Positions 1 through 64,000 of a stretch of 64,000 nucleotides of DNA are shown one piece after another (the first letter of the stretch is position 1; the number at the start of each line of letters is the position of its first letter). The DNA comes from Robiginitalea aestuariiviva (lineage in GTDB: Bacteria > Bacteroidota > Bacteroidia > Flavobacteriales > Flavobacteriaceae): the NCBI RefSeq assembly GCF_029537735.1, contig NZ_JARPUQ010000001.1, positions 177,468-241,467 on the forward strand. Reading direction: 5' to 3'. A program made the translations under genes and the position numbers. The notes under the pieces are model-generated. The model was not told the origin of the DNA and did not search any database. It saw nothing but the letters and a program-made list of their open reading frames with translations.

Positions 1-626
1 ACGATCTTGGGGCCGTCTACATTCTTGCGGTCCGTGCCGATAATGGTGAACTCCTCGGGGCTTTTCATATTGACTTCTTCCGGTACTTCCAGGGCAGCCG
101 CGGCCGAAGCCATTTCCCCGTATCCGGCAGACTTGCCGCTGGCCTGGTGGGTGAGTACCCCGGCCGCAGTGGTAATTTCGGCTACCGGCACCTGCCAGGC
201 CTGTGCCGCAGCGTTCTTCAGCATCTGCCGCGCCGTGGCCCCTGCCATTCGGAGGCTTTCCCATCCCTGGCGGATGGATTGGCTTCCCCCGGCGAGCTGT
301 CGCGTAAAAATATCGGTGTTCAGGGGTGCCTGTTCCACGATTACCTTATCCCAGTCTGTATCCAGTTCGTCTGCAATGATCATGGGCATGGCCGTTTTTA
401 CATTCTGGCCAATCTCGGGGTTGGGAGACATGATGGTCACCATCCCGTTATCCCCTACCCGCAAAAAGCCATTGAGCTCAAACCACTCCTTAGGGAGGGC
501 ACTTACTTCTTCAGGGGTCATTTTACAGGAGGCCAGCCAGTTGAAACCGAGCAGTAAACCACCGCCAGCCATCCCGGTATTCCGGATAAAGGCACGTCTT
601 CCTATTTTGGTTTTTACAAGTGTCAT
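1..626 (-). CDS. Molybdopterin-binding large subunit of a xanthine dehydrogenase-family hydroxylase (partial, C-terminus beyond window)
   Basis: About 208 N-terminal codons are visible; the gene runs off the left edge. The start has a twin-arginine-like segment (GRRAFIRNTG, Arg10-Arg11) followed by a Gly/Leu-rich hydrophobic stretch, so the enzyme is probably exported folded with its cofactor. The rest matches the first part of isoquinoline 1-oxidoreductase beta-type subunits (EIGQNVKTAMPMIIADEL, then GGSQSIRQGWESLR). The 2Fe-2S subunit gene lies 35 bp upstream on the same strand, so the two form an electron-transfer pair oxidising an unknown aldehyde or N-heterocycle. The catalytic Glu is outside the window. 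The family is clear; the substrate is unknown. Confidence 0.88.
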   Translation of the reverse strand, partial: MTLVKTKIGRRAFIRNTGMAGGGLLLGFNWLASCKMTPEEVSALPKEWFELNGFLRVGDNGMVTIMSPNPEIGQNVKTAMPMIIADELDTDWDKVIVEQAPLNTDIFTRQLAGGSQSIRQGWESLRMAGATARQMLKNAAAQAWQVPVAEITTAAGVLTHQASGKSAGYGEMASAAAALEVPEEVNMKSPEEFTIIGTDRKNVDGPKI

Positions 627-661
627 CTTTGCTTTTTTTTTAGGTGTTGTCAGGAAAGGCA

Positions 662-1129
662 TCAGGCCATACTGCCCGAATCGGCCGCGCGCTTCACGGC
701 TTTTTTGATCCGCACATAGGTGCCGCACCGGCAGATATTGCCGTTCATTGCCATCTCAATCTCAGCATCAGTCGGGCTCGGGTTTTGCTTCAGCAAGGCA
801 GTGGCTGTCATGATCTGGCCGGCCTGGCAATACCCGCACTGGGGCACATCCTCTTCCAGCCAGGCTTGTTGAACAGGGTGATCTCCGTGCTCCGAAATGC
901 CTTCAATCGTAGTGACTTCCTGGTTCCCCACGGAAGAAACCGGGAGGGAACAAGACCTGACGGCATTGCCGTTCAGGTGGACGGTACAGGCACCGCACTG
1001 TGCGATCCCGCAACCGTATTTGGTACCCACCAAACTCAGGTGGTCGCGCAAAACCCACAACAGGGGGGTTGTGGGGTCCACGTCCACTTCCCGGGTGGTA
1101 CCGTTAATGTTCAGGGTGAAAGTTGCCAT
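662..1129 (-). CDS. (2Fe-2S)-binding small subunit of molybdenum hydroxylase (IorA-like)
   Basis: A 155-residue protein of the two-cluster ferredoxin family that passes electrons from the molybdenum centre of its partner. The plant-type cluster ligands are Cys40, Cys45, Cys48 and Cys60 ([10 protein letters not shown]...RSC). The second cluster uses Cys98, Cys101, Cys133 and Cys135 (CGYCQAGQ and CRCGTY). All eight are present and the length is normal for stand-alone alpha subunits. It is the first gene of a two-gene unit with the large subunit downstream. No FAD subunit is adjacent, as in the isoquinoline oxidoreductase type, where the acceptor is often a cytochrome. Similar to the protein at 6051-6557 but not identical to it. 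Confidence 0.92.
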
Positions 1130-1332
1130 GGAAAAATTTTTGATAGAAGATAATGAATATCCCGCAAACTGGGTGGCGGCTGTATGGTTTTTAAGATTTC
1201 AGGGCCGTTTTGTGACAGGGGGCACCCCCTCCCCCCACCCATCCAAATAATGCACCGCCCCCGCAATCTGCCAGCAGGCATGGAAATTCACCCTTCCAAA
1301 TTGTATCTTGCATGCCATAATCCCAGCTCCTT

Positions 1333-2631
1333 ATGCCCCAGGAACCCCGCATTGTGATTGTCGGCGCCGGCTTTGGCGGAATCGAACTGGCCAAGGCCCT
1401 CAGAAAACTTCCGGTACAGGTCACCCTGATTGACCGCAACAACTACCACAACTTCCAGCCCTTACTTTACCAGGTGGCCACAGGCGGACTGGAACCCGAC
1501 ACCATTGCCTACCCGGTACGCCGGATTTTCCGCAGGCAACGCAACGTTGCCTGCCGTATGGCCGAGGTACACTCGGTAGACTGGGAACGCAGCCGGGTAC
1601 ACACCTCCATAGGGACCATCCCCTACGATTATCTGGTACTGGCCACGGGCAGCGCCACGAATTTCTTCAATTTTGAACCAGTAAAGGAGCAGTTGCTGAC
1701 CCTGAAATCGGTACCGGATGCCCTGAATATCCGAAGCTATATTTACCAAAACCTGGAGAAAGCCCTGGCCAACTACAGCGGGGAGTCCCTGGAAGAAATC
1801 ATGAATGTGGCCATTGTTGGCGGGGGCCCGGCCGGTATTGAAATGGCGGGCGCCCTGGCGGAAATGAAAATACACGTGATCCCCAGGGATTTTCCGGACC
1901 TGGACACCTCCCGGATGAGCATCAACCTATACCAGTCGGGGCCCAGGGTGCTTAACGCCATGTCCGAAGAAGCGTCGGCCAAGGCGCTAACCTATCTGCA
2001 GGAGCTTGGGGTACAGGTTAAGCTGAATTCCCGGGTGGCATCCTACCATGATGACCGGATTTACCTGGAAGACGGCACCTCCTTCCCCACGGACACGGTG
2101 TTGTGGACCGCAGGGGTAAGGGCCAACCCGGTCAAAGGCCTGCCTAAGCCCTGCGAGGGCAAGGGGCAGCGCATCCTGGTGGATACCTGTAACCGGGTGA
2201 TAGGCGTCCCGGAAGTTTTTGCCATTGGCGATGTGGCTGCCTGCATTACCGAAGAAGATCCGCGGGGCCTCCCTATGATGGCTCCCGTGGCGCAGCAACA
2301 GGGCCGGCACCTGGCACAGAATTTCCGCCGCCTGTTGCGTAAAGAGGAACTCCTGCCATTTACCTACAACAATAAAGGGGTAATGGCCACCGTGGGGCGG
2401 GTGCGCGCCGTGGTGGACCTGCCGGGCTGGAAATTCCAGGGCGGTTTTGCGTGGTTTGTCTGGATGCTGGTCCATATCCTTTCCCTGGTAGGCTTTCGCA
2501 GCAAACTCTCTGCCCTGTATCACTGGGCCTTCAACTACATCAGTTATGACCGACCGCTGGGGCTGATTATCCGCCCATACCGCAGGGAGGAAACCTCAGG
2601 AATAAAGACAAACAGTCCAGAACGGGGCTAA
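1333..2631 (+). CDS. ndh: NAD(P)/FAD-dependent oxidoreductase, type II NADH:quinone dehydrogenase
   Basis: A 432-residue single-subunit flavoprotein expected to transfer electrons from NADH to menaquinone at the cytoplasmic membrane without pumping protons. The FAD-binding Rossmann motif VGAGFGGIELA lies at residues 10-20 and the NADH-binding motif IVGGGPAGIEMAG at 161-173. The VFAIGDVAA motif that closes the FAD site is near residue 295. A hydrophobic C-terminal segment (WFVWMLVHILSLVGF, about 377-391) is the usual membrane-anchoring helix of bacterial NDH-2. It is a single gene; the roughly 200 bp upstream holds a C-rich run near 1217-1250 and no clear TAnnTTTG promoter. The family is secure; the symbol follows the family. 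Confidence 0.88.
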   Translation: MPQEPRIVIVGAGFGGIELAKALRKLPVQVTLIDRNNYHNFQPLLYQVATGGLEPDTIAYPVRRIFRRQRNVACRMAEVHSVDWERSRVHTSIGTIPYDYLVLATGSATNFFNFEPVKEQLLTLKSVPDALNIRSYIYQNLEKALANYSGESLEEIMNVAIVGGGPAGIEMAGALAEMKIHVIPRDFPDLDTSRMSINLYQSGPRVLNAMSEEASAKALTYLQELGVQVKLNSRVASYHDDRIYLEDGTSFPTDTVLWTAGVRANPVKGLPKPCEGKGQRILVDTCNRVIGVPEVFAIGDVAACITEEDPRGLPMMAPVAQQQGRHLAQNFRRLLRKEELLPFTYNNKGVMATVGRVRAVVDLPGWKFQGGFAWFVWMLVHILSLVGFRSKLSALYHWAFNYISYDRPLGLIIRPYRREETSGIKTNSPERG

Positions 2632-2742
2632 GACCCAAAAAGCGTATCTTGGGGGTTGTTCCCGGCCTGAAGGGGTAACCTGCAAACGTTCCCTGGCTGA
2701 AGGTGAAGCATAGCCTGTTATTAATTCAAAACCGCCAATCCC

Positions 2743-4032
2743 ATGAAATCTTTGTACTCCTCCCTTCTTTTCATCCTGTTGCTGACCACCAGCATCCTGC
2801 CAGCCCAAACCCAGGCGGAACCCTCAGGCGGGTATGCCCTTATTGTGGAAGGCTTCGACTGGGGGCCTGCCGTAAACAAAATCGTATTGGATTTTGAAGC
2901 TACCCTGGATTCTGTACCTCCCGGCTCCTTTAAGGTCCTGGCCTCGCGACAAACGGACCTGGCCGAACTTCCGGAAGCAACCATTTCCGGGGAAAGGGAA
3001 GTGCTGGGAGCGTATATTTCAGATGCATCCGGGAATCGTCTGCCACAGGGAAATTACCTGACACTGGTTCTGTCCGTAAATCCGCAGATGCGGTTGGCCT
3101 CCCCCTTCCATTATGCCCGAAACGAAAAAGTACGCGGGAATTTCTGGGTAGATTACCAGGTAGCGGTGACCCATATGCCCAGCCTGAGGACCTGGAAGCA
3201 TAAAACGGGGAAAATCATGCCGCAGGCAGACCGCTTTAACCTGGACGGGCGTTTTGAGTACGCCCCCGGAAAGACCCTGTCCTATGCAGCTTATACGCCT
3301 GCCCCCGGCAATAAAAAGCCGCTGATTATCTGGCTCCATGGCGGGGGTGAGGGGGGCACTGACCCCACCATTGCCCTGCTGGGCAACCGGGCGGCCCATT
3401 ATGCCTCCCCTGAAATCCAAAACATTTTTGGAGGGGCCTATGTGCTGGCACCCCAATCGCCCACTTTCTGGATGAACCGGGAAGGTGGCGGCTATACCCG
3501 GGGGGATGCCGAAGACATTTACCACGTGGGGCTCATGGCCCTGATCAGGGACTTTGTAGCGCGCCATCCCGGAATCGATACAGACCGGATCTACGTGGGC
3601 GGATGCAGTAACGGGGGGTATATGAGCCTGAAGCTCCTGCTGGAACATCCGGATTATTTTGCCGCGGGGTATATCAGTGCCCTGGCCTACCATTCGGAGT
3701 TTGTGAGCGATGCCCAAATCCGGAGTATCCGTAACGTACCTATCTGGTTTATACATTCCAAGGACGACCCGGTAACCGTCCCGCAGCAAACGGTTGTCCC
3801 TATATATAACCGGCTTATGGCTGCCGGGGCTCGGAATGTGCATTTCTCCTATTACGACCATGTTACGGACATCACCGGCCAGTACGGGGGCGAGGACTTC
3901 CACTACAGCGGGCACTGGTCCTGGATCTATTCCCATGCGAATACAGCCACCCTGGACTACGACGGGAAGCCGGTTACCCTGAAGGGGACCCCCGTGACGG
4001 TCATGCAGTGGCTGGCAGCCCAGAAGAACTGA
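2743..4032 (+). CDS. Secreted alpha/beta-hydrolase (PHB-depolymerase/peptidase-like esterase, COG4099 type)
   Basis: A 429-residue protein with an N-terminal signal peptide (about residues 1-25, ending near SILPAQTQA), so it is periplasmic or secreted. The N-terminal 150 residues form an accessory domain. The catalytic domain shows an oxyanion-hole segment (WLHGGGEGG near 198-206), the nucleophile elbow GCSNGG near 286-291, an Asp candidate in HSKDDPVTV (about 338-346) and a His in the SGHWSW region near 390. This resembles the COG4099 predicted peptidases and PHB depolymerase-like esterases. The substrate is not evident. The DMT permease gene follows 40 bp downstream and may share the transcript. 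Confidence 0.75.
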   Translation: MKSLYSSLLFILLLTTSILPAQTQAEPSGGYALIVEGFDWGPAVNKIVLDFEATLDSVPPGSFKVLASRQTDLAELPEATISGEREVLGAYISDASGNRLPQGNYLTLVLSVNPQMRLASPFHYARNEKVRGNFWVDYQVAVTHMPSLRTWKHKTGKIMPQADRFNLDGRFEYAPGKTLSYAAYTPAPGNKKPLIIWLHGGGEGGTDPTIALLGNRAAHYASPEIQNIFGGAYVLAPQSPTFWMNREGGGYTRGDAEDIYHVGLMALIRDFVARHPGIDTDRIYVGGCSNGGYMSLKLLLEHPDYFAAGYISALAYHSEFVSDAQIRSIRNVPIWFIHSKDDPVTVPQQTVVPIYNRLMAAGARNVHFSYYDHVTDITGQYGGEDFHYSGHWSWIYSHANTATLDYDGKPVTLKGTPVTVMQWLAAQKN

Positions 4033-4072
4033 TTCGGATCGTACTACAGAAATCCCCCGGAGGGATAAGCCT

Positions 4073-4933
4073 ATGGATAAAGGTGTAAAACGGGCCATAG
4101 GGTATATGCTGCTGAGTACGGCGGCCTTTGCCGTTATGAATGCCCTGCTGAAGTACCTGAACCACATCCCCGCCCTGGAACTTGTTTTTTTCCGCTCCAT
4201 AGGCTCTGCCTGTATTGCAACCTCCTTCCTGCTGCGGCAACGCATCCCCTTGCTGGGGCAAACCCGGGGATTACTCCTGCTCCGGGCCGCCCTGGGGGTT
4301 ACAGCCATGTCCTTGTTTTTTACGTCCCTGAAATACCTGCCCCTGGGGTTGGCGGTCTCCCTGCGGTATACGGCCCCTTTATACGCTGTGGTTTTTGCCT
4401 GGTTCCTGCTTCGCGAACGCTTCAGGTTGTTGCAAGGGATATTCCTGCTTCTCGCTTTTGCAGGGGTACTGATTATCCGCGGGTTTTCCCCGGAAGTAGA
4501 TCCGTTAGGGCTCCTCCTTATCCTGCTGGCCGCCATGTTCAGCGGGATGGTCTACATTGCCATCCGCAAGATCGGCCCCCGGGAACACCCGGTGGTAGTG
4601 GTGAATTATTTTATGGTGCTTGCCACCGCAGTGGGCGGGATCGCTACCCTCTGGAACTGGAAGGCCCCGAACAACGGATGGGAATGGGGGTTGCTAGGCT
4701 GCCTTGGGATATTCGGGTACTTTGGGCAACTCTTTATGACCCGGGCCTTCCAAACCGGGAAAACCTACCAGGTAGCCCCCTTCAAATACGCAGAGGTGGT
4801 CTATGCCCTGCTGATCGGGATTTTCTTTTTCGGGGAACAGTATTCCCTTATCAGTTCCCTGGGGGTGGGGTGCATCCTGGTCGGGCTGGCGCTGTATGCC
4901 GCCACGGGCAATCGGAAACCTCAAAACGTTTGA
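4073..4933 (+). CDS. DMT-superfamily permease with two EamA domains
   Basis: A 286-residue integral membrane protein with about ten hydrophobic helices in two EamA repeats (roughly residues 5-135 and 145-280), the normal architecture and length for drug/metabolite exporters. The first repeat carries the typical YTAPLYAVVFAWFLLRERF segment and the second the FKYAEVVYALLIGIFFFGE segment. It probably exports a small metabolite; the substrate cannot be predicted. It sits 40 bp after the esterase gene and converges with the MBL-fold gene at 5908-5027. Confidence 0.85.
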   Translation: MDKGVKRAIGYMLLSTAAFAVMNALLKYLNHIPALELVFFRSIGSACIATSFLLRQRIPLLGQTRGLLLLRAALGVTAMSLFFTSLKYLPLGLAVSLRYTAPLYAVVFAWFLLRERFRLLQGIFLLLAFAGVLIIRGFSPEVDPLGLLLILLAAMFSGMVYIAIRKIGPREHPVVVVNYFMVLATAVGGIATLWNWKAPNNGWEWGLLGCLGIFGYFGQLFMTRAFQTGKTYQVAPFKYAEVVYALLIGIFFFGEQYSLISSLGVGCILVGLALYAATGNRKPQNV

Positions 4934-5026
4934 TGCCGGGAATGGAATGGCATTGCCGGGGGTACCCCCCCAACTTCAAATTAAACACACCCCCTGCAAA
5001 GGGCAATCACACGCCTTACGGGCCCC

Positions 5027-5908
5027 TTAATCCACAGAAGAATACACAGCTTCCAGCAGGCGCTGGGCATTGATAAAACCTTTATCGTACTGGGCATCCC
5101 ATTCCGAGGTCAGGCCCATTTGCTGAACTTCTTCAAGGGTTTTTCCGGCATCCTTAGCCTGCTTTACCCGCATCCGGATGGTATCGATCATATCCCGGAA
5201 AGCCTGTAGTTCGGCCCGGCCGGCAACCCCGCCGTGCCCCCGGATGATTTTGGTCTGGTCGTCCACAATAAACAGGGCCATATTCATATTCTGCACCAAC
5301 CCGTCTATGTCCCCACCCGAGGCAATATCGATAAAGGGGTAACCGCTGATAAAATTGTCCCCCATATGGATCACATTGGCCTCCGGAAAATAGACATAGG
5401 AATCCCCGTCGGTATGGGAGGGGTTTACGTGCATGATATGCATGCTGTGGCCTGCATCCAGATAGACGGTCATCTCCTCGTTAAAGGTAATCCGGGACAA
5501 CGCCTCAAAGGGGGCGGGCTGGGTTTCCCGATCGGTGCCGGCCCATTGGACCGAGCCCATCCGTTTGCGGACATTCTCGTGGGCGATCAGGGTAGCCCCC
5601 TGCTGGGCCATGGGCGCATTGCCACCGGCGTGGTCTCCGTGCCAGTGCGTATTGACCACATACCGCAGTGGCTTATCCGTCAGGGCACGGATGGCCCCCA
5701 GGATTTTATCCGATAGGGGGGCAAACTGGTCGTCGATCAGGTAGGCAAACTGGTCGCCTATGGCCAGCCCCATATTCCCTCCGGAGCCATAAAGCACATA
5801 CAGGTTATCGGCCAGACGCTCAGAGGTGATTTCCACGGCGTCCCAATTCCGCTGGGCCTGGGTGAGCAGCCCCACGCAAAGCATCAGGCCAAAGAGTATT
5901 TTTTTCAT
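5027..5908 (-). CDS. Secreted MBL-fold metallo-hydrolase
   Basis: Starting at the ATG at 5908 the protein has 293 residues and a clean signal peptide (MKKILFGLMLCVGLLTQAQ). An upstream in-frame start at 5932 would spoil the signal peptide, so I chose the internal ATG. The zinc motif HWHGDH is at residues 88-93, followed by SHTDGDS (about 161) and GHGG (about 230), the pattern of class B beta-lactamase-fold proteins. In flavobacteria such proteins are mostly not beta-lactamases, so no antibiotic resistance is claimed. A perfect 9-bp inverted repeat lies between the start codon and position 5939 (see separate entry). Confidence 0.85.
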   Translation of the reverse strand: MKKILFGLMLCVGLLTQAQRNWDAVEITSERLADNLYVLYGSGGNMGLAIGDQFAYLIDDQFAPLSDKILGAIRALTDKPLRYVVNTHWHGDHAGGNAPMAQQGATLIAHENVRKRMGSVQWAGTDRETQPAPFEALSRITFNEEMTVYLDAGHSMHIMHVNPSHTDGDSYVYFPEANVIHMGDNFISGYPFIDIASGGDIDGLVQNMNMALFIVDDQTKIIRGHGGVAGRAELQAFRDMIDTIRMRVKQAKDAGKTLEEVQQMGLTSEWDAQYDKGFINAQRLLEAVYSSVD

Positions 5909-5911
5909 GTT

Positions 5912-5939
5912 GTATCTTTTTGTCGGAAGCAAAAGATAC
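5912..5939. promoter_or_regulatory. 9-bp inverted repeat upstream of the MBL-fold gene
   Basis: GTATCTTTT (5912-5920) and AAAAGATAC (5931-5939) are exact reverse complements separated by 10 bases, four bases upstream of the MBL start codon. Read on the minus strand the distal arm includes TATCTTTTG, close to the Bacteroidota -7 element. It could be an operator covering the promoter or a hairpin in the leader; there is no U run, so it is not a terminator. Confidence 0.5.
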
Positions 5940-6050
5940 GAAAAAGTTCAGCCGCCTGAACCGGGAAAAGCAACGGGGCCAGGATACAGGCTTTCCCGAT
6001 TTTCCATAACTTTAATGAACCTAAGGTAGCCGCTTTAAACTTCTCCCCAT

Positions 6051-6557
6051 ATGCCCGTGAAAGTTACGCTTACCGTGAACAAAACCGTTCACCACCTGGA
6101 ACTTGAGGATCCGGAAATGCCCCTATTGTGGGCCATTCGTGACCTGCTGGGCCTGAAGGCCACAAAATTCGGATGTGGCAAGGCCGCCTGCGGGGCCTGT
6201 ACGCTGCTGGTGGATGGCGTCCCCGTCCGCTCTTGCAGTTATCCGGCCCGTTTGGGCAAAGGAAAAACCATTACCACCCTGGAAGGCTTGGGTACACAAG
6301 CGGAGCCTCACCCCGTCCAGCAGGCCTGGATCGAGGAAATCGTACCCCAGTGCGGGTACTGCCAACCCGGCTTTATGATGGCGGCCGCAGCCCTGCTGAA
6401 GCGCGTCTCCAACCCCACGGACGACGACATAGACCAAAACATCCTGAACGTTTGCCGATGCGGCACGCACACCCGCATCCGCAAAGCAATCCATAAGGCC
6501 GCTACCCTGGCACAAACCGGGCAGGCCCAACCCAATACCCCGGAAGATGGCGCATAA
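6051..6557 (+). CDS. (2Fe-2S)-binding small subunit of molybdenum hydroxylase (second system)
   Basis: 168 residues with the same two-cluster layout as the protein at 662-1129: Cys42, 47, 50 and 62 (GCGKAACGAC...RSC) and Cys101, 104, 135 and 137 (CGYCQPGF, CRCGTH). It donates electrons to or accepts them from the large subunit encoded immediately downstream, whose start overlaps this gene by 11 bp, implying translational coupling. A TAACTTTA sequence at 6007-6014 is a possible -7 element. The C-terminal 20 residues (rich in Thr, Gln and Pro) extend past the conserved fold. Confidence 0.92.
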   Translation: MPVKVTLTVNKTVHHLELEDPEMPLLWAIRDLLGLKATKFGCGKAACGACTLLVDGVPVRSCSYPARLGKGKTITTLEGLGTQAEPHPVQQAWIEEIVPQCGYCQPGFMMAAAALLKRVSNPTDDDIDQNILNVCRCGTHTRIRKAIHKAATLAQTGQAQPNTPEDGA

Positions 6558-8703
6558 AGGCAAACTTTCCCGACGCAAATTCCTGATACGCACCGGCCTG
6601 GGGACCGCCGGGGTCCTGGCCCTGGGCACCTACCTGGCCCGAAACCCGATCCGGCGTTCGGTTTTGCAAACGCTCAGTACCATGGACCTCACCTATGTGG
6701 GAGACACAGACGACCCGCTCATTTGGTTTGAACTCACAGCGGATAACCACGTCCTGCTGCTATCGCCCAAGGTGGAAATGGGGCAGGGCATCTTTACGGG
6801 CATGGCGCAACTGGCCGCAGAAGAACTGGAAATCCCCCTGGAACGGCTGCGGGTGGTACACGCTGCCACGGCAACCGGTAATATCGACGGGCTAAGTACA
6901 GGGGGCAGCACTTCCATTGCCGGGCTGTGGGAACCCCTTCGGGAGCTGGCGGCTACATTCCGGGAAATGCTGCGGACGGAAGCAGCCCGAAAACTGGGCG
7001 CTCCCCTGTCTGGGGTGCAGCTCAAAAACGGAGTCTTTCAATATGGGGATTCCCAGCTGACTTTTGCCGATACAGCAGCAGGCGTTACCGACTGGAACCT
7101 TCCGGAAACCCCAGCCTTAAAAGCCGCTGACGCTTTCCGGCATATCGGGAAACCCGTAGCGCGGGTAGACCTGGCACCCAAAGTGTACGGGGATCCTATC
7201 TTTGGCCTGGATGCGGAAATGCCGGGTATGCTTTACGGGGCCGTATTGCGGCCCACCCATATCGGGGCCAGGCTTTTGAAGGCCGACACCCAAAAGGCCG
7301 CAGGGATGCCGGGGGTGGTACAGGTAGTGGAAGCGGAAGATTTTGTAGGGGTGGTGGCCCGCTCCTACGCGCAGGCCGAACGGGCCAAGGCCCAGATCGA
7401 AGCCGAATGGGAAGCTCCTGTACACCTGCAGCAAGCCGATATCGAGGCCCGGATGACCGTAGGCAATGGCAAGCATACCATCATCCAGAAAGAAGGCGGC
7501 CCCATGGAAGGTCCAGAAGGGGAAACCCTGGAATTCCGCACCCCCATCGGGGCCCATGCCCAACTGGAACCCAACGGGGCTCTGGCCCATGTAGAGGAAG
7601 GCCGGGCCACGGTGGTTATTTCCACACAGGTGGTGGGTCTTACCCGGAAGGAAGTAGCCGAACGCCTGGGGATGAACCCCGAGCAGGTCAATATCATTCC
7701 GGCCTATCTGGGCGGGGGCTTTGGCCGCAGGCTGCACACCCCGCATGCCGTCCCGGCCGCCGTAATGTCGAAGGCTGTGGGCAGGCCGGTCAAATACATC
7801 TTCAGCCGGCAGGAAGAATTCCAGCACGACATGTTCCGCCCTCCTACCCACCACCGGATGAAGGGGCGCCTGGGTGCAGATGGCCGCCTGGAACACCTGG
7901 AACACCATTTTGTAAGCGGGGACGTGGGTAACAATTCCGCCCTGATGATTCCCGGGGTGCCCACCATCCTGGGCGCAGATATTGGCGCGGTACGCGGTGG
8001 GCTGTTGCAGTATACCGGCGTGCCCAACCTGCGGGCTGTTTACTATCATGTAGACCTCCCTTTTGCCACCAGTTGGTGGCGCAGCCTGGGGTTATTGGCC
8101 AACACTTTTGCCATTGAAAGTTTTGTGGACCATATGGCCGCAAAAGCCGGACAGGATGCCCTGACCTTCCGCCTGCAGCATATCCCGCAGGACGACGCCC
8201 TTGGGGCGCGGCTGCGGGCCGTCCTGGAACGGGCGGCAAAGGCTTCGGCATATACGGAAACCGTCCGGGCCGGGAGGGCCATGGGCCTGGCCGCTTCTGT
8301 GGATGCCGGTACCCCCTGCGCCCAGGTAGTGGAACTTTCCCTGGAGGAGGGGAAAATCAGGATTCACAAGGTTACCTGTGTGCTGGACCCCGGGCTGGCC
8401 GTGAACCCGGACCAGGTTAGGGCCCAATGCGAAGGCAGCATCCATATGGGACTCAGTGCAGCCCTGTATGAAGAAATGCAGGTGGTGGACGGGGCGTTAA
8501 CCCCTGTTATCTACGGCCCCTATCGCATGCTGCTGATGAAGGACGCCCCCCGGGAAATTGAAGTGATTCTCCTGCAGGGGAAAGAAACCCCCGGGCCGGT
8601 TGGGGAACCCCCCCTGGGCCCTATAGGGGCTGCGGTGGCCAATGCCCTGTTCCGCCTCACAGGCAAACGCCCGGTGCGGATGCCGCTGGCCAAATCGATC
8701 TAA
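6547..8703 (+). CDS. Molybdopterin-binding large subunit of a xanthine dehydrogenase-family hydroxylase
   Basis: A 718-residue, apparently complete large subunit. Residues 6-31 form a Tat signal (LSRRKFLIRTG with Arg9-Arg10, then a hydrophobic Ala/Leu/Gly stretch), so the holoenzyme is probably periplasmic, with the Fe-S subunit carried along. Family hallmarks include KVEMGQGIFTG (about 77-87), LGGGFGRRL (about 390) and the C-terminal GEPPLGP segment near 680, which holds the conserved active-site Glu of the molybdenum site. The arrangement resembles isoquinoline 1-oxidoreductase. No molybdenum cofactor biosynthesis genes are nearby and the substrate is unknown. It converges with yqeY. Confidence 0.9.
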   Translation: MAHKGKLSRRKFLIRTGLGTAGVLALGTYLARNPIRRSVLQTLSTMDLTYVGDTDDPLIWFELTADNHVLLLSPKVEMGQGIFTGMAQLAAEELEIPLERLRVVHAATATGNIDGLSTGGSTSIAGLWEPLRELAATFREMLRTEAARKLGAPLSGVQLKNGVFQYGDSQLTFADTAAGVTDWNLPETPALKAADAFRHIGKPVARVDLAPKVYGDPIFGLDAEMPGMLYGAVLRPTHIGARLLKADTQKAAGMPGVVQVVEAEDFVGVVARSYAQAERAKAQIEAEWEAPVHLQQADIEARMTVGNGKHTIIQKEGGPMEGPEGETLEFRTPIGAHAQLEPNGALAHVEEGRATVVISTQVVGLTRKEVAERLGMNPEQVNIIPAYLGGGFGRRLHTPHAVPAAVMSKAVGRPVKYIFSRQEEFQHDMFRPPTHHRMKGRLGADGRLEHLEHHFVSGDVGNNSALMIPGVPTILGADIGAVRGGLLQYTGVPNLRAVYYHVDLPFATSWWRSLGLLANTFAIESFVDHMAAKAGQDALTFRLQHIPQDDALGARLRAVLERAAKASAYTETVRAGRAMGLAASVDAGTPCAQVVELSLEEGKIRIHKVTCVLDPGLAVNPDQVRAQCEGSIHMGLSAALYEEMQVVDGALTPVIYGPYRMLLMKDAPREIEVILLQGKETPGPVGEPPLGPIGAAVANALFRLTGKRPVRMPLAKSI

Positions 8704-8715
8704 TCAGGAAAGCCA

Positions 8716-9165
8716 TCAGGAAAGCTGGGCGCGCACTGCGGCCGAAATAGCCTTCCCATCGGCCTTCCCGGCCAGTTCTTTGGTGAGCACCCCCATCACC
8801 TTGCCCATATCCTTCATGCTTTCTGCCCCCAGGGCAGTAATGGTTTTGGATACGGCAGCCTGGATTTCCGCCTCCGAAAGTTGCTCGGGGAGAAAGCGCT
8901 CCAGCACAGCTACCTGGGCCAGTTCCGGTTCGGCCAGGTCTGCCCGGCCCTGCTCGTTGTATATGGCTGCACTGTCCTTGCGTTGTTTCACCAGTTTCTG
9001 GACCAGGGCTATTTCCTCGGATTCGCCCAGGGCTGCCCCCCCGCCCTTTTCGGTTTTGGCCAGCAGCAGGGCGGATTTAATCGCCCGAAGGGATTCCAGC
9101 GCCACAGCATCCTTGGCTTTCATGGCGGTTTTCATTTCGTCCATAACACGGTCTTGCAAACTCAT
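8716..9165 (-). CDS. yqeY: GatB/YqeY domain-containing protein
   Basis: A 149-residue protein, the normal length for YqeY, made largely of charged helices with the family core MKAKDAVALESLRAIKSALL near residues 15-34 and a C-terminal MGKVMGVLTKEL segment. YqeY resembles the C-terminal tRNA-binding helical domain of GatB; its exact cellular role is not established. It follows ftsZ on the same strand, but an intrinsic terminator and its own probable promoter lie in the 88-bp gap. Confidence 0.9.
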   Translation of the reverse strand: MSLQDRVMDEMKTAMKAKDAVALESLRAIKSALLLAKTEKGGGAALGESEEIALVQKLVKQRKDSAAIYNEQGRADLAEPELAQVAVLERFLPEQLSEAEIQAAVSKTITALGAESMKDMGKVMGVLTKELAGKADGKAISAAVRAQLS

Positions 9166-9189
9166 CGCTCGGGAATTTTAAGATGTATA

Positions 9190-9197
9190 CAAAGATA
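9190..9197 (-). promoter_or_regulatory. Probable -7 element of yqeY promoter
   Basis: On the minus strand this reads TATCTTTG, a perfect TAnnTTTG element, 25 bases before the yqeY start codon. No TTG is at the ideal -33 distance. It overlaps the U-rich tail of the ftsZ terminator, so termination of the dcw transcript and initiation of yqeY share the same bases. Confidence 0.5.
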
Positions 9198-9232
9198 AAA
9201 AGAAACCCCCGAAGACGGTGCTCCGGGGGTTT
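9191..9232 (-). terminator. Intrinsic terminator of the dcw cluster, after ftsZ
   Basis: AAACCCCCG (9203-9211) pairs perfectly with CGGGGGTTT (9224-9232), a 9-bp GC-rich stem with a 12-base loop. On the minus strand the stem is followed by TCTTTTTATCTTT (9202 down to 9190). It starts 22 bases after the ftsZ stop codon and marks the 3' end of the cell-division operon. Confidence 0.8.
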
Positions 9233-9253
9233 GCCTCGACGCCGGTAAGGCTA

Positions 9254-11170
9254 TCAGTCCACGTTGTCGTGCAGGAAGGAATTGTTGGTGCGCAGACGCA
9301 TTTCGTCATTGGCATCCTCGCTCAGGCTGGTACGGGAAACCTTCCCGTCCTCCTTTTCCGGGGCGGAGAGGTCCACCCCCTGCCGCTTGTACGCCGGCTC
9401 CTTCTCTATATCCTCGATATTGGATCGGTTGTGCTGGAATTTATAGTTGAAGTCCTTCAGCTTGCGACGGCGTTCGTCTGCCCGCTCCCGCAGGATTTCG
9501 CTGATCGGACGGTCCGTGGGGTCTGCCGTCTCCGGGGTTTCCACAGGCTTGGGAGCTTCCACGGTCTTCTTTTCAAATACGAGCTCGTCGTCCACCAATT
9601 TGGGGTCGTATTGCTCTGCCTTGGACTTGGCGCCGGTCAGGTGGCGCTCCAGTTCCATGTACTCGTCCAGGCTGTAACGGGTTTCGCCTTCCTTCTTGTA
9701 TTCCAGCACGGGAGTGATCTCTACATGCTCCTTCACCTCCATCTCCCGAAGGTCGTCGTTCAGGTCGAAGGTGATGGTGTGCTGCTGCTCGTCTTCTTCC
9801 TCTTCCGCTTCGGCGCTTGCCTGCAGGGGCATGTCAAAATGCAGGCTCATTTGGTCTTCCATAGCTTCCTCGGGGCGGACCACCACGGGGTCGATCACCT
9901 CGATATTGCGCAGCAACTCCCGGGAATCTACCATGATAAACTCCTCGGCCTCGCCGGGTGCAGCAACCACCTCTTCATAAAAGACATTGAAATTCCGGAT
10001 GTAATTGGTGGTGGGGATCAGGTCCGGTTCTACCTCCAAAACATCGGCATCGTACACAGGCAGGTCTTCCAGGGCCGTTTCCTCCACCTCCAGGGTGTGA
10101 ACCACCGTGGGTTCGGTCAGATCATGCTGGGCCTTCTGTTCGTCTTCCAGGGTATGGATAATCTTTTTGCTTTCCGTATTGACAATATCGTCCTGCTGGT
10201 CGGTGGTAAAGCCGGTGGCAATCACGGTCACCGCAATGGCCTCGCCCAGGTTTTCGTCTTCGCCAACCCCCATGATAATGTTGGCCCCATGCCCCGCTTC
10301 GGTCTGGATGTGGTCGTTGATTTCCCCGATCTCGTCGATGGTGATTTCCTGGGATCCGGATACGATCAGCAGCAGTACGTTTTTGGCCCCGGTAATTTTG
10401 TTATCGTTCAGCAGGGGCGAATCCAGGGCTTTCATAATGGCTTCCTGGGCGCGTGCAGACCCGGTTGCCGTAGCAGAGCCCATAATGGCCGTCCCGCTGT
10501 TGGACAGCACGGTCTTGGCATCGCGCAAGTCGATGTTCTGGGTGTAGTGGTGGGTTATCACCTCGGCAATCCCCCGGGCAGCCGTAGACAGGACTTCATC
10601 GGCCTTGGAGAACCCGGCTTTAAAGCCCAGGTTGCCGTATACCTCCCTCAGTTTATTGTTGTTGATCACAATCAGGGAATCCACATTGCCCCGCAGTTTT
10701 TCAATCCCGCGCTGGGCCTGCTGGCACCGCATCTTGCCTTCAAACTGGAAAGGGATGGTCACAATACCCACAGTGAGGATGTCCATTTCCTTGGCCTGGC
10801 GCGCAATAATGGGGGCCGCACCGGTACCGGTACCCCCGCCCATCCCGGCGGTGATAAAGACCATCTTGGTGTTGGCCACCAACATGTTTTTGATGTCCTC
10901 CATACTTTCCAGGGCAGCCTGCTCCCCTACTTCGGGGTTGGCTCCGGCCCCCAGCCCTTCGGTCAGGGATACCCCCAACTGAATCTTGTTGGGGACTGCG
11001 CTGTTCTGCAGGGCCTGGGCATCGGTATTGCAGATCACAAAATCCACCCCGTTGATCCCGGCCTGGAACATGTGGTTAATGGCATTGCTTCCTCCGCCGC
11101 CCACGCCGATGACCTTGATCACGTTGCTTTGGTTTTTTGGCAGGTCGAAGGTGATGTTCTCCATTTCCAT
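9254..11170 (-). CDS. ftsZ: Cell division protein FtsZ
   Basis: Tubulin-like GTPase that polymerises into the Z ring at mid-cell. The GTP-binding glycine loop GGGTGTGAAP is at residues 111-120, and the N-terminal GGGGSNAINHM at 24-34. The synergy (T7) loop lies in the NNNKLREVYGNLGF region near 200-215. The globular domain ends near residue 325 and is followed by an acidic, low-complexity linker of about 290 residues, far longer than in E. coli (383 residues in total). The C-terminal peptide NNSFLHDNVD is the probable FtsA-docking tail. It lies 50 bp after ftsA and is the last dcw gene, closed by the terminator at 9191-9232. Confidence 0.98.
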   Translation of the reverse strand: MEMENITFDLPKNQSNVIKVIGVGGGGSNAINHMFQAGINGVDFVICNTDAQALQNSAVPNKIQLGVSLTEGLGAGANPEVGEQAALESMEDIKNMLVANTKMVFITAGMGGGTGTGAAPIIARQAKEMDILTVGIVTIPFQFEGKMRCQQAQRGIEKLRGNVDSLIVINNNKLREVYGNLGFKAGFSKADEVLSTAARGIAEVITHHYTQNIDLRDAKTVLSNSGTAIMGSATATGSARAQEAIMKALDSPLLNDNKITGAKNVLLLIVSGSQEITIDEIGEINDHIQTEAGHGANIIMGVGEDENLGEAIAVTVIATGFTTDQQDDIVNTESKKIIHTLEDEQKAQHDLTEPTVVHTLEVEETALEDLPVYDADVLEVEPDLIPTTNYIRNFNVFYEEVVAAPGEAEEFIMVDSRELLRNIEVIDPVVVRPEEAMEDQMSLHFDMPLQASAEAEEEEDEQQHTITFDLNDDLREMEVKEHVEITPVLEYKKEGETRYSLDEYMELERHLTGAKSKAEQYDPKLVDDELVFEKKTVEAPKPVETPETADPTDRPISEILRERADERRRKLKDFNYKFQHNRSNIEDIEKEPAYKRQGVDLSAPEKEDGKVSRTSLSEDANDEMRLRTNNSFLHDNVD

Positions 11171-11220
11171 GTGTTGTTCGTTTTAATGATTTTTCAGGTT
11201 GTGGGTATGCTATGATTTCT

Positions 11221-12552
11221 TTATTCCGCGTTGTCCAGGAACTCCTTGAGCTTGTCCGCCCATTTGTCCAGCACTGAACGGCGTTCTTTTTTGGTACGCG
11301 GCGCAGTGGTGGCTTCGCCCACGCCTTCCAACACCATTTCCGCTTCCGGCTGGCTGCCTTCGGCATCTTCAGGCCGCTTTTTGCCCTTGTCCTTATTGTG
11401 GACGGCATTCATCAGCAGGCCCACAGCCGTGGCATAGGTGGGGCTGGCAATCTCGGCTTCGGAATCCCCGGCCAGGTGTTCGTTCGGGTAGCCGATCCGG
11501 GTATCCATCCCGGTGATATACTCCACCAGCTGCTTGAGGTGTTTCAACTGGCTGCCGCCCCCGGTAAGGACAATGCCGGCAATCAGCTTTTTCTTTTGCT
11601 CCTCATGCCCGTAATTCTTGATTTCCATGTAGACCTGCTCAATGATCTCCACCACGCGGGCGTGGATGATCTTGGAGAGGTTCTTCAGCGTGATCTCTTT
11701 AGGCTCCCGGCCCCGAAGGCCCGGGATGGAGACGATCTCGTTATCCTTGTTTTCGCCCGGCCAGGCCGATCCGAATTTGATTTTGAGGAGTTCCGCCTGT
11801 TTTTCAATGATGGAGCACCCTTCTTTGATGTCTTCGGTAATGACGTTGCCGCCAAAGGGTATCACCGCCGTATGCCGGATAATGCCATCCTTAAAAATGG
11901 CCAGGTCCGTGGTGCCACCCCCGATATCGATCAGGGCCACCCCGGCCTCCTTCTCTTCCTGGCTCAATACGGCATTGGCAGAGGCCAGGGGTTCCAGGGT
12001 GATGTTGTCCAGGTCCAGCCCGGCGCTCTTAATACAGCGGCCAATGTTTTTGATGGAGGAAATCTGCCCTACCACCACGTGGAAGTTCGCTTCCAGGCGG
12101 CCGCCATACATCCCGATAGGCTGCTTGATCTCGGCCTGCCCGTCCACCTTGTATTCCTGGGGGAGTACATGGATAATTTCCTCCCCGGGCAGCATCACCA
12201 GCTTGTATACCTGGTCGCAGAGTTTTTCCAGGTCGTCCTCCCCGATCACCTCCTCGGAATTGGGGCGGGTAATGTAATCGCTGTGCTGCAGGGAACGGAT
12301 ATGCTGGCCGGCAATCCCCACGGTTACAGAATCGATCTTAAGGCCGGAATTGGATTCCGCCTGCTCAATGGCCTGCTGTATGGATTGTATGGTCTGGGTG
12401 ATGTTGTTCACCACGCCCCGGTGTACCCCAAGGCTTTTGGAACGCCCGGTACCCACCACCTCGATCTTGCCGTACTCGTTCTTCTTCCCGATAATGGCCA
12501 CAATCTTGGTGGTACCGATGTCCAGTCCTACCGAAAAATTCGCTTCTTCCAT
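11221..12552 (-). CDS. ftsA: Cell division protein FtsA
   Basis: 443-residue actin-like ATPase that tethers FtsZ to the membrane and recruits late division proteins. The phosphate-1 motif VGLDIGTTKIVAIIG is at residues 9-23, the 1C-type insert is in the middle, and phosphate-2 appears as VALIDIGGGTTDLAIF near 200-215. The C-terminal 60 residues are rich in Lys and Glu and end in KWADKLKEFLDNAE, an amphipathic helix typical of the membrane-targeting tip. It is placed between ftsQ (6 bp upstream) and ftsZ, the standard order. Confidence 0.97.
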   Translation of the reverse strand: MEEANFSVGLDIGTTKIVAIIGKKNEYGKIEVVGTGRSKSLGVHRGVVNNITQTIQSIQQAIEQAESNSGLKIDSVTVGIAGQHIRSLQHSDYITRPNSEEVIGEDDLEKLCDQVYKLVMLPGEEIIHVLPQEYKVDGQAEIKQPIGMYGGRLEANFHVVVGQISSIKNIGRCIKSAGLDLDNITLEPLASANAVLSQEEKEAGVALIDIGGGTTDLAIFKDGIIRHTAVIPFGGNVITEDIKEGCSIIEKQAELLKIKFGSAWPGENKDNEIVSIPGLRGREPKEITLKNLSKIIHARVVEIIEQVYMEIKNYGHEEQKKKLIAGIVLTGGGSQLKHLKQLVEYITGMDTRIGYPNEHLAGDSEAEIASPTYATAVGLLMNAVHNKDKGKKRPEDAEGSQPEAEMVLEGVGEATTAPRTKKERRSVLDKWADKLKEFLDNAE

Positions 12553-12558
12553 GGGTTC

Positions 12559-13278
12559 TTATATTTTAGTGCACACCACCTGGTTCTCAAATTCCAGGCT
12601 TACCATCTGGTAATGCGCCAGGGTTTTATCTTGGGCGGCCTTGGCGTAAAAGGCCTTGAAATTGTCGAACTTCTGGTCCAGGTCCTCGACCCCTCCCAGA
12701 CGCACTACAAAGGGCTCCAACCGGAACTTCAGGCGGTAATCGTCTTCCTCTTCGATATGGATGCCAATCACGTTCTTGCTCAGGAAGGGATCCTCGTTGA
12801 TATACTTCAGGATCACATATGCGTCTTCCAGGCTTTTCCCCGTAATCTTTCCCGTAATGATAGGGACCCGCGCAGAATGCAAGGGGGAAAGCGGCATCTG
12901 TTTTCCCTGGTCGTCCAGGTAAAAATCCCGCCCCCCGGCTACGCGGCCGATAGGATGCCTTTGCGTTATTTTCGCGTTAAGTTCACCGTCAATAGTGAGA
13001 TAGACCTGGGCACTTTTCACCATTTCATGGCTCCTCAGAACCGATTCTATAGCATTCAAAACTATCGCATCTTTAGGGACGTTCTGGAGGGCCCCATATT
13101 TTTGTATTAACAATTTATTAACCGTAGCCTCGGTCATGTAAAGGGCTTCGGGCTCGGTGAATTCCACCCGTATGCCGCTAATACCCCGTTGCTCATTCCG
13201 CGCCTCAGCAAAGGCGTAAAGGCCTGTGATTCCTACACATAGACCAATGAGTTTCCATTTATTCCAATTCACTCGCAT
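12559..13278 (-). CDS. ftsQ: Cell division protein FtsQ/DivIB
   Basis: 239-residue bitopic membrane protein. A short cytoplasmic N-terminus is followed by a helix at about residues 9-24 (LIGLCVGITGLYAFAEA) and a periplasmic part with a POTRA-like segment (EALYMTEATVNKLL...) and the FtsQ beta domain. Sequence conservation of FtsQ is low, so the call rests on topology, on the HPIGRVAG segment typical of the family, and above all on position between murC and ftsA. Its start overlaps the end of murC by 20 bp. Confidence 0.92.
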   Translation of the reverse strand: MRVNWNKWKLIGLCVGITGLYAFAEARNEQRGISGIRVEFTEPEALYMTEATVNKLLIQKYGALQNVPKDAIVLNAIESVLRSHEMVKSAQVYLTIDGELNAKITQRHPIGRVAGGRDFYLDDQGKQMPLSPLHSARVPIITGKITGKSLEDAYVILKYINEDPFLSKNVIGIHIEEEDDYRLKFRLEPFVVRLGGVEDLDQKFDNFKAFYAKAAQDKTLAHYQMVSLEFENQVVCTKI

Positions 13279-14620
13279 GGCTAAAGGCTTGTTTTATCGC
13301 TTCTACTTCCAACCCGATGTCGCCTGCCCCTATAGTGAGCAGGATTTCCGGCATTTGCGCCCGGATCGCATCGATCAATTCACTTTTGCCCACCCGTCTT
13401 TTCCGGGGGTTGTCAATCTGTTCCAGCAACCACTGGGAGGTGATTCCCTCCAGGGGCTCCTCCCGGGCCGGATAAATGTCCAGCAACCACACCCGGTCAA
13501 AGCGGGAGAGACTGCGGGCAAAATCGGCGCCGAAGTCCCGGGTCCGGGAATACAGGTGGGGCTGGAAGACCGCAAGGATTTCTTTTCCCGGGTGCATTTC
13601 CCGTATGGCCTGGTATACCGCATCGATTTCCGCCGGGTGATGGGCGTAATCGTCGATAAAGGTGAACTCCTGCGATCGCAGTTTATATGAAAATCGCCGC
13701 TGCACCCCTTTAAAGGTGCCCAATGCCTTTACCAGGCGGTCCGGCGGGGCCCCCACCTGGACCGCCATCGTAAAAGCGGCTAATCCATTCAACAAATTGT
13801 GCCTGCCGGGCTTCCCGAACCCTACAGAGGTAAAGGTCCCTTCCGGGGTGCGGATGTCGAACTCGTACTGTCCATTACGGGTCCGCAGGTTTTCGATGCA
13901 GTACTGGGCATCGTCTTCAATCCCGTAGGTAATCCCATGCAGGGGCAAACCGTTGCGCACCACCAGCCGGCCACCGGGCCGTACCCGGGCGGCAAAGGCG
14001 CCGAAAGCCTCGGTAAGGGCCTGGGCATTACCGTAAATATCCAGGTGGTCCGCATCCATGGAGGTCACACAGGCTACCTCCGGGGTCAGCCAGAGGAAGG
14101 ACCGGTCAAATTCATCGGCTTCGACTACGGAAAAAGCAGTGCCTTCCATCAGGAAATTGCTGCCAAAATCTTCACTTACCCCCCCTAAAAAGGCCATTAC
14201 TTCCAGGCCAGCTTCCCGGAGCAGGTGGGCCAGGATACAGGAGGTGGTGGTCTTTCCATGGGTCCCTGCCACGGCCAGGCAGCGGGTGGCTTCGCTGATC
14301 ATCCCCAGCACCTGCGACCGTTTACGCACGGTAAAGGCGCCATCCAGGAAATAGCGGTATTCCGCATGGGCTGCCGGCACGGCAGGCGTATAGACCACCA
14401 GCGTCCCTTCCGGGTTACGGAATGCTGTGGGAATGGCTTGAATATCTTCGGTGTAATGGATGGCAGCCCCTTCGGCTTCCAGGGCCCGGGTCAGGGGAGT
14501 AGGCGTACGGTCATACCCGGCTACCTGCCGGCCCTCCTTAAGGAAGTAGCGCGCCAGGCCGGACATCCCGATTCCGCCTATGCCCAGGAAATAAACCCTA
14601 TGTACGCCTTCAAGCTGCAT
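13259..14620 (-). CDS. murC: UDP-N-acetylmuramate--L-alanine ligase
   Basis: 453 residues, the normal length. It adds the first amino acid to UDP-MurNAc in the cytoplasm. It has an N-terminal Rossmann motif FLGIGGIGMSGLA (11-23), an ATP-binding loop AVAGTHGKTTTS (116-127), and the Mur-ligase C-terminal domain with FIDDYAHHPAEI near residue 320. Overlaps murG upstream by 11 bp and ftsQ downstream by 20 bp, so translation is probably coupled. Confidence 0.97.
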   Translation of the reverse strand: MQLEGVHRVYFLGIGGIGMSGLARYFLKEGRQVAGYDRTPTPLTRALEAEGAAIHYTEDIQAIPTAFRNPEGTLVVYTPAVPAAHAEYRYFLDGAFTVRKRSQVLGMISEATRCLAVAGTHGKTTTSCILAHLLREAGLEVMAFLGGVSEDFGSNFLMEGTAFSVVEADEFDRSFLWLTPEVACVTSMDADHLDIYGNAQALTEAFGAFAARVRPGGRLVVRNGLPLHGITYGIEDDAQYCIENLRTRNGQYEFDIRTPEGTFTSVGFGKPGRHNLLNGLAAFTMAVQVGAPPDRLVKALGTFKGVQRRFSYKLRSQEFTFIDDYAHHPAEIDAVYQAIREMHPGKEILAVFQPHLYSRTRDFGADFARSLSRFDRVWLLDIYPAREEPLEGITSQWLLEQIDNPRKRRVGKSELIDAIRAQMPEILLTIGAGDIGLEVEAIKQAFSHASELE

Positions 14621-15710
14621 CCGCTTCCACTATTTTTTGAATTTCGGCCCCGATATGACGGGTGGCTGCCGGTCGCCCAAGCTCCTGCATTCGTGCCCCC
14701 ATGCGCAACATCCCCTGCGGGTCTTCCACCCAGGCGCGGAAACGTCCTTCAAAGCCGGTATCCAGTTCTGATTCCTTCATCATCAATGCTGCCCCGGCCG
14801 AAACCATGGCCTGTGCATTTTTGGTCTGGTGGTCCTCGGCCACATTGGGTGACGGGATAAACAGAACGGGTTTCCCGATCAGGCAGAGTTCGGAAACCGA
14901 CCCCGCGCCGGCCCGGGAGATGATCATATCCGCTGAGGCGTAGGCGGCATCCATCTCTGAAATAAAGGCACGGACGGCCACGCCTTCGGCTTGCCGGTCC
15001 TGATACGTCTCGTAATAGCCTTTCCCGCATTGCCACAGCACCTGCAGGCCCATCTTTTTAAAGAGTGGCAAATGGGCATCGACCAGTTGGTTGATCCGGC
15101 GCGCCCCCAGGCTTCCGCCCAGTACCAGGAGGGTGGTACGCCCCGGTTGCAACCCAAAATGCGTCAGGGATTGTGAGCGCGGGGGCAATTCCCGGGCAAG
15201 GCGTTCGCGCACCGGGTTGCCGGTAAAGACCAGGGCCCGGGCCGGAAAAAACCGCTCCATGCCATCGTAGGCCACAAAGATGCGCCGGGCCTTGCCGGCC
15301 AGCCATTTGTTGGTGATCCCGGCATAGGAATTTTGCTCCTGCAACACATAAGGGATCCCCATGGCCGAAGCCATGCGCAGGGTGGGGCCGCTGGCAAAGC
15401 CGCCCGTGCCCACCACCAGGTGGGGCTTAAAACTGCGTATGATCTTCCAGGCTTGCATCAGGCTTACCAGTACTTTAATCGGAAAAAGCAGGTTCTTCCA
15501 GGTCAGTTTGCGAACCAGCCCGCTGATCCACAGCCCCCGGATGGGGTATCCTGCCTGGGGTACTTTTTCCATTTCCATTCTGCCCCGGGCCCCCACAAAG
15601 AGGATCTCAGCCCCGGGATAACGTCGTTTCAGTTCCTCGGCAATCGCAATTGCCGGATAAATATGGCCTCCGGTGCCGCCCCCGGAGAGTAAAAACCTAT
15701 AATTGTCCAC
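14610..15710 (-). CDS. murG: UDP-N-acetylglucosamine--N-acetylmuramyl-(pentapeptide) pyrophosphoryl-undecaprenol N-acetylglucosamine transferase
   Basis: 366-residue membrane-associated GT28 glycosyltransferase that converts lipid I to lipid II. The donor/acceptor loop GGGTGGHIYPA is at residues 10-20, and a second glycine loop (VVGTGGFASGP) follows near 100. The C-terminal UDP-GlcNAc site includes ISRAGAGSVSEL near 260. The start codon is GTG at 15710; it overlaps ftsW by 14 bp. Normal length for the family. Confidence 0.97.
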   Translation of the reverse strand: MDNYRFLLSGGGTGGHIYPAIAIAEELKRRYPGAEILFVGARGRMEMEKVPQAGYPIRGLWISGLVRKLTWKNLLFPIKVLVSLMQAWKIIRSFKPHLVVGTGGFASGPTLRMASAMGIPYVLQEQNSYAGITNKWLAGKARRIFVAYDGMERFFPARALVFTGNPVRERLARELPPRSQSLTHFGLQPGRTTLLVLGGSLGARRINQLVDAHLPLFKKMGLQVLWQCGKGYYETYQDRQAEGVAVRAFISEMDAAYASADMIISRAGAGSVSELCLIGKPVLFIPSPNVAEDHQTKNAQAMVSAGAALMMKESELDTGFEGRFRAWVEDPQGMLRMGARMQELGRPAATRHIGAEIQKIVEADAA

Positions 15711-16896
15711 TCAGTATCTCCAATGGGTGTTCTTCATTCGTATCCGTCACTTCCGTTTCGGCCTCCTGTTGTTTGCGGCTGGCGGACAGGATCACCCCGA
15801 TAGCCAGGCAGGTCATCCAGATAGAGGTACCCCCGCTGCTGATCAGGGGCAGGGTTTGCCCGGTAACCGGGAAAAGTTCCACTGCAACGGCCATATTGAT
15901 CAGGGCCTGGAACACAATGGGCAGGCCTACGCCTATCACCAGGAGCTTCCCGAAAATGCTGGGGTGGGCATTGGCCACCACCACAATGCGGAACAGCAGC
16001 AACAGGTAAAAAAACATCAGGCTCAGCCCGCCTACCAGGCCGTATTCTTCAATAATGATGGCATAGATGAAATCCGAACTGCTTTGGGGCAGGAAGTGTT
16101 TCATCACGCTCTTGCCGGCGCCGTTGCCCACCAGTCCGCCGCTGGCAATGGCGATCTTGGCTTTTTCGATCTGGTAATCCCCTTCGGTATCCGCCCCGTC
16201 CCAGAAGCTTTCCACCCGGCTGATCCAGGTATCGACCCGGTTGGGGAATACCCCGGGCAGGGCCTTGGCGGTCAGCACAAAAAGGGCCAGGCAAACCACT
16301 CCTGAAGCCACAATACCCATCAGGTATTTGAGGGGGTACCCGCCCAAAAAACACAACATCAGCACCATACAAAACAGCATGGCTGCCGTGGAAAAGTTGG
16401 CTGGCAGGATCAGGGCAATCACGGCAAACACCGGCACCCAAAGGGGCCAGATGCTCTCTGTAAAGCGAATCTGCCGGTCTTTGATCTTGCTCAGGTAGCG
16501 GGCGGTGTAGATCATCAGCACCACGGCTGCCAGGTTGGAGGTCTGGAAGGTGACTCCCACCAGGGGGATGCGGATCCACCGGCTGGCATTGGCCCCTTCT
16601 ATGGTCGTGCCCTGGGCCAGGGTATAGATCAGGAGCACCAGCACCACTGGGATGGCAATGATGGAAAGCCCTTTGAAGAAGTGGGTGGGGATCTTGTGTA
16701 CCACATAGATAATCCCGAAGCCCAGCAACAGCAAAAGGGCGTGTTTGAGCAGGTGGCCAAAGGTGGTGCCGCTGCCCACCACATACACCAGGTTGCTGCT
16801 GGCGCTGTAGACGGGCAAAAAGGAAAACAGGGCCAGCAGGGCAACCACGCCCCATATGGCTTTATCTCCTTCCAGTTGTTGCAGCAGCCGCTTCAT
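15697..16896 (-). CDS. ftsW: Lipid II polymerase/cell division protein FtsW (SEDS family)
   Basis: 399 residues with about ten membrane helices and SEDS-family features, including the NLAAVVLMIYTARYL segment and the extracytoplasmic loop GNGAGKSVMKHFLPQSSSDF near residues 256-275, matching the conserved FIYAIIIEEYG region of FtsW. It polymerises glycan strands at the septum together with FtsI, encoded in the same operon. Two bases separate it from murD, and its end overlaps murG. Confidence 0.96.
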   Translation of the reverse strand: MKRLLQQLEGDKAIWGVVALLALFSFLPVYSASSNLVYVVGSGTTFGHLLKHALLLLLGFGIIYVVHKIPTHFFKGLSIIAIPVVLVLLIYTLAQGTTIEGANASRWIRIPLVGVTFQTSNLAAVVLMIYTARYLSKIKDRQIRFTESIWPLWVPVFAVIALILPANFSTAAMLFCMVLMLCFLGGYPLKYLMGIVASGVVCLALFVLTAKALPGVFPNRVDTWISRVESFWDGADTEGDYQIEKAKIAIASGGLVGNGAGKSVMKHFLPQSSSDFIYAIIIEEYGLVGGLSLMFFYLLLLFRIVVVANAHPSIFGKLLVIGVGLPIVFQALINMAVAVELFPVTGQTLPLISSGGTSIWMTCLAIGVILSASRKQQEAETEVTDTNEEHPLEILSGQL

Positions 16897-16898
16897 TC

Positions 16899-18287
16899 CT
16901 ATAGCGCTTTTACGGCAGCCTTGAACTGGTTGCCGCGGTCTTCGTAATTCTCGAACAGGTCAAAACTCGCGCAGGCCGGGGAAAGCAGTACGGTGTCTCC
17001 CCGCTCCGCGATCTTGTACGCCACCTTTACGGCCTCGGACATGGCAACGGTTTCTACCAGCAGGTCTACGGCCCGGCCAAAGGCTTCCACAATGGGGGTG
17101 TTGTCTACCCCCAGGCAGATGATCGCCTTTACCTTTTCCCGTACCAGGGGCATCAGGGCGCTGTAGTCGTTGCCCTTGTCTACCCCGCCCACTATCCAGA
17201 TGGTGGGCGCCTTCATGCTCTCCAGGGCAAAATAAGTGGCATTCACATTGGTAGCCTTGGAGTCGTTGATGTACTGCACATGGTGGATTTTCAGGACGGG
17301 CTCCAACCGGTGGGGCGCCCCCTGGAAATTGGCCACGCTCTGGCGGATGGTTTCTTTACGGATGCCCAGCAAACGGGCAACCGTGGCCGCAGCCATGGTA
17401 TTTTTTACGTTGTGGCGGCCCTGCAGGGCCAGAGATTCGGTGCTCATGAGCAAGGTGTCGTTTTCTGTTTGATTTGTCTTAATTGCCAGGTGCTGCCCTT
17501 CCAGCCATGCGCCTTCGGGCAACGGTTGCTCCAGGGAACAGGCCCAGCATTTGGGGGCCAGCTCTGCGGGATGCAGGTTTTCGGACAACACGGGGTCGTC
17601 CAGGTCGTAAATAAGGTGGTCCGCTCCGGTCTGGTTTTCCGCCAGGCGCAACTTGGCCTGGATGTACCGCTCCATCTGGTAGCCGTAACGGTCCAGATGG
17701 TCCGGGGTAATGTTGGTGATCACCCCGATGTGGGGGCGGAAGGCCATGATGCCGTCCAACTGGAAGCTGCTTACTTCCAGTACGTAAACCGGGTGCGGGT
17801 CCTCGGCCACCATACGGGCAAAGCTGTTGCCGATGTTCCCGGCCAAACCCGCCTGCAATCCGCCCTGGGTTAGCAGGTGGTGGGTAAGCAGGGTAGTGGT
17901 GGTTTTCCCATTGCTCCCGGTAATGGCCACCAGGGTGGCATCGCAGAACCAGGAGGCAAATTCGATCTCGGAAATGACCGGCGTACCCTGGGCCACCAGG
18001 GCCTGCACCAGGGGTACGGTATCCGGGATGCCGGGCGATTTCACACAGAGGTCTGCCTTAAGGACGCGGGCCTCGGTATGCTGCCCCTCTTCCCAGGGGA
18101 TGCCAGCATCCTCCAGTAGTTTCTTATACTCCGGGGCAATGGCGCCTTTGTCCGAGACAAAGACCTCATAGCCCTTTTGTTTCCCCAAAAGGGCCGCTCC
18201 GGTCCCACTCTCCCCAGAGCCCAGGACAATAAGCCGGCCGCCTTTTTTCAGGGCCTCCACCTTCCTATGTGTTTTGGGCTGTACCAT
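16899..18287 (-). CDS. murD: UDP-N-acetylmuramoylalanine--D-glutamate ligase
   Basis: 462-residue cytoplasmic Mur ligase adding D-Glu. It has an N-terminal dinucleotide-like motif LGSGESGTGAALL (about 22-34), an ATP loop AITGSNGKTTTTLL near 116-129, and the C-terminal domain with INDSKATNVNATYFAL near 310. It abuts mraY with no gap (murD starts at 18287, mraY ends at 18288). Normal length. Confidence 0.97.
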   Translation of the reverse strand: MVQPKTHRKVEALKKGGRLIVLGSGESGTGAALLGKQKGYEVFVSDKGAIAPEYKKLLEDAGIPWEEGQHTEARVLKADLCVKSPGIPDTVPLVQALVAQGTPVISEIEFASWFCDATLVAITGSNGKTTTTLLTHHLLTQGGLQAGLAGNIGNSFARMVAEDPHPVYVLEVSSFQLDGIMAFRPHIGVITNITPDHLDRYGYQMERYIQAKLRLAENQTGADHLIYDLDDPVLSENLHPAELAPKCWACSLEQPLPEGAWLEGQHLAIKTNQTENDTLLMSTESLALQGRHNVKNTMAAATVARLLGIRKETIRQSVANFQGAPHRLEPVLKIHHVQYINDSKATNVNATYFALESMKAPTIWIVGGVDKGNDYSALMPLVREKVKAIICLGVDNTPIVEAFGRAVDLLVETVAMSEAVKVAYKIAERGDTVLLSPACASFDLFENYEDRGNQFKAAVKAL

Positions 18288-19511
18288 CTATCGCACTTTC
18301 AGGGTTACGATGGTTACAATGGCGAGCAGGATGCCGATAATCCAGAAACGGGTCACGATCTTACTTTCGTGGTAGCCCATCTTCTGGTAGTGGTGGTGCA
18401 GGGGAGCCATCCGGAAAATGCGCCGGCCCTCCCCGGTTTTGCGTTTGGTGTACTTGAAATAACTGACCTGCAGCATGACTGACAGGGACTCTGCGAAGAA
18501 GATTCCACACAGAATTGGGATCAGCAATTCCTTCCGTACGATCAGGGCTATTACGGCAATGACCCCGCCAATGGTGAGGCTGCCCGTATCGCCCATAAAA
18601 ATCTGGGCAGGAAAGGCGTTGTACCACAGAAAACCCACCAGAGCTCCCACAAAGGCGGCAATAAACACCACCAGTTCCCCGGCCCGGGGAATAAAGAAGA
18701 TATCCAGGTAATCGGAGAAAATCACGTTCCCGGAAACCCAGGCAAAAATGCCCAGGGTCAGGACGATAATGGCCGAGGTGCCTGCGGCCAGCCCGTCGAT
18801 ACCGTCGGTGAGGTTGGCGCCGTTGGAAACAGCCGTGACAATAAAGATCACAATGGGGATGAAGATAAGCCAGGCGTATTGCTCGGCCCCTTCCCCCATC
18901 CAGGAGATCCAGCTGGCGTAATCGAGTTGGTTGTTTTTAAAGAAGGGCACGTTGGTTTTCAGGGATTTGACCTCGGCCCCTCCGGCCTCCCCGCCCATCA
19001 CCACCTCCTGTGCCACGGGCGCTACGGCTTGTTCTCTCATGGTCACCTGGGGGTGGAAATACAGTACCGCCCCAACCATCAGCCCCAGCACCACCTGCCC
19101 GGTGACCTTGAACCGACCCTTGAGGCCTTTTTTGTTCTTGCGGAAAATCTTGATGTAGTCGTCAATAAACCCGATCACCCCCATCCAGATCATAGTCACG
19201 ATCAAAAGGATGACGTAAATGTTATCCAGGCGGGCGAACAACAGGGTGGGAATCAGGGTGGAGCCGATAATCAGGATCCCGCCCATAGTGGGGGTCCCGG
19301 CCTTTTGCTGCTGTCCTTCCAGGCCCAAATCCCGTATGGTTTCCCCGATCTGCCGCCGGCGCAGGTACCCGATAACGCGTTTGCCGTATACCGTGGCCAG
19401 CACCAGGGACAACAGCACTGCCATGGCCGCCCGGAACGTCAGGAAGCGGAACAGGGTGGCTCCGGGGAACTGGTAGGCTTGCTCCAGGTATTCAAACAGG
19501 TAATACAGCAT
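18288..19511 (-). CDS. mraY: Phospho-N-acetylmuramoyl-pentapeptide-transferase
   Basis: 407-residue polytopic enzyme that transfers phospho-MurNAc-pentapeptide to undecaprenyl phosphate, making lipid I. Conserved signatures are GTPTMGG (about 72-78), [16 protein letters not shown] (about 115), [14 protein letters not shown] (about 224) and the [14 protein letters not shown] motif near 370. It is about 45 residues longer than the E. coli enzyme because of an extra segment after TM4 (region [15 protein letters not shown]). Longer MraY proteins are usual in this phylum as far as I recall. Confidence 0.97.
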
Positions 19512-19535
19512 AGTGTTTCTTTCTTTTCGTTGGGG

Positions 19536-21029
19536 TTACCGTTTCGAGTTCCGGTTTCCGGCCTCTTCCGATGCCAGGTCCTCCAATACCTCCCGGACCC
19601 TCTTGAAATCGTCAAAATCCCTGCGGACCCCGGCGATTTCCTGATAGGTTTCGTGGCCTTTGCCGGCCACCAGGATGATGTCCCCCGGGGCCGCCAGTTT
19701 ACAAGCCGTGCGAATGGCCTGGGCCCGGTCCGTGATAGACAGGACTTTTCGCACATGCTGGGGCTCTACCCCTTTTTCCATTTCGGCAATGATGGTTTCC
19801 GGGTCCTCGGACCTCGGGTTGTCCGAGGTGAAGATGGTGGTGTTACTCATTTCCGATGCGATATGACCCATTACCGGACGCTTAGACTTGTCGCGATCAC
19901 CACCACACCCCACTACGGTGATGACGCTTTCATTTCCAGTCCTCAATGCGCCAATGGTCGTCAGCACATTTTTTAAGGCGTCCGGCGTATGGGCATAATC
20001 AACAATAGCCGTTATACGCTGCCCGGAGATAAAATACTGGAAGCGCCCGTCTACGGTTTGCAGGCCGCTGAGCAACTTCAGGATCTCCAGGGTTTCCAGC
20101 CCCAGGAGGCTGGCTGTGGCATAGATTGCCAGAATATTGTAGGCATTAAAGGACCCGATCAGTTTGGTCCACACCTCATTCTCCTGGATTTTCAGCAACT
20201 GCCCGTCCAGTTGTTGCTCCAGGATCTGCGCCCGGAAATCCGCATAGGACTTGAGCGCATAAGTATATTTTCGGGCGCGGGTGTTCTGGATCATGAACAA
20301 CCCGTTTTTGTCGTCTGCATTGGTAAGCGCAAAGGCCGTGGGCGGCAGGTCGTCAAACAACCGCTTTTTGGTATCGCGGTAGGCTGCAAAGGTTTTGTGG
20401 TAGTCCAGGTGGTCGTGGGAAAGGTTGGTAAAGATGGCCCCGTGGAACCGCAGTCCGGCCGTACGCCCCTGGGCAATCCCGTGGGAACTTACTTCCATAA
20501 AACAATACTCCACCCCTTCCTGGCTCATCTCTGCCAGGTATTTGTTGATGGACAGGGCATCCGGGGTGGTATGGGTAGCCGGGTGTTCGGTTTCGTCCAC
20601 CAAGACGCGGATCGTGGAAAGCAGGCCCACCTTGAAGCCCGCCGCCTTGAACAGCTGGTAGAGCAGGCTGGTAACCGTGGTTTTGCCGTTGGTACCCGTT
20701 ACCCCGACCAGTTTGAGGTTGGCAGACGGGTTGCCATACTGGTTAGACGCCATTACGGCAAGCGCCTGTTGGGAATCGGCCACCTCCACATAGGTCACCC
20801 CTTCCTGAAGGGCCTCGGGCAGGGCTTCGCAGATCACGGCCCGGGCTCCGTTTTTTACGGCCGCATCGATAAAATCATGACCATCCGAAAGGGTGCCCCG
20901 GATCGCCACAAAGGCATCGGCACTGCCGGCTTTGCGGGAGTCGAAGCACAGCCCGCCCACCGGGATGGCGGTACTTCCGCTCACTGCCCGCAGGGCTACG
21001 CCGTATAAAAGGTCTTTCAGCGGCTTCAT
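19536..21029 (-). CDS. murE: UDP-N-acetylmuramoyl-L-alanyl-D-glutamate--2,6-diaminopimelate ligase
   Basis: 497-residue Mur ligase adding the third peptide residue. The ATP loop VGVTGTNGKTTVTSLL is near residues 106-121. The specificity motif DNPR (in TSDNPRSEDPE, about residue 400) is the meso-diaminopimelate signature, whereas lysine-adding enzymes usually have a different tetrad. This predicts a DAP-type cell wall. Its first bases overlap the ftsI stop by 4 bp and 24 bp separate it from mraY. Confidence 0.97.
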   Translation of the reverse strand: MKPLKDLLYGVALRAVSGSTAIPVGGLCFDSRKAGSADAFVAIRGTLSDGHDFIDAAVKNGARAVICEALPEALQEGVTYVEVADSQQALAVMASNQYGNPSANLKLVGVTGTNGKTTVTSLLYQLFKAAGFKVGLLSTIRVLVDETEHPATHTTPDALSINKYLAEMSQEGVEYCFMEVSSHGIAQGRTAGLRFHGAIFTNLSHDHLDYHKTFAAYRDTKKRLFDDLPPTAFALTNADDKNGLFMIQNTRARKYTYALKSYADFRAQILEQQLDGQLLKIQENEVWTKLIGSFNAYNILAIYATASLLGLETLEILKLLSGLQTVDGRFQYFISGQRITAIVDYAHTPDALKNVLTTIGALRTGNESVITVVGCGGDRDKSKRPVMGHIASEMSNTTIFTSDNPRSEDPETIIAEMEKGVEPQHVRKVLSITDRAQAIRTACKLAAPGDIILVAGKGHETYQEIAGVRRDFDDFKRVREVLEDLASEEAGNRNSKR

Positions 21030-23032
21030 GACAATTCCAGTACGATGCGTTTCACTTTTTTCAGGTCTGTTCCCTTGGAAACGGACTGGCGACGGACCTT
21101 GCCGTTGCCGCGGATCTCCACCTCAACCCCCAGGTTTTCCAGGATGGAAAGGGCGTCCATCCCGCTCATCCCCCGTAGGTCCGGCAGGGTCTTTAGGGGT
21201 TCGCGAACTTTTTCGAAATAGGCCTGGTATTCCTGCTCCAGTTCCGGGGTTTCCAGCCCCAGGCGCTCCAGCCGCTCTTCAATGGGCTGGTTGGCGATGA
21301 TTTTCTGGGCCACGGAGCGGAATACGGGCCCGGACACATCGGCCCCGTAATACCCCCGCGCCTTATCCGGCTCGTGAATCACCACAATACAGGAATACTG
21401 CGGGTTTTCTGCCGGGAAATACCCCGCAAACGTGGAGATATAGGCCAGTTTCTCAGGGTCCCGCTGGGCGTAATTCTTCTGGGCCGTGCCGGTCTTGCCC
21501 GCCATGGACAGATAGGGGGTCTCCAGACGGTGACCGGTACCGTGGGGCATGGCTACCACATTGCGCAGCAACTGCTGCACCTTGGCCACGGTTTGTTTGG
21601 AACAGACGGCAGGGTTCAGGACTTCCTTTTCGAAGCGGCGCACCGTCCGGTCCCATTCCCGTACTTCCTTGATCAGGCGCGGGCGCACCAGCTCCCCGCC
21701 GTTGGCAATGGCATTGTAAAAAGCCAGGGTCTGCAGGGGAGTCATGGACACCTCGTACCCGTGCGACATCCAGGCCAGGGAAATTCCGGACCAGCCCTTG
21801 TCTCCGGGGCTCCGCAGCACAGGCTGTCCTTCACCCTTGATGGGCAGGCCCAGGTCTTTGTGCAGCCCCATTTCCATCAGCCGGTTTACAAACTGCTGGG
21901 GATGTTCCTTATAGCCGTTGTGGATGATTTTGGCAAAGGCGGTGTTGGAGGAAACCTCGAAGGCCTTGCCCACGCTGATTTCCCCGTAGCCCCCGTGACG
22001 GGAATCCCGCACTACCCGGTCGTAGATGCGCCAGTACCCCTTCTCGGTATCCACTACGGTTGCCGTATCTACTATCCCGTCTTCCAATGCAGCCACCAGG
22101 GACATCAGCTTAAAGGTGGAGCCCGGCTCGTGGGATTCCCCAATGGCGTAATTCAGCCGCTCGTAATAGGTACCTTCAGAGGTGCGGCCCAGGTTGCTGA
22201 TCGCTTTGATCTCGCCGGTAGCCACCTCCATGACGATCACGCTCCCATGTTCGGCCTGGTAGGCTTCCAGCTGCTGCAACAAGGCGTGGTGCGCAATATC
22301 CTGGATGTTGATGTCGATGGTGGAGATCACATCGTACCCGTCCTGGGGTTCAATGATGTTGTCCAGGCCAATGGGCTTCCACTGCCCTTTGGCTATACGT
22401 TGTTTAAGGCGCTTGCCCTCCATGCCGCGCAGGTAGTTCCCAAAGGCACCTTCCAGGCCTACCCGGGTGGCGTAGCCGTTTTCATCAAAACGCTCGTACC
22501 CCACGCTGCGCTCTGCAATCTTGCCCAACGGGTGTTCCCGTACCGTGCGCTGTTCAACGATCAGCCCCCCTTTGTACGGCCCTTTGCGGAAAAGCGGAAA
22601 GTCCCTGAGCGCAGTATATTCCGAATAATCGAGGCTGCGTGCCACCAGGGCGTACCGGTTCTGGTTGGCCCGGGCTTTGCGCAACAGTTTTTCATAATGG
22701 GTGGCCGGCTGCCCCAACAGCTTGCCCAGGGCAGCCGAAAGCGGCCCCACCCCTTCGCGGAAATCGGCATCTGAAACGGTTACCGCATCGAAGCGGATGG
22801 TGTATTTGGTCACCGAGGTAGCCAGCAGGCTGCCATCGTCCGAATAGAGGTTGCCCCGGTTCGGGGCAATGGTAAACATCTTTTCGGTGCGTTGCATGGC
22901 CAGTTCCCGGTATTTATCCCCGTCTACGGTCTGTATGTTCACCAGCTTGAAAACCACGGCCAGGGCAAACACAAAGAGGCCCCCGGCAACCAGGTACAAG
23001 CGGATCAGGATATGTTTTGGGGTAATGGCCAA
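21026..23032 (-). CDS. ftsI: Septal peptidoglycan transpeptidase FtsI (PBP3) with C-terminal PASTA domain
   Basis: 668-residue class B penicillin-binding protein. A single membrane anchor is at about residues 11-28, followed by the PBP dimerisation domain and a transpeptidase domain with the catalytic Ser motif STFK (about 303-306), SSN (about 358-360) and KTGT (about 509-512). The last 60 residues (LPDLRGMSGMDALSILENLG and onward) form one PASTA repeat, absent from E. coli FtsI but common in this phylum. The start codon is TTG at 23032; no ATG fits. It lies 3 bp after ftsL. Confidence 0.96.
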   Translation of the reverse strand: MAITPKHILIRLYLVAGGLFVFALAVVFKLVNIQTVDGDKYRELAMQRTEKMFTIAPNRGNLYSDDGSLLATSVTKYTIRFDAVTVSDADFREGVGPLSAALGKLLGQPATHYEKLLRKARANQNRYALVARSLDYSEYTALRDFPLFRKGPYKGGLIVEQRTVREHPLGKIAERSVGYERFDENGYATRVGLEGAFGNYLRGMEGKRLKQRIAKGQWKPIGLDNIIEPQDGYDVISTIDINIQDIAHHALLQQLEAYQAEHGSVIVMEVATGEIKAISNLGRTSEGTYYERLNYAIGESHEPGSTFKLMSLVAALEDGIVDTATVVDTEKGYWRIYDRVVRDSRHGGYGEISVGKAFEVSSNTAFAKIIHNGYKEHPQQFVNRLMEMGLHKDLGLPIKGEGQPVLRSPGDKGWSGISLAWMSHGYEVSMTPLQTLAFYNAIANGGELVRPRLIKEVREWDRTVRRFEKEVLNPAVCSKQTVAKVQQLLRNVVAMPHGTGHRLETPYLSMAGKTGTAQKNYAQRDPEKLAYISTFAGYFPAENPQYSCIVVIHEPDKARGYYGADVSGPVFRSVAQKIIANQPIEERLERLGLETPELEQEYQAYFEKVREPLKTLPDLRGMSGMDALSILENLGVEVEIRGNGKVRRQSVSKGTDLKKVKRIVLELS

Positions 23033-23035
23033 GGT

Positions 23036-23353
23036 TTATTCGGTTGGGGTGACAATGAGTTTACGCGGCGGGGTCTGGGCTGGTAACAGGCCTACTTCCT
23101 GTACCCGCTGGCGGATGGCGGACTCCAGCTTGAGTTGCTGCACCCGGGAGCGGGTTTCCACAAACTCGCTTCGCAATTCCCGCACCTGATCGCTAAGCGC
23201 GGCAATCTGGTGGACCTTGCGGTCCGCTGCATGGGAACTGGCAATCATGGCCGTGGCCAGGGCGGAGAAAAAGAGGATGAACTTCCAGTTGCGGGAAGCA
23301 TCGGCGCTAACCAAAAAGCGTCCTTTCAAAATGGCGAACAAACTCTGTTTCAT
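23036..23353 (-). CDS. ftsL: FtsL-like cell division protein
   Basis: 105-residue bitopic protein: a cytoplasmic N-terminus, a transmembrane helix at about residues 24-42 (FILFFSALATAMIASSHAA) and a periplasmic coiled coil of about 45 residues with leucine/valine heptads. The primary sequence is too divergent to name by itself; size, topology and position between rsmH and ftsI define it. It should complex with FtsQ. Confidence 0.85.
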   Translation of the reverse strand: MKQSLFAILKGRFLVSADASRNWKFILFFSALATAMIASSHAADRKVHQIAALSDQVRELRSEFVETRSRVQQLKLESAIRQRVQEVGLLPAQTPPRKLIVTPTE

Positions 23354-23366
23354 GCGTTTTACTTTT

Positions 23367-24281
23367 TTATTTCGATTCCTGCCGTTCCGCTATGCGGAGT
23401 TTGGCACTTCGGGCTCTGGGGTTGATCCGGATCTCCTCCTCGGAAGGCACAATCAGTTTACCTACCGCCTTCAGGGGCCGGATAGGGTTTCCGTAGAAAT
23501 CCTTGTCCACCTCCCCTTCAAACTTGCCTGCGCGGATAAAGCGCTTGGCCAGCCGGTCTTCCAGGGAATGGTAGCTGATCAGGCTCAGCCGCCCGCCCGT
23601 GCGAAGCAGTTCCGGGGTTTGTTCCAGGAATTCACGCAGCACTTGCAATTCCTGGTTTACCTCCATCCGGATAGCCTGGTATACCTGGGCCAATCCTTTA
23701 TTTTCCTTTCCCCTGGGCATGCAGGGCTGTACCACCTCGCGCAAATCTGCCGTGGTACGCAGCGGCTCGTGCTCCCGCGCATTGATCAGCGCCCGTGCTA
23801 CCTGGGCGGCGTTGCGCAGTTCCCCGTAATCGCGAAACAGGTCCCGCAACTGCTCAAAGGAATAGGTGCCCACAACGTCGCGTGCCGAGAGGCTCCCCCT
23901 GCGACTCATCCGCATATCCAGTTCCCCTTCCAGGCGAGTGGAAAACCCGCGCTCGGCCTGGTCGAACTGATGGGAGGATACCCCAAAATCCGCGAGGATT
24001 CCATCAACCTTCAGAATGCCATAGAACTTTAAAAACCGTTTCAGGTACCGGAAGTTTTCGTGGATCAGCATAAACCGATCATCTTCCGGGGCGTTGGCCA
24101 GGGCATCCTCATCCTGATCGAAGGCGATCAGCCTTCCGGCGGGACCCAACCTGCGGAGGATTTCCCTGCTGTGGCCGCCACCGCCAAAGGTGACATCCAC
24201 ATACACCCCGTCTTCGCGGATCGCGAGCCCGTCTACGGACTCCTGCAGCAGGACGGGGTTATGGTAAGGCGTCTCCGTCAT
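23367..24281 (-). CDS. rsmH: 16S rRNA (cytosine(1402)-N(4))-methyltransferase
   Basis: 304-residue SAM-dependent methyltransferase modifying C1402 of 16S rRNA in the decoding centre. The SAM motif VDVTFGGGGHSREIL lies at residues 28-42, with a second motif IAFDQDEDAL near 54, and the conserved GILADFGVSSHQFDQAERGFS segment (split here as GILADFGVSSHQFDQ) follows near 95-109. It overlaps mraZ by 23 bp. Normal length. Confidence 0.97.
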   Translation of the reverse strand: MTETPYHNPVLLQESVDGLAIREDGVYVDVTFGGGGHSREILRRLGPAGRLIAFDQDEDALANAPEDDRFMLIHENFRYLKRFLKFYGILKVDGILADFGVSSHQFDQAERGFSTRLEGELDMRMSRRGSLSARDVVGTYSFEQLRDLFRDYGELRNAAQVARALINAREHEPLRTTADLREVVQPCMPRGKENKGLAQVYQAIRMEVNQELQVLREFLEQTPELLRTGGRLSLISYHSLEDRLAKRFIRAGKFEGEVDKDFYGNPIRPLKAVGKLIVPSEEEIRINPRARSAKLRIAERQESK

Positions 24282-24723
24282 CGCCCATCACCTCTTCGGC
24301 CAGGTCTGCAAAACCTTCAGCCGTTTCCTCCAGTACTTTTTCGTATCGGTCTTTATCCCAGATCTCCATAATATTTATGGCAGAAGAGAGTACCACTTCC
24401 CGGGCAATGCCCGCCACCTCTATCAGGTTCTTAGGGATAAGCAGGCGACCGGTAGCGTCGATCTCCACGATCTTCACCCCGGCGGTAAACCTGCGGATAA
24501 AATCATTGTTCTTTTTCTTGAACCGGTTCTTCCGATGCATTTGCTGCATCAGCTGGTTCCACTCGGACATGGGATACAATTCCAGACAGGGCTGAAACAC
24601 AGAGCGCTTGATCACAAAGCCCTCATTGACCACAGGGGCCATCTGGTTTTTCAACGCCACAGGGATCATGACGCGCCCCTTGGCGTCGGCCTTACAATCG
24701 TATGTTCCCACAAATGTGATCAC
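24259..24723 (-). CDS. mraZ: Division/cell wall cluster transcriptional regulator MraZ
   Basis: MraZ is an AbrB-like ring-forming repressor of its own dcw promoter. I start it at the GTG at 24723, giving 154 residues that begin MITFVGTYDCKADAKGR, the normal family start. A longer frame from an ATG at 24789 would add 22 atypical residues and would place both the TAnnTTTG promoter element and the MraZ operator repeats inside the coding region, so it is rejected. Two AbrB/SpoVT domains are visible (about 5-55 and 83-130; the second begins VKIVEIDATGRLLIPKNLIE). First gene of the cluster. Confidence 0.95.
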   Translation of the reverse strand: MITFVGTYDCKADAKGRVMIPVALKNQMAPVVNEGFVIKRSVFQPCLELYPMSEWNQLMQQMHRKNRFKKKNNDFIRRFTAGVKIVEIDATGRLLIPKNLIEVAGIAREVVLSSAINIMEIWDKDRYEKVLEETAEGFADLAEEVMGDDGDALP

Positions 24724-24755
24724 GGAAAAGTCTGGTTGATTCCTGTTATAAAACT

Positions 24756-24763
24756 CAAATATA
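24756..24763 (-). promoter_or_regulatory. dcw promoter, -7 element
   Basis: On the minus strand this is TATATTTG, a perfect TAnnTTTG element. It is 32 bases upstream of the GTG start of mraZ, leaving a 5' UTR of roughly 25 bases. A TTTG lies about 25 bases further upstream, longer than the ideal spacing, and is embedded in the MraZ operator. No other strong promoter is visible until the terminator after ftsZ. Confidence 0.75.
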
Positions 24764-24772
24764 TAGAAATTA

Positions 24773-24800
24773 TTACCACATTTTACCACAAATTACCACT
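24773..24800 (-). promoter_or_regulatory. MraZ box: three direct repeats at 10-bp spacing
   Basis: On the plus strand TTACCACA occurs at 24773-24780 and 24783-24790 and TTACCACT at 24793-24800. Read on the minus strand the units are TGTGGTAA (AGTGGTAA for the first), one helical turn apart, immediately upstream of the -7 element. Known MraZ operators are tandem TGGG- or GTGG-like repeats at this spacing, bound by the MraZ ring. Autorepression of the whole dcw cluster is therefore expected. Confidence 0.8.
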
Positions 24801-24833
24801 TTGTGGATAAAATGCCGGATTTTAACGCCCTGA

Positions 24834-24848
24834 AGCACGTAACGTGCT
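24834..24848. promoter_or_regulatory. Perfect 15-bp palindrome in the mraZ/hydrolase divergent region
   Basis: AGCACGT (24834-24840), one central base, and ACGTGCT (24842-24848) form a perfect 7-1-7 palindrome. It lies between the dcw promoter and the divergent hydrolase promoter and is separate from the MraZ repeats. It could bind a dimeric regulator; no factor is identified. Confidence 0.45.
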
Positions 24849-24941
24849 GATTAATTGCATGCTCCGGGTGGGAAGACACCGCCTTCTCCACGCGCGCGGT
24901 CCGTGTGGAAAAACACACCGCACCCAGGCCCGCGCCAAGCC

Positions 24942-24970
24942 TTGCCATTAGGCGGAAATGCCTATATTTG
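24942..24970 (+). promoter_or_regulatory. Promoter of the alpha/beta hydrolase-engB operon
   Basis: TTG at 24942-24944, an 18-base spacer and TATATTTG at 24963-24970 match the Bacteroidota consensus completely. The -7 element ends 24 bases before the ATG at 24995, which supports that ATG over an upstream in-frame start at 24905. Confidence 0.8.
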
Positions 24971-24994
24971 CCACCTGACGACAAACCCCCGGGG

Positions 24995-25759
24995 ATGGAA
25001 GAACACATCATTTCGGAAGGCGGTTACCGCTATATTGAGCAAGGCGAGGGCACCCCTATGATTATCCTGCATGGCCTTATGGGCGGCCTAAGCAATTTTC
25101 AGGGTGTTTCCCGGCACTTCCCCTCCCGCGGCTACAAGGTTTTGATCCCGGAACTGCCTATTTACGACATGCCCCTGATCAAGACCAACGTCAAGAACTT
25201 TGCGCGTTTCCTGGAGCGTTTTATTGAATTTAAAGGCCTGAAAGACGTTATCCTTCTCGGGAATTCCCTGGGTGGCCACATTGGCCTGCTGCACACCAAG
25301 ATGTACCCGGAAATGGTTCGGGCCCTGGTAATTACCGGGAGTTCCGGGTTGTATGAAAGCGCCATGGGTGACGGATATCCCAAGCGGGGCGACTACGAAT
25401 TCATCAAGAAAAAGGCAGAAGACGTTTTCTACGACCCCAAGGTTGCGACCAAGGAAATCGTGGACGAGGTATTTGCTACGGTGAATGACCGGATGAAACT
25501 GGTCAAAACCCTTTCCATCGCCAAAAGCGCCATCCGCCATAACATGTCCAAGGACCTGCCCAAGATGAAAACGCCCACATGTATTATCTGGGGCGAAAAC
25601 GATACGGTTACCCCGCCGAAGGTGGCCGAGGAATTCCACCAGTTGTTGCCGGATTCCGACCTGTTCTGGATTCCCAAATGCGGGCACGCCCCCATGATGG
25701 AACACCCGGAGGATTTTAACAAGATCCTGGAAGGCTGGCTGCAGGCCCGGGGGTTCTGA
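24995..25759 (+). CDS. Alpha/beta-fold hydrolase
   Basis: 254 residues from the ATG at 24995. An alpha/beta hydrolase with the oxyanion HGLMGGLSNF segment (about 25-34), nucleophile elbow GNSLGG (Ser near residue 91), Asp in WGENDTVTPP (about 205) and catalytic His in CGHAPMMEHPE (about 230). No signal peptide, so cytoplasmic. The substrate is unknown. It is divergent from mraZ and 30 bp upstream of engB, probably in one transcript. Confidence 0.88.
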   Translation: MEEHIISEGGYRYIEQGEGTPMIILHGLMGGLSNFQGVSRHFPSRGYKVLIPELPIYDMPLIKTNVKNFARFLERFIEFKGLKDVILLGNSLGGHIGLLHTKMYPEMVRALVITGSSGLYESAMGDGYPKRGDYEFIKKKAEDVFYDPKVATKEIVDEVFATVNDRMKLVKTLSIAKSAIRHNMSKDLPKMKTPTCIIWGENDTVTPPKVAEEFHQLLPDSDLFWIPKCGHAPMMEHPEDFNKILEGWLQARGF

Positions 25760-25789
25760 CCCGACCCCTCCCCTTAACCCCATACCGCC

Positions 25790-26413
25790 ATGACGGTAAA
25801 AAGCGCCGAATTTGTTAAAAGCAGTACCCGTGCGGACCAGTGCCCCCAGGGTCACCTGCCGGAATACGCGTTTATCGGGCGCTCCAACGTGGGGAAGTCT
25901 TCCCTGATCAATATGCTTACGGATCGGAAGCATTTGGCTAAAACCTCGGGCAGGCCGGGGAAGACGCAATTGATCAATCATTTTCTGATCGACCGCCAGT
26001 GGCACCTGGTAGACCTGCCGGGCTATGGCTATGCCCGGGCCTCCAAAAAAGACAAAGCGGCCTTCCAGAAACTGATCCAGCATTACTTCCGGGAGCGCCC
26101 ACAACTGATTTCGGCCTTTGTCCTGTTGGACCTGCGCCACCCGCCCCAACCCATAGACCTGGACTTCATGGCCTGGCTGAACAGCGAGGGTATCCCTTTC
26201 GGGATGGTCTTCACCAAGGGCGACAAACTCAAGGACGGTGCGCACCCCAGGCAGGTAGCTGCCTACCTGGAAGGGATGCGGGAAGCCGGTTGGGAAGAGA
26301 CTCCCCCTTATTTTGTAACCTCCTCTACTTCGGGGTTGGGCAAAGAAGACCTATTGGGCTACATTGACCAGGTAAACCGGGAGTACCAGCAAGCCCGAAA
26401 CCAAGGCCTATGA
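25790..26413 (+). CDS. engB: Ribosome biogenesis GTP-binding protein YsxC/EngB
   Basis: 207-residue GTPase needed for 50S subunit assembly. G1 is GRSNVGKSSLIN (about 30-41), G2 lies around KTSGRPGKT, G3 is DLPGYGYA (about 73-80), G4 is FTKGDKL (about 142-148) and G5 lies around FVTSSTSGLGK (about 175-185). Normal length. Its stop overlaps the next start codon in an ATGA, so the methyltransferase gene is translationally coupled. Confidence 0.96.
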   Translation: MTVKSAEFVKSSTRADQCPQGHLPEYAFIGRSNVGKSSLINMLTDRKHLAKTSGRPGKTQLINHFLIDRQWHLVDLPGYGYARASKKDKAAFQKLIQHYFRERPQLISAFVLLDLRHPPQPIDLDFMAWLNSEGIPFGMVFTKGDKLKDGAHPRQVAAYLEGMREAGWEETPPYFVTSSTSGLGKEDLLGYIDQVNREYQQARNQGL

Positions 26414-27450
26414 CCCTATTGGTATTGCAACACCCCGGGTATAACCGGGTATTCTATAATGCGGCAGCCAACCTGGCCCTGGCCGAATTGGAACTGGCCT
26501 CCCGCCACCTGTCTGTGCCCTGCCGGCCCCCGGAAGCGGTGGAACATGCCGGGATCCGGTATCTTAAACTGGACCTGTACGGCGAACCCGTTGCCGCGGA
26601 CTGGCAACTCCTTGGGGAACTTTCCTTTGCTTTCGCCTTTTATATGGACAAAGGTTCCCCGGAAGCCCCGTGCCTGCAGCCCGTGACGGTTCCATCTCCC
26701 GAATACCTGGACCCCAAGATCGGGTCCCTGCTGAAATACAAGGGTAAGACCAATGAGGATTTTACCCGGATGATGATCCGCCTGGCGCGTTGGAGCACCC
26801 GCCTTGGGGAGGATACCCCCTGCCGGTTATTGGATCCGGTGGCCGGAAGGGGCACCACCCTCTTTGAGGCTGGTGTGATGGGATGCGATGCCTTTGGAGT
26901 GGAACTGGACTCCAAGGCCGTACATGAAGGCGCTGTATTTTTTAAAAAATTCCTGGAACGGGAGCGTATCCGCCACTCGGCCGGGCAACGGCGGGTTGCA
27001 GGGGGCAGCAAGGCAGACGCCGTCTATATCCGGGAGTGGGAATACCACCCCCATGGCAAAGGGCAGGGCACCCGGAGCCTGGGCATGGTCCAGGGCGAAA
27101 CCGGCCAGTGTAATGCCTATTTTAAAAAGAACTTCTTTTCCGTTATAGTGGGCGACCTGCCTTATGGTATAGCCCACACCTCCCGCAAATCCCGCCAGCA
27201 GAAAAGCGGCTCGCGAAACGTCCGGGATTTTGTGCAGGCCAGCCTGCCCGCCTGGGTGGAAGTCCTGGCCCCGGGCGGGGTAATCGCGCTTTCCTGGAAT
27301 ACCCTGGTCACGCCCCGAAAGGCCCTGGAGGCCGAATTGGAAACAGCAGGACTGGTCGTGCTCCGCGAACCCCCATACGATACGCTTGTACACCGGGTGG
27401 ACCAGTCTATTGTCCGGGACGTGGTTCTGGCGCGAAAGCCAGGGGTGTAG
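26410..27450 (+). CDS. TRM11-like SAM-dependent methyltransferase
   Basis: 346 residues. The C-terminal half is a Rossmann methyltransferase of the UPF0020/COG1041 type: LLDPVAGRGTTLFEAGVMG near residues 138-156 and the catalytic-loop motif GDLPYGIAH near 247-255, a variant of the NPPY motif for amino-group methylation. It probably modifies RNA, but the RNA-binding N-terminal THUMP domain of classical TRM11 is not obvious, so the substrate is uncertain. Coupled to engB by an ATGA overlap. Confidence 0.8.
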   Translation: MTLLVLQHPGYNRVFYNAAANLALAELELASRHLSVPCRPPEAVEHAGIRYLKLDLYGEPVAADWQLLGELSFAFAFYMDKGSPEAPCLQPVTVPSPEYLDPKIGSLLKYKGKTNEDFTRMMIRLARWSTRLGEDTPCRLLDPVAGRGTTLFEAGVMGCDAFGVELDSKAVHEGAVFFKKFLERERIRHSAGQRRVAGGSKADAVYIREWEYHPHGKGQGTRSLGMVQGETGQCNAYFKKNFFSVIVGDLPYGIAHTSRKSRQQKSGSRNVRDFVQASLPAWVEVLAPGGVIALSWNTLVTPRKALEAELETAGLVVLREPPYDTLVHRVDQSIVRDVVLARKPGV

Positions 27451-27611
27451 CAAGGGGACGCCCCCCTGAATTCAAGATACCGGCATCGCCTGCAAAATCC
27501 TGGCAGCTCCTATTCCTGCAATGGGGTTTCGGGATAGCGCCCTACCTTGGTTGTGGGCGGGAGGGCGGGCCCTTTAACCTTTCCTTAGGCCACCTGTCCC
27601 CTTCCCTTTCC

Positions 27612-27619
27612 TACCTTTG
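27612..27619 (+). promoter_or_regulatory. Probable -7 element of the pirin promoter
   Basis: TACCTTTG matches TAnnTTTG and lies 37 bases before the pirin start codon. No TTG is at the expected -33 position. The rest of the 206-bp gap after the methyltransferase gene shows nothing else I can support. Confidence 0.5.
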
Positions 27620-27656
27620 CCTATCCAGACAACCCAATCCCGAACCCACTAAAAAC

Positions 27657-28376
27657 ATGAAAACCCTTTTCCACAAAGCCGATAGCCGGGGAGCGGCCAA
27701 CCACGGCTGGCTCCAGAGCTACCACAGCTTCAGTTTCGCCAACTACTACAACCCGGAGCGCATGCAATTCGGGGCCCTGCGCGTACTCAACGACGACCGG
27801 GTAGCCCCGGGAATGGGCTTTGGCACCCACCCCCACCGCAATATGGAAATCATATCCATCCCCCTGGAGGGCGACCTGGAGCACCAGGACAATATGGGGA
27901 ACACTACCGTGATCCGGGAAGGGGACATTCAGGTAATGAGTGCAGGGACCGGGGTAACCCATAGCGAATACAACAAAAACAAAGACCGGGAAGTAGCCTT
28001 CCTGCAGATCTGGGTGATCCCCCATACCGCCAATGTGGAGCCCCGATACGGCCAAATTTCCCTGGAGCCCGGGCAGACCCGGGGGCAATGGCACCCGGTA
28101 ATCGGCCCGCACGGGGGGTTCGACGGGCTGTGGATCTATCAGGATGCCTGGTTCCATTTGGGGGAATTCAAGGCAGGCACCACCTCCGAATACACCCTGA
28201 AAAACCCGAAAAACGGGTTGTATGTTTTTGTGATCACAGGCAACGTTTCGGCAGGGGGCCAAACCCTGGACCAAAGGGATGCCCTGGGCGTATGGGACAC
28301 TGGGTCCGTATCCTTTGAGTTCCTGAAAGATAGCAGGGTATTGCTGCTGGAAGTTCCTTTGGAACAAGGTGCCTGA
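27657..28376 (+). CDS. Pirin family protein
   Basis: 239-residue bicupin. The N-terminal cupin holds the metal-binding pattern GMGFGTHPHRNMEIISI (His near residues 59, 61) and a later HSEYNK (His near 103) with a Glu, as in pirin/YhaK proteins, some of which have quercetin dioxygenase activity. No signal peptide. It is a single gene with its own probable promoter; the function in this organism is not predictable. Confidence 0.9.
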   Translation: MKTLFHKADSRGAANHGWLQSYHSFSFANYYNPERMQFGALRVLNDDRVAPGMGFGTHPHRNMEIISIPLEGDLEHQDNMGNTTVIREGDIQVMSAGTGVTHSEYNKNKDREVAFLQIWVIPHTANVEPRYGQISLEPGQTRGQWHPVIGPHGGFDGLWIYQDAWFHLGEFKAGTTSEYTLKNPKNGLYVFVITGNVSAGGQTLDQRDALGVWDTGSVSFEFLKDSRVLLLEVPLEQGA

Positions 28377-28494
28377 TACGGTCCGGAATGGGTTCTGGGT
28401 ATCGGAAAATCTCCGGCCGGGGTTTGATATTTGTCATGATTTATTCGTAATCTAGAGCCTAATTTTATCGCTCACCTTTCAATCAGGAACTCAG

Positions 28495-29280
28495 ATGGAT
28501 CGCATTGCCAAAATACTTGTACCCTACGATTTCACCGAGGTTTCACGCCGCGCGCTGGATTATGCCGTTGCCTTTGCCGGGAACCGGCCGGACAAACACC
28601 TTGTGGTTTGCTTTATGCAGGAAACCGAAGACCAGCAGGTCCTTGAGGACGAATACGCAAAAATCAAAGCGGGGTTAACCAAGGCCTTTCGTGCCGAAAT
28701 GTCGTGGGTAGCCTTTGCACCCCCTTCCGTAGACGGCCTGCTGAAGAAGTGCCAATGGGTACAACCGGACCTGATTGTTATGGGTACCTCGGGTTCCGAG
28801 GATCCCGAGGGCACCACCCACACCTCCCAAACCGTACTGGCTACGGAGTGCCCGGTACTGGTTATCCCCAAAGATGTAGGGGAAGAATTCCAACTTAAAA
28901 CCATTGCCCTGGTTCTGGGGTCCAAGGAAATTGACGACCCCAAGGTACTGGGTACCCTGTTGGATATTGCCCGCACCTTTAATGCCAAGGTTCATGTGCT
29001 GACCATTGAAAACAAACCGGGAACCTACGGATATTCCGAGAGCGAGGAACGCAACGAAGAGTTGCTGGAATACTACCTGGAAAGTTTTTATTCCCACCAC
29101 GTATTTATCGAAAACGAAGACGTGGTGAAGGGGATTTTCGACTATGTAGTTGAAAAGGAAATCGACATGCTGGCCATCCTGCCCCGCAACCACGCCCGAA
29201 AAGGCACGCCTTCCGAAGGCCGCCTGACCCGCCTGCTCACCCTGCAGACCCGGTCGCCCCTGCTGGCCGTAGAGCACTAA
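28495..29280 (+). CDS. Universal stress protein, tandem UspA domains
   Basis: 261 residues with two UspA-like halves. The first has KILVPYDFTEVSRRALDYA (about 6-24) and VMGTSGSEDPEGT (about 98-110), close to the ATP-binding GxxG pattern. The second is more divergent. The SLC13 permease gene starts 10 bp downstream, so the pair is almost certainly co-transcribed. A possible -7 element TAATTTTA is at 28460-28467. The target or partner is unknown. Confidence 0.85.
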   Translation: MDRIAKILVPYDFTEVSRRALDYAVAFAGNRPDKHLVVCFMQETEDQQVLEDEYAKIKAGLTKAFRAEMSWVAFAPPSVDGLLKKCQWVQPDLIVMGTSGSEDPEGTTHTSQTVLATECPVLVIPKDVGEEFQLKTIALVLGSKEIDDPKVLGTLLDIARTFNAKVHVLTIENKPGTYGYSESEERNEELLEYYLESFYSHHVFIENEDVVKGIFDYVVEKEIDMLAILPRNHARKGTPSEGRLTRLLTLQTRSPLLAVEH

Positions 29281-29290
29281 GTAACCGGTG

Positions 29291-31132
29291 ATGTCCGTCC
29301 TTATCCTGATCCTGGGCCTGACGGTCCTGCTGTTCCTTTGGGGGAAATGGCCCCCGGATGTGGTGGCCCTGATGGCCATGATGGCCCTGTATTTCAGTGG
29401 CATCCTTACCCTTGGCGAGACCCTGAGCGGTTTCAGCAACCCCACCGTGATCATGATTGCCGCCCTTTTTATTATAGGTGAAGGGCTGGCACGAACCGGC
29501 TGGACCGCCCTGGCCGGGAAAAAATTTGTGGCCCTGGCCCGCAGGAGCGCCACCCGCCTCACGGTAATCCTGAGTGCGGGGTCCAGCCTCCTCTCCGGGC
29601 TGGTGAGCAATACGGGTACGGTGGCGGCCTTGCTGCCGGTGGCCGTGGCGGCTGCCTGGAGTGCGGGCACCTTCCCCTCCAAGGTCCTGATGCCGCTGGC
29701 CTTTGGCTCCAATACCGGTGGCCTGCTCACCCTTACAGGCACGCCCCCGAACATCATTGTGAGCAACGCCCTGGAAACCTCCGGACAGGAGGGGTTTGGC
29801 TTTTTCGAATTTGGCCTGATCGGGCTACCCCTGCTCCTGATTTCCCTCCTGTATTTCCGGTTTGTGGGGTTCCGGTTGCTACCGGGGAACCGCACCGCCA
29901 ACCGCCCGGCCAGCATAGACACGGAAATGCACGGCTGGATAGAACGCTTCAGCATTGCTGAAAACGTATACCGCCTGCGCATCCGCTCCATGTCGCCCAT
30001 GATCAGTACCCGGCTGGGCGCCTGGAGCCTGGAGGTTCAATACGGGGTACAGGTTTTGCGTCTGAGACGCCGCCACCCGCGCCTGCTGGAATCCGGTGCT
30101 GGGTTTGTGGAATTCCCGGACCCGGATACCGAACTCCGCTACCACGATGTGCTTACCGTTAAGGGAGACCCTGCCTCTGTGGACCGCCTCATGCAGGAAA
30201 CCAAGCTGGGGTTGCTCCCGCAACCTTTCAACACCGAAGAACTACGCTCCGAATTCATTACCCAGGAGGTCGGGATGGCACAGATGCTCATCACCCCAAA
30301 CTCCAGTTTTGTAGGACAACGGGTGGCCATGGGGGCCTACCTGAAAAAATATGGCATTCAGTTGCTGGGCGCCTCCCGCAACAATAAACCCCTGCCCGGC
30401 GCCGAAGTGGATATCCGTGCCGGGGATGCCTTCGTAATTCGGGGGTCCTGGGAAAATATGGAGCAACTCAAAAGCGTGTATCGGAATTTGGTAATTACCG
30501 GGAGTCCGGATGCCATGGCACGGGATGTGGAACAACTTACCCCGAGGTCCTGGATGGCCCTGGGAAGCCTGGTTTTACTGGTGGTACTCCTGGTACTGAA
30601 TATCGTACCAGGCGCCATTGCCGCCCTGCTTTCGGCCGGGTTGGTGATGCTCACCGGCTGTGTCCCTATCAGCCAGGCGTACCGACGCATCAGCTGGACC
30701 AGTGTAATCATGATTGCAGCCATGATCCCCATGGGCCTGGCCCTGCAGAAAACCGGGCTGGCCTCGGATGCCGCCAACGCCCTGGTGGCCTCCCTGGGTC
30801 AAACCCACCCTACCCTGCTGTTGGCTGGGATCTTTTTGCTGACTACAGGCTTTAGCCAAACCATTAATAATTCGGCCACGGCCGTCCTGATGGCTCCTAT
30901 CGCCCTTATGGCAGCAGCCTCCCTGGGGCTTTCCCCCCAACCCTTTCTGATTGCGGTGGCCGTGAGCGCCTCTACGGCCTTCCTGACCCCGGTGGGCACC
31001 ACCACCAACGCCATGGTCATGTCCGCCGGCGGCTATCGCTTTACCGACTACCTGCGGGTGGGCTTTCCCCTGCTCCTCCTGTTTTTTACCGCCACCCTGA
31101 TCCTGGTCCCATGGATCTGGCCCTACCGCTAA
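29291..31132 (+). CDS. SLC13-family permease with two central RCK_C (TrkA-C) domains
   Basis: 613 residues from the ATG at 29291 (a GTG codon directly before it is the other option). Membrane segments occupy about residues 1-200 and 420-613. Between them is a soluble stretch of about 200 residues holding two TrkA-C regulatory domains (one ending near DVLTVKGDPASVD, the other around GDAFVIRGSWENME). The SNTGTVAALLPVA and NNSATAVLMAPIAL segments are the paired re-entrant signatures of divalent anion:sodium symporters. The substrate may be sulfate, a dicarboxylate or another anion. The upstream universal stress protein may act with it. Confidence 0.85.
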   Translation: MSVLILILGLTVLLFLWGKWPPDVVALMAMMALYFSGILTLGETLSGFSNPTVIMIAALFIIGEGLARTGWTALAGKKFVALARRSATRLTVILSAGSSLLSGLVSNTGTVAALLPVAVAAAWSAGTFPSKVLMPLAFGSNTGGLLTLTGTPPNIIVSNALETSGQEGFGFFEFGLIGLPLLLISLLYFRFVGFRLLPGNRTANRPASIDTEMHGWIERFSIAENVYRLRIRSMSPMISTRLGAWSLEVQYGVQVLRLRRRHPRLLESGAGFVEFPDPDTELRYHDVLTVKGDPASVDRLMQETKLGLLPQPFNTEELRSEFITQEVGMAQMLITPNSSFVGQRVAMGAYLKKYGIQLLGASRNNKPLPGAEVDIRAGDAFVIRGSWENMEQLKSVYRNLVITGSPDAMARDVEQLTPRSWMALGSLVLLVVLLVLNIVPGAIAALLSAGLVMLTGCVPISQAYRRISWTSVIMIAAMIPMGLALQKTGLASDAANALVASLGQTHPTLLLAGIFLLTTGFSQTINNSATAVLMAPIALMAAASLGLSPQPFLIAVAVSASTAFLTPVGTTTNAMVMSAGGYRFTDYLRVGFPLLLLFFTATLILVPWIWPYR

Positions 31133-31224
31133 CGGACAGGATTACCGGTGGTCGAAAGCCTCTCCAAGCATAGCCCTCGAATTGGGATTAATGTGTATTT
31201 TCGGGCGATAACTAAACCAAGCCT

Positions 31225-32874
31225 ATGACCGCTAAAGCCTCCCCGTATCATCAATGGCACCACCCGTATAAACCGGCCGCGGCCTTTTCCACCAGAGTGG
31301 CCTATTTCAGCATGGAATTCGGGATCGACCAGGCCCTGAAAATCTATTCGGGCGGGCTGGGTTTCCTGGCGGGCTCCCACCTGCGCTCGGCCTTCGACCT
31401 GAAACAAAACCTGATTGGCGTGGGGATGCTGTGGAAATACGGGTACTACGACCAGACCCGCAATGCGGACCGCAGCATGCGCGCAGAACATATCCTGAAA
31501 CGATACGATTTCTTGGAAGACACCGGCCTGGAGGTACAGGTAACCATCAACGACAACCCCCACGTAAAGGTGCGGGCTTATGTGCTTCGCCCGGAAATTT
31601 TCGGCACCGTGCCCCTATATCTGCTCTCCACGGACCTGCCGGAGAACGATCACCTTTCCCGCACCATTACCGACCGGCTATACGACCCCAATGACGAAAC
31701 CCGGATATCCCAGAGTATTGTACTGGGGATTGGGGGGGCCAAGTTAGTGGAGATGCTGGGGGGCGCCCAGGTCTACCACCTCAACGAGGGACATGCCCTC
31801 CCGGCCTTTTACTACCTCAGGGACCGGGGCGTGGACTCCTCCCGCTTGGTCTTCACCACTCATACCCCGGAAAAAGGGGGCAACGAGGTACGCAACGGGT
31901 ACCATCTGAACAACAGGGGATTTTTTGGCCGTACCCTCCCCCCTCCGCAATTGCAGCAGGAGCTGGTGGGCGACGAACTCAATTTTACCGTCTCTGCCTT
32001 GCGGCACAGTAAAAAAGCCAACGCCGTTTCCCGCCTGCACGCCAAGGTAGCCCAGGGGATGTGGGAGCCCTTTGGCCTTCAGGATAAAATCATCCCCATC
32101 ACCAATGCCCAGCATCCGGGGTTCTGGACAGACCCGGCCCTGCGCAAGGCCTTCGAGAAAAAAAACCTCAAGGCCGTGGCCAAACGCAAACGCGAACTCA
32201 AAGCAGGCCTTTTCAACCGGGTGCTGGACCAGACCGGCAAGATGTTCGACCCCGAGGTGCTCACCGTGGTGTGGGCAAGGCGCTTTGCCGGCTATAAGCG
32301 GGCAGACCTGCTCTTGCGGGATTTTGAACGTTTTCAAAGGCTGATGAACCACTCCGGCCAAAAAATCCAGATTATCTGGGCCGGCAAGCCCTACCCGGAA
32401 GACTACGGAGCCATCCATGTCTTTAACCGCCTGGTGGAAGTGAGCTGGCAATTCCCCAACATGGCTGTCATGACAGGGTATGAAATGGAATTATCCCGTA
32501 TGCTGAAGGAAGGTTCGGATGTCTGGCTGAACAACCCCAGGATTACCCGCGAGGCCTCGGGCACCAGCGGGATGACCGCCGCCATGAACGGGTCGGTAAA
32601 CCTCACGGTTAACGACGGGTGGATCCCAGAATTCGGACGGCATGGGGAAAATGCCTTTATTCTGCCGGAGGCAGACCCCAACCAACCCCATCCGGTGCAG
32701 GACGATATGGATGCCCGCAACCTGTACCGCATCCTGGAGGAAGAGGTCCTGCCCATGTACTACCAGCATCCGGACGCATGGAATGCCCTGGTCATGCAGG
32801 GAATGGAGGATGTGGTTCCTGCCTTTTCCAGCCATCGGATGGCCACGGATTATTATAAAAAATTGTACAAGGGC
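31225..32874 (+). CDS. Alpha-glucan phosphorylase-family protein, PLP lysine replaced
   Basis: 550 residues (stop codon 32875-32877), much shorter than classical glycogen phosphorylases of about 800 residues but the size of the short alpha-glucan phosphorylase group. It starts with AYFSMEFGIDQALKIYSGGLG and has VWARRFAGYKRADLL near residue 350. In the segment EASGTSGMTAAMNGS (about 440-454) the residue expected to be the PLP-binding Lys is Thr; the codons are ATG ACC. Without that lysine, normal PLP-dependent phosphorolysis is doubtful. Its neighbour phosphofructokinase converges with it, suggesting a storage glucan/glycolysis setting. Confidence 0.8.
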
Positions 32875-34196
32875 TAGCCGATGGCATTGGGCTGCCCGGT
32901 GCTTTGAAGGGTAGCAAACCAAAATTCGCCTTCCAGGTCTATTTTTTTCCGGCGTCCCACTACAGCGGCAATGGGCAGGTAAACCAACTGATTGTTAACC
33001 AAACCTACCACAAAACGGGTCTTCCCCGCCATCGCGCCGTGCACGGCCTGGTAGGCCAGGCGGTTACAGAAGATACTGTCGCTGGCATTGGCCGGGGCCG
33101 AACGGATAATATAGCTGGGGTCGATGTACTTGATGGTCACTTCGGTCTGGCGCTCCCGGAAGTGGTCCGCAATGCGGTCCTTGAGCAGCACCCCGATATC
33201 CTGGTGTTTGATATTGCCGGAGGCGTCCCGCAGGGTCTGGTCCGTTTCGAACAGGTATTGCCCGGCGCCCTCGGCCACCACAATCACCGCGTGTTGCTTG
33301 CGGGCCAGGCGTTCTTCCAATTGTTGGAACAGGCCGTTTTCGCCCTCCAGGCGGAAGGGCATTTCGGGCACCAGCACAAAGTTCACCTCCGGCATCGCCA
33401 TAGAGGCAGAAGCAGCAATAAAGCCGCTGTCGCGCCCCATGAGCTTGACCAGGGCAATCCCGTTATATGCCCCGGTTGCCTCATTGTGGGCATCCCGAAT
33501 GATGGTCGATGCCACCGCATATGACGTTTCGAAGCCAAAGGATTTATCGATCAGGTCTATATCGTTGTCAATGGTTTTGGGGATCCCGGCCACGGCAATA
33601 TTAAGGCCGCGTTTCTCAATTTCAGCACCAATAGCATCGGCCCCTTTCAGGGTGCCGTCTCCCCCGATGGTAAACAGCATATTCACCTTATGGGCCACCA
33701 GGGTGTCTACCATTTCCCCAACATCCTGGGCCCCCCGGGAAGACCCCAGGATGGTGCCCCCGAACTGGTGGATATCCCGCACTTTTTCCGGGTCCAGTTC
33801 CTGATAGGGATGCGGGCAATCCCGGGTGAGGCCTTCGAAGCCATAGGGAATTCCGAGAATGCGCTTTACTCCGTAGAAATAATAGAGTCCCATCACCAGG
33901 CCCCGGATCACGTTGTTGATCCCCGGGCACAACCCGCCGCAGGTTACGATGGCCGCCGTGGTCTCTTCCGGATTGAACAGGAGGGATTTCCTGGGGCCGG
34001 CCTTTTCCAGAGTCAGGGGCTGCCCTCCGCTCTCCTGCAGGTGCTTCCACTGTGCGGCGGTTACATCAAAAAGTACACGGTGGGAATCCTCTACAAAATT
34101 AAAAAGGTCATCCCCGCTCTCGCTGCTCAGCGGCAAAGGGGAAACATGGGATGGCGTTCCCAGTCGGCGGATATCAAATCGGTTGTCAGCACTCAT
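32874..34196 (-). CDS. pfkA: ATP-dependent 6-phosphofructokinase
   Basis: 440-residue PFK of the long bacterial/plant-like group. It has GGLCPGINNVIRGL near 86-99, FTIGGDGTLKGAD near 175-187 and GIPKTIDNDIDLID near 202-215. Gly in GGDGT together with PKTIDND is the combination of ATP-using enzymes; PPi-using enzymes have Asp at the first position. It phosphorylates fructose 6-phosphate in glycolysis. It is 27 bp downstream of gldC on the same strand. Its stop codon and that of the phosphorylase gene on the opposite strand share the bases CTAG. Confidence 0.93.
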   Translation of the reverse strand: MSADNRFDIRRLGTPSHVSPLPLSSESGDDLFNFVEDSHRVLFDVTAAQWKHLQESGGQPLTLEKAGPRKSLLFNPEETTAAIVTCGGLCPGINNVIRGLVMGLYYFYGVKRILGIPYGFEGLTRDCPHPYQELDPEKVRDIHQFGGTILGSSRGAQDVGEMVDTLVAHKVNMLFTIGGDGTLKGADAIGAEIEKRGLNIAVAGIPKTIDNDIDLIDKSFGFETSYAVASTIIRDAHNEATGAYNGIALVKLMGRDSGFIAASASMAMPEVNFVLVPEMPFRLEGENGLFQQLEERLARKQHAVIVVAEGAGQYLFETDQTLRDASGNIKHQDIGVLLKDRIADHFRERQTEVTIKYIDPSYIIRSAPANASDSIFCNRLAYQAVHGAMAGKTRFVVGLVNNQLVYLPIAAVVGRRKKIDLEGEFWFATLQSTGQPNAIG

Positions 34197-34223
34197 CGTA
34201 TAGTTCTTTTCCGGTTGGGGAGT

Positions 34224-34565
34224 TTATTTTTTGCCCCTCAATTCGAGTTTTTCCGCAAAATAGTCGCAGAAGTCCTTCATGGTCGCGGTCATTTTTTCGT
34301 CCTGGGTAGCCTTCATAAAGGTATCGGACAGGGCCACCAGGGTCTGGTGGAAAAAGATATTCATCTCATCCACCGGCATATCTTTGGTCCACAGGTCAAT
34401 TTTCAGGGATTCGCGGTTGGCGCTGTCCCAGACCGATAGCAGCATGGCCTTGGCTTCTTCTTCGTGTATGCCCCCGTCCTGGGCAGACCAGTGGAGGGAT
34501 TCCGGGACGCGGTTTTCATCCAGGGTAACTTTCAGCGTAATTTCGGAGGTATGCAGTTTGGACAT
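34224..34565 (-). CDS. gldC: Gliding motility protein GldC
   Basis: 113 residues from the ATG at 34565 (begins MSKLHTSEITLKVTLDEN). No signal peptide. GldC is a small protein required for or accessory to gliding in Flavobacterium; the biochemical role is unknown. One base separates it from the end of gldB, the conserved order, and pfkA follows 27 bp later. A longer in-frame reading from upstream would overlap gldB entirely and is rejected. Confidence 0.9.
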   Translation of the reverse strand: MSKLHTSEITLKVTLDENRVPESLHWSAQDGGIHEEEAKAMLLSVWDSANRESLKIDLWTKDMPVDEMNIFFHQTLVALSDTFMKATQDEKMTATMKDFCDYFAEKLELRGKK

Positions 34566-34566
34566 C

Positions 34567-35538
34567 TTATTTGGGGGGTTTGTAGTTGGAGGCTTTAAAC
34601 AGGGCTTCCCCGGGCATACGCAGGAGCTCCTGTAGGGAAACATCGTGGTTTTGGACAAAGGCCCGCACGATTTGCCACCCCATGTACCGGCCAATCCGAC
34701 CAGGGGATTCGCGGTCCAGTTCCAACCGGAATTTACTGAAGGGGGCGGGTTCCAGAAAGCGCGGCCCCAGGGCCCGGTCTGTATTATACAGCAATTCCCG
34801 TTCAATAAAATAACGCCAGATCTGGGCTTCGTTGGTCCGTGCCCATTCCAGTTGCCCGGCCGAATAGCGGACCTTAATGGAATCCGGCACCAGCGGCAGC
34901 ATCAGGTCTTTCAGGTAGAGTTCCTTCCCATAATACACCATCTGGGCTACAAAGGAGCGCTCCTGGGGGTAGGGAATTACCTGTTTGGCAAAGGCACTGG
35001 CCACATCGCTCACCAGGTATTCCGGCTGCAGGTCTGCTGCAATGTAGCGGTCCAGTCCCCCGTAAAAGCGGTGATTTTCCCCCAGGTAGTTGTCCAGGCC
35101 CAGCAACAAAAGGGTATCTGCCAGCAGGACCCGGTTCTGGTAATCCACATCTGTGGTCAGGGTGACCACATGGGGTACGGGCACGTCCGGGAAATAATAG
35201 CGTGCATGGCGGAAAAACCCTTCCAGCCCGGCCTGGTAGGGCCCGAAATCAGAGAAAACGGAATCTACGGCTTCCCGGAGTTCCACCTGGAGGGTATCCT
35301 GTTGCTTGGCCAGCCAGACGCTGTCCGGGTATTGTTCCGGGAACAGGTAGGGGTAGGTCTTTTTCAGGGCGGGCAGGCCCCCGGGTTGCATCGCGCCAAA
35401 AGCCTGGTCAAATCGGTCTACCTGCAGATCCAGGGGGATTTGCTGCACAGCTTCCAGTACACGGGGCGCCGGATCTGCACAGGAAAGGGCTAAAATGAGC
35501 AGGGCAAAAGGCAGGAGGGGTTTAAGTAATCTTCCCAA
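34567..35538 (-). CDS. gldB: Gliding motility lipoprotein GldB
   Basis: 323 residues with a lipoprotein signal: hydrophobic core LLPFALLILALSC, lipobox LALSC with Cys20 as the lipidated residue. GldB is an essential gliding and type IX secretion-linked lipoprotein in Flavobacterium. The start codon is TTG at 35538; no ATG is suitably placed. It lies one base before gldC and is divergent from nadE with 76 bp between starts. Confidence 0.92.
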   Translation of the reverse strand: MGRLLKPLLPFALLILALSCADPAPRVLEAVQQIPLDLQVDRFDQAFGAMQPGGLPALKKTYPYLFPEQYPDSVWLAKQQDTLQVELREAVDSVFSDFGPYQAGLEGFFRHARYYFPDVPVPHVVTLTTDVDYQNRVLLADTLLLLGLDNYLGENHRFYGGLDRYIAADLQPEYLVSDVASAFAKQVIPYPQERSFVAQMVYYGKELYLKDLMLPLVPDSIKVRYSAGQLEWARTNEAQIWRYFIERELLYNTDRALGPRFLEPAPFSKFRLELDRESPGRIGRYMGWQIVRAFVQNHDVSLQELLRMPGEALFKASNYKPPK

Positions 35539-35614
35539 GGCTTCCTTATTAAGGGTACAGGTCTTATTTTTACAGGGTAAAGGTACTTGTTTTTCCCATC
35601 AAACCGAAGTCTAC

Positions 35615-36412
35615 ATGCAAAGCGAACGCATCATAGAACACATTGTAAACTGGCTGAAGGCATATGCCACTGAAGCGGGAATGAAAGGATTTGTTGTAGG
35701 GGTATCCGGGGGGATTGATTCCGCCCTGACCTCTACGCTCTGCGCCCTCACCGGCATGGAGGTACTCTGCCTGGAGATGCCCATCCACCAATCCAAAAAC
35801 CAGGTTACCCGCGCGGCCAACCACATCTATTGGCTTAAGGGCAAGTACCCGAATGTGCGTTCGGAATGGATTAACCTCACCCCCGTTTTTGACGAATTGA
35901 TCGGGGTGATGCCCCCCGTGGAGGACGAGGAAAGCCGCTTTATGTCCCTGGCCAACACCCGCGCACGCCTGCGGATGACCTCCCTGTATTACTTTGCTGC
36001 CCTGGAGAAAAAGCTGGTGGCCGGCACCGGGAATAAAGTAGAGGATTTCGGGGTGGGCTTTTATACCAAGTACGGAGATGGAGGGGTAGACCTGAGCCCC
36101 ATTGCGGACTTGCTTAAAACCGAAGTCTACGCTCTAGCCAAACACCTGGGCGTGAACGACGAAATCCTGGAAGCCCCGCCAACCGATGGGCTCTGGGGGG
36201 ATAACCGAACAGACGAAGACCAGATTGGCGCCAGCTATCCCGAACTGGAATGGGCCATGGCCATGGACGATGCCGGAAAGACTGCCGAAGACTTCAGCGG
36301 CAGGGAACAGGAAGTCTTCCGCATCTACAAGCACCTGAATACCGTTAATCGGCATAAAATGCTTCCCATCCCCGTGTGCGAGATTCCTAAAGCGCTGAAA
36401 AAGACATCTTAA
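35615..36412 (+). CDS. nadE: NAD+ synthetase (ammonia-dependent type)
   Basis: 265 residues from the ATG at 35615. It adenylates and amidates nicotinate adenine dinucleotide to NAD+. The PP-loop VVGVSGGIDSALTSTL is near residues 28-43 and the KTEVYALAKHLGV and DNRTDEDQIGASY segments follow. It lacks the glutaminase domain, so it uses ammonia. The upstream in-frame start at 35495 would run through gldB and is rejected. The gldB-nadE divergent pair is common in flavobacteria. Confidence 0.95.
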   Translation: MQSERIIEHIVNWLKAYATEAGMKGFVVGVSGGIDSALTSTLCALTGMEVLCLEMPIHQSKNQVTRAANHIYWLKGKYPNVRSEWINLTPVFDELIGVMPPVEDEESRFMSLANTRARLRMTSLYYFAALEKKLVAGTGNKVEDFGVGFYTKYGDGGVDLSPIADLLKTEVYALAKHLGVNDEILEAPPTDGLWGDNRTDEDQIGASYPELEWAMAMDDAGKTAEDFSGREQEVFRIYKHLNTVNRHKMLPIPVCEIPKALKKTS

Positions 36413-36517
36413 CTAAGATTCAGCACCTTAGCACGATTTTTAAACGTGTTATAGACACTTTATAGGATTTTTTTGGCAACTTTGTAAAGGATTTAATTAT
36501 TTAAACCTTACTTTTCA

Positions 36518-36557
36518 TGTCAGTAATTCAGCACAGGAACTTTTGTGCCTACTGACA
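36518..36557 (+). promoter_or_regulatory. Two-part inverted repeat in the leader of the response regulator gene
   Basis: TGTCAGTA (36518-36525) pairs perfectly with TACTGACA (36550-36557). Nested inside, GCACA (36531-36535) pairs with TGTGC (36544-36548). No U run follows, so it is not a terminator. It ends 33 bases before the ATG. A weak -7-like CAACTTTG is at 36477-36484, which would place the hairpin in the 5' UTR. The remaining 36413-36517 is AT-rich compared with its surroundings and shows nothing further. Confidence 0.5.
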
Positions 36558-36590
36558 GCTCGCACAAAAACCCCCGAAAACTACCTAAAT

Positions 36591-37220
36591 ATGATCCAAG
36601 TTCTCATTGCCGACAACCACCCGGTCGTAAGACTGGGGGTACGCAACGCCCTGCAAAGCGCGGAAGATATCCGCCTGATGGGTGATGTGGGCACAACTTC
36701 CGAACTCTTCAATGTGCTGCAGGACAAGCAGCCAGACGTCCTCCTGATGGAACTCGACATCCCGGAAATCAACGGTATTGCTGCCCTGCGGAAGCTTAAA
36801 CAAGAATACCCAGATGTCCAGGTACTGATCTACAGCGGTCAATCCGAGGATGTGTACGCCTTAAGCACCATACGCAGCGGTGCCAGTGGCTATCTCTCTA
36901 AAACCGCCACGATGGACTACCTGCAGGATGCTATCCGCAAGGTGGCCCAGGGTGGGATGTTTATCACTAATGAACTGGCCCAGCGTCTTGCCTTTGACGA
37001 AGGCACCCAAAAGCCGCGTCGTTTCTTCCGTAAACTTTCTACCCGCGAGGTGGAAGTATTGAAGATGCTGGCCAGCGGTAAACGCAATAAGGAAGTGGCC
37101 CAGGGGCTTAACCTGAATGAAAAAACGGTTAGCACCTACAAAGCCCGCCTGATGAAAAAGCTGAATGTGGATAACATGGTAGACCTGTTGCAACAGGCCA
37201 AAGCCCTGGAACTCTACTAG
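36591..37220 (+). CDS. NarL/FixJ-type response regulator with atypical receiver domain
   Basis: 209 residues from the ATG at 36591. The receiver spans about 1-120 and the LuxR-type helix-turn-helix about 145-205 (LSTREVEVLKMLASGKRNKE, then NLNEKTVSTYKARLMKKL). In the receiver the acidic pair is Asp8-Asn9 instead of Asp-Asp, and the phospho-acceptor position reads VLLMELDIP with Glu54 in place of Asp. Ser82 and Lys104 are normal. Phosphorylation is therefore unlikely and the protein may be permanently in the active-like state. No histidine kinase is adjacent. A strong terminator follows. Confidence 0.88.
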   Translation: MIQVLIADNHPVVRLGVRNALQSAEDIRLMGDVGTTSELFNVLQDKQPDVLLMELDIPEINGIAALRKLKQEYPDVQVLIYSGQSEDVYALSTIRSGASGYLSKTATMDYLQDAIRKVAQGGMFITNELAQRLAFDEGTQKPRRFFRKLSTREVEVLKMLASGKRNKEVAQGLNLNEKTVSTYKARLMKKLNVDNMVDLLQQAKALELY

Positions 37221-37243
37221 ACCCGCAACAACCCGTTCTTACG

Positions 37244-37267
37244 CCCGGCCCCTGGCCGGGTTTTTTT
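37244..37267 (+). terminator. Intrinsic terminator after the response regulator gene
   Basis: CCCGGCC (37244-37250), loop CCT, GGCCGGG (37254-37260) and seven T residues (37261-37267). It is 24 bases after the stop codon and ends just before the dnaG stop on the other strand. The T run is on the plus strand only. Confidence 0.92.
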
Positions 37268-37271
37268 ATGC

Positions 37272-39248
37272 TCAGCAGGGAATGATACGGTTCAGCTTCT
37301 GATTGAGCAGCTTGTTCAGCTGGAGGTAGTTCACAATCTCCTCCAGCACCTCCCGGTTGGTATCCGCAAGCTGGGACTCGGTGTCCTGGCGCAGGTGCTG
37401 AATCCGTTTGCGGATCAGGTGGCTGCGCAGGGAAAGGATGGTTTCGGTAACCAGCTGTGCCAGGCCGTCGCGTTTGGGACGGGGAAAGATATCCTTTCGC
37501 TCCCACTGATGCAACTCGTATTTCTCTTCATCCATCAGGATGGAGGAGATTTCCCGGGCAGCCTCGGGTTCCAATTCCTGCATAAACTGGTTGATGTCAA
37601 AAGCCTCATCGGCATTCATCCGGTCGATCAGGCGATAGTACACCTTGCGAAAGCCCTCGTGGCTGAGCTCAATCTCGTCCTGCTGCAGGTCCAGGTATAC
37701 CTTCTCAAAGACGCGTGCCTCGTGCAGTTCCGGCTCCATAACCAGTTCCCCGGCTTCGTTTTCCTTCAGCAACATGTCTTCGAAGGTTTCGGTCTGTGTG
37801 CCGTAGAGCAGCAAGACCTCGATAAGTTTGCGCTCCAGCTCGTACTGCACGTCCACCTTTTGTTCCTGAGGTTCCGGGCGAACTACCTCCATCTCGGACC
37901 GCTCTGGTTTGCGGGCGGCGTCCTGCTGGCGTTTCCGTCCCATCTGGGCCAGGGTATTGAAAAGTACATCCTCTGAAATCCCCATCAGGGAGGCGCACTC
38001 CTGTACGTAGACCTCCCGTTTGATCCGGTCCGGGATACGGGAAATACTGGCCACGATATCCCGGATCATCTCGGCCCGCTTTATCGGATCCTGGGCCGCT
38101 TCTTCGGAAAGCAGCGCCGTTTTGAACTGTATAAAATCCCGGCTGTTTTCCTGCAGGTAGGCCTCTATGGCATCCCGGGAGTGTTTCCGCGCAAAACTGT
38201 CCGGGTCTTCCCCGGCAGGGAACGTACAAACGCGAACGTTCATCCCTTCCTCCAGGATCAGGTCCACCCCCCTCAGGGAGGCCCTGAGACCGGCAGCGTC
38301 CCCGTCAAACAGCACCGTGAAGTTCTGTGTGAGACGGCGCACGAGCCGAATCTGTTCCGGGGTCAGGGCTGTCCCGCTAGAGGCTACCACATTTTCAATC
38401 CCGGCCTGGTAAAGCTGGATCACATCCGTGTAGCCCTCCACCAGGTAGCACCGGTCTTCCCGGGCAATGGCCTGCTTGGCAATGGAGATGCCATAGAGCA
38501 CCTTGCTCTTGTGGTAGATGTCGCTTTCCGGGGAATTCAGGTATTTGGCGGTCTTCTTGTCCGCACTCAAGGTACGCCCCCCAAAGCCCAACACCCGGCC
38601 ACTAAGGGAATGGATGGGAAACAACACCCGGCCCTTAAAGCGGTCAAAGCGGCGTTCTTCCCGATCCCCTTCGGCGGGTTTTACAATAGTGAGGCCGGTT
38701 TTGTCCAGGAATTCCAGTTGGTAACCTTTCTCCAGGGCCGCTTTGGTGAAGACATCCCACTGGTCCGGGTTATACCCCAACTGGAAGGTGCGTATGGTAT
38801 CGTCCGAAAACCCCCGTTCGCGGAAGTAACTCAGGCCAATGGCCTTCCCGGGTTCCGTATTCCAGAGGCAATCGCTGTAGAAATCCCGGGCATACTCGGT
38901 AACCAGCAGCATGCTTTCCCGCTCGCTGGCCTTCTCCTTTTCCTCTTCTGTGCGCTGGGTTTCCTCGACCTCGATCTGGTATTTTTTAGCCAGGTAGCGG
39001 ATAGCCTCCGGGTAGGTGAGGTGTTCATGCTCCATCAGGAAGGCCACCACGTTACCTCCCTTCCCGCTGGAAAAATCCTTCCAGATCTGCTTCACCGGGG
39101 AGACCATAAAACTGGGAGTGCGCTCGTCTGTGAAAGGGCTTAACCCCTTAAAATTAGATCCGGATTTCTTCAGCTGTACAAAATCCCCGATCACCTCCTC
39201 CACGCGGGCGGTTTCATAAACTTTGTCTATGGTGCTTTTGGTAATCAT
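37272..39248 (-). CDS. dnaG: DNA primase lacking zinc ligands
   Basis: 658 residues from the ATG at 39248 (a GTG at 39260 is the alternative). It makes RNA primers at the replication fork. The N-terminal domain aligns with the CHC2 zinc-binding domain (residues about 25-75) but the ligands are absent: SNFKGLSPFTDERTPSF and WKDFSSGKGG stand where the CHC2 motifs normally supply Cys and His. The TOPRIM catalytic core (YLVEGYTDVIQLYQAG, about 270, and FDGDAAGLRASLR, about 313) is intact. The C-terminal helicase-interaction domain is present. Loss of zinc ligands is also how I remember other flavobacterial primases. Confidence 0.95.
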   Translation of the reverse strand: MITKSTIDKVYETARVEEVIGDFVQLKKSGSNFKGLSPFTDERTPSFMVSPVKQIWKDFSSGKGGNVVAFLMEHEHLTYPEAIRYLAKKYQIEVEETQRTEEEKEKASERESMLLVTEYARDFYSDCLWNTEPGKAIGLSYFRERGFSDDTIRTFQLGYNPDQWDVFTKAALEKGYQLEFLDKTGLTIVKPAEGDREERRFDRFKGRVLFPIHSLSGRVLGFGGRTLSADKKTAKYLNSPESDIYHKSKVLYGISIAKQAIAREDRCYLVEGYTDVIQLYQAGIENVVASSGTALTPEQIRLVRRLTQNFTVLFDGDAAGLRASLRGVDLILEEGMNVRVCTFPAGEDPDSFARKHSRDAIEAYLQENSRDFIQFKTALLSEEAAQDPIKRAEMIRDIVASISRIPDRIKREVYVQECASLMGISEDVLFNTLAQMGRKRQQDAARKPERSEMEVVRPEPQEQKVDVQYELERKLIEVLLLYGTQTETFEDMLLKENEAGELVMEPELHEARVFEKVYLDLQQDEIELSHEGFRKVYYRLIDRMNADEAFDINQFMQELEPEAAREISSILMDEEKYELHQWERKDIFPRPKRDGLAQLVTETILSLRSHLIRKRIQHLRQDTESQLADTNREVLEEIVNYLQLNKLLNQKLNRIIPC

Positions 39249-39338
39249 GGGCCGGAACACTCGGGCCGATAAAAATAAGAAAACAGGCCCGACCCCCGAA
39301 AGCCTAAATGGGATTGAGCCGAAAAAAGCACCATTTTG

Positions 39339-39346
39339 TACCTTTA
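39339..39346 (+). promoter_or_regulatory. Probable -7 element for the zinc-ribbon gene
   Basis: TACCTTTA is one mismatch from TAnnTTTG. A TTG lies 22 bases upstream. It ends 18 bases before the GTG at 39365 and downstream of the only earlier ATG in frame (39308), which favours the GTG start. Confidence 0.45.
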
Positions 39347-39364
39347 GGCAAAACCCCTTGTATT

Positions 39365-39616
39365 GTGATCCTCTTCTTCGGCACCCGCCCCGGCAAGCGA
39401 AGGGAGCTGCCTCTGGCCGCCCTGACCTGCCCCCATTGCGGGCAAACGGGAAGCCTGCAGGGGACGGTGGCCCCGCATTTTGTACATATCTTCTGGATAC
39501 CGGTATATCGCCTGCGCCCCATGGTCTGGGTACAGTGCTCCCATTGTAAAAAAGGCTATGACGGTCGGGATCTGACCCTGGAAATGCAACAGGCTCTGAA
39601 GGACACCGGCATGTAA
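39365..39616 (+). CDS. Small zinc-ribbon protein
   Basis: From the GTG at 39365 it has 83 residues and begins MILFFGTRPGK, the start typical of this small family. Four cysteines in two pairs, CPHCGQ (about residues 21-24) and CSHCKKGYDGR (about 57-60), form a rubredoxin-like zinc ribbon; between them lies a hydrophobic segment HFVHIFWIPVYRLRPMVWV. The function is unknown. An ATG at 39308 in frame gives a longer version but lies upstream of the probable promoter. Confidence 0.7.
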   Translation: MILFFGTRPGKRRELPLAALTCPHCGQTGSLQGTVAPHFVHIFWIPVYRLRPMVWVQCSHCKKGYDGRDLTLEMQQALKDTGM

Positions 39617-39617
39617 T

Positions 39618-39644
39618 AAAAAAAGCGCCCTTTGGAAAGGACGC
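39618..39644 (-). terminator. Intrinsic terminator after the outer-membrane barrel gene
   Basis: GCGCCCTT (39625-39632) pairs with AAGGACGC (39637-39644) with one wobble on the minus strand, followed on that strand by seven T residues (39624 down to 39618). It closes the sigma factor/anti-sigma/barrel cassette and begins two bases after the zinc-ribbon stop on the other strand. Confidence 0.85.
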
Positions 39645-39670
39645 TCTGTATTACGCGGATCGGTAAGGGG

Positions 39671-40735
39671 CTACAGGTCAAACCGCAGCCCCAGGGAAAC
39701 ATTGTGCTGTTCCACCGCGGCATTTTCAAAAATGGGGTTCAGGTCGTATTTGGCGTAGAGCAGCACCCCTTCCACCCCAATGTAGGCACTCAGGCCGTAC
39801 ACAAAATCCGAGGTGTTGTAATCCCGCTTCAGTTTGTCCTTGACGCGTTCGCCATCGCGGGTGTACTTCAATTTCTGGCGCGCCCCCAGGTTGAGCCCGG
39901 CATACCCGCCAAACCCTATACGAAACTGGTTGCGCAGGGAATAGCGGATGCGGTCTTCATATTCCCGGAATCTGGAAGGCCCGAATTCCAGGTGAACCGG
40001 CACCACCAGGTTATCCATACGGAACTTGGCTTTTCGGAGTTCCACGTCAAAAGGCTGCAGGGTAGTCTGCCCGTTTTCCGAGACAAAAACCTGGTTGCCC
40101 TCGGGCTTCAGCCCATTGAACTGGAAGGAAACCCCGTAATGCAGGCGCATAAAGTTGCTCTCTTTGAAAACCCGGGTCCGCCAGGCCCAGCCAATCTCAA
40201 AAAACCGACTGCCGGCCACCTTATAGGGAGAATCCTCCAGGCCCTGCCCATCCGCAATGGCATTGTTCAGCCCAAAGGCCAGTACCATATCGGAATACGT
40301 CCTGCGATCGTAAGGCACGGGGCGGTCGGGGTCTTCCCAACGGATCCAGGAAGCCTCCCCCACCCCCAGGCTCAGTTCAATTCGCTCTACTTCTTTTGGA
40401 GGGGTCTTTTCCTGGGTGGCTACCACCCCTGCATTGCGCTCCAGCAAGGCAATTTCCCGGTCGATCATCTGTTGGCGGTCCTCGATGTTGAGCGCCCGCT
40501 TCCGGGCGGCTTCGGTTTTAAGGACCTGGGCCTGCTCGGCCGAAATTTCTCCGGCCTCCCGCCGGCGTTCAATCTCCAGCACTTCGGCCTTCAGGGCTTC
40601 CTTTTCGGCAGTAACCACCTGCTCGCGGGCGGCCTTCAGCTTTTCAATACGGTCTTGATAATCTTCCTGGGCAAACAGGGTGCCGGTCAAAAGGATAAAG
40701 AGCAAGGGGATAATCTTATGTACAATGTGGTTCAT
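39671..40735 (-). CDS. Secreted protein with periplasmic coiled coil and predicted outer-membrane beta-barrel
   Basis: 354 residues. The signal peptide (about 1-22) ends LLTGTLFAQ. Residues 25-100 are a highly charged helical coiled coil (EKLKAAREQVVTAEKEALK). From about 115 to the end there are alternating hydrophobic strands with aromatic girdles, ending in Phe-Asp-Leu (LGLRFDL), typical of an outer-membrane barrel C-terminus. It lies 47 bp after the anti-sigma-like gene and is probably a target of the same sigma factor. Not a recognised named family. Confidence 0.7.
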   Translation of the reverse strand: MNHIVHKIIPLLFILLTGTLFAQEDYQDRIEKLKAAREQVVTAEKEALKAEVLEIERRREAGEISAEQAQVLKTEAARKRALNIEDRQQMIDREIALLERNAGVVATQEKTPPKEVERIELSLGVGEASWIRWEDPDRPVPYDRRTYSDMVLAFGLNNAIADGQGLEDSPYKVAGSRFFEIGWAWRTRVFKESNFMRLHYGVSFQFNGLKPEGNQVFVSENGQTTLQPFDVELRKAKFRMDNLVVPVHLEFGPSRFREYEDRIRYSLRNQFRIGFGGYAGLNLGARQKLKYTRDGERVKDKLKRDYNTSDFVYGLSAYIGVEGVLLYAKYDLNPIFENAAVEQHNVSLGLRFDL

Positions 40736-40782
40736 GTGTTCGTTTTTTTTTGATTTTGATTGATGGATGATTGATGAATAAA

Positions 40783-41571
40783 CTACTGGTTGCGCTGGGC
40801 CATAGCCACACGCACTTTGTTAAAACGGGCCTTTAGGGTATTGAACAACTCCTCCCGGAAACTGCGGTCCAGTTCCGACTCCACCTGGCTTAGTAGGGCA
40901 TTGGCATCCAGGGGGGCCTTGAGGTCGGTCAGGCGTTCCCGGGCCATGGCGGCCTGGGCCTCATGGAGCAGAGAATCGATGGTGGCGTCACTGACCGCGG
41001 TGCCGGAGGCTTCCAGCACCGCCACGCGTAATACGACGCTATCCAGTGCCAAAGCCAGGCGCTGCTCCAGTCCGGAATCTACTGCAATCCCAACCCGGGT
41101 TTCCTGTAAGTCAGTTATCCGAGCTGTATCCAACCCGGCATTGGGCTGGGATTGGGCCGGCCTTACAGGTGTTACCGATGCCAGATCTACCTGATCCGGA
41201 GAAGCCTGTTCCAAAGCCGGATCATTGCCCTGTTGGGCTTCCGCCCCGACCACTGCCGGATCCGTCTCGCGCAGTTCTTCGGGTTGCAGGGCGGGAGAGG
41301 TATTGGGTACAGGTTGGGTAACTTCGGGACGCGAGACCACCCGGGTAGGGAAAACCGGTTCCGGATCGGTCCGGTCTAAAAGGGCACGCCACCCAAAAAA
41401 CAAGGCAATTGCCGCAGCAACCCCATAGTACCAGGGGCGGAGGCTGCGCCTGCCCCGCACAGGCTCCTGCCCCAACTGGGTGGCAATCCGCTCCCAGCTT
41501 CCCGGGGAAGGGGTAATCTTGCGGGCGCGCAGTTTTTCGCGCAGGTTTTTTTCGAATTCAACGGGTGCCAT
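40783..41571 (-). CDS. Predicted membrane anti-sigma factor partner
   Basis: 262 residues. The cytoplasmic N-terminus (about 1-45) has conserved SPGSWERIATQLG, then a single membrane helix at about 48-64 (WYYGVAAAIALFFGWRALL) and a long, low-complexity periplasmic part rich in Pro, Gln and Glu that ends in charged helices. It overlaps the sigma factor gene by 14 bp. The zinc-binding anti-sigma motif (HxxxCxxC) is absent. The role is inferred from topology and coupling to the sigma gene. Confidence 0.65.
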   Translation of the reverse strand: MAPVEFEKNLREKLRARKITPSPGSWERIATQLGQEPVRGRRSLRPWYYGVAAAIALFFGWRALLDRTDPEPVFPTRVVSRPEVTQPVPNTSPALQPEELRETDPAVVGAEAQQGNDPALEQASPDQVDLASVTPVRPAQSQPNAGLDTARITDLQETRVGIAVDSGLEQRLALALDSVVLRVAVLEASGTAVSDATIDSLLHEAQAAMARERLTDLKAPLDANALLSQVESELDRSFREELFNTLKARFNKVRVAMAQRNQ

Positions 41572-42118
41572 AATGTGTCTTTTGTTGGGCTTCCAGGTGG
41601 TCCTGCAAGCGTTTTCGAGCCTTAAACAGCTGGGATTTTGATGTGCTTTCCGAAATATTCAGCATGTCTGCGATTTCCGGGTGGGTGTATCCTTCTACAG
41701 CGTAGAGGACAAATACGGTCCGGTAGCCCTCGGGCAGGGCATCGATCATTTTTTCAATTTCCTGCAATTCCAGAAAATCGGCCGACTCCCATCCCTGTAC
41801 TGGCGGTTCCGGCGGGGTTTCTTCGAACTCCACAAACTGCTTTTTCCGGAGGAAATCAATGGCCTGCCGTACCATGATCCGGCGTACCCAACCTTCAAAA
41901 CTACCTTCAAAGCGATAGGAATCCAGGCCCTGAAACACCTTTACAAACCCACTGATCATGACGTCCTCTGCGAAATGCAGGTCTGGGATATACCGCCTGC
42001 AAACGGCTAACATGGTCGGCGCCAGGCTTTCGTAAAGGGCCTTTTGCGCTTCCCGCTGTCCGGCGCGGGCCTTCTCGACCAGCGTGCGTTCGTTGCGAAA
42101 AAGCGAAATGATCTTCAC
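41558..42118 (-). CDS. ECF-family RNA polymerase sigma factor
   Basis: 186 residues from a GTG at 42118. Region 2 is at about residues 25-95 (AEDVMISGFVKVFQGLDSYRFEG, shortened here: AEDVMISGFVKVFQGL) and region 4 at about 125-178 (LPEGYRTVFVLYAVEGYTH and the helix-turn-helix ISESTSKSQLFKARKRL). No region 3, as expected for ECF factors. It is followed by its probable anti-sigma factor and a barrel protein, a compact cell-envelope stress cassette. Confidence 0.93.
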   Translation of the reverse strand: MKIISLFRNERTLVEKARAGQREAQKALYESLAPTMLAVCRRYIPDLHFAEDVMISGFVKVFQGLDSYRFEGSFEGWVRRIMVRQAIDFLRKKQFVEFEETPPEPPVQGWESADFLELQEIEKMIDALPEGYRTVFVLYAVEGYTHPEIADMLNISESTSKSQLFKARKRLQDHLEAQQKTHYGTR

Positions 42119-42263
42119 GGTTCTCCTGGGTTTCTATCTGTAAGACGCAGGTCGGAAAAAAAGGGTTGCCTGCCGGAGGAATTTTTTCTTTGCAGCCGCA
42201 AGAAACCTGCCAAAAATCCCCGACTGCAAGCCCCTTTCACGGGCGGGGTATACCTTGGCTTCC

Positions 42264-42278
42264 GGGGGTGGGGGGGGG
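42264..42278. repeat. Homopolymeric G tract
   Basis: Five G, one T, nine G in the 186-bp gap between the sigma factor start and the polyprenyl synthase stop. It is outside coding sequence. It may form a quadruplex or be prone to slippage; no regulatory role can be shown. Confidence 0.5.
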
Positions 42279-42304
42279 CTTGCCCCAGGGTCGCAAGGAG
42301 GCGC

Positions 42305-43282
42305 CTATTGTTTGCGGTCCACCACGTAATTGACCATCAGCTCCAGGGCACTCCGGTAGGGGGATTCCGGAAAGGCCTGCAGCATCTGCAAGGCCTCGGC
42401 CTTGAATTCCTGCATTTTATCCACGGCGTATTCCAGCCCGCCGGAATCCTTGACAAAGGCGATAACCTCCCGGACACGGTTTCGGTCCTTGTTGTGGTTT
42501 TTGACCGAGTTGATGAGCCACTTACGCTGCGCCTCTGTGGCCTGATTCAGGGCATAGATCAGGGGGAGGGTCATTTTCTGTTCCTTGATATCAATGCCGG
42601 TAGGCTTGCCAATGCGTTCCTGTCCGTAGTCAAACAGGTCGTCTTTGATCTGGAAGGCCATGCCGCAGAGCTCACCGAACTTCCGGAAGGTTTCCACATG
42701 TTCGCTGTCCGGGCAAACCGAAGCCGCCCCCAGGCTACAACAGGCCGCAATCAGGGTGGCCGTTTTCTGCCGGATAATCTCAAAATACACCTCCTCGGTA
42801 ATGTCCAGCCGGCGGGCTTTTTCGATCTGCAGCAACTCCCCTTCACTCATTTCGCGCACGGCTACCGATATGATCCGCAGCAGGTCAAAATCCCCATTGT
42901 CTATGGAAAGGAGCAGGCCTTTGGACAGGAGGTAATCCCCCACCAGCACGGCAATTTTGTTTTTCCAAAGCGCATTGATGGAAAAAAACCCGCGCCGCTT
43001 GTAGCTGTCGTCCACCACATCGTCGTGGACCAGGGTGGCCGTATGGATCAGCTCAATAACCGATGCCCCACGGTAGGTGCGCTCGTTTACGGCCCCGTCA
43101 TTCAGGAGTTTAGCCGTTAGAAAGACAAACATGGGGCGCATCTGCTTCCCCTTTCGGTTCACGATATAATAGGTGATCCGATTGAGCAGGGGCACGCTGG
43201 ACGACATGGACTGGTGGAACTTCTTTTCAAAAAGTTCCATTTCCCTTTCAATGGGCTGTCGAATCTGGGCGCTGATCTTCAA
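42305..43282 (-). CDS. Polyprenyl diphosphate synthase
   Basis: 325-residue trans-isoprenyl diphosphate synthase. The first aspartate-rich motif is in LVHDDVVDDSYKRRG (about 79-93) and the second is QIKDDLFDYGQ (about 209-219). Length and motifs match long-chain synthases making the side chain of menaquinone, probably C30-C40, but chain length cannot be read reliably. The start is TTG at 43282. It is divergent from the lipoprotein gene at 43417. Confidence 0.92.
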   Translation of the reverse strand: MKISAQIRQPIEREMELFEKKFHQSMSSSVPLLNRITYYIVNRKGKQMRPMFVFLTAKLLNDGAVNERTYRGASVIELIHTATLVHDDVVDDSYKRRGFFSINALWKNKIAVLVGDYLLSKGLLLSIDNGDFDLLRIISVAVREMSEGELLQIEKARRLDITEEVYFEIIRQKTATLIAACCSLGAASVCPDSEHVETFRKFGELCGMAFQIKDDLFDYGQERIGKPTGIDIKEQKMTLPLIYALNQATEAQRKWLINSVKNHNKDRNRVREVIAFVKDSGGLEYAVDKMQEFKAEALQMLQAFPESPYRSALELMVNYVVDRKQ

Positions 43283-43389
43283 AAAGCGTGGTTTATGGTC
43301 TTGCCGTTGGGATTGTAAAATTACGGAAAATGCCTGGGAATCCGTTTGGGAAACCCATAGGACTGCGCTCAGTTTTCTTTCCGGTGCGT

Positions 43390-43397
43390 TATATTTG
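43390..43397 (+). promoter_or_regulatory. Probable -7 element of the lipoprotein gene at 43417
   Basis: TATATTTG, a perfect TAnnTTTG, 19 bases before the ATG at 43417. It is a main reason to start that gene there and not at 43288. No TTG is at the best -33 spacing. Confidence 0.65.
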
Positions 43398-43416
43398 TCA
43401 CCTAATATATCCGCAC

Positions 43417-44307
43417 ATGCGCTTCATTCCTGTCCTGATATTGGCTTTCCTGGTTTCCTGTTCCGAGGCCCCCAGGGATTTTCGGCAATTTGACCAAAAC
43501 AGCTGGTCCGGCATTCTGGCGTTCCAAAACGGGCAGTACCCCGGGGCTCTGGCGCACTTTGAAATCGCCATGGCGACCCTTCCGGAGGAAAGTCCTGAAC
43601 CGTATCTCTACGCCGCCGCAACTGCCCTGAAGCTACAACAGGAAGAAAAAGCCGGGACCATCCTGGCTAAGGCCCTGCAGCATACCCGAATCAGCCGCTC
43701 CGATTTTGAGAACTTTCAGCCCCTGGCCGAATTTTGGGGAACCCCGGTTATGGATGAATTCCTGGAGGCTTTTTCCATAGCGGAACGCAATGGCACCCTG
43801 GGGCCGGCTTCTACCCCCCTGCAACGGGAAATGGACAGCCTGGCCCTGATTGACCAAAACCTTCGCAATGGATTTTATGACCCACAGGCTATGCGCCGGA
43901 TCGATTCCACCAATATGGTACGCCTGGCCCAGATTGTCGGTGAAATCGGGTGGCAGCAGAAGTTGTTTCCCATTCTCTGGAACCGCCGGCAGCATTACGG
44001 CTCCGACCACTGGTTCTGGACCTCTTTTACACCCGTAATAGAAAAGGAAATCGAAGCCGGGCGTGTACGCCCATCCTTTTGGGCGCAATTCGAGGACGAA
44101 AAGCTAATCCGTACCCAGCGGCAACAGCGTTACGGGATGTACCCCTATAACTATCAACAATTTCCGCTGGAACTCCCGGATCAGGTAGACAGCCTGCGGG
44201 CAGCGATAGGCCTCCCGCCCCTTTGGTATATGAATGAGGTGTACCAGGCTCCCCTGCCCCCGGGGTATCAGGGTACCCCGTCCACATCGCCGCTGATTAC
44301 CGAATAA
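43417..44307 (+). CDS. Hypothetical lipoprotein with TPR-like N-terminal region
   Basis: 296 residues from the ATG at 43417. Signal MRFIPVLILAFLVSC with lipobox FLVSC and Cys15 as the acceptor. Residues about 25-85 have TPR-like helices (FQNGQYPGALAHFEIAM, then EPYLYAAATALKLQQEEKA). The rest (from about 120) has no motif I recognise. It sits between rlmN and the polyprenyl synthase on the opposite strand, interrupting an otherwise one-directional block. Confidence 0.75.
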   Translation: MRFIPVLILAFLVSCSEAPRDFRQFDQNSWSGILAFQNGQYPGALAHFEIAMATLPEESPEPYLYAAATALKLQQEEKAGTILAKALQHTRISRSDFENFQPLAEFWGTPVMDEFLEAFSIAERNGTLGPASTPLQREMDSLALIDQNLRNGFYDPQAMRRIDSTNMVRLAQIVGEIGWQQKLFPILWNRRQHYGSDHWFWTSFTPVIEKEIEAGRVRPSFWAQFEDEKLIRTQRQQRYGMYPYNYQQFPLELPDQVDSLRAAIGLPPLWYMNEVYQAPLPPGYQGTPSTSPLITE

Positions 44308-44331
44308 GGCTAAAGGAATTATGCGGGAGGG

Positions 44332-45390
44332 TTATTCCCCCGGTCCGGTAGATTTGTTGGCCAACTGGCCACAGGCCGCATCGATGTCCTTGCCCCGGGA
44401 ACGCCGCACGGTTACCGTGACCCCGGCCCCTTCCAAAGCATCCACATAAGCCTGTATGCGGGATTCCCCTGCCTGTCGGAACATGCCATCGTCTATGGGG
44501 TTGTATTCAATAAGGTTGACCTTACAGGGTGCGGCCCGGCAAAAATCCAGCAAAGCGCGAATATCGGCATCCCCGTCGTTCACCCCGTCCCAGACCACAT
44601 ATTCGTAGGTCACCCGGCTGCGGGTCTTGTCGTACCAGTAGGCTATGGCTTCCCGCAATTCCGAGAGGGGCATGCGCTCATTAAAGGGCATGATGCGGGA
44701 TCGGGTTTCCTCAATCGCGGAATGGAGGGAAACCGCCAGGTTAAACCTGGGGGCCTGATCTGCCATTTTCCGGATCAGCTTGGGCACCCCGGAGGTGGAT
44801 ACCGTGATGCGGCGGGGCGACATCCCCAATCCGTCTTCGGCCGTAATCCGGTCAATGGCCTTCATCACATTGGGGTAATTCATCAGGGGCTCCCCCATTC
44901 CCATAAACACGATATTGCTTAATGGGCGGCCAAAATAGAGACGGCTCTGGCGATCAATGACCATTACCTGATCGTAGATCTCATCCGGGTTGAGGTTGCG
45001 CATGCGCTTCAGGCGGGCCGTGGCGCAAAACCGGCAATCCAGGCTGCATCCCACCTGGCTGGAGACGCAGGCGGTGGTACGCGTTTCGGTGGGGATCAGC
45101 ACAGACTCCACCACCAAACCGTCGTGGAGTTTCACAGCATTCTTAATGGTTCCATCCGCACTGCGCTGCATCTGGTCCACCGCAATATGGTTGATCACAA
45201 ACCGCTCCTCCAGTTTTTCCCGAAGGGCCTTGGACAGGTTGGTCATCTCCTCAAAACGATGGGCCCCTTTCTGCCATAACCACTCATAGACCTGGTTGCC
45301 GCGGAAGGCTTTCTCACCCCGCTGCACAAAGAAGGCCCGGAGTTCTTCCAAACTCTGGGCCCTGATATCTATTTTGGTGGCTTCTGGCAT
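44332..45390 (-). CDS. rlmN: 23S rRNA (adenine(2503)-C(2))-methyltransferase
   Basis: 352-residue radical-SAM enzyme methylating A2503 of 23S rRNA and A37 of some tRNAs. The 4Fe-4S motif is CSLDCRFCAT (about 112-121). A GMGEPLMNY segment is near 165 and the RITVSTSGVPKLI segment near 195. The conserved C-terminal Cys in the DIDAACGQLA segment (about residue 342) would carry the methyl in the mechanism. It lies 42 bp downstream of queA. Confidence 0.96.
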   Translation of the reverse strand: MPEATKIDIRAQSLEELRAFFVQRGEKAFRGNQVYEWLWQKGAHRFEEMTNLSKALREKLEERFVINHIAVDQMQRSADGTIKNAVKLHDGLVVESVLIPTETRTTACVSSQVGCSLDCRFCATARLKRMRNLNPDEIYDQVMVIDRQSRLYFGRPLSNIVFMGMGEPLMNYPNVMKAIDRITAEDGLGMSPRRITVSTSGVPKLIRKMADQAPRFNLAVSLHSAIEETRSRIMPFNERMPLSELREAIAYWYDKTRSRVTYEYVVWDGVNDGDADIRALLDFCRAAPCKVNLIEYNPIDDGMFRQAGESRIQAYVDALEGAGVTVTVRRSRGKDIDAACGQLANKSTGPGE

Positions 45391-45432
45391 AATGTTGCAG
45401 GTGGATGGGCCAATGGGCCGGATCCCCTTCCC

Positions 45433-46482
45433 TTAGAGGACCAGCATGGCATCCCCGTAGGAATAAAACCGGTACTGTTCCAGGATCGCTTCCTTGTAAG
45501 CCTTCTTCATCAGGTCATGTCCCATAAAGGCGGAAACCATCATCAGCAGGGTACTTTTGGGAAGGTGGAAATTAGTGATCATGCAATTGGCGATACTGAA
45601 ATCATAGGGCGGGAAGATAAACTTATTGGTCCACCCCTCGTAAGTATTCAGCAAATGCTCCGAGGAGACCGCGCTTTCCAGCCCGCGCATTACGGTGGTA
45701 CCCACGGCACAGACCTTACGTTTTCCGAGCTTGGCCCGGTTGACTACCTCTGTGGCTTTTTCGTCAATGATCAGCTCCTCGGAGTCCATCTTATGCTTGG
45801 AAAGGTCCTCCACCTCAACCGGGTTAAAGGTCCCCAACCCCACGTGGAGGGTAAGCTCAGCAAAATCAATCCCCTTGATCTCCAGGCGCTTTAACAGGTG
45901 CTTGGAAAAGTGCAGTCCGGCCGTTGGAGCCGCTACCGCGCCTTCATGTTTGGCGTAAATGGTCTGATAACGGCTTTCGTCTTCCGGCTCCGGGTCGCGT
46001 TTAATGTATTTGGGCAGGGGGGTTTGTCCCAGTTCCCGCAACTTGCGGCGGAAGTCCGTATAGGAGCCATCGTACAGGAACCGCAGGGTACGCCCCCGGG
46101 AAGTAGTGTTATCAATCACTTCGGCCACCAGGGATTCGTCTTCACCGAAGTAAAGCTTGTTCCCGATGCGGATTTTACGGGCCGGGTCTACCAGCACGTC
46201 CCACAGCCGTTGCTCTTCGTTCAGTTCCCGGAGCAGGAAGACCTCAATCCGGGCCCCGGTTTTTTCCTTATTCCCATACAGGCGGGCAGGAAATACTTTG
46301 GTGTTATTGAGCACCATCACATCGCCTTCATCAAAGTAGTCGATCAGGTCCTTAAAATACTTGTGCTCGATCTTGCCGGTTTCCCGGTGGATGACCATCA
46401 ATTTGGATTCATCCCGGCTTTCGGCAGGGTATTCGGCCAGGAGTTCTTTGGGCAACTCAAAGTTGAAGTGCGAAAGTTTCAT
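45433..46482 (-). CDS. queA: tRNA preQ1(34) S-adenosylmethionine ribosyltransferase-isomerase
   Basis: 349 residues from the ATG at 46482, beginning [19 protein letters not shown], the normal family start. A longer in-frame reading to 46614 crosses the promoter and is rejected. It makes epoxyqueuosine in tRNA. Signatures: [16 protein letters not shown] near 54-69, [12 protein letters not shown] near 175, and [11 protein letters not shown] near 200. A complete promoter lies just upstream. Confidence 0.95.
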
Positions 46483-46513
46483 GAAGGGCGGTGGGTTTTG
46501 TGTTTTGCGGGGG

Positions 46514-46545
46514 CAAATATACGATCCCGGGCAGGGGGTTGTCAA
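46514..46545 (-). promoter_or_regulatory. queA promoter
   Basis: On the minus strand TTG (46545-46543), a 21-base spacer and TATATTTG (46521-46514). The -7 element ends 31 bases before the queA ATG. It probably also drives rlmN. Confidence 0.75.
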
Positions 46546-46598
46546 GTAATGAGCGGATAAACTGAAAATCACTTGCATAAAAACCCCGGGGGCGCTTC

Positions 46599-46626
46599 TT
46601 GGCTTTCGGGGCATTCCCTATCTTTA
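46599..46626 (+). promoter_or_regulatory. Probable promoter of the META lipoprotein gene
   Basis: TTG at 46599-46601, a 17-base spacer and TATCTTTA at 46619-46626 (one mismatch from consensus). The -7 element ends only four bases before the ATG at 46631, so transcription would begin at or just inside the start codon, implying a leaderless mRNA or a later start. Confidence 0.5.
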
Positions 46627-46630
46627 AGCT

Positions 46631-47095
46631 ATGTGCAATCCCCATTTAAAACCCATACGGTCCGGGCTGGTTTGGCTGCTTTTGCCCTTGCTTTACCTGG
46701 CTTTCGCCTGCGGCAGCAGCCGCGAGGCCGTTTCTGTACCCCTCACCGGTACAGTCTGGTTGCTGGAGAACATGCCCGGGCAGGCCCTGGAAATCGCCGC
46801 GTTGTTCCCCGGCCAAAAACCCTACCTCCGTTTTGAAGAAGACTCCGGGAAAGTCGCGGGCAACAGTGGCTGCAACGGGTACTCGGCCCCATACCGGCTG
46901 GAAGGGTCCCGCTTATCCTTCGGCCCCCCGGACCCGGCAACCCTGATGTACTGCGGGGAGGGCGAACGCCACTTTAAGAATGCGCTGCAGCAGATAGATC
47001 GCTGGGGCATTACCCCAAACGGCAAACTCTTTCTGCAACAAGGGGATTCCCTCCTGCTGGTATTTGCCCCTCAGGCCGTGGACCAGCCCCAGTAA
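46631..47095 (+). CDS. META domain-containing lipoprotein
   Basis: 154 residues. A hydrophobic lipoprotein signal ends in LAFAC (Cys27). The mature part is a META/HslJ-like domain: GTVWLLENMPGQALE near residue 40 and the hallmark GCNGYSAPY near 81-89. META proteins are small envelope lipoproteins of unclear function. The VOC gene follows 19 bp later, so they may be co-transcribed. Confidence 0.8.
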   Translation: MCNPHLKPIRSGLVWLLLPLLYLAFACGSSREAVSVPLTGTVWLLENMPGQALEIAALFPGQKPYLRFEEDSGKVAGNSGCNGYSAPYRLEGSRLSFGPPDPATLMYCGEGERHFKNALQQIDRWGITPNGKLFLQQGDSLLLVFAPQAVDQPQ

Positions 47096-47114
47096 ACTCG
47101 CTAATCGGAACCCC

Positions 47115-47468
47115 ATGACCAACAACCATATTGACTACATCGAATTCCCGGCACCAGATCTGGAGGCTACCAAAACATTTTACCATTCGTGTTTCGGGTG
47201 GGTCTTCACCGATTACGGGCCGGAGTATACCGCCTTTGAAGAAAGCGGGGTTTCCGGCGGGTTTCGCCTGAGCAAGGAACCGGTAGCGGATGGGGTACTG
47301 GTTGTCCTCTACCACAACAACCTGGAGATTGTACAGAATAAAATAAGGGCAGCAGGAGGCGAAATCACGGTCCCAACCTTCTCCTTTCCCGGGGGGCAGC
47401 GCTTCCATTTCCGGGACCCGGCGGGAAACATGCTGGCAGTGTGGTCGGAAGACCCAGCGGCCATTTGA
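47115..47468 (+). CDS. VOC family protein (glyoxalase-like fold)
   Basis: 117 residues from the ATG at 47115; a start at 47064 would overlap the META gene. One vicinal-oxygen-chelate domain with IDYIEFPAPDLEATKTFYHS at the N-terminus and FRDPAGNMLAVWS at the C-terminus. Metal ligands may be the His and Glu residues in these segments, but the activity is unknown. It converges with aroA. Confidence 0.85.
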   Translation: MTNNHIDYIEFPAPDLEATKTFYHSCFGWVFTDYGPEYTAFEESGVSGGFRLSKEPVADGVLVVLYHNNLEIVQNKIRAAGGEITVPTFSFPGGQRFHFRDPAGNMLAVWSEDPAAI

Positions 47469-47547
47469 CGCCCCCTCCCCGGGGGGAAAATAAGGCCACG
47501 CCCTGCATAGGCCTTGCACCTGCAGGTTGATCCCTCCCGGCAGGCGG

Positions 47548-48807
47548 TTACAGGGGTTCTGCGTGGAAATGGAGCAGGGCCAGATCTTCCCAAAAATCCG
47601 GATAGGACTTCGATACCACCCCGGCATCTTCAATGATCAGGTCCGTTTTCAGGGCCAGGGGGGCAAAGGCCATGGCCATGCGGTGGTCATTATAGGTGCC
47701 AATGCGCTGCATGGGTACAATACGGCGGCTGGGCTGCAGGTGGAGGGAGTGGTCCGTTACCCGGATTTCGGCCCCCAGTTTGGTGAGTTCATTTTCCAAA
47801 GCCACCAGCCGGTCCGTCTCCTTGATCTTCAGGGTATGCAGGCCAGTGAGTTCGCAGCCCAACCCCAGTCCGAAACAACAGGCAGCCAGGGTCTGGGCCA
47901 GGTCGGGGGCTTCAATCAGGTTGGCCTCCAGCACAGGCACGGTCGGGTCTCCCGTGCGTACCAACTCCATATAATCATTTTCAAAACGGGTGGACACCCC
48001 CAGGGGGGCAAACAGCTCCGGCAATACGCTGTCTCCCTGCAGGGAATCCTTCCGATAGGCGCGTAAGCGGATGCGGCTTCCGGTTTCGGCCAGGGCCACA
48101 ATGCTGAAATAATAAGAAGCCGAACTCCAGTCGGATTCCACCACGCATTTTTGAGCGTGCAGCGAGGCCACCGGTTCTACCCGGATCCGGTTGCCCTCGA
48201 AGCGATTGGGGATCCCCAGGCTGCTCAACAGCCCCAGGGTCATGCGGATATACGGGACCGAAGTAATGGTCCCCTGAAGGGTGAGCTCCAGGCCATTGGG
48301 CAGGGAAGCCCCCACCAGCAATAAGGCCGAGATATACTGGCTGCTTACGTCGGCAGGCAGGGTAACGGCATTTTGTTGCAGCCGCTGCCCGGAAATCTTC
48401 AGGGGCGGACACCCTTCCGCCTCCAGGTATTCGATCCGCGCACCCAGGGCGCGCAGGGCATCTACCAGAATACGGATAGGCCGCTGCTTCATACGGGCAG
48501 AACCGGTCAGGGTAACCTCTACCCCCTCCCGACTGGCAAAATAAGCTGTGAGGAAGCGCATGGCCGTGCCGGCATGGTGGATATCTACTATCCCTTCGCG
48601 GCGCGAACGGCCCAACTCCATAACACGGGCATCGTCCGAATTAGACAGGTTCTCAATTTGCAGGTTAGGGTACAGGGCTTGCAGCAGCAGCAGGCGGTTG
48701 GATTCACTTTTGGAACCCGTTATGTTGATTTCACACTCCAGTTGCTCTTTGCGGGGGCCGGTAAGCTTAATGTCCAAAGCCTTTGTTTTTGGTTGGGTAA
48801 GGGCCAA
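47548..48807 (-). CDS. aroA: 3-phosphoshikimate 1-carboxyvinyltransferase (EPSP synthase)
   Basis: About 419 residues if it starts at the TTG at 48807; another TTG at 48777 is possible and no ATG fits. It makes EPSP in the shikimate pathway and thus supplies the chorismate used by the aromatic operon at 56.7-60.7 kb. Segments: GSKSESNRLLLLQAL (about 31-45), HHAGTAMRFLTAYFA (about 76-90), and KIKETDRLVALENEL (about 336-350). It is 7 bp downstream of the MazG-like gene. Confidence 0.95.
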   Translation of the reverse strand: MALTQPKTKALDIKLTGPRKEQLECEINITGSKSESNRLLLLQALYPNLQIENLSNSDDARVMELGRSRREGIVDIHHAGTAMRFLTAYFASREGVEVTLTGSARMKQRPIRILVDALRALGARIEYLEAEGCPPLKISGQRLQQNAVTLPADVSSQYISALLLVGASLPNGLELTLQGTITSVPYIRMTLGLLSSLGIPNRFEGNRIRVEPVASLHAQKCVVESDWSSASYYFSIVALAETGSRIRLRAYRKDSLQGDSVLPELFAPLGVSTRFENDYMELVRTGDPTVPVLEANLIEAPDLAQTLAACCFGLGLGCELTGLHTLKIKETDRLVALENELTKLGAEIRVTDHSLHLQPSRRIVPMQRIGTYNDHRMAMAFAPLALKTDLIIEDAGVVSKSYPDFWEDLALLHFHAEPL

Positions 48808-48814
48808 AGATAGG

Positions 48815-49141
48815 CTATTTCAGCTTTTCGTTTTGCTGGTGCCTATCGTGGTCGCGGCGGGTTTTAAGCTCGAGTTTGCGGGCAAAGGCGGCCTCCAGGT
48901 CAATGCCGGTCTGGTTGGCCAGGCAGAGGACCACAAAGACCACATCGGCCAGTTCCTCGCCCAGGTCTTTATCCTTATCCGAGGGCTTTTCACTTTGTTC
49001 CCCGTAGCGCCGGGCGATGATCCGGGCCACCTCCCCCACCTCCTCGGTGAGCTGGGCCATATTGGTAAGCTCGTTGAAGTAACGTACCCCATGGGCTTTG
49101 ATCCAATTATCTACGGCCTCCTGTGCGTTCTTGATTTCCAT
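48815..49141 (-). CDS. MazG-like nucleotide pyrophosphohydrolase
   Basis: 108-residue all-helical protein with the MazG metal-binding pattern EEVGEVARIIARRYG (about 32-46) and the second acidic set in LGEELADVVFVVLCLA (about 61-76). It should hydrolyse (d)NTPs or related nucleotides to monophosphates. Its start overlaps the C-terminus of the second DUF3857 gene by 35 bp. The gene is usually next to aroA or dtd in flavobacteria. Confidence 0.9.
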   Translation of the reverse strand: MEIKNAQEAVDNWIKAHGVRYFNELTNMAQLTEEVGEVARIIARRYGEQSEKPSDKDKDLGEELADVVFVVLCLANQTGIDLEAAFARKLELKTRRDHDRHQQNEKLK

Positions 49142-51149
49142 CGGAACCTGTTTTTGTCAAAACTACTTGTTCCGATTGTTTCTGCACAAAATTTTTGAAC
49201 AATTCCCGCAGGCCGGGGTAGTACGTAGCCGGCACCACCGCCTGGTTAATACTCAGTTCCACCACCATTTGCAGGGAATGCCCATTCTGCCCAATATGAT
49301 AGCTAAAGCCCCCCACCTCGTCCGGCAGGGTCATGGCGGCAGATTCGGGCAGGGAGGTAACCTCATATCCTTCGGGCAGGGCTATATTGACATTATACCG
49401 CTCCTGCCAGGGGAAGGCAAAATCCACCGGGTATTCCCGGGATTCCCGCTTAAAGGGATTTTCGTCCGAGGAAAGGTGCAACAGGGGACTGAAGAAAATT
49501 TTGTCGCCGGTAATGGCCAGGGGCTCTTCCATTTCGAATTCGATCTGTTCGGCAATGGCTTTCCCGATAACATTGGCATTCTTGCGGTCGTAAGAGATGA
49601 TTTCCATACCCTCATACCGGTTCTCATAGTTTTCCAGGTATTCTTCCTCTTCCATAACCCCGTACTGACTCCGGAAGTTATACGCCCGGTAATCGGTGTA
49701 CTGGGTACGCAGTTTACCACTTACCTGCCCGTCTGCATCCAGTTGGAAGTTCACAAAATGGACGCGTTTGGATGGGGCGTTGGGAAATACGGAAAGGCTG
49801 CGCGAACGCCCGTCTTCGGAAACGGAACGCCCAAACCAGTTCAGGGCGCGTACCGGCAGCAGGTTGGGCTTGGTGTATTTACTGGTGGCATCCATCAGTA
49901 CATAGCCCTGGTCCAGGACCACCTGGGCCACTACATAGTTAAAACCCCTTTGGGTGGGGAGGCTGGGTACGCCGTGGTCGCGGGTACTCAGCAGCACGGG
50001 GCGGGCATCCAGGCCGGCCTCCCGGAGCATGGCCACCAGCATCAGGTTAATGTCGCCTACATTCCCGGTCTGTTCTTCGTATGCCTTGCGCACGCCCTGG
50101 TCTGTGACATACCCGTACAAGCCGTTCCAGTTCATATGCTGCTGTACATGGAAAAAGATGGCAGACAACTTCTTGATCGGATCGGTTTCGCCCCCCACCA
50201 GCTGCTCCAGGGATTTCTTAAAGTAGTTGGAACGGTTAAGCTGGTACCCGAAATTGTCGTTCTGGTAGATGCGCTCCACCACCTGGTCCCAGGTGGTGCT
50301 GAAATTCTCCCTGGGGCTTTCGGGGTACTGCACATACAAGAGTTCATAATTCACGGCAGAGCGGTAGTTGTCCATATCATTCACAAAGGGCTCTTCCACC
50401 AGTGCCGGTACATCCTTCATCTCATAGGAAATGGTGTTGATCTGGTAATCCACTGCCCCGGATTGAAAACCTTGGGTCCGATCATCGTAACGCCCCGTAT
50501 CCTTATAAGTAAAATTAATCTTGCCGCTGCGCTTGCCGTATTCGGGCTGCAACAGCAGGTAGCCCTTGAATTGGGGCTTAAAAACGATATACTCCGGGAT
50601 TTCCACCCGCACTTCCTGAAACTCGATCGGGATGTCATACTGCATCTCGATTTCGTCTATGCTGTAGGCAAAGGGGGAATGCACCGTGTAGCTGTATTCA
50701 ATCACGCTCCCTTCACGCACATTGGGCATGGTGAATTTTGCGCGCTCATAGTAATCGTTAACCTCCTCGCTGAACTGGTCGCTTTTACGGAGTTTGTCCT
50801 CGACTACCTTGCCGTCTACCAGGTTGTAGGTGGCCCCTTTGATAGAACTCATGCCTTCCTTATCTCCCCCATTGCGGTACAGGGATTCGCTTACCGTGGC
50901 ATAATCGTAGCCATCCTTGGTGTAGATTTTAACGCGCTCGTGCACCTCCCGGAACTGGTGGAAGCCGTCATTTTCGATGTATTTGTAATAGATGTAGACA
51001 TTCCGGTACACCACGGAAGCAGCTACAGAGGCGGCTGCCGGGTCTGCGGTACGGGCCACCAGGGCCTCGTCCACTTTGCCGAATTTCACATCCTGGGCCC
51101 ATAGGAGGGACCCCGTTATAAGGGCGATGAAGGTAGTCAGGTATTTCAT
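49107..51149 (-). CDS. DUF3857/transglutaminase-like secreted protein lacking the catalytic cysteine
   Basis: 680 residues with signal peptide (about 1-19, ending GSLLWAQ). An N-terminal DUF3857 domain of beta strands precedes a transglutaminase-like domain and a C-terminal beta-rich part. Where the paralog encoded upstream has GDCKGLSNY, this protein has TGNVGDINLMLVAML, so the Cys nucleophile is missing. The His is also replaced (FNYVVAQV), while the Asp segment (LMDATSKYT) remains. It is therefore probably a non-enzymatic partner. Five bases separate the two genes. Exact function unknown. Confidence 0.85.
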   Translation of the reverse strand: MKYLTTFIALITGSLLWAQDVKFGKVDEALVARTADPAAASVAASVVYRNVYIYYKYIENDGFHQFREVHERVKIYTKDGYDYATVSESLYRNGGDKEGMSSIKGATYNLVDGKVVEDKLRKSDQFSEEVNDYYERAKFTMPNVREGSVIEYSYTVHSPFAYSIDEIEMQYDIPIEFQEVRVEIPEYIVFKPQFKGYLLLQPEYGKRSGKINFTYKDTGRYDDRTQGFQSGAVDYQINTISYEMKDVPALVEEPFVNDMDNYRSAVNYELLYVQYPESPRENFSTTWDQVVERIYQNDNFGYQLNRSNYFKKSLEQLVGGETDPIKKLSAIFFHVQQHMNWNGLYGYVTDQGVRKAYEEQTGNVGDINLMLVAMLREAGLDARPVLLSTRDHGVPSLPTQRGFNYVVAQVVLDQGYVLMDATSKYTKPNLLPVRALNWFGRSVSEDGRSRSLSVFPNAPSKRVHFVNFQLDADGQVSGKLRTQYTDYRAYNFRSQYGVMEEEEYLENYENRYEGMEIISYDRKNANVIGKAIAEQIEFEMEEPLAITGDKIFFSPLLHLSSDENPFKRESREYPVDFAFPWQERYNVNIALPEGYEVTSLPESAAMTLPDEVGGFSYHIGQNGHSLQMVVELSINQAVVPATYYPGLRELFKNFVQKQSEQVVLTKTGSDGNQERTGGRR

Positions 51150-51154
51150 GGTGG

Positions 51155-53086
51155 TTATTTGGTGGTATCGGATTCTATCAAAATCATTTGCAACCGGTCC
51201 GAGCGGCTTATTTTCCGGCAGAAATCCCGGTAGGCGTCATATTGGTCCGGGGCATACTCCCCAGCCTGCAGCAATACCTTGCGCTGGTAGGAGACGCTAT
51301 GGGATTCCGGCTCATAGGACACCTGCAACCGGTAGTGGCCAAAAGGGGTTTCAAAGGCCGTCTCCCCCGGAAGGGCTTCCGGTCGATATCCTTTGGGAAG
51401 CGCTATCTCATAGGCTTCCTGGTCTTCAAAACCGCGTTGCACCATAAAAGGGAGTTTGCGATCCCGGTGGCGGTCCGGCACCAGGTTCAGGCGGTTCAGG
51501 GCATTGGGAGCAAAAAGCAGGCGATCCCCTGCTTTTTTGGCGTACTGGCCCGTTTCAATGTCCATACGCTGGGTAAACTGCACGGCGTCTTTATCATTTT
51601 CATAAGCCAGGCCGGACACCTCCAGATTCTCCAGATAACCCCAGCGCCTGCGGTAGTAAGAAAGCTGGTCGATTGCTCCAAGGTCTTCCAGGCCATACTG
51701 GGAATCGTACTGGGTGCCCGTGGCGCGGATTTCCACCTCCCCCTGCAGGGCACCTTCCGCGCTCAGGGCCAGGCGGGCCCTGGTCACCTGCCCGTTCTGC
51801 AGGCCCTTATAAGAGGGGGTTCGCACCAGGCGCCCCCCGTTTTCGTCAATCAGGTGTACCAGGCGGTCGTCCGTAAAATCGCCCAGAAACCCAAAAGGGA
51901 TGGTCTGGGAAGTACAATCCACCCAATGCAGCTTCCCGCCCTGCGGGATGGCCAAAATCACGTGGTTCCCCTGGGATAGGTCGGCAAACCCGGGTTCAAA
52001 ATCGGATTTATAGGACCCGGCTTCCACATGGACGTAATAGGAGGGGACCCCTACGGCGCTAAGTAAAGCCCGCGTATAATTAGACAGTCCCTTACAATCC
52101 CCGTATTTCACGCGATCCACCTCCAGGGCACTGATGGGTCGGATCCCCCCTATGCCCACCTGTACGCTGATGTAGCGCGTATTTTCCTGAACATACCGAT
52201 AGATACGGCGCGCCCGCTCCAGGGTATCCCGGGTATCGGCCACCAAATGCAATACTTCATTCCTGGTGCTTTCGGGCAGGGCATCCCGCCCCTGCAGCAT
52301 ATGCGTGTACATCCACCGACCCACATCTTCCCAGGTATCTACCTGCCCTTCTATGCCTTCGTAACCAAAATGCAGGGGGCGTACCATCACTTTGGGTACC
52401 ACCTCAGAAAAGGGGGGGCTCATGCTTTCGTCCCGCATGGCCGGAATGTTGCGCCCGGAATAGCGAAACCCGTTGAAAAAGGTTTCCTTTTCAATCTCAT
52501 ATCCCTCCAGTAATACCTCCCGCACTTCAGGCACCAGGTCCGGCCGGTCGTATCGCAATTCAAAATGGCTTTCCTGGGTACTCACCCGGTAACCGCTAAG
52601 GAAATACCAGTTGGGCAACGGGGCCGTGTTCTCATTTTCCACCGTATACCGGACTACCAGGGTGTACGGATAGGAAACCGGGGTGTGGTCCAGGTACAGG
52701 CTGCGCGAATCCGAATACAGGGTACCCCCGTCCACTGCACTTACATCCATGAAATCCCGTTGCCTGAATTTCCGGTTTTCCCGGCCCATGGCATCGTATT
52801 CCACGGCTTCAATATCCCGGATTTTACGGCTGTCGTTGTAGCCCACTACAGCCCGGGCGTGCCGGTCGCCCCGGCTGTTGAATACGGTAACGGCCCGTTC
52901 CATGTCCACCTCCATGCGAAAGAGGTCCCGCAGCTTCACGGTCATTTTTTCATACCGCACCACGGCATCGGCCTGGGCCTTCAGGTCATCCGGGATCAAC
53001 ACGGCCTGGTATCGGGATTCCTGGGCCTGGCCCAGGGAGGCAAACAAGAGGAAAATCCCGGGGAGGAACGTAAAAATTCGGTTCAT
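51155..53086 (-). CDS. DUF3857/transglutaminase-like secreted protein with intact triad
   Basis: 643 residues with signal peptide (about 1-22, ending LFASLGQAQ). DUF3857 domain followed by a transglutaminase-like domain with Cys in KYGDCKGLSNYTR (near residue 332), His in LSQGNHVILAIP (near 375) and Asp in LHWVDCTSQ (near 390), a plausible catalytic triad. It could act as a protease, amidase or cross-linking enzyme in the periplasm; the substrate is not known. It lies 5 bp before its inactive-looking paralog and 78 bp after dtd. Confidence 0.87.
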   Translation of the reverse strand: MNRIFTFLPGIFLLFASLGQAQESRYQAVLIPDDLKAQADAVVRYEKMTVKLRDLFRMEVDMERAVTVFNSRGDRHARAVVGYNDSRKIRDIEAVEYDAMGRENRKFRQRDFMDVSAVDGGTLYSDSRSLYLDHTPVSYPYTLVVRYTVENENTAPLPNWYFLSGYRVSTQESHFELRYDRPDLVPEVREVLLEGYEIEKETFFNGFRYSGRNIPAMRDESMSPPFSEVVPKVMVRPLHFGYEGIEGQVDTWEDVGRWMYTHMLQGRDALPESTRNEVLHLVADTRDTLERARRIYRYVQENTRYISVQVGIGGIRPISALEVDRVKYGDCKGLSNYTRALLSAVGVPSYYVHVEAGSYKSDFEPGFADLSQGNHVILAIPQGGKLHWVDCTSQTIPFGFLGDFTDDRLVHLIDENGGRLVRTPSYKGLQNGQVTRARLALSAEGALQGEVEIRATGTQYDSQYGLEDLGAIDQLSYYRRRWGYLENLEVSGLAYENDKDAVQFTQRMDIETGQYAKKAGDRLLFAPNALNRLNLVPDRHRDRKLPFMVQRGFEDQEAYEIALPKGYRPEALPGETAFETPFGHYRLQVSYEPESHSVSYQRKVLLQAGEYAPDQYDAYRDFCRKISRSDRLQMILIESDTTK

Positions 53087-53164
53087 TAATGGGTAATCGC
53101 GGCTGGTCTTGCTCCTAAATATGGAACATTTCTTACAAAAACGGAATCTTTTTCGATAAAAATC

Positions 53165-53617
53165 CTATTCCCGCCGCCGGCTATCCATGGTAATGGTTAC
53201 GGGGCCGTCATTGGTCAGGGCTACTTTCATGTCGGCCCCGAATACCCCTTCCCCTACCGGTTTGCCCAGTAAACCGGACAATTGTTCCACAAAGCGGGTG
53301 TAGAGGGGAACCGCTTCCCCGGGGCGGGCCGCCCGGATATAGGAAGGGCGGTGCCCTTTTTTGGTAGCAGCCAGCAAAGTGAACTGGCTCACGGCAATGG
53401 CCTGCCCGCCCGTGTCCAGCAGGGAGCGGTTCATCACCCCTTCGGCATCGTTGAAAATTCGCATATGGGCCACCTTATGGGCCAGCCATTCGGCTTCCTC
53501 CGGCGTGTCGCCCACCTCTACGCCAAGTAACACCAACAACCCGGGACCTATCTCGGCCACCCGCTGGCCTTCCACGGTCACAGACGCTTCCAGTACACGT
53601 TGGATTACAGCTCTCAT
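53165..53617 (-). CDS. dtd: D-aminoacyl-tRNA deacylase
   Basis: 150 residues, the full family length. It removes D-amino acids from charged tRNAs. The catalytic SQFTLLA segment (about residues 77-83) and the cross-subunit GP motif in NDGPVTI (about 137-143) are present. It starts 10 bp after rsgA on the same strand. Confidence 0.96.
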
Positions 53618-53627
53618 AATTCGCAGC

Positions 53628-54557
53628 TTAGCGGTAGGTTTCGTCTTCCCCCAGGAGGATTTGCAGGTAGGAGTGGTACCGGCTCTCGGCTATGCGCCCC
53701 TCCTCCAGGGCCTGTTTTACGGCACATTTGGGTTCGTCCACATGCAGGCAGTTGTTAAACTTGCACTCGGATTTCAGGGCAAAGAATTCCGGGAAGTAAT
53801 CCCCGATTTCCTCCTTCTCCATATCGACCAGGCCAAACCCTTTAATCCCGGGGGTATCGATAATGCGGGCGTCAAAGGACAGGTCGTACATCTCGGCAAA
53901 GGTGGTGGTATGCTGCCCCTGCCGGTGTTGTTCGGAGGTTTCCATAGTGCGCAGCTGCAACTCCGGGGCAATCCGGTTGATCAGGGTGGATTTTCCCACC
54001 CCTGAATGCCCGGCAAACATGGAGGTCTTCCCCTTCATGAGTGCTGCCACCTGGTCTGTGCCTACGCCGGTTTTAGCGGAAATCTCCAGGCAGGTATACC
54101 CGATGCCGGCATAGAGGTCCATCAGGTGGTGGGTGGCCTCCCCGGAAACCGAGTCAAAGGTATCCGCCTTGTTGAATAACAACACACTAGGGATGCCATA
54201 GGCCTCGGCCGTGGCCAGGAAACGGTCGATAAAAACGGTAAAGGTGGTGGGGTTTTCCAGGGTGATCAGCAGGAAAACCTGGTCAATATTGGCCGCGATG
54301 ATATGGGTCTGCTTGGAGAGCTTTACCGCCTTGCGTACCATGTAATTCTTACGGGGCAGGATTTCCTCGATTTGCCCCACGTTTTCCCCCGCCACGGATT
54401 CCAGGCGGAACTTTACCTGGTCACCCACGGCAATGGGGTTGGTGCTTTTGATGTCCTGTATGCGGAATTTTCCCTTGATGCGGCAATCGTAGCGTTGCCC
54501 ATCCTCGGCTTTTACCTGGTACCAGCTTCCGGTAGATTTATATACGGTTCCCTGCAT
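53628..54557 (-). CDS. rsgA: Small ribosomal subunit biogenesis GTPase RsgA
   Basis: 309-residue circularly permuted GTPase acting in late 30S maturation. An N-terminal OB fold ([20 protein letters not shown]) is followed by G4 (LFNKADTF, about 125), G1 ([12 protein letters not shown], about 185) and G3 ([10 protein letters not shown], about 228). The C-terminal zinc knuckle is CKFNNCLH...CAVK (about 262-277). First of the rsgA-dtd pair. Confidence 0.97.
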
Positions 54558-54644
54558 TGGTTTTCTTGGCGCTTCGCAAATTACGGATAATACCGTAACA
54601 TTACAGGAAAGACCGGTATAGTCGATAACTTAAAAACAATCCTT

Positions 54645-55085
54645 ATGAAAAACATTGCATTACTCGCCATGCTATTACTGGCCCCAGCTCTGGCTGTTCA
54701 GGCGCAGACCTACAAAGTGATTACCAGTGTGGAATCCATTGTGCCAAACGGCCTTGGGCGTTCCCGTATCATTAACGCCATGGAGGAAAAGGACTATCAG
54801 GAATTCACCAGCGTGCAAACCGAAGAAGACAACACCCGGAACAAATCAGACCGGGGCGAAATCCGGGTGAAAAATTTTGAGGAAACCAAATTGCTCAACT
54901 TTTTTAACCTGACAGGTATCCGTTTTCAAAATATTGCCGCCAATGACGCTTTGCTCTCATCCATGATCAACGACATGGTAGCCAACGGCTGGGAACTTGC
55001 CTTTGTTACCAGCGCAGTGGAAAGCGATGGCGGGAAAGGTGATGGTCAGGGCATATTTATTACCCGTTATATATTCCGGAAATAG
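54645..55085 (+). CDS. Small secreted protein of unknown function
   Basis: 146 residues with a clear signal peptide (about 1-20, ending LAVQAQ). The mature part has no motif I recognise. A segment NDMVANGWELAFVTSAVES resembles the short DUF4177-like helix-strand pattern, which is only a hint. It is a single gene closed by the hairpin at 55100-55130. Confidence 0.7.
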   Translation: MKNIALLAMLLLAPALAVQAQTYKVITSVESIVPNGLGRSRIINAMEEKDYQEFTSVQTEEDNTRNKSDRGEIRVKNFEETKLLNFFNLTGIRFQNIAANDALLSSMINDMVANGWELAFVTSAVESDGGKGDGQGIFITRYIFRK

Positions 55086-55099
55086 CATATTTCTCAATA

Positions 55100-55130
55100 A
55101 AAAAGCCCCGTGAACTTTCCGGGGCTTTTT
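55100..55130. terminator. Bidirectional intrinsic terminator
   Basis: AAAAAGCCCCG (55100-55110) and CGGGGCTTTTT (55120-55130) with a 9-base loop. The flanking T runs on both strands allow it to serve the plus-strand gene ending at 55085 and the minus-strand gene ending at 55151. Confidence 0.92.
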
Positions 55131-55150
55131 AATACTTTACGGATTTCGAA

Positions 55151-55828
55151 TCAATCCCGAATATAAATCCGCCCGCCAAAGATGCGATCCTTGGTAACCT
55201 GAGCTGGGTTACCGTATACCACTACATCCCCCCCGGCGCGGATCTCGATATCCACCCGTTCGGAGGCATATAATTCGGCTTCCCCCCCGGCAGATACCCG
55301 GATATCGCTGGAATCTGTACGCAATTCGCGTCCCTCGAAGATTCCGCCCGTATTGATCCGGATCACCTGGCTGGTCGCCAGGCCGCTGGCCTGCACTATT
55401 CCACCGGTAACCGCGCGGATGTCTGCATGGCGTACCTGCATCCCGATTTCAATGCGGGCCCCTTCCTGGGCGCGCAGTTCAATGCGGTCCTGCTCCAGGA
55501 GTTCATTGCAAACCACCCGGGCCCCTTCATTGGCGTCTATGACTTCCAGGTCCGTGTAATAGACTTCAATAAAAGTATCCTCCCCGGTAAACTTGCGATC
55601 CAGTTCCATCCGGAGTTTCAGGACACCGTCCCGGTTCACAAACTGGATGTCTTCCGTATTTTCCCCTTTGATCAGGATACGGTTCTGGTCGGAACGGATC
55701 AGGTTGACTTCAATCAGGTCGAATACCTTGATTTCATGGAAGGCGCCCACTTCGCGGTCAATGGTGCGCTGGGCCATAGCCAGGGGGGCCAGGGCCCAAA
55801 TAAAGCAGAAGGTCAGAAAATATTTCAT
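55151..55828 (-). CDS. Head GIN domain-containing (DUF2807) secreted protein
   Basis: 225 residues with signal peptide (about 1-19, ending LAMAQ). The remainder is a repetitive beta-helix-like putative adhesin domain: FHEIKVFDLIEVNLIRSDQ near 30-48, then repeated short strands with Gly turns (GARIEIGMQVRH, GGIVQASGLA, AGGEAELYAS). Such DUF2807 proteins are common in Bacteroidota envelopes; the function is unknown. The terminator at 55100-55130 follows it. Confidence 0.85.
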   Translation of the reverse strand: MKYFLTFCFIWALAPLAMAQRTIDREVGAFHEIKVFDLIEVNLIRSDQNRILIKGENTEDIQFVNRDGVLKLRMELDRKFTGEDTFIEVYYTDLEVIDANEGARVVCNELLEQDRIELRAQEGARIEIGMQVRHADIRAVTGGIVQASGLATSQVIRINTGGIFEGRELRTDSSDIRVSAGGEAELYASERVDIEIRAGGDVVVYGNPAQVTKDRIFGGRIYIRD

Positions 55829-55973
55829 GAGGTTCGTTTTGTGTTCTCTTGTAAAGAAGACTTTAGAACCTATTTGTTACAGTTTATTTCCCCTATCAAA
55901 ATTTAACCTATTTTGGGAGCAGTTTCCCCTGTACGTCAAACCAAAGAAAAATCACTAGAAACAAGAATTACCC

Positions 55974-56624
55974 ATGATGAAAAAAATTTTCCTGTTACTG
56001 CTTTGCAGCCCTTTCCTTTCACTTTCACAAACCAGCCTTTACGAAAATCCGGATTTTGACCAGATCGCACAGGGGCACCGCATCATTGCCATTGTGCCTT
56101 TTAAAACCCAGGTGAAACTGCGCCCGAAACAAATGAAGGATATGACGGACGAACAACTCGATCGGCTGGAACGCTCCGAAGGGGAAGGTATCCAGAGTGC
56201 CATGTATTCCTGGTTCCTGAAGCGCAAAAAACGCGGCAGCCTGCAAACCCTGGAGCTCCAGGACCCGCGCACCACCAATGCCATCCTTGCGAAATCGGAC
56301 ATCGACTATGACAACATCCTGGAGTATACGCCCCAGGAACTGGCCAACCTCCTGGAGGTGGATGCCGTGATTTCCGGGGATTATGAAACGGACAAACCCA
56401 TGTCTGAGGGGGCTTCCGTAGCCCTGGGCCTGCTGGTGGGCTTCTGGGGCGCCACCAACAATGCCATCATCAATATGAGCGTGCACAACGCAGCAGACGG
56501 GGTACTGCTCTGGAACTACAACAAGAAAGTGCGCGGCAGCATTGGCAGCAGCCCGGATGACCTGGTGAATATCCTGATGCGGAAGGCCTCCAGGCGGCTG
56601 GCTTACACCAAAAATTCGGAGTAG
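55974..56624 (+). CDS. Secreted protein of unknown function
   Basis: 216 residues with signal peptide MMKKIFLLLLCSPFLSLSQ. The mature part has RIIAIVPFKTQVKLRPKQ (about 37-54), a charged helix region and a Gly-rich hydrophobic segment VALGLLVGFWGATNNAI (about 148-164), then LLWNYNKKVRGSIGSSPDD. This pattern occurs in Bacteroidota secreted proteins related in layout to GNA1162/CsgG-like lipoproteins, but I cannot assign it. It converges with the aromatic operon at a shared terminator. Confidence 0.65.
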   Translation: MMKKIFLLLLCSPFLSLSQTSLYENPDFDQIAQGHRIIAIVPFKTQVKLRPKQMKDMTDEQLDRLERSEGEGIQSAMYSWFLKRKKRGSLQTLELQDPRTTNAILAKSDIDYDNILEYTPQELANLLEVDAVISGDYETDKPMSEGASVALGLLVGFWGATNNAIINMSVHNAADGVLLWNYNKKVRGSIGSSPDDLVNILMRKASRRLAYTKNSE

Positions 56625-56649
56625 GCGCTAAACGCCTTACCTAATAAAA

Positions 56650-56675
56650 AAAGCCCGGGATTCCTCCCGGGCTTT
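56650..56675. terminator. Bidirectional intrinsic terminator closing the aromatic operon
   Basis: AAAGCCCGGG (56650-56659), loop ATTCCT, CCCGGGCTTT (56666-56675). T-rich tracts flank both sides (CCTTTTTT on plus, TTTTTTT on minus). It ends the gene at 56624 (plus) and the operon ending at 56700 (minus). Confidence 0.92.
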
Positions 56676-56699
56676 CCTTTTTTGGCACCTGTTGTTCCG

Positions 56700-57782
56700 T
56701 CAGGACTTGATGACTTTTTCCTGGTGGTTAATGGATTCCTGGTGGATGGCCTTGAACATCCGCAGGACAAACTCCTCGCTCAGTCCATGGCTTTCCCCCT
56801 CCAGGATCATACTGCCCAAAATGGCATTCCAGCGACCGGTCTGGAGCACGGCCACGTTACGCTGCTTTTTCAGGCCCCCGATGGCATCGGAGATTTGCAT
56901 CCGCTTGCCCAGGATCTCAATCAGCTGGTTGTCGATCACATCGATCTGGGCCCGCAGGTTGCTGAGCTTGCTGTTGTATTCGGCTTCCTCGTCCGATTCC
57001 TTCCGGATCCTGAGGTCTTGCATAATCTGTACCAGGCGCTCCGGGGTAACCTGCTGGGCGGCATCGCTCCAGGCGTTGTCCGGATCCGTATGGGTCTCGA
57101 TCATCAGCCCGTCAAAATTCAGATCCAGGGCAGTCTGGGACACATCGAAGATCAGGTCCCGACGGCCTGTAATGTGGGAGGGGTCATTGATCAGAGGCAG
57201 GTCCGGGAAGCGGGTCTGCAATTCAATGGCCAGCTGCCATTCCGGGATATTCCGGTATTTGGTTTTCTGGTAGGTGGAAAACCCGCGGTGGATCACTCCC
57301 AGGTTCTTGATGTTGGCGGAGTATAGCCGCTCCACGGCCCCCAGCCAGAGGGAAAGGTCCGGGTTTACGGGGTTTTTGATCAGGACAATTTTGTCCGTTC
57401 CCTCCAGGGCATCGGCAATCTCCTGCACAATAAACGGGCTCACGGTAGAACGCGCTCCAATCCACAACAGGTCAATGTCGTGCTCCAGGGCCAGGTCCAC
57501 ATGGGCCTTGTTGGCTACTTCGGTGGCCGTTTTCAGGCCGGTTTCGGCCTTCACCTTTTGTAACCACTTCAGGCCAATGGCCCCTACCCCTTCAAAGTTT
57601 CCGGGGCGGGTCCGGGGTTTCCAGATCCCGGCCCGGTAGTAATTCACGTCCGTATCCTTGAGCTGGTGTGCAATGGCCATCACCTGCTGTTCGGTCTCCG
57701 CGCTACAGGGCCCTGCAATCACCAGGGGGTGCGACAGGCCCATATCGTCCAGCCATTTGCGCATTTGCTTCGAATTTTCCAT
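56700..57782 (-). CDS. aroF: Bifunctional DAHP synthase/chorismate mutase
   Basis: 360 residues. The first 260 are a type I, KDPG-aldolase-like DAHP synthase that condenses PEP and erythrose 4-phosphate (VIAGPCSAETEQQVMAIA, about 21-38; GVGAIGLKWLQKV near 66; IGARSTVSPF near 108). The last 90 are an AroQ-type helical chorismate mutase (NLRAQIDVIDNQLIEILGKR, about 270-289). One protein thus catalyses the first step of the pathway and the branch to prephenate. It is the last gene of the attenuated operon, 3 bp after tyrA. The symbol is approximate; other names are used for this fusion. Confidence 0.94.
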   Translation of the reverse strand: MENSKQMRKWLDDMGLSHPLVIAGPCSAETEQQVMAIAHQLKDTDVNYYRAGIWKPRTRPGNFEGVGAIGLKWLQKVKAETGLKTATEVANKAHVDLALEHDIDLLWIGARSTVSPFIVQEIADALEGTDKIVLIKNPVNPDLSLWLGAVERLYSANIKNLGVIHRGFSTYQKTKYRNIPEWQLAIELQTRFPDLPLINDPSHITGRRDLIFDVSQTALDLNFDGLMIETHTDPDNAWSDAAQQVTPERLVQIMQDLRIRKESDEEAEYNSKLSNLRAQIDVIDNQLIEILGKRMQISDAIGGLKKQRNVAVLQTGRWNAILGSMILEGESHGLSEEFVLRMFKAIHQESINHQEKVIKS

Positions 57783-57785
57783 AAT

Positions 57786-58652
57786 CTAGTCTGCTTTATT
57801 GTTCAATGGTATTCCTTTTAAAATGTCCCGGATGCGGTTGGTATGGTCCATCTCCCGGTAGAGGGCCTCGTACTGATCGGCCGCTAATTTATCGCGGAAA
57901 TCCCGGAGGTTGGCAATGTATTCATCCAGGGTTTCCAATACGTTTTCCTTATTCTGCTCAAATATGGGGGTCCACATGGCCGGGGAACTCTTGGCCAGGC
58001 GAACCGTGCTTTCAAAACCACTCCCCGCCATATCGAAAATATCGCGTTCATTCTTTTCCTTCTCGATCACCGTTTTCCCCAACATAAAGGAGCTGATGTG
58101 TGAGAGGTGGGAAACATAGGCGATATGCCGGTCGTGAGCCTCGGGGTTCATGTAGCGGATGCGCATCCCGATCTTCCCGAAGAGTTCCAGGGCGCGTTCC
58201 TGGATTTGGAAGGCGGTTTGTTCCACTTCGCAAATGATGTTGACCTTGCCGTGGAACAACCCTGATACCGCTGCTTCCGGCCCGGTAAATTCCGTTCCCG
58301 CAATGGGGTGGCATGCCAGGAAGTTACGGCGTTTGGGGTGCCCGGCTACCGCCCGGCAGATGGGCACCTTGGTAGAGCCGGCATCGACCACAAGGGTGTG
58401 CTCGCCTACCGCATCCAGCAGGCCGGGCAGGGTTTCCGTAATGTGGTTCACCGGGATACTCACCACCACCAGGTCGGCCGCTTGCAGGTCTTCCGCGCCG
58501 GCCTCCCCGTCCACGAGCTTCAGGGCGATGGCCTTGGCAAGGTGGTCCGGGTTGCGGTCCTGCCCCAGTATCCGCGCCCCGGGAACCGCCATGCGGATGT
58601 CCCTGGCCAGGGATCCCCCAATAAGTCCTATGCCCAGAATGACTGCATTCAT
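57786..58652 (-). CDS. tyrA: Prephenate dehydrogenase
   Basis: 288 residues. NAD-binding motif LGIGLIGGSLARDI (about 6-19) and the substrate motif CHPIAGTEFTGPE (about 112-124). It oxidatively decarboxylates prephenate to 4-hydroxyphenylpyruvate for tyrosine. No C-terminal ACT domain is seen. It overlaps the aminotransferase stop by 4 bp and precedes the DAHP synthase/chorismate mutase gene. Confidence 0.94.
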   Translation of the reverse strand: MNAVILGIGLIGGSLARDIRMAVPGARILGQDRNPDHLAKAIALKLVDGEAGAEDLQAADLVVVSIPVNHITETLPGLLDAVGEHTLVVDAGSTKVPICRAVAGHPKRRNFLACHPIAGTEFTGPEAAVSGLFHGKVNIICEVEQTAFQIQERALELFGKIGMRIRYMNPEAHDRHIAYVSHLSHISSFMLGKTVIEKEKNERDIFDMAGSGFESTVRLAKSSPAMWTPIFEQNKENVLETLDEYIANLRDFRDKLAADQYEALYREMDHTNRIRDILKGIPLNNKAD

Positions 58653-59833
58653 GCTTTGTTGTTTTTTTGGGTTTTGACCCCGGCCCCGGCCAGGCGGTCA
58701 ATAGCCTCCCGGATCCGCTCCTCCGGCACGCAGAGGGAAAATCGCACATAGCCTTCCCCGGCGTCCCCGAAAATGGTGCCCGGGGCAATGAAGATATAGT
58801 GCCGGTGCAGCAGGTGGTCAATATAGGTTTCGGCATCCGGGCTTCCTTCCGGTAAGCGGGCCCAGACAAACATCCCTACCGCCTGTGGATCGTACCGGCA
58901 GCCCAGCAGGTCGGCCAGCTCATACATGGCCTTTCGCCGGCTCCCATACACCGCATCCAGGCGGTCAAACCACTGCGGCCCGCTTTTCATGGCGGCTACC
59001 GCCCCTTTCTGTATCCCGTAAAACATCCCGGAATCCATATTGCTTTTCACCTTGAGCACGGAGGCAATCAGGGGGGCGGCCCCCAGGACCATCCCCACCC
59101 GCCAGCCGGCCATGTTAAAGGTCTTGCTCAGGGAGTTGAGTTCCAGTACATGCCCGCTGTCTGCATCGGCCTCCAGGATGCTCAGGCGCTCCCGGCTCAG
59201 CACAAAACTGTAGGGGTTGTCATTCACCAGCAGGATGTTGTGGCGGCGGGCAAAAGCCACCAGAGCTTCCAGTTGCTCCCTCGAGGCACGGGCTCCGGTA
59301 GGCATGTGCGGATAGCTGATCCACATAAGTTTGACCCCATCGAGCCCGGCGGCTTCCAGCGCTTCCAGGTCCGGGAACCAACCGTGGGACTCACTTAGGG
59401 TATAGAATTCCGGATGGGCGCCCACCAGGCGCGTAACCGAGGCATAGGTAGGATACCCGGGGTTTGGGATCAGGACCCTGTCCCCGGGGTTCAGGAAGGC
59501 CATGCTGATGTGCATGATCCCCTCTTTGGAGCCCATCAGGGGGAGAATTTCCGTATCCGGGTTCAGGTCCACCCCGAATTTACTGGCGTAAAAGGCCGCA
59601 ATGGTTTGCCGCAGTTCGGGCAGGCCCTGGTAGCTTTGGTACTGGTGCGCGCCGGCATGGTCCACCGCCTCCCGCAAGGTGTGCAGTACCTCCGGGGCCG
59701 GGGCCAGGTCCGGGCTGCCGATACCCATATTGATCACCGGGTGGCCCTGGGCCATCATGCCCCGGACTTCCCGGAGTTTGGTGGAGAAATAGTACTCCTT
59801 TACGTGCTGGAGTCTTTCGGCTTCCTGTATCAT
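58649..59833 (-). CDS. PLP-dependent aminotransferase (class I/II), probably aromatic
   Basis: 394 residues, fold type I. The PLP lysine is in NSLSKTFNMAGWRVG (near residue 235) and the substrate/PLP segments PNPGYPTYASVTRLVG and VNDNPYSF are present. The family includes aspartate, aromatic and LL-diaminopimelate aminotransferases. Placement between pheA and tyrA, with 4-bp overlaps on both sides, makes transamination of phenylpyruvate and 4-hydroxyphenylpyruvate the best guess. Confidence 0.9.
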   Translation of the reverse strand: MIQEAERLQHVKEYYFSTKLREVRGMMAQGHPVINMGIGSPDLAPAPEVLHTLREAVDHAGAHQYQSYQGLPELRQTIAAFYASKFGVDLNPDTEILPLMGSKEGIMHISMAFLNPGDRVLIPNPGYPTYASVTRLVGAHPEFYTLSESHGWFPDLEALEAAGLDGVKLMWISYPHMPTGARASREQLEALVAFARRHNILLVNDNPYSFVLSRERLSILEADADSGHVLELNSLSKTFNMAGWRVGMVLGAAPLIASVLKVKSNMDSGMFYGIQKGAVAAMKSGPQWFDRLDAVYGSRRKAMYELADLLGCRYDPQAVGMFVWARLPEGSPDAETYIDHLLHRHYIFIAPGTIFGDAGEGYVRFSLCVPEERIREAIDRLAGAGVKTQKNNKA

Positions 59834-60660
59834 TGCCTTGCATTTTTGTATTCGCCCAGTACCCGGAAATCTTCGGTCATGATCTGCAGAAGTGCTTTTG
59901 CCTTTTCAAAGGAATCATACGCCTCAAAGGTCACGTCCACAAAGAAGGAATACTTCCAGGGGGTTTCAATGACGGGCAGGGACTGGATTTTGGTCAGGTT
60001 CAGGTTGCAGTCGCTCATCACGTTAAGCACCGTGGCCAGGCTGCCGCGTTTGTGGTCCGTGAGGAAACGCACGGAAGCCTTGTTAATTTCGGCCCTGGGC
60101 AATTCCTTGTTTATGGTCTTCAGGACAATAAAGCGGGTGGCATTGTTTTTTATGGTCTGGATTTCACGGGCCAGGATATCCAGGTCGTAGAGTTCTGCGG
60201 CAATTTCCGGGGCTATGGCTGCAATCCCCTCCAGGCCATTCTGACGGATATTCCGGGCGGTTTCGGCCGTGTCCACATCCTCTACCAGTTTTACCTGCGG
60301 CAGGGTTTTCAGGTACTCCCGGCACTGCAACAGGGCCATAGGATGGCTGCGAACCTCCCGCAGGTCGGAAAGCTGCTGCCCAGGCAGGGCCATCAGGTTG
60401 TGGTGTACGTTCAGGTAGTGTTCCCCAATGATGTGCAGGCCGTTCTCGCAGACCAGGGCATAGTTGGGGATAATGGAGCCCGCAATGGAGTTCTCGATGG
60501 CCATCACGGCCTTGTCTGCCCGGCCCTCCATAAGGGTATCGACCATACCGTGAAAGGACAGGCATTCCACCAGCTCGATCTCGCGGCTGAAATACTCCGA
60601 GGCCACCTTGTGGTGGTTGGACCCCAGTACTCCCTGAATGGCTACGCGCAATGGCTTCAT
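59830..60660 (-). CDS. pheA: Prephenate dehydratase with divergent ACT domain
   Basis: 276 residues from the ATG at 60660, beginning MKPLRVAIQGVLGSNHHK. The catalytic TRF motif is in NNATRFIVLK (about 171-180). The C-terminal ACT domain (about 185-265) has GSLATVLNV and LTKIQSLPVIE where regulated dehydratases have GALV and ESRP, so feedback binding of Phe may be weak. It converts prephenate to phenylpyruvate. First structural gene of the operon. A longer frame to 60747 runs through the attenuator terminator and is rejected. Confidence 0.94.
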   Translation of the reverse strand: MKPLRVAIQGVLGSNHHKVASEYFSREIELVECLSFHGMVDTLMEGRADKAVMAIENSIAGSIIPNYALVCENGLHIIGEHYLNVHHNLMALPGQQLSDLREVRSHPMALLQCREYLKTLPQVKLVEDVDTAETARNIRQNGLEGIAAIAPEIAAELYDLDILAREIQTIKNNATRFIVLKTINKELPRAEINKASVRFLTDHKRGSLATVLNVMSDCNLNLTKIQSLPVIETPWKYSFFVDVTFEAYDSFEKAKALLQIMTEDFRVLGEYKNARQ

Positions 60661-60678
60661 CTTCTGTTTTGTTTCAGC

Positions 60679-60693
60679 GGCCTGCCGCAGGCC
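60679..60693 (-). promoter_or_regulatory. 15-bp palindrome between attenuator and pheA start
   Basis: GGCCTGC (60679-60685), one base, GCAGGCC (60687-60693): a perfect palindrome that begins just after the terminator U run and ends 18 bases before the pheA ATG. It would fold into a small GC-rich hairpin in read-through transcripts and might affect ribosome access. Confidence 0.5.
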
Positions 60694-60694
60694 T

Positions 60695-60722
60695 AAAAAA
60701 AAAGTCCCGTTTGAAACGGGAC
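60695..60722 (-). terminator. Attenuator terminator of the pheA operon
   Basis: On the minus strand GTCCCGT (60722-60716), a 5-base loop, ACGGGAC (60710-60704), followed by nine T residues (60703-60695). It is 34 bases upstream of the pheA ATG, so it must be bypassed for operon expression. It shares its 5' arm with the antiterminator pairing. Confidence 0.9.
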
Positions 60723-60762
60723 CCTGTGATATCTGGTTGCATACCAACTACAACGGTCCCGT
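60716..60762 (-). promoter_or_regulatory. Antiterminator pairing of the pheA attenuator
   Basis: On the minus strand ACGGGACC (60762-60755, inside the last leader codons) is the exact complement of GGTCCCGT (60723-60716). This 8-bp pairing uses the 5' arm of the terminator and so excludes it. A ribosome at the leader stop codon (60750-60748) would cover the first strand and favour termination. Confidence 0.8.
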
Positions 60763-60819
60763 ACCCCTTTTAAAAAAGAAGTAGAAATACAAACCGCTAT
60801 AAAAGAAAGTCGGACGCAT
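60748..60819 (-). CDS. Phe/Tyr-rich leader peptide of the pheA operon
   Basis: A 23-codon open frame, ATG at 60819-60817 and TAG at 60750-60748. The residue run TFFYSGLYFYFFF (residues 4-16) holds six Phe and three Tyr codons. It is followed by KRGTGPL and stop. Nine of 23 codons are for the two end products of the downstream operon, and the last codons overlap the antiterminator strand. This is the layout of ribosome-mediated attenuation as in enterobacterial pheA and trp leaders. The peptide itself probably has no function. Confidence 0.85.
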   Translation of the reverse strand: MRPTFFYSGLYFYFFFKRGTGPL

Positions 60820-61019
60820 AGGTGTCTTATCTGGCGCCTAAGGTAAATATTAAATTGAATTTCCGATACTTCTGCCAACATTTTTCAAAAAAAAAGAGGA
60901 ATGGGAACTTTCGTTGCGAAATCAAAAGCCATTTTTACCATTCTTTATGAAATCCGAACTCTTCAAATCCCGGGGCAGGCTTTCCCGGGCTTTGTGTATT
61001 TTTACCAAAAACCCGGCAT
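60820..61019. other. Divergent promoter region for the pheA leader and gldA
   Basis: AT-rich 200 bp between the leader start and gldA. Toward gldA a TATTTTTA at 60997-61004 is a possible -7 element (one mismatch). For the leader transcript I see no element matching TAnnTTTG well; a weak AATATTTA on the minus strand at 60844-60851 is the only candidate. Nothing else is supported. Confidence 0.4.
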
Positions 61020-61928
61020 ATGTCCATCCGCGTTTCGCAAATCAGTAAATCCTTCGGGGCCCAAAAGGCTCTGGACCAGGTGAGTTTTTCCATCGAAAAA
61101 GGGGAAGTTGTCGGTTTTCTGGGTCCCAACGGCGCCGGGAAATCCACCCTGATGAAAATCCTTACCACCTACTACCAGGCAGACTCGGGTAGTGCCGCCG
61201 TAAACGGCTATGACGTGGTAGCCAATCCCAGGGACGTACAGCGGAGCCTGGGCTACCTCCCCGAACACAATCCTCTGTACCTGGACCTTTATGTGCGGGA
61301 ATACCTGAATTTTTGCCGCCGCGTATTCGGGGTGGGCAAGGATCGCGTGGAAGCCGTGATCGGACAAACCGGCCTGCACCCCGAAGCCCGAAAAAAGATC
61401 GGGCAGCTTTCCAAAGGATACCGGCAGCGGGTGGGGCTGGCGGCCGCCCTGCTGCACGACCCCGAAGTACTGATCCTGGACGAACCCACCACCGGCCTGG
61501 ACCCCAACCAACTCCTGGAAATCCGCAAACTGATCCGGGATATTGCCAAGGACAAGACCATTTTGCTCTCTACCCATATTATGAAGGAAGTGGAGGCGGT
61601 TTGCGACCGGGTATTGATCATCAACAAAGGACAACTGGTGGCGGACACCACCCTGGAGGCCCTGCGGGAAGGGGAAACCCAGGTGATTGAAGTGGAATTT
61701 GACTACCGGGTGGAAGAAGCCCTGCTGCAGCGACTGGACCACGTGGCCCAGGTGCGCAACACCGGGGGATTTGTGTATGAAATCCACTTTTCCACCTCCG
61801 TGGACATGCGGCCGGCCGTCTTTGATTTTGCCCACGATAATGAGCTGAAAACCCTGCAGCTCTCCCGTAAAACCCGGAACCTGGAGAGCCTCTTTACGGA
61901 ACTCACCACGGCCGGGGAAACCCTGTAG
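61020..61928 (+). CDS. gldA: Gliding motility-associated ABC transporter ATP-binding subunit GldA
   Basis: 302 residues. Walker A GPNGAGKST (about 38-46), signature LSKGYRQRVGLA (about 134-145), Walker B VLILDEPTTGLD (about 155-166) and the switch His in LLSTHIMKEV (about 185-194). The C-terminal 80 residues form the extension typical of GldA. In Flavobacterium GldA works with the membrane subunits GldF and GldG, which are not in this window. It converges with the SIMPL gene at 61932. Confidence 0.93.
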   Translation: MSIRVSQISKSFGAQKALDQVSFSIEKGEVVGFLGPNGAGKSTLMKILTTYYQADSGSAAVNGYDVVANPRDVQRSLGYLPEHNPLYLDLYVREYLNFCRRVFGVGKDRVEAVIGQTGLHPEARKKIGQLSKGYRQRVGLAAALLHDPEVLILDEPTTGLDPNQLLEIRKLIRDIAKDKTILLSTHIMKEVEAVCDRVLIINKGQLVADTTLEALREGETQVIEVEFDYRVEEALLQRLDHVAQVRNTGGFVYEIHFSTSVDMRPAVFDFAHDNELKTLQLSRKTRNLESLFTELTTAGETL

Positions 61929-61931
61929 AAT

Positions 61932-62642
61932 TTAGTCGACCAACTGGTAATCGATGGTGGAAACCACCCGGATCTTTTTGATGTGGGGGGAATTGGCGTC
62001 CAGGTTTTCTATGGTAAAAATCCCCTGGCGGGCAGCGCGTATGGGCCCCACCTGGCTCCCGGAATCCCGGGCAAATTTGGCCGCAACCTCCCGGGCATTG
62101 CGCGTGGCTTCTTCAATCATTTCGGGTTTCAGGGAATTGAGCCCGGTGAAGATGTACTCCACGGGCTGCCATTCGTTTTTGGAAGCAAAGAGGATCCCTT
62201 CCGACAGCAGTTGCAGGCTGGCATTGAGGGCTTGCTGCAATTTGGGGATATCCGTAGTGCGCACGGTAATTTCAGATTTGGCCAGGTAGCGGTTCACCGC
62301 ATATTGCGCATTGTTGTTATAGATATTGGCCTGGGCATCGCTGATGTTCACCACCCCCATCCGCACCTCTGTGGTGTCAAAACCCTGGTCCATAAAAAAG
62401 GTATAAACCTGTTCGTTCTGCCGGCTGATCCGCCCCTGCAGGGTTTGCAGGTCATTTCCGGTCAGGACAATATTGATGGGCCATACGGCCAGGTCTGCCG
62501 GCACTTCCCGTTCGGACAACCCCTTCACGCTTACCAGGCGGTCCCATTGCTTGCCTTTCAGGTAGGTGTTGCCGATAAAATAACCGCCCAGGGTCAGGCC
62601 CAGGGCTAAAAACAAGGCGGGAAGTACGAATGTGGATTTCAT
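61932..62642 (-). CDS. SIMPL domain-containing (DUF541) membrane-anchored protein
   Basis: 236 residues. An N-terminal membrane helix (about 5-25, VLPALFLALGLTLGGYFIG) is followed by a SIMPL domain: LVSVKGLSEREVPADLAVWP near 36-55, and QLLSEGILFASKNEWQPVEY near 145-164. SIMPL proteins are periplasmic or membrane-linked and of unclear function. A second SIMPL gene lies 0.9 kb away beyond the SRAP gene. Confidence 0.85.
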   Translation of the reverse strand: MKSTFVLPALFLALGLTLGGYFIGNTYLKGKQWDRLVSVKGLSEREVPADLAVWPINIVLTGNDLQTLQGRISRQNEQVYTFFMDQGFDTTEVRMGVVNISDAQANIYNNNAQYAVNRYLAKSEITVRTTDIPKLQQALNASLQLLSEGILFASKNEWQPVEYIFTGLNSLKPEMIEEATRNAREVAAKFARDSGSQVGPIRAARQGIFTIENLDANSPHIKKIRVVSTIDYQLVD

Positions 62643-62714
62643 TGGAAAAATATCAGGGCCGGGGCACCGGCAGGTTCACTTTTATCTACGCGCCCAAAGG
62701 GCCTCCCGGATCTC

Positions 62715-63479
62715 TCACCCCTCCAATTCAGGGTAAACCACCTTGTCGCTTACTTCGGGGACATTTCCCGTGTAGGCTTTCCCGCGAAGGCGACCCACCG
62801 TATGGGCTTTCAGACCCTCCTCCGGGAAGGACCGGATCAGGCCCTCAATCGCCTGCTGGTCTGCAGGTTCCCGTATGGGTTCCAGCCACTGGTCTACTCT
62901 GTTTTCCGGCAGGATCAGGGGCATGCGGGGGCCCGCCAGTTTGGGGTTGTTGTGGATGCGCGCCATCATAGGGTTACCCTCCGTGGTTACTATACTGAAG
63001 GTGGTCAGGATTTCCCCGGTTTCGGGATTGGCCCAGTCACTGTACAGGCAGGCCAGGGCCATGGGCTCCCCGTCTGCGGGGTAAATGAAATACGGATACG
63101 CCTTCCCCCCGTGGTGGTGGTGTTCGTAGAACCCATCCACATAAAGCAGGCAGCGATGGTTCCGGGCCGCGGTGCGGAAGGAGGGCTTTTCGAACACGGT
63201 CTCCCCCCGGGCGTTCAGGGTCTGGTTCCAGAGTTTCTGCTGCTGGGCGTGGTCCCGTACCCAATGGGGCACCAGGCCCCAGGTGGCCACGCAGGGGAAA
63301 TCTGGTTGCTGGTCCGTATAGATCAGCATCCTGGGGTGGCTGAAGCCCGAAGCGTGAAACAGGGGCAGGTCCGTTTGCGGCAGCAAAGATTCCCGGATCT
63401 CGGCCGCAGCCTCGGCATCGCCCCGATGCAGGGCCCGTTTCAGCTGGGCCGTCTTACTGGCTTTGATGTCGTAGCACAT
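62715..63479 (-). CDS. yedK: SOS response-associated peptidase (SRAP/HMCES family)
   Basis: 254 residues from the ATG at 63479, so that after removal of Met the catalytic Cys2 becomes the N-terminal residue (MCYDIKASK). SRAP proteins form a thiazolidine cross-link with abasic sites in single-stranded DNA and shield them. Supporting segments: WGLVPHWV (about 76), NARGETVFEKPSFR (about 95), the Glu in DGFYEHH (about 117) and the His in MMARIHNNPKLAGPRMPL (about 175). An earlier in-frame start at 63551 would bury Cys2 and is rejected. Confidence 0.92.
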   Translation of the reverse strand: MCYDIKASKTAQLKRALHRGDAEAAAEIRESLLPQTDLPLFHASGFSHPRMLIYTDQQPDFPCVATWGLVPHWVRDHAQQQKLWNQTLNARGETVFEKPSFRTAARNHRCLLYVDGFYEHHHHGGKAYPYFIYPADGEPMALACLYSDWANPETGEILTTFSIVTTEGNPMMARIHNNPKLAGPRMPLILPENRVDQWLEPIREPADQQAIEGLIRSFPEEGLKAHTVGRLRGKAYTGNVPEVSDKVVYPELEG

Positions 63480-63493
63480 GGGTGGGTGTAAAT

Positions 63494-63514
63494 GGGCGGG
63501 GACGATCCCCGCCC
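63494..63514. promoter_or_regulatory. 9-bp GC-rich inverted repeat upstream of the SRAP gene
   Basis: GGGCGGGGA (63494-63502), CGA, TCCCCGCCC (63506-63514): perfect 9-bp arms with a 3-base centre. It lies 14 bases upstream of the SRAP ATG. No T run follows, so it is not a terminator. It may be a repressor site or a translation-inhibiting hairpin. Confidence 0.5.
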
Positions 63515-63576
63515 CGGATAACAATTTACCGGTTTTGCCTGCAACCCGCAAGCAGCCGGCCTTCAGGCTAAGGCTC

Positions 63577-64000
63577 CTACTCCAACAGGAACTTCACCTG
63601 TACGTTTACCTCCACTTTGATCTTGCGAAACTCGGCATCAATGGCTTCGTAGGAAGATTTTTCCCTGCCCATATCATCGGAGGCGGCGCGCATGGCCATG
63701 ACCGGGCCATAGACCGGACCATAGTTCCCGCTATCGGAAATATAAACCGCCTTCCCGACCTTTTGCTCTACGGCCCCGGCCATGATCTCGGCCAGGTTGC
63801 GGGCTTTCAGTACGGCCAGGGCCTTGAGTTCGGTCTGCAACTGCTCCATTTTGGAGTATTCCGACCGCTGCATCCGCACATTGGAAACCCCCAGTTGTTC
63901 CAGTTCGTATAGCACGCAACCCGCGGTGGCGGCGTCGTATACCAGGAGTTCAAAGCCCTTTTGTTTGAGCACTTTTTGCCCCTTCAGGAAATAGGACTGA
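63577..64000 (-). CDS. SIMPL domain-containing (DUF541) protein (partial, N-terminus beyond window)
   Basis: The frame is open to the right edge of the window, so only the last 140 codons are present. The visible part reads LYELEQLGVSNVRMQRSEYS, then AVLKARNLAEIMAGAVEQ, and ends IKVEVNVQVKFLLE, the C-terminal half of a SIMPL domain. A GTG at 63972 is an internal codon, not a start. It is the second SIMPL protein in this region; the two are clearly different in sequence. Confidence 0.85.
   Translation of the reverse strand, partial: QSYFLKGQKVLKQKGFELLVYDAATAGCVLYELEQLGVSNVRMQRSEYSKMEQLQTELKALAVLKARNLAEIMAGAVEQKVGKAVYISDSGNYGPVYGPVMAMRAASDDMGREKSSYEAIDAEFRKIKVEVNVQVKFLLE

Follow-up and report, generated by a model that had tools for sequence, protein, structure and literature searches.

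A probable leader-peptide attenuator with interleaved phenylalanine and tyrosine codons before the pheA operon of Robiginitalea aestuariiviva, and its recurrence in Bacteroidia

The minus strand of the 64,000-nt stretch of Robiginitalea aestuariiviva DNA analysed here (the window; G000:C1:177468-241467 of a 3.22-Mb genome) carries an operon of four genes for aromatic amino-acid synthesis, preceded by a short leader ORF, two mutually exclusive RNA helices and a U tract (Table 1). From their sequence, these elements very probably form a classical ribosome-mediated transcription attenuator of the pheA-aminotransferase-tyrA-DAHP synthase/chorismate mutase operon. The first-pass annotation of this DNA had proposed a ribosome-mediated Phe/Tyr attenuator at this place. 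That reading is supported by the anatomy of the unit, its recurrence in relatives, the co-variation of its exclusive helices and the spacing of its parts, all of which are demonstrated below, and the positions first assigned to the leader, antiterminator, terminator and U9 tract proved correct to the base.

Table 1. Features of the candidate attenuator and of the operon behind it, in window coordinates.
Feature	Coordinates	Strand	Remarks
-7-like promoter element TACCTTAG	60838..60845	minus	matched as TAnnTT.G
Leader ORF MRPTFFYSGLYFYFFFKRGTGPL, stop next	60819-60748	minus	23 codons; 6 Phe and 3 Tyr; similar frames in relatives
Control codons Tyr-Phe-Tyr-Phe-Phe-Phe	60772..60789	minus	earlier Phe-Phe-Tyr at 60807-60799
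Segment 1, 5' arm of possible protector hairpin	60783..60798	minus	partner 60767-60750; fold, cognate pairing; weak covariation
Segment 2 ACGGGACC, antiterminator 5' arm	60755..60762	minus	within final leader codons
Segment 3 GGTCCCGT	60716..60723	minus	common to antiterminator (with segment 2) and terminator
Terminator stem-loop GTCCCGTTTCAAACGGGAC	60704..60722	minus	11-pair version 60725-60701
U9 tract	60695..60703	minus	34 bases upstream of pheA ATG at 60660
pheA, prephenate dehydratase	59830..60660	minus	PF00800 2.6e-56; best NCBIfam matches prephenate dehydratase, under curated cut-offs
Class I/II aminotransferase	58649..59833	minus	profile matches
tyrA, prephenate dehydrogenase	57786..58652	minus	NF006307 above cut-off
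DAHP synthase fused to chorismate mutase	56700..57782	minus	PF00793 and PF01817

Phe and Tyr, which the operon serves to make, account for nine of the 23 codons of this short leader ORF. The leader RNA folds at -41.9 kcal/mol (z -4.18), and none of 200 shuffled sequences was equally stable; the antiterminator region alone gives -20.8 kcal/mol (z -2.78; 1 of 200 shuffles equally stable) and the terminator hairpin -13.6 kcal/mol. This hairpin is the sole terminator-like site on the minus strand within 60600-61020, a region in which both strands together hold two such sites versus a shuffle mean of 0.6, and it is predicted to act as an intrinsic terminator between the leader and the first gene. 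No Shine-Dalgarno-like site was seen before the leader ATG in the window sequence. The pheA frame is open upstream of its ATG, across the terminator, to a TTG at 60747 on the minus strand, directly after the leader stop codon; a gene call based on the longest ORF would therefore place the start of pheA wrongly.

The order pheA, aminotransferase, tyrA, DAHP synthase/chorismate mutase is kept in 79 of 80 named loci. Close named relatives of the window are Flavobacteriaceae, with the PheA of Robiginitalea aurantiaca at 77% identity in a search that may lack entries from this genome itself or from one very close to it. The first-pass annotation had described an operon that makes exactly Phe and Tyr; this was overstated, since a DAHP synthase-chorismate mutase and a class I/II aminotransferase are also present. 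Upstream of the leader, gldA diverges at 61020 on the plus strand, an arrangement found in the available DNA of 43 of the 80 named loci. A sigma-70 promoter scan at the leader region gave no match, and a Bacteroidota-type element, whose -7 consensus we take to be TAnnTTTG, was scanned in its place. A perfect match to TAnnTT.G lies within 52 nt upstream of the leader in 98 of the 121 distinct units assembled below, versus 11% of shuffles (a second script, which covered one extra place, gave 100 of 121), and in 60 of those 98 it starts 24-27 nt before the leader ATG. A promoter of pheA behind the leader had been named at the outset as a point against attenuation. No -7-like element lies between the leader and pheA in the window; among the 121 units, one was found just behind the leader (52 nt) in two and between the terminator and pheA in five.

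How such a unit would work can be set out from these parts. Transcription would start just upstream of the leader ORF, as the -7-like element suggests. When Phe-tRNA or Tyr-tRNA is short, a ribosome would stall when one of the Phe or Tyr codons of the run enters its A site, and its leading edge would halt just short of segment 2, leaving this segment free for segment 3 once the latter has been made; the pairing of segments 2 and 3 would block the terminator, and RNA polymerase would proceed into pheA. When both charged tRNAs are plentiful, the ribosome would move to the stop codon or near it and cover segment 2, segment 3 would pair with segment 4, and transcription would end in the U tract. 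Translation of the leader, stalling, termination and read-through are steps that we infer from the arrangement of the unit.

Regions of up to 420 bases before pheA were scanned in relatives with a detector that called a frame starting with ATG, 14-36 codons long and containing five or more Phe plus Tyr codons (and no less than 20%), if it ended no more than 60 nt before a terminator (zero mismatches, loop of up to 9) near the gene. The detector was positive in 37 of 43 loci of genus, family and order relatives, in all 79 named loci with upstream sequence and in 30 of 55 class-wide loci, versus 0 of 860, 2 of 1580 and 0 of 1100 dinucleotide shuffles, respectively (2 of 3540 overall; rates of 0 to 0.13%). 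None of 541 other long ORFs of the named loci, 27 of them with a terminator in range, was positive. Four loci whose upstream sequence was absent or shorter than 180 bases (L005, L009, L046, L054) were excluded before counting, and L024 was dropped as the same place as L047. The class-wide loci derive from 58 genomes matched by a pheA profile among 197 genomes of the class (139 were without a match), from which the own genome, G040 (identical to L044 of the first set) and G080 (a fragment) were left out; a PF00800 search of 119 class genomes gave 33 matches, none of them missed by the pheA profile.

Leader, complement and terminator were recognized by eye in eleven further class-wide loci, namely eight (L140, L154, L164, L165, L168, L172, L174, L176) and another three with only four Phe/Tyr codons each (L142, L144, L175); these 11 are judgements and not program counts, and the detector misses real units. 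A GTG start is needed for L140 and for the second unit of L168. The remaining 14 of the 55 class-wide loci were without a complete unit both by detector and by eye (L133, L134, L135, L138, L139, L145-L148, L153, L162, L178, L180, L182). In L133 and L134, pheA seems to lie close behind another gene, and in loci of this type the switch may have been lost or placed at the start of another operon. The six detector-negative loci among the 43 relatives comprise five without a leader (L020, L026, L036, L044, L045) and one, L041, in which a leader is present and no terminator was called. Three loci (L043, L168, L176) carry two tandem Phe/Tyr leaders before pheA, and every leader has a terminator of its own, as called by the program in L043 and partly by eye in L168 and L176; these loci look as if the attenuator had been doubled.

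A run of Phe/Tyr codons is by itself not unusual in this genome, as a run of five has 22 matches genome-wide (two of which overlap in this leader) versus 31 for the reversed pattern. Among the 22, this leader alone is a short ATG frame followed by a terminator. Short frames with an ATG also contain the run in L199 and L204, where the 400 bases examined held no terminator.

The 146 units obtained were collapsed to 121 with distinct peptides, in which named loci and other genomes probably overlap. Across these 121 units, pairing of segment 2 with segment 3 averages -13.84 kcal/mol for cognate partners versus -9.85 kcal/mol for non-cognate ones, and none of 5000 permutations was as low, nor any of 5000 in the 26 distinct class-wide units alone, although the permutation and shuffle tests ignore kinship among units. 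Segment 2 appears in variants such as ACGGGACC, CGAGAC, AGGATTGT, AGCGGGA and GCCGGGAC, and its partners match. The two helices were also followed column by column in an alignment of 44 closer units, some rows of which are out of register in segment 3, so that the covariation figures of both helices are lowered. In this alignment, the antiterminator has 87.2% standard cells, with five of eight pairs changed on both sides (14 cells versus 4.3 when shuffled) and a covariation of 0.215 (0.162 shuffled, at most 0.107 when slid), and the terminator has 93.8% standard cells, with six of eight pairs changed on both sides (31 cells versus 10.4) and a covariation of 0.330 (0.190 shuffled, at most 0.119 when slid). 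This pattern suggests that an antiterminator and a terminator that exclude each other have both been kept by compensatory change. It had been anticipated that the leader frame and both alternative pairings would be conserved in related genomes, and their recurrence and co-variation were indeed observed, in distant relatives as well as in close ones.

The position of the codon run relative to the antiterminator varies little. The core of segment 2 lies a median of 13 nt (quartiles 12 and 14) beyond the first base of the final Phe/Tyr codon. When the entire stretch up to the terminator was considered, this distance fell between 11 and 15 nt in 99 of 121 units versus 262 of 2420 shuffled ones, with a standard deviation of 1.79 versus 14.31 nt. 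The stop codon, in contrast, has no fixed place relative to segment 2, the distance ranging from -8 to +31 nt. The leading edge of a ribosome lies about 12 nt beyond the start of its A-site codon, and with a spacing of about 13 nt a ribosome stalled at the last control codon would therefore just clear segment 2. The consequences were modelled with masked folds of the RNA that exists before segment 4, in which the readout was the probability that segment 3 is paired upstream. With a stall on the last Phe/Tyr codon this probability averages 0.968 and is at least 0.5 in 120 of 121 units, and with a stall two codons earlier it averages 0.982; with the stop codon in the A site it averages 0.158 and is below 0.2 in 86 of 121, the window giving 0.43. 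In these folds, therefore, the stall site is predicted to leave the antiterminator free and a ribosome near the stop codon to cover it, the stop state being only partly blocked in the window.

Segments 1 and 2 may form a protector hairpin, the element that in an attenuator of this kind would cause termination when the leader is not translated. Their pairing beats shuffled partners (p 0.05) in 79 of 121 units; in the 44-unit alignment the helix has 89.0% standard cells and double changes in three cells versus 1.7 when shuffled, a value reached by 118 of 500 shuffles. When the RNA was folded at equilibrium without a ribosome and before segment 4, the antiterminator was still preferred (mean 0.801; window 0.96; below 0.5 in 22 of 121), which implies that the protector hairpin is weak or kinetic; at equilibrium, it is not predicted to win over the antiterminator. 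Trp is present in 63 of the 121 leaders (e.g., L003), and in 28 of the 44 close units it stands at codon -9, where it adjoins Asn-Gly codons that form part of segment 1, the possible protector arm.

Which amino acids are sensed can be judged from the codons themselves. It might be supposed that Phe alone is sensed and that Tyr codons merely replace Phe codons, without effect, in a peptide rich in aromatic residues, given that the first gene is pheA and that, among the 44 close units, Phe predominates at each of the three codons next to segment 2 (39, 44 and 40 of 44). We consider this unlikely. Although the last control codon is Phe in 97 of 121 units, it is Tyr in the other 24, and Tyr prevails at codon -3 (89 Tyr, 28 Phe). 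Furthermore, in the 26 class-wide units Phe and Tyr are about equally frequent at codons -4 to -1, while their ratio is 16 to 10 at the last codon and 12 to 6 at codon -5, and a stall two codons earlier would also free segment 2 in the masked folds described above.

The codon pattern also bears on whether the frame is read as codons at all. An RNA-only switch (T-box-like or a riboswitch), with the Phe/Tyr frame as a by-product of pyrimidine-rich sequence, could draw on the U-rich nature of the run and on the frequency with which such runs arise by chance in this genome. However, across the six codons of the run the 44 close units have a mean entropy of 0.09 bits at position 1 versus 0.52 and 0.56 bits at positions 2 and 3, and all 121 units have 0.26, 1.01 and 0.95 bits. 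These figures are biased towards T at position 1, since an anchor codon has to be Phe or Tyr and the picker selects whichever frame is richest in Phe plus Tyr. The Phe/Tyr exchanges and synonymous changes seen in the close units are free of that bias. The share of Phe plus Tyr is 0.405 in frame versus 0.129 and 0.187 in the other frames, a difference that the picker likewise favours. Against Rfam release 15, which we take to include amino-acid leaders, T-box elements and riboswitches, the region 58000-64000 of the window gave five matches at E up to 10, all far under their gathering scores and none to a suitable family; one of them (suhB, E 6) overlies the terminator. No extra conserved block besides the frame and the helices was seen in the alignment of the 44 units (A2). 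On the codon-position pattern, the lack of an Rfam family and the lack of such a block, riboswitch, T-box and pure-composition readings were rejected, and an RNA-only switch is in our view highly improbable. Action of the leader peptide itself, in cis or in trans (by arrest or as a free peptide) instead of codon-wise charged-tRNA supply, is just as improbable, as the hydrophobic aromatic peptide keeps a fairly constant motif in close relatives but its C-terminal residues vary by lineage along with segment 2, its stop codon moves freely relative to that segment, and just the Phe/Tyr content and the spacing persist.

The pheA operon is probably not the only one of its genome to be attenuated by a leader peptide. 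Before hisG (L205, on G000:C2) lie a candidate His leader MKNMVSHHHSVVHAQAR, a terminator and a complement GCTCAGGCG..GGT, and before trpE (L208, G000:C1:45997) a candidate Trp leader MKPNFHTIWWWLQLHETP followed by a terminator, the complement here being less clear; no leader of such kind was found upstream of ilvD in the same genome. Together with the pheA unit, these sequences make it probable that three or more amino-acid operons of the genome are under the control of peptide attenuators.

Beyond the attenuation of this operon by charged-tRNA supply, a broader reading has, in our estimate, about an even chance of being correct. The unit would be a class-wide and probably ancestral dual sensor, in which a single leader responds to the supply of both Phe and Tyr, the spacing from stall to antiterminator is fixed, the peptide end and the helices drift, and some lineages have doubled the unit in tandem; its hosts would hardly use Shine-Dalgarno sites, and with a weak protector a failure to initiate translation of the leader would also turn the operon on. 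If this is true, the unit would naturally report that transcription and translation are tightly coupled in Bacteroidota. Such a switch works only with a ribosome close behind RNA polymerase, so that its recurrence is in itself sequence evidence for coupling. In many Bacteroidia, Phe/Tyr synthesis would be tied to a switch of the leader-peptide type, for which a single reporter construct would serve as a test.

Vitreschak in 2004 and Lopatovskaya in 2010 reportedly gave broad treatments of attenuation, and the latter may already include Bacteroidota. The first-pass annotation knew of no characterised example in flavobacteria. This stands for bench work, as a literature search of open-licence papers found no attenuator of this type that had been studied at the bench in Bacteroidota; it does not extend to predictions, which exist for flavobacteria (PMC9723704) and for Bacteroides (PMC1173090; PMC2864571). 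Strong indications that leader peptides attenuate amino-acid operons were described for Flavobacterium psychrophilum, together with structured 5' elements before pheA and hisG that are shared with other genera and have no Rfam hits (PMC9723704). The pheA element of F. psychrophilum and other Flavobacteriaceae is probably identical to that described here, although the passages of that paper on pheA give no Phe/Tyr frame, alternative helices or spacing. A putative attenuator before pheA>hisHb>aroA-aroQ>tyrA of B. thetaiotaomicron (PMC1173090, Table 7) belongs to the same phylum and the same gene set and is likewise predicted; it comes from a prediction website, and, unlike the present unit, it is given with no leader peptide, the word "leader" being absent from the main text. 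The Bacteroid-trp RNA (RF01692), marked as a cis-regulatory element of Bacteroidota (PMC2864571, Table 1), belongs by its name to trp genes, and its model had no match in the window region or elsewhere in the genome. Short ORFs reminiscent of leader peptides have been noted in 5' UTRs of B. thetaiotaomicron (PMC7366714). A paper of 2010 stated that, as far as its authors knew, demonstrated leader-peptide systems were confined to Proteobacteria and Actinobacteria until their own case in Firmicutes (PMC2965389). Candidate Phe or Phe/Tyr leader frames have been listed for shikimate genes, namely uORFC-13-1 before aroF (PMC8632094), which adjoins a terminator as the window leader does, and shikimate uORFs (PMC6429828, Fig. 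6b). These precede other genes than those of the window's operon; "Bacteroid" is absent from PMC8632094, and none of the five genomes of PMC6429828 belongs to Bacteroidota. Novelty is thus limited, in that pheA attenuation in Bacteroidota was partly suspected in print already; what appears to be new, as far as the literature was searched, is the identification of the Phe/Tyr frame, of two helices that co-vary and of a rule for their spacing from the codon run, together with the reach of the unit across the class and its doubling in tandem.

The leader-peptide attenuators of Proteobacteria, of the E. coli pheL type, include those of pheA/pheST, trp and his. Bacteroidota make little use of Shine-Dalgarno sites. 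The present unit resembles the Proteobacteria type in having a short ORF with control codons, an antiterminator at or just past the end of the frame, and an exclusive terminator with a U tract ahead of the first biosynthetic gene. It differs in that Phe and Tyr codons are interleaved, the operon also contains tyrA and a DAHP synthase gene, the leader ATG is preceded by no Shine-Dalgarno-like site, the protector appears weak and Rfam gives no match. An Rfam scan consequently misses the element, and a gene finder with a length limit may also miss the leader. The absence of Shine-Dalgarno sites has been noted in print (PMC9723704). The unit in the window is a better documented case of a classical kind of attenuator.
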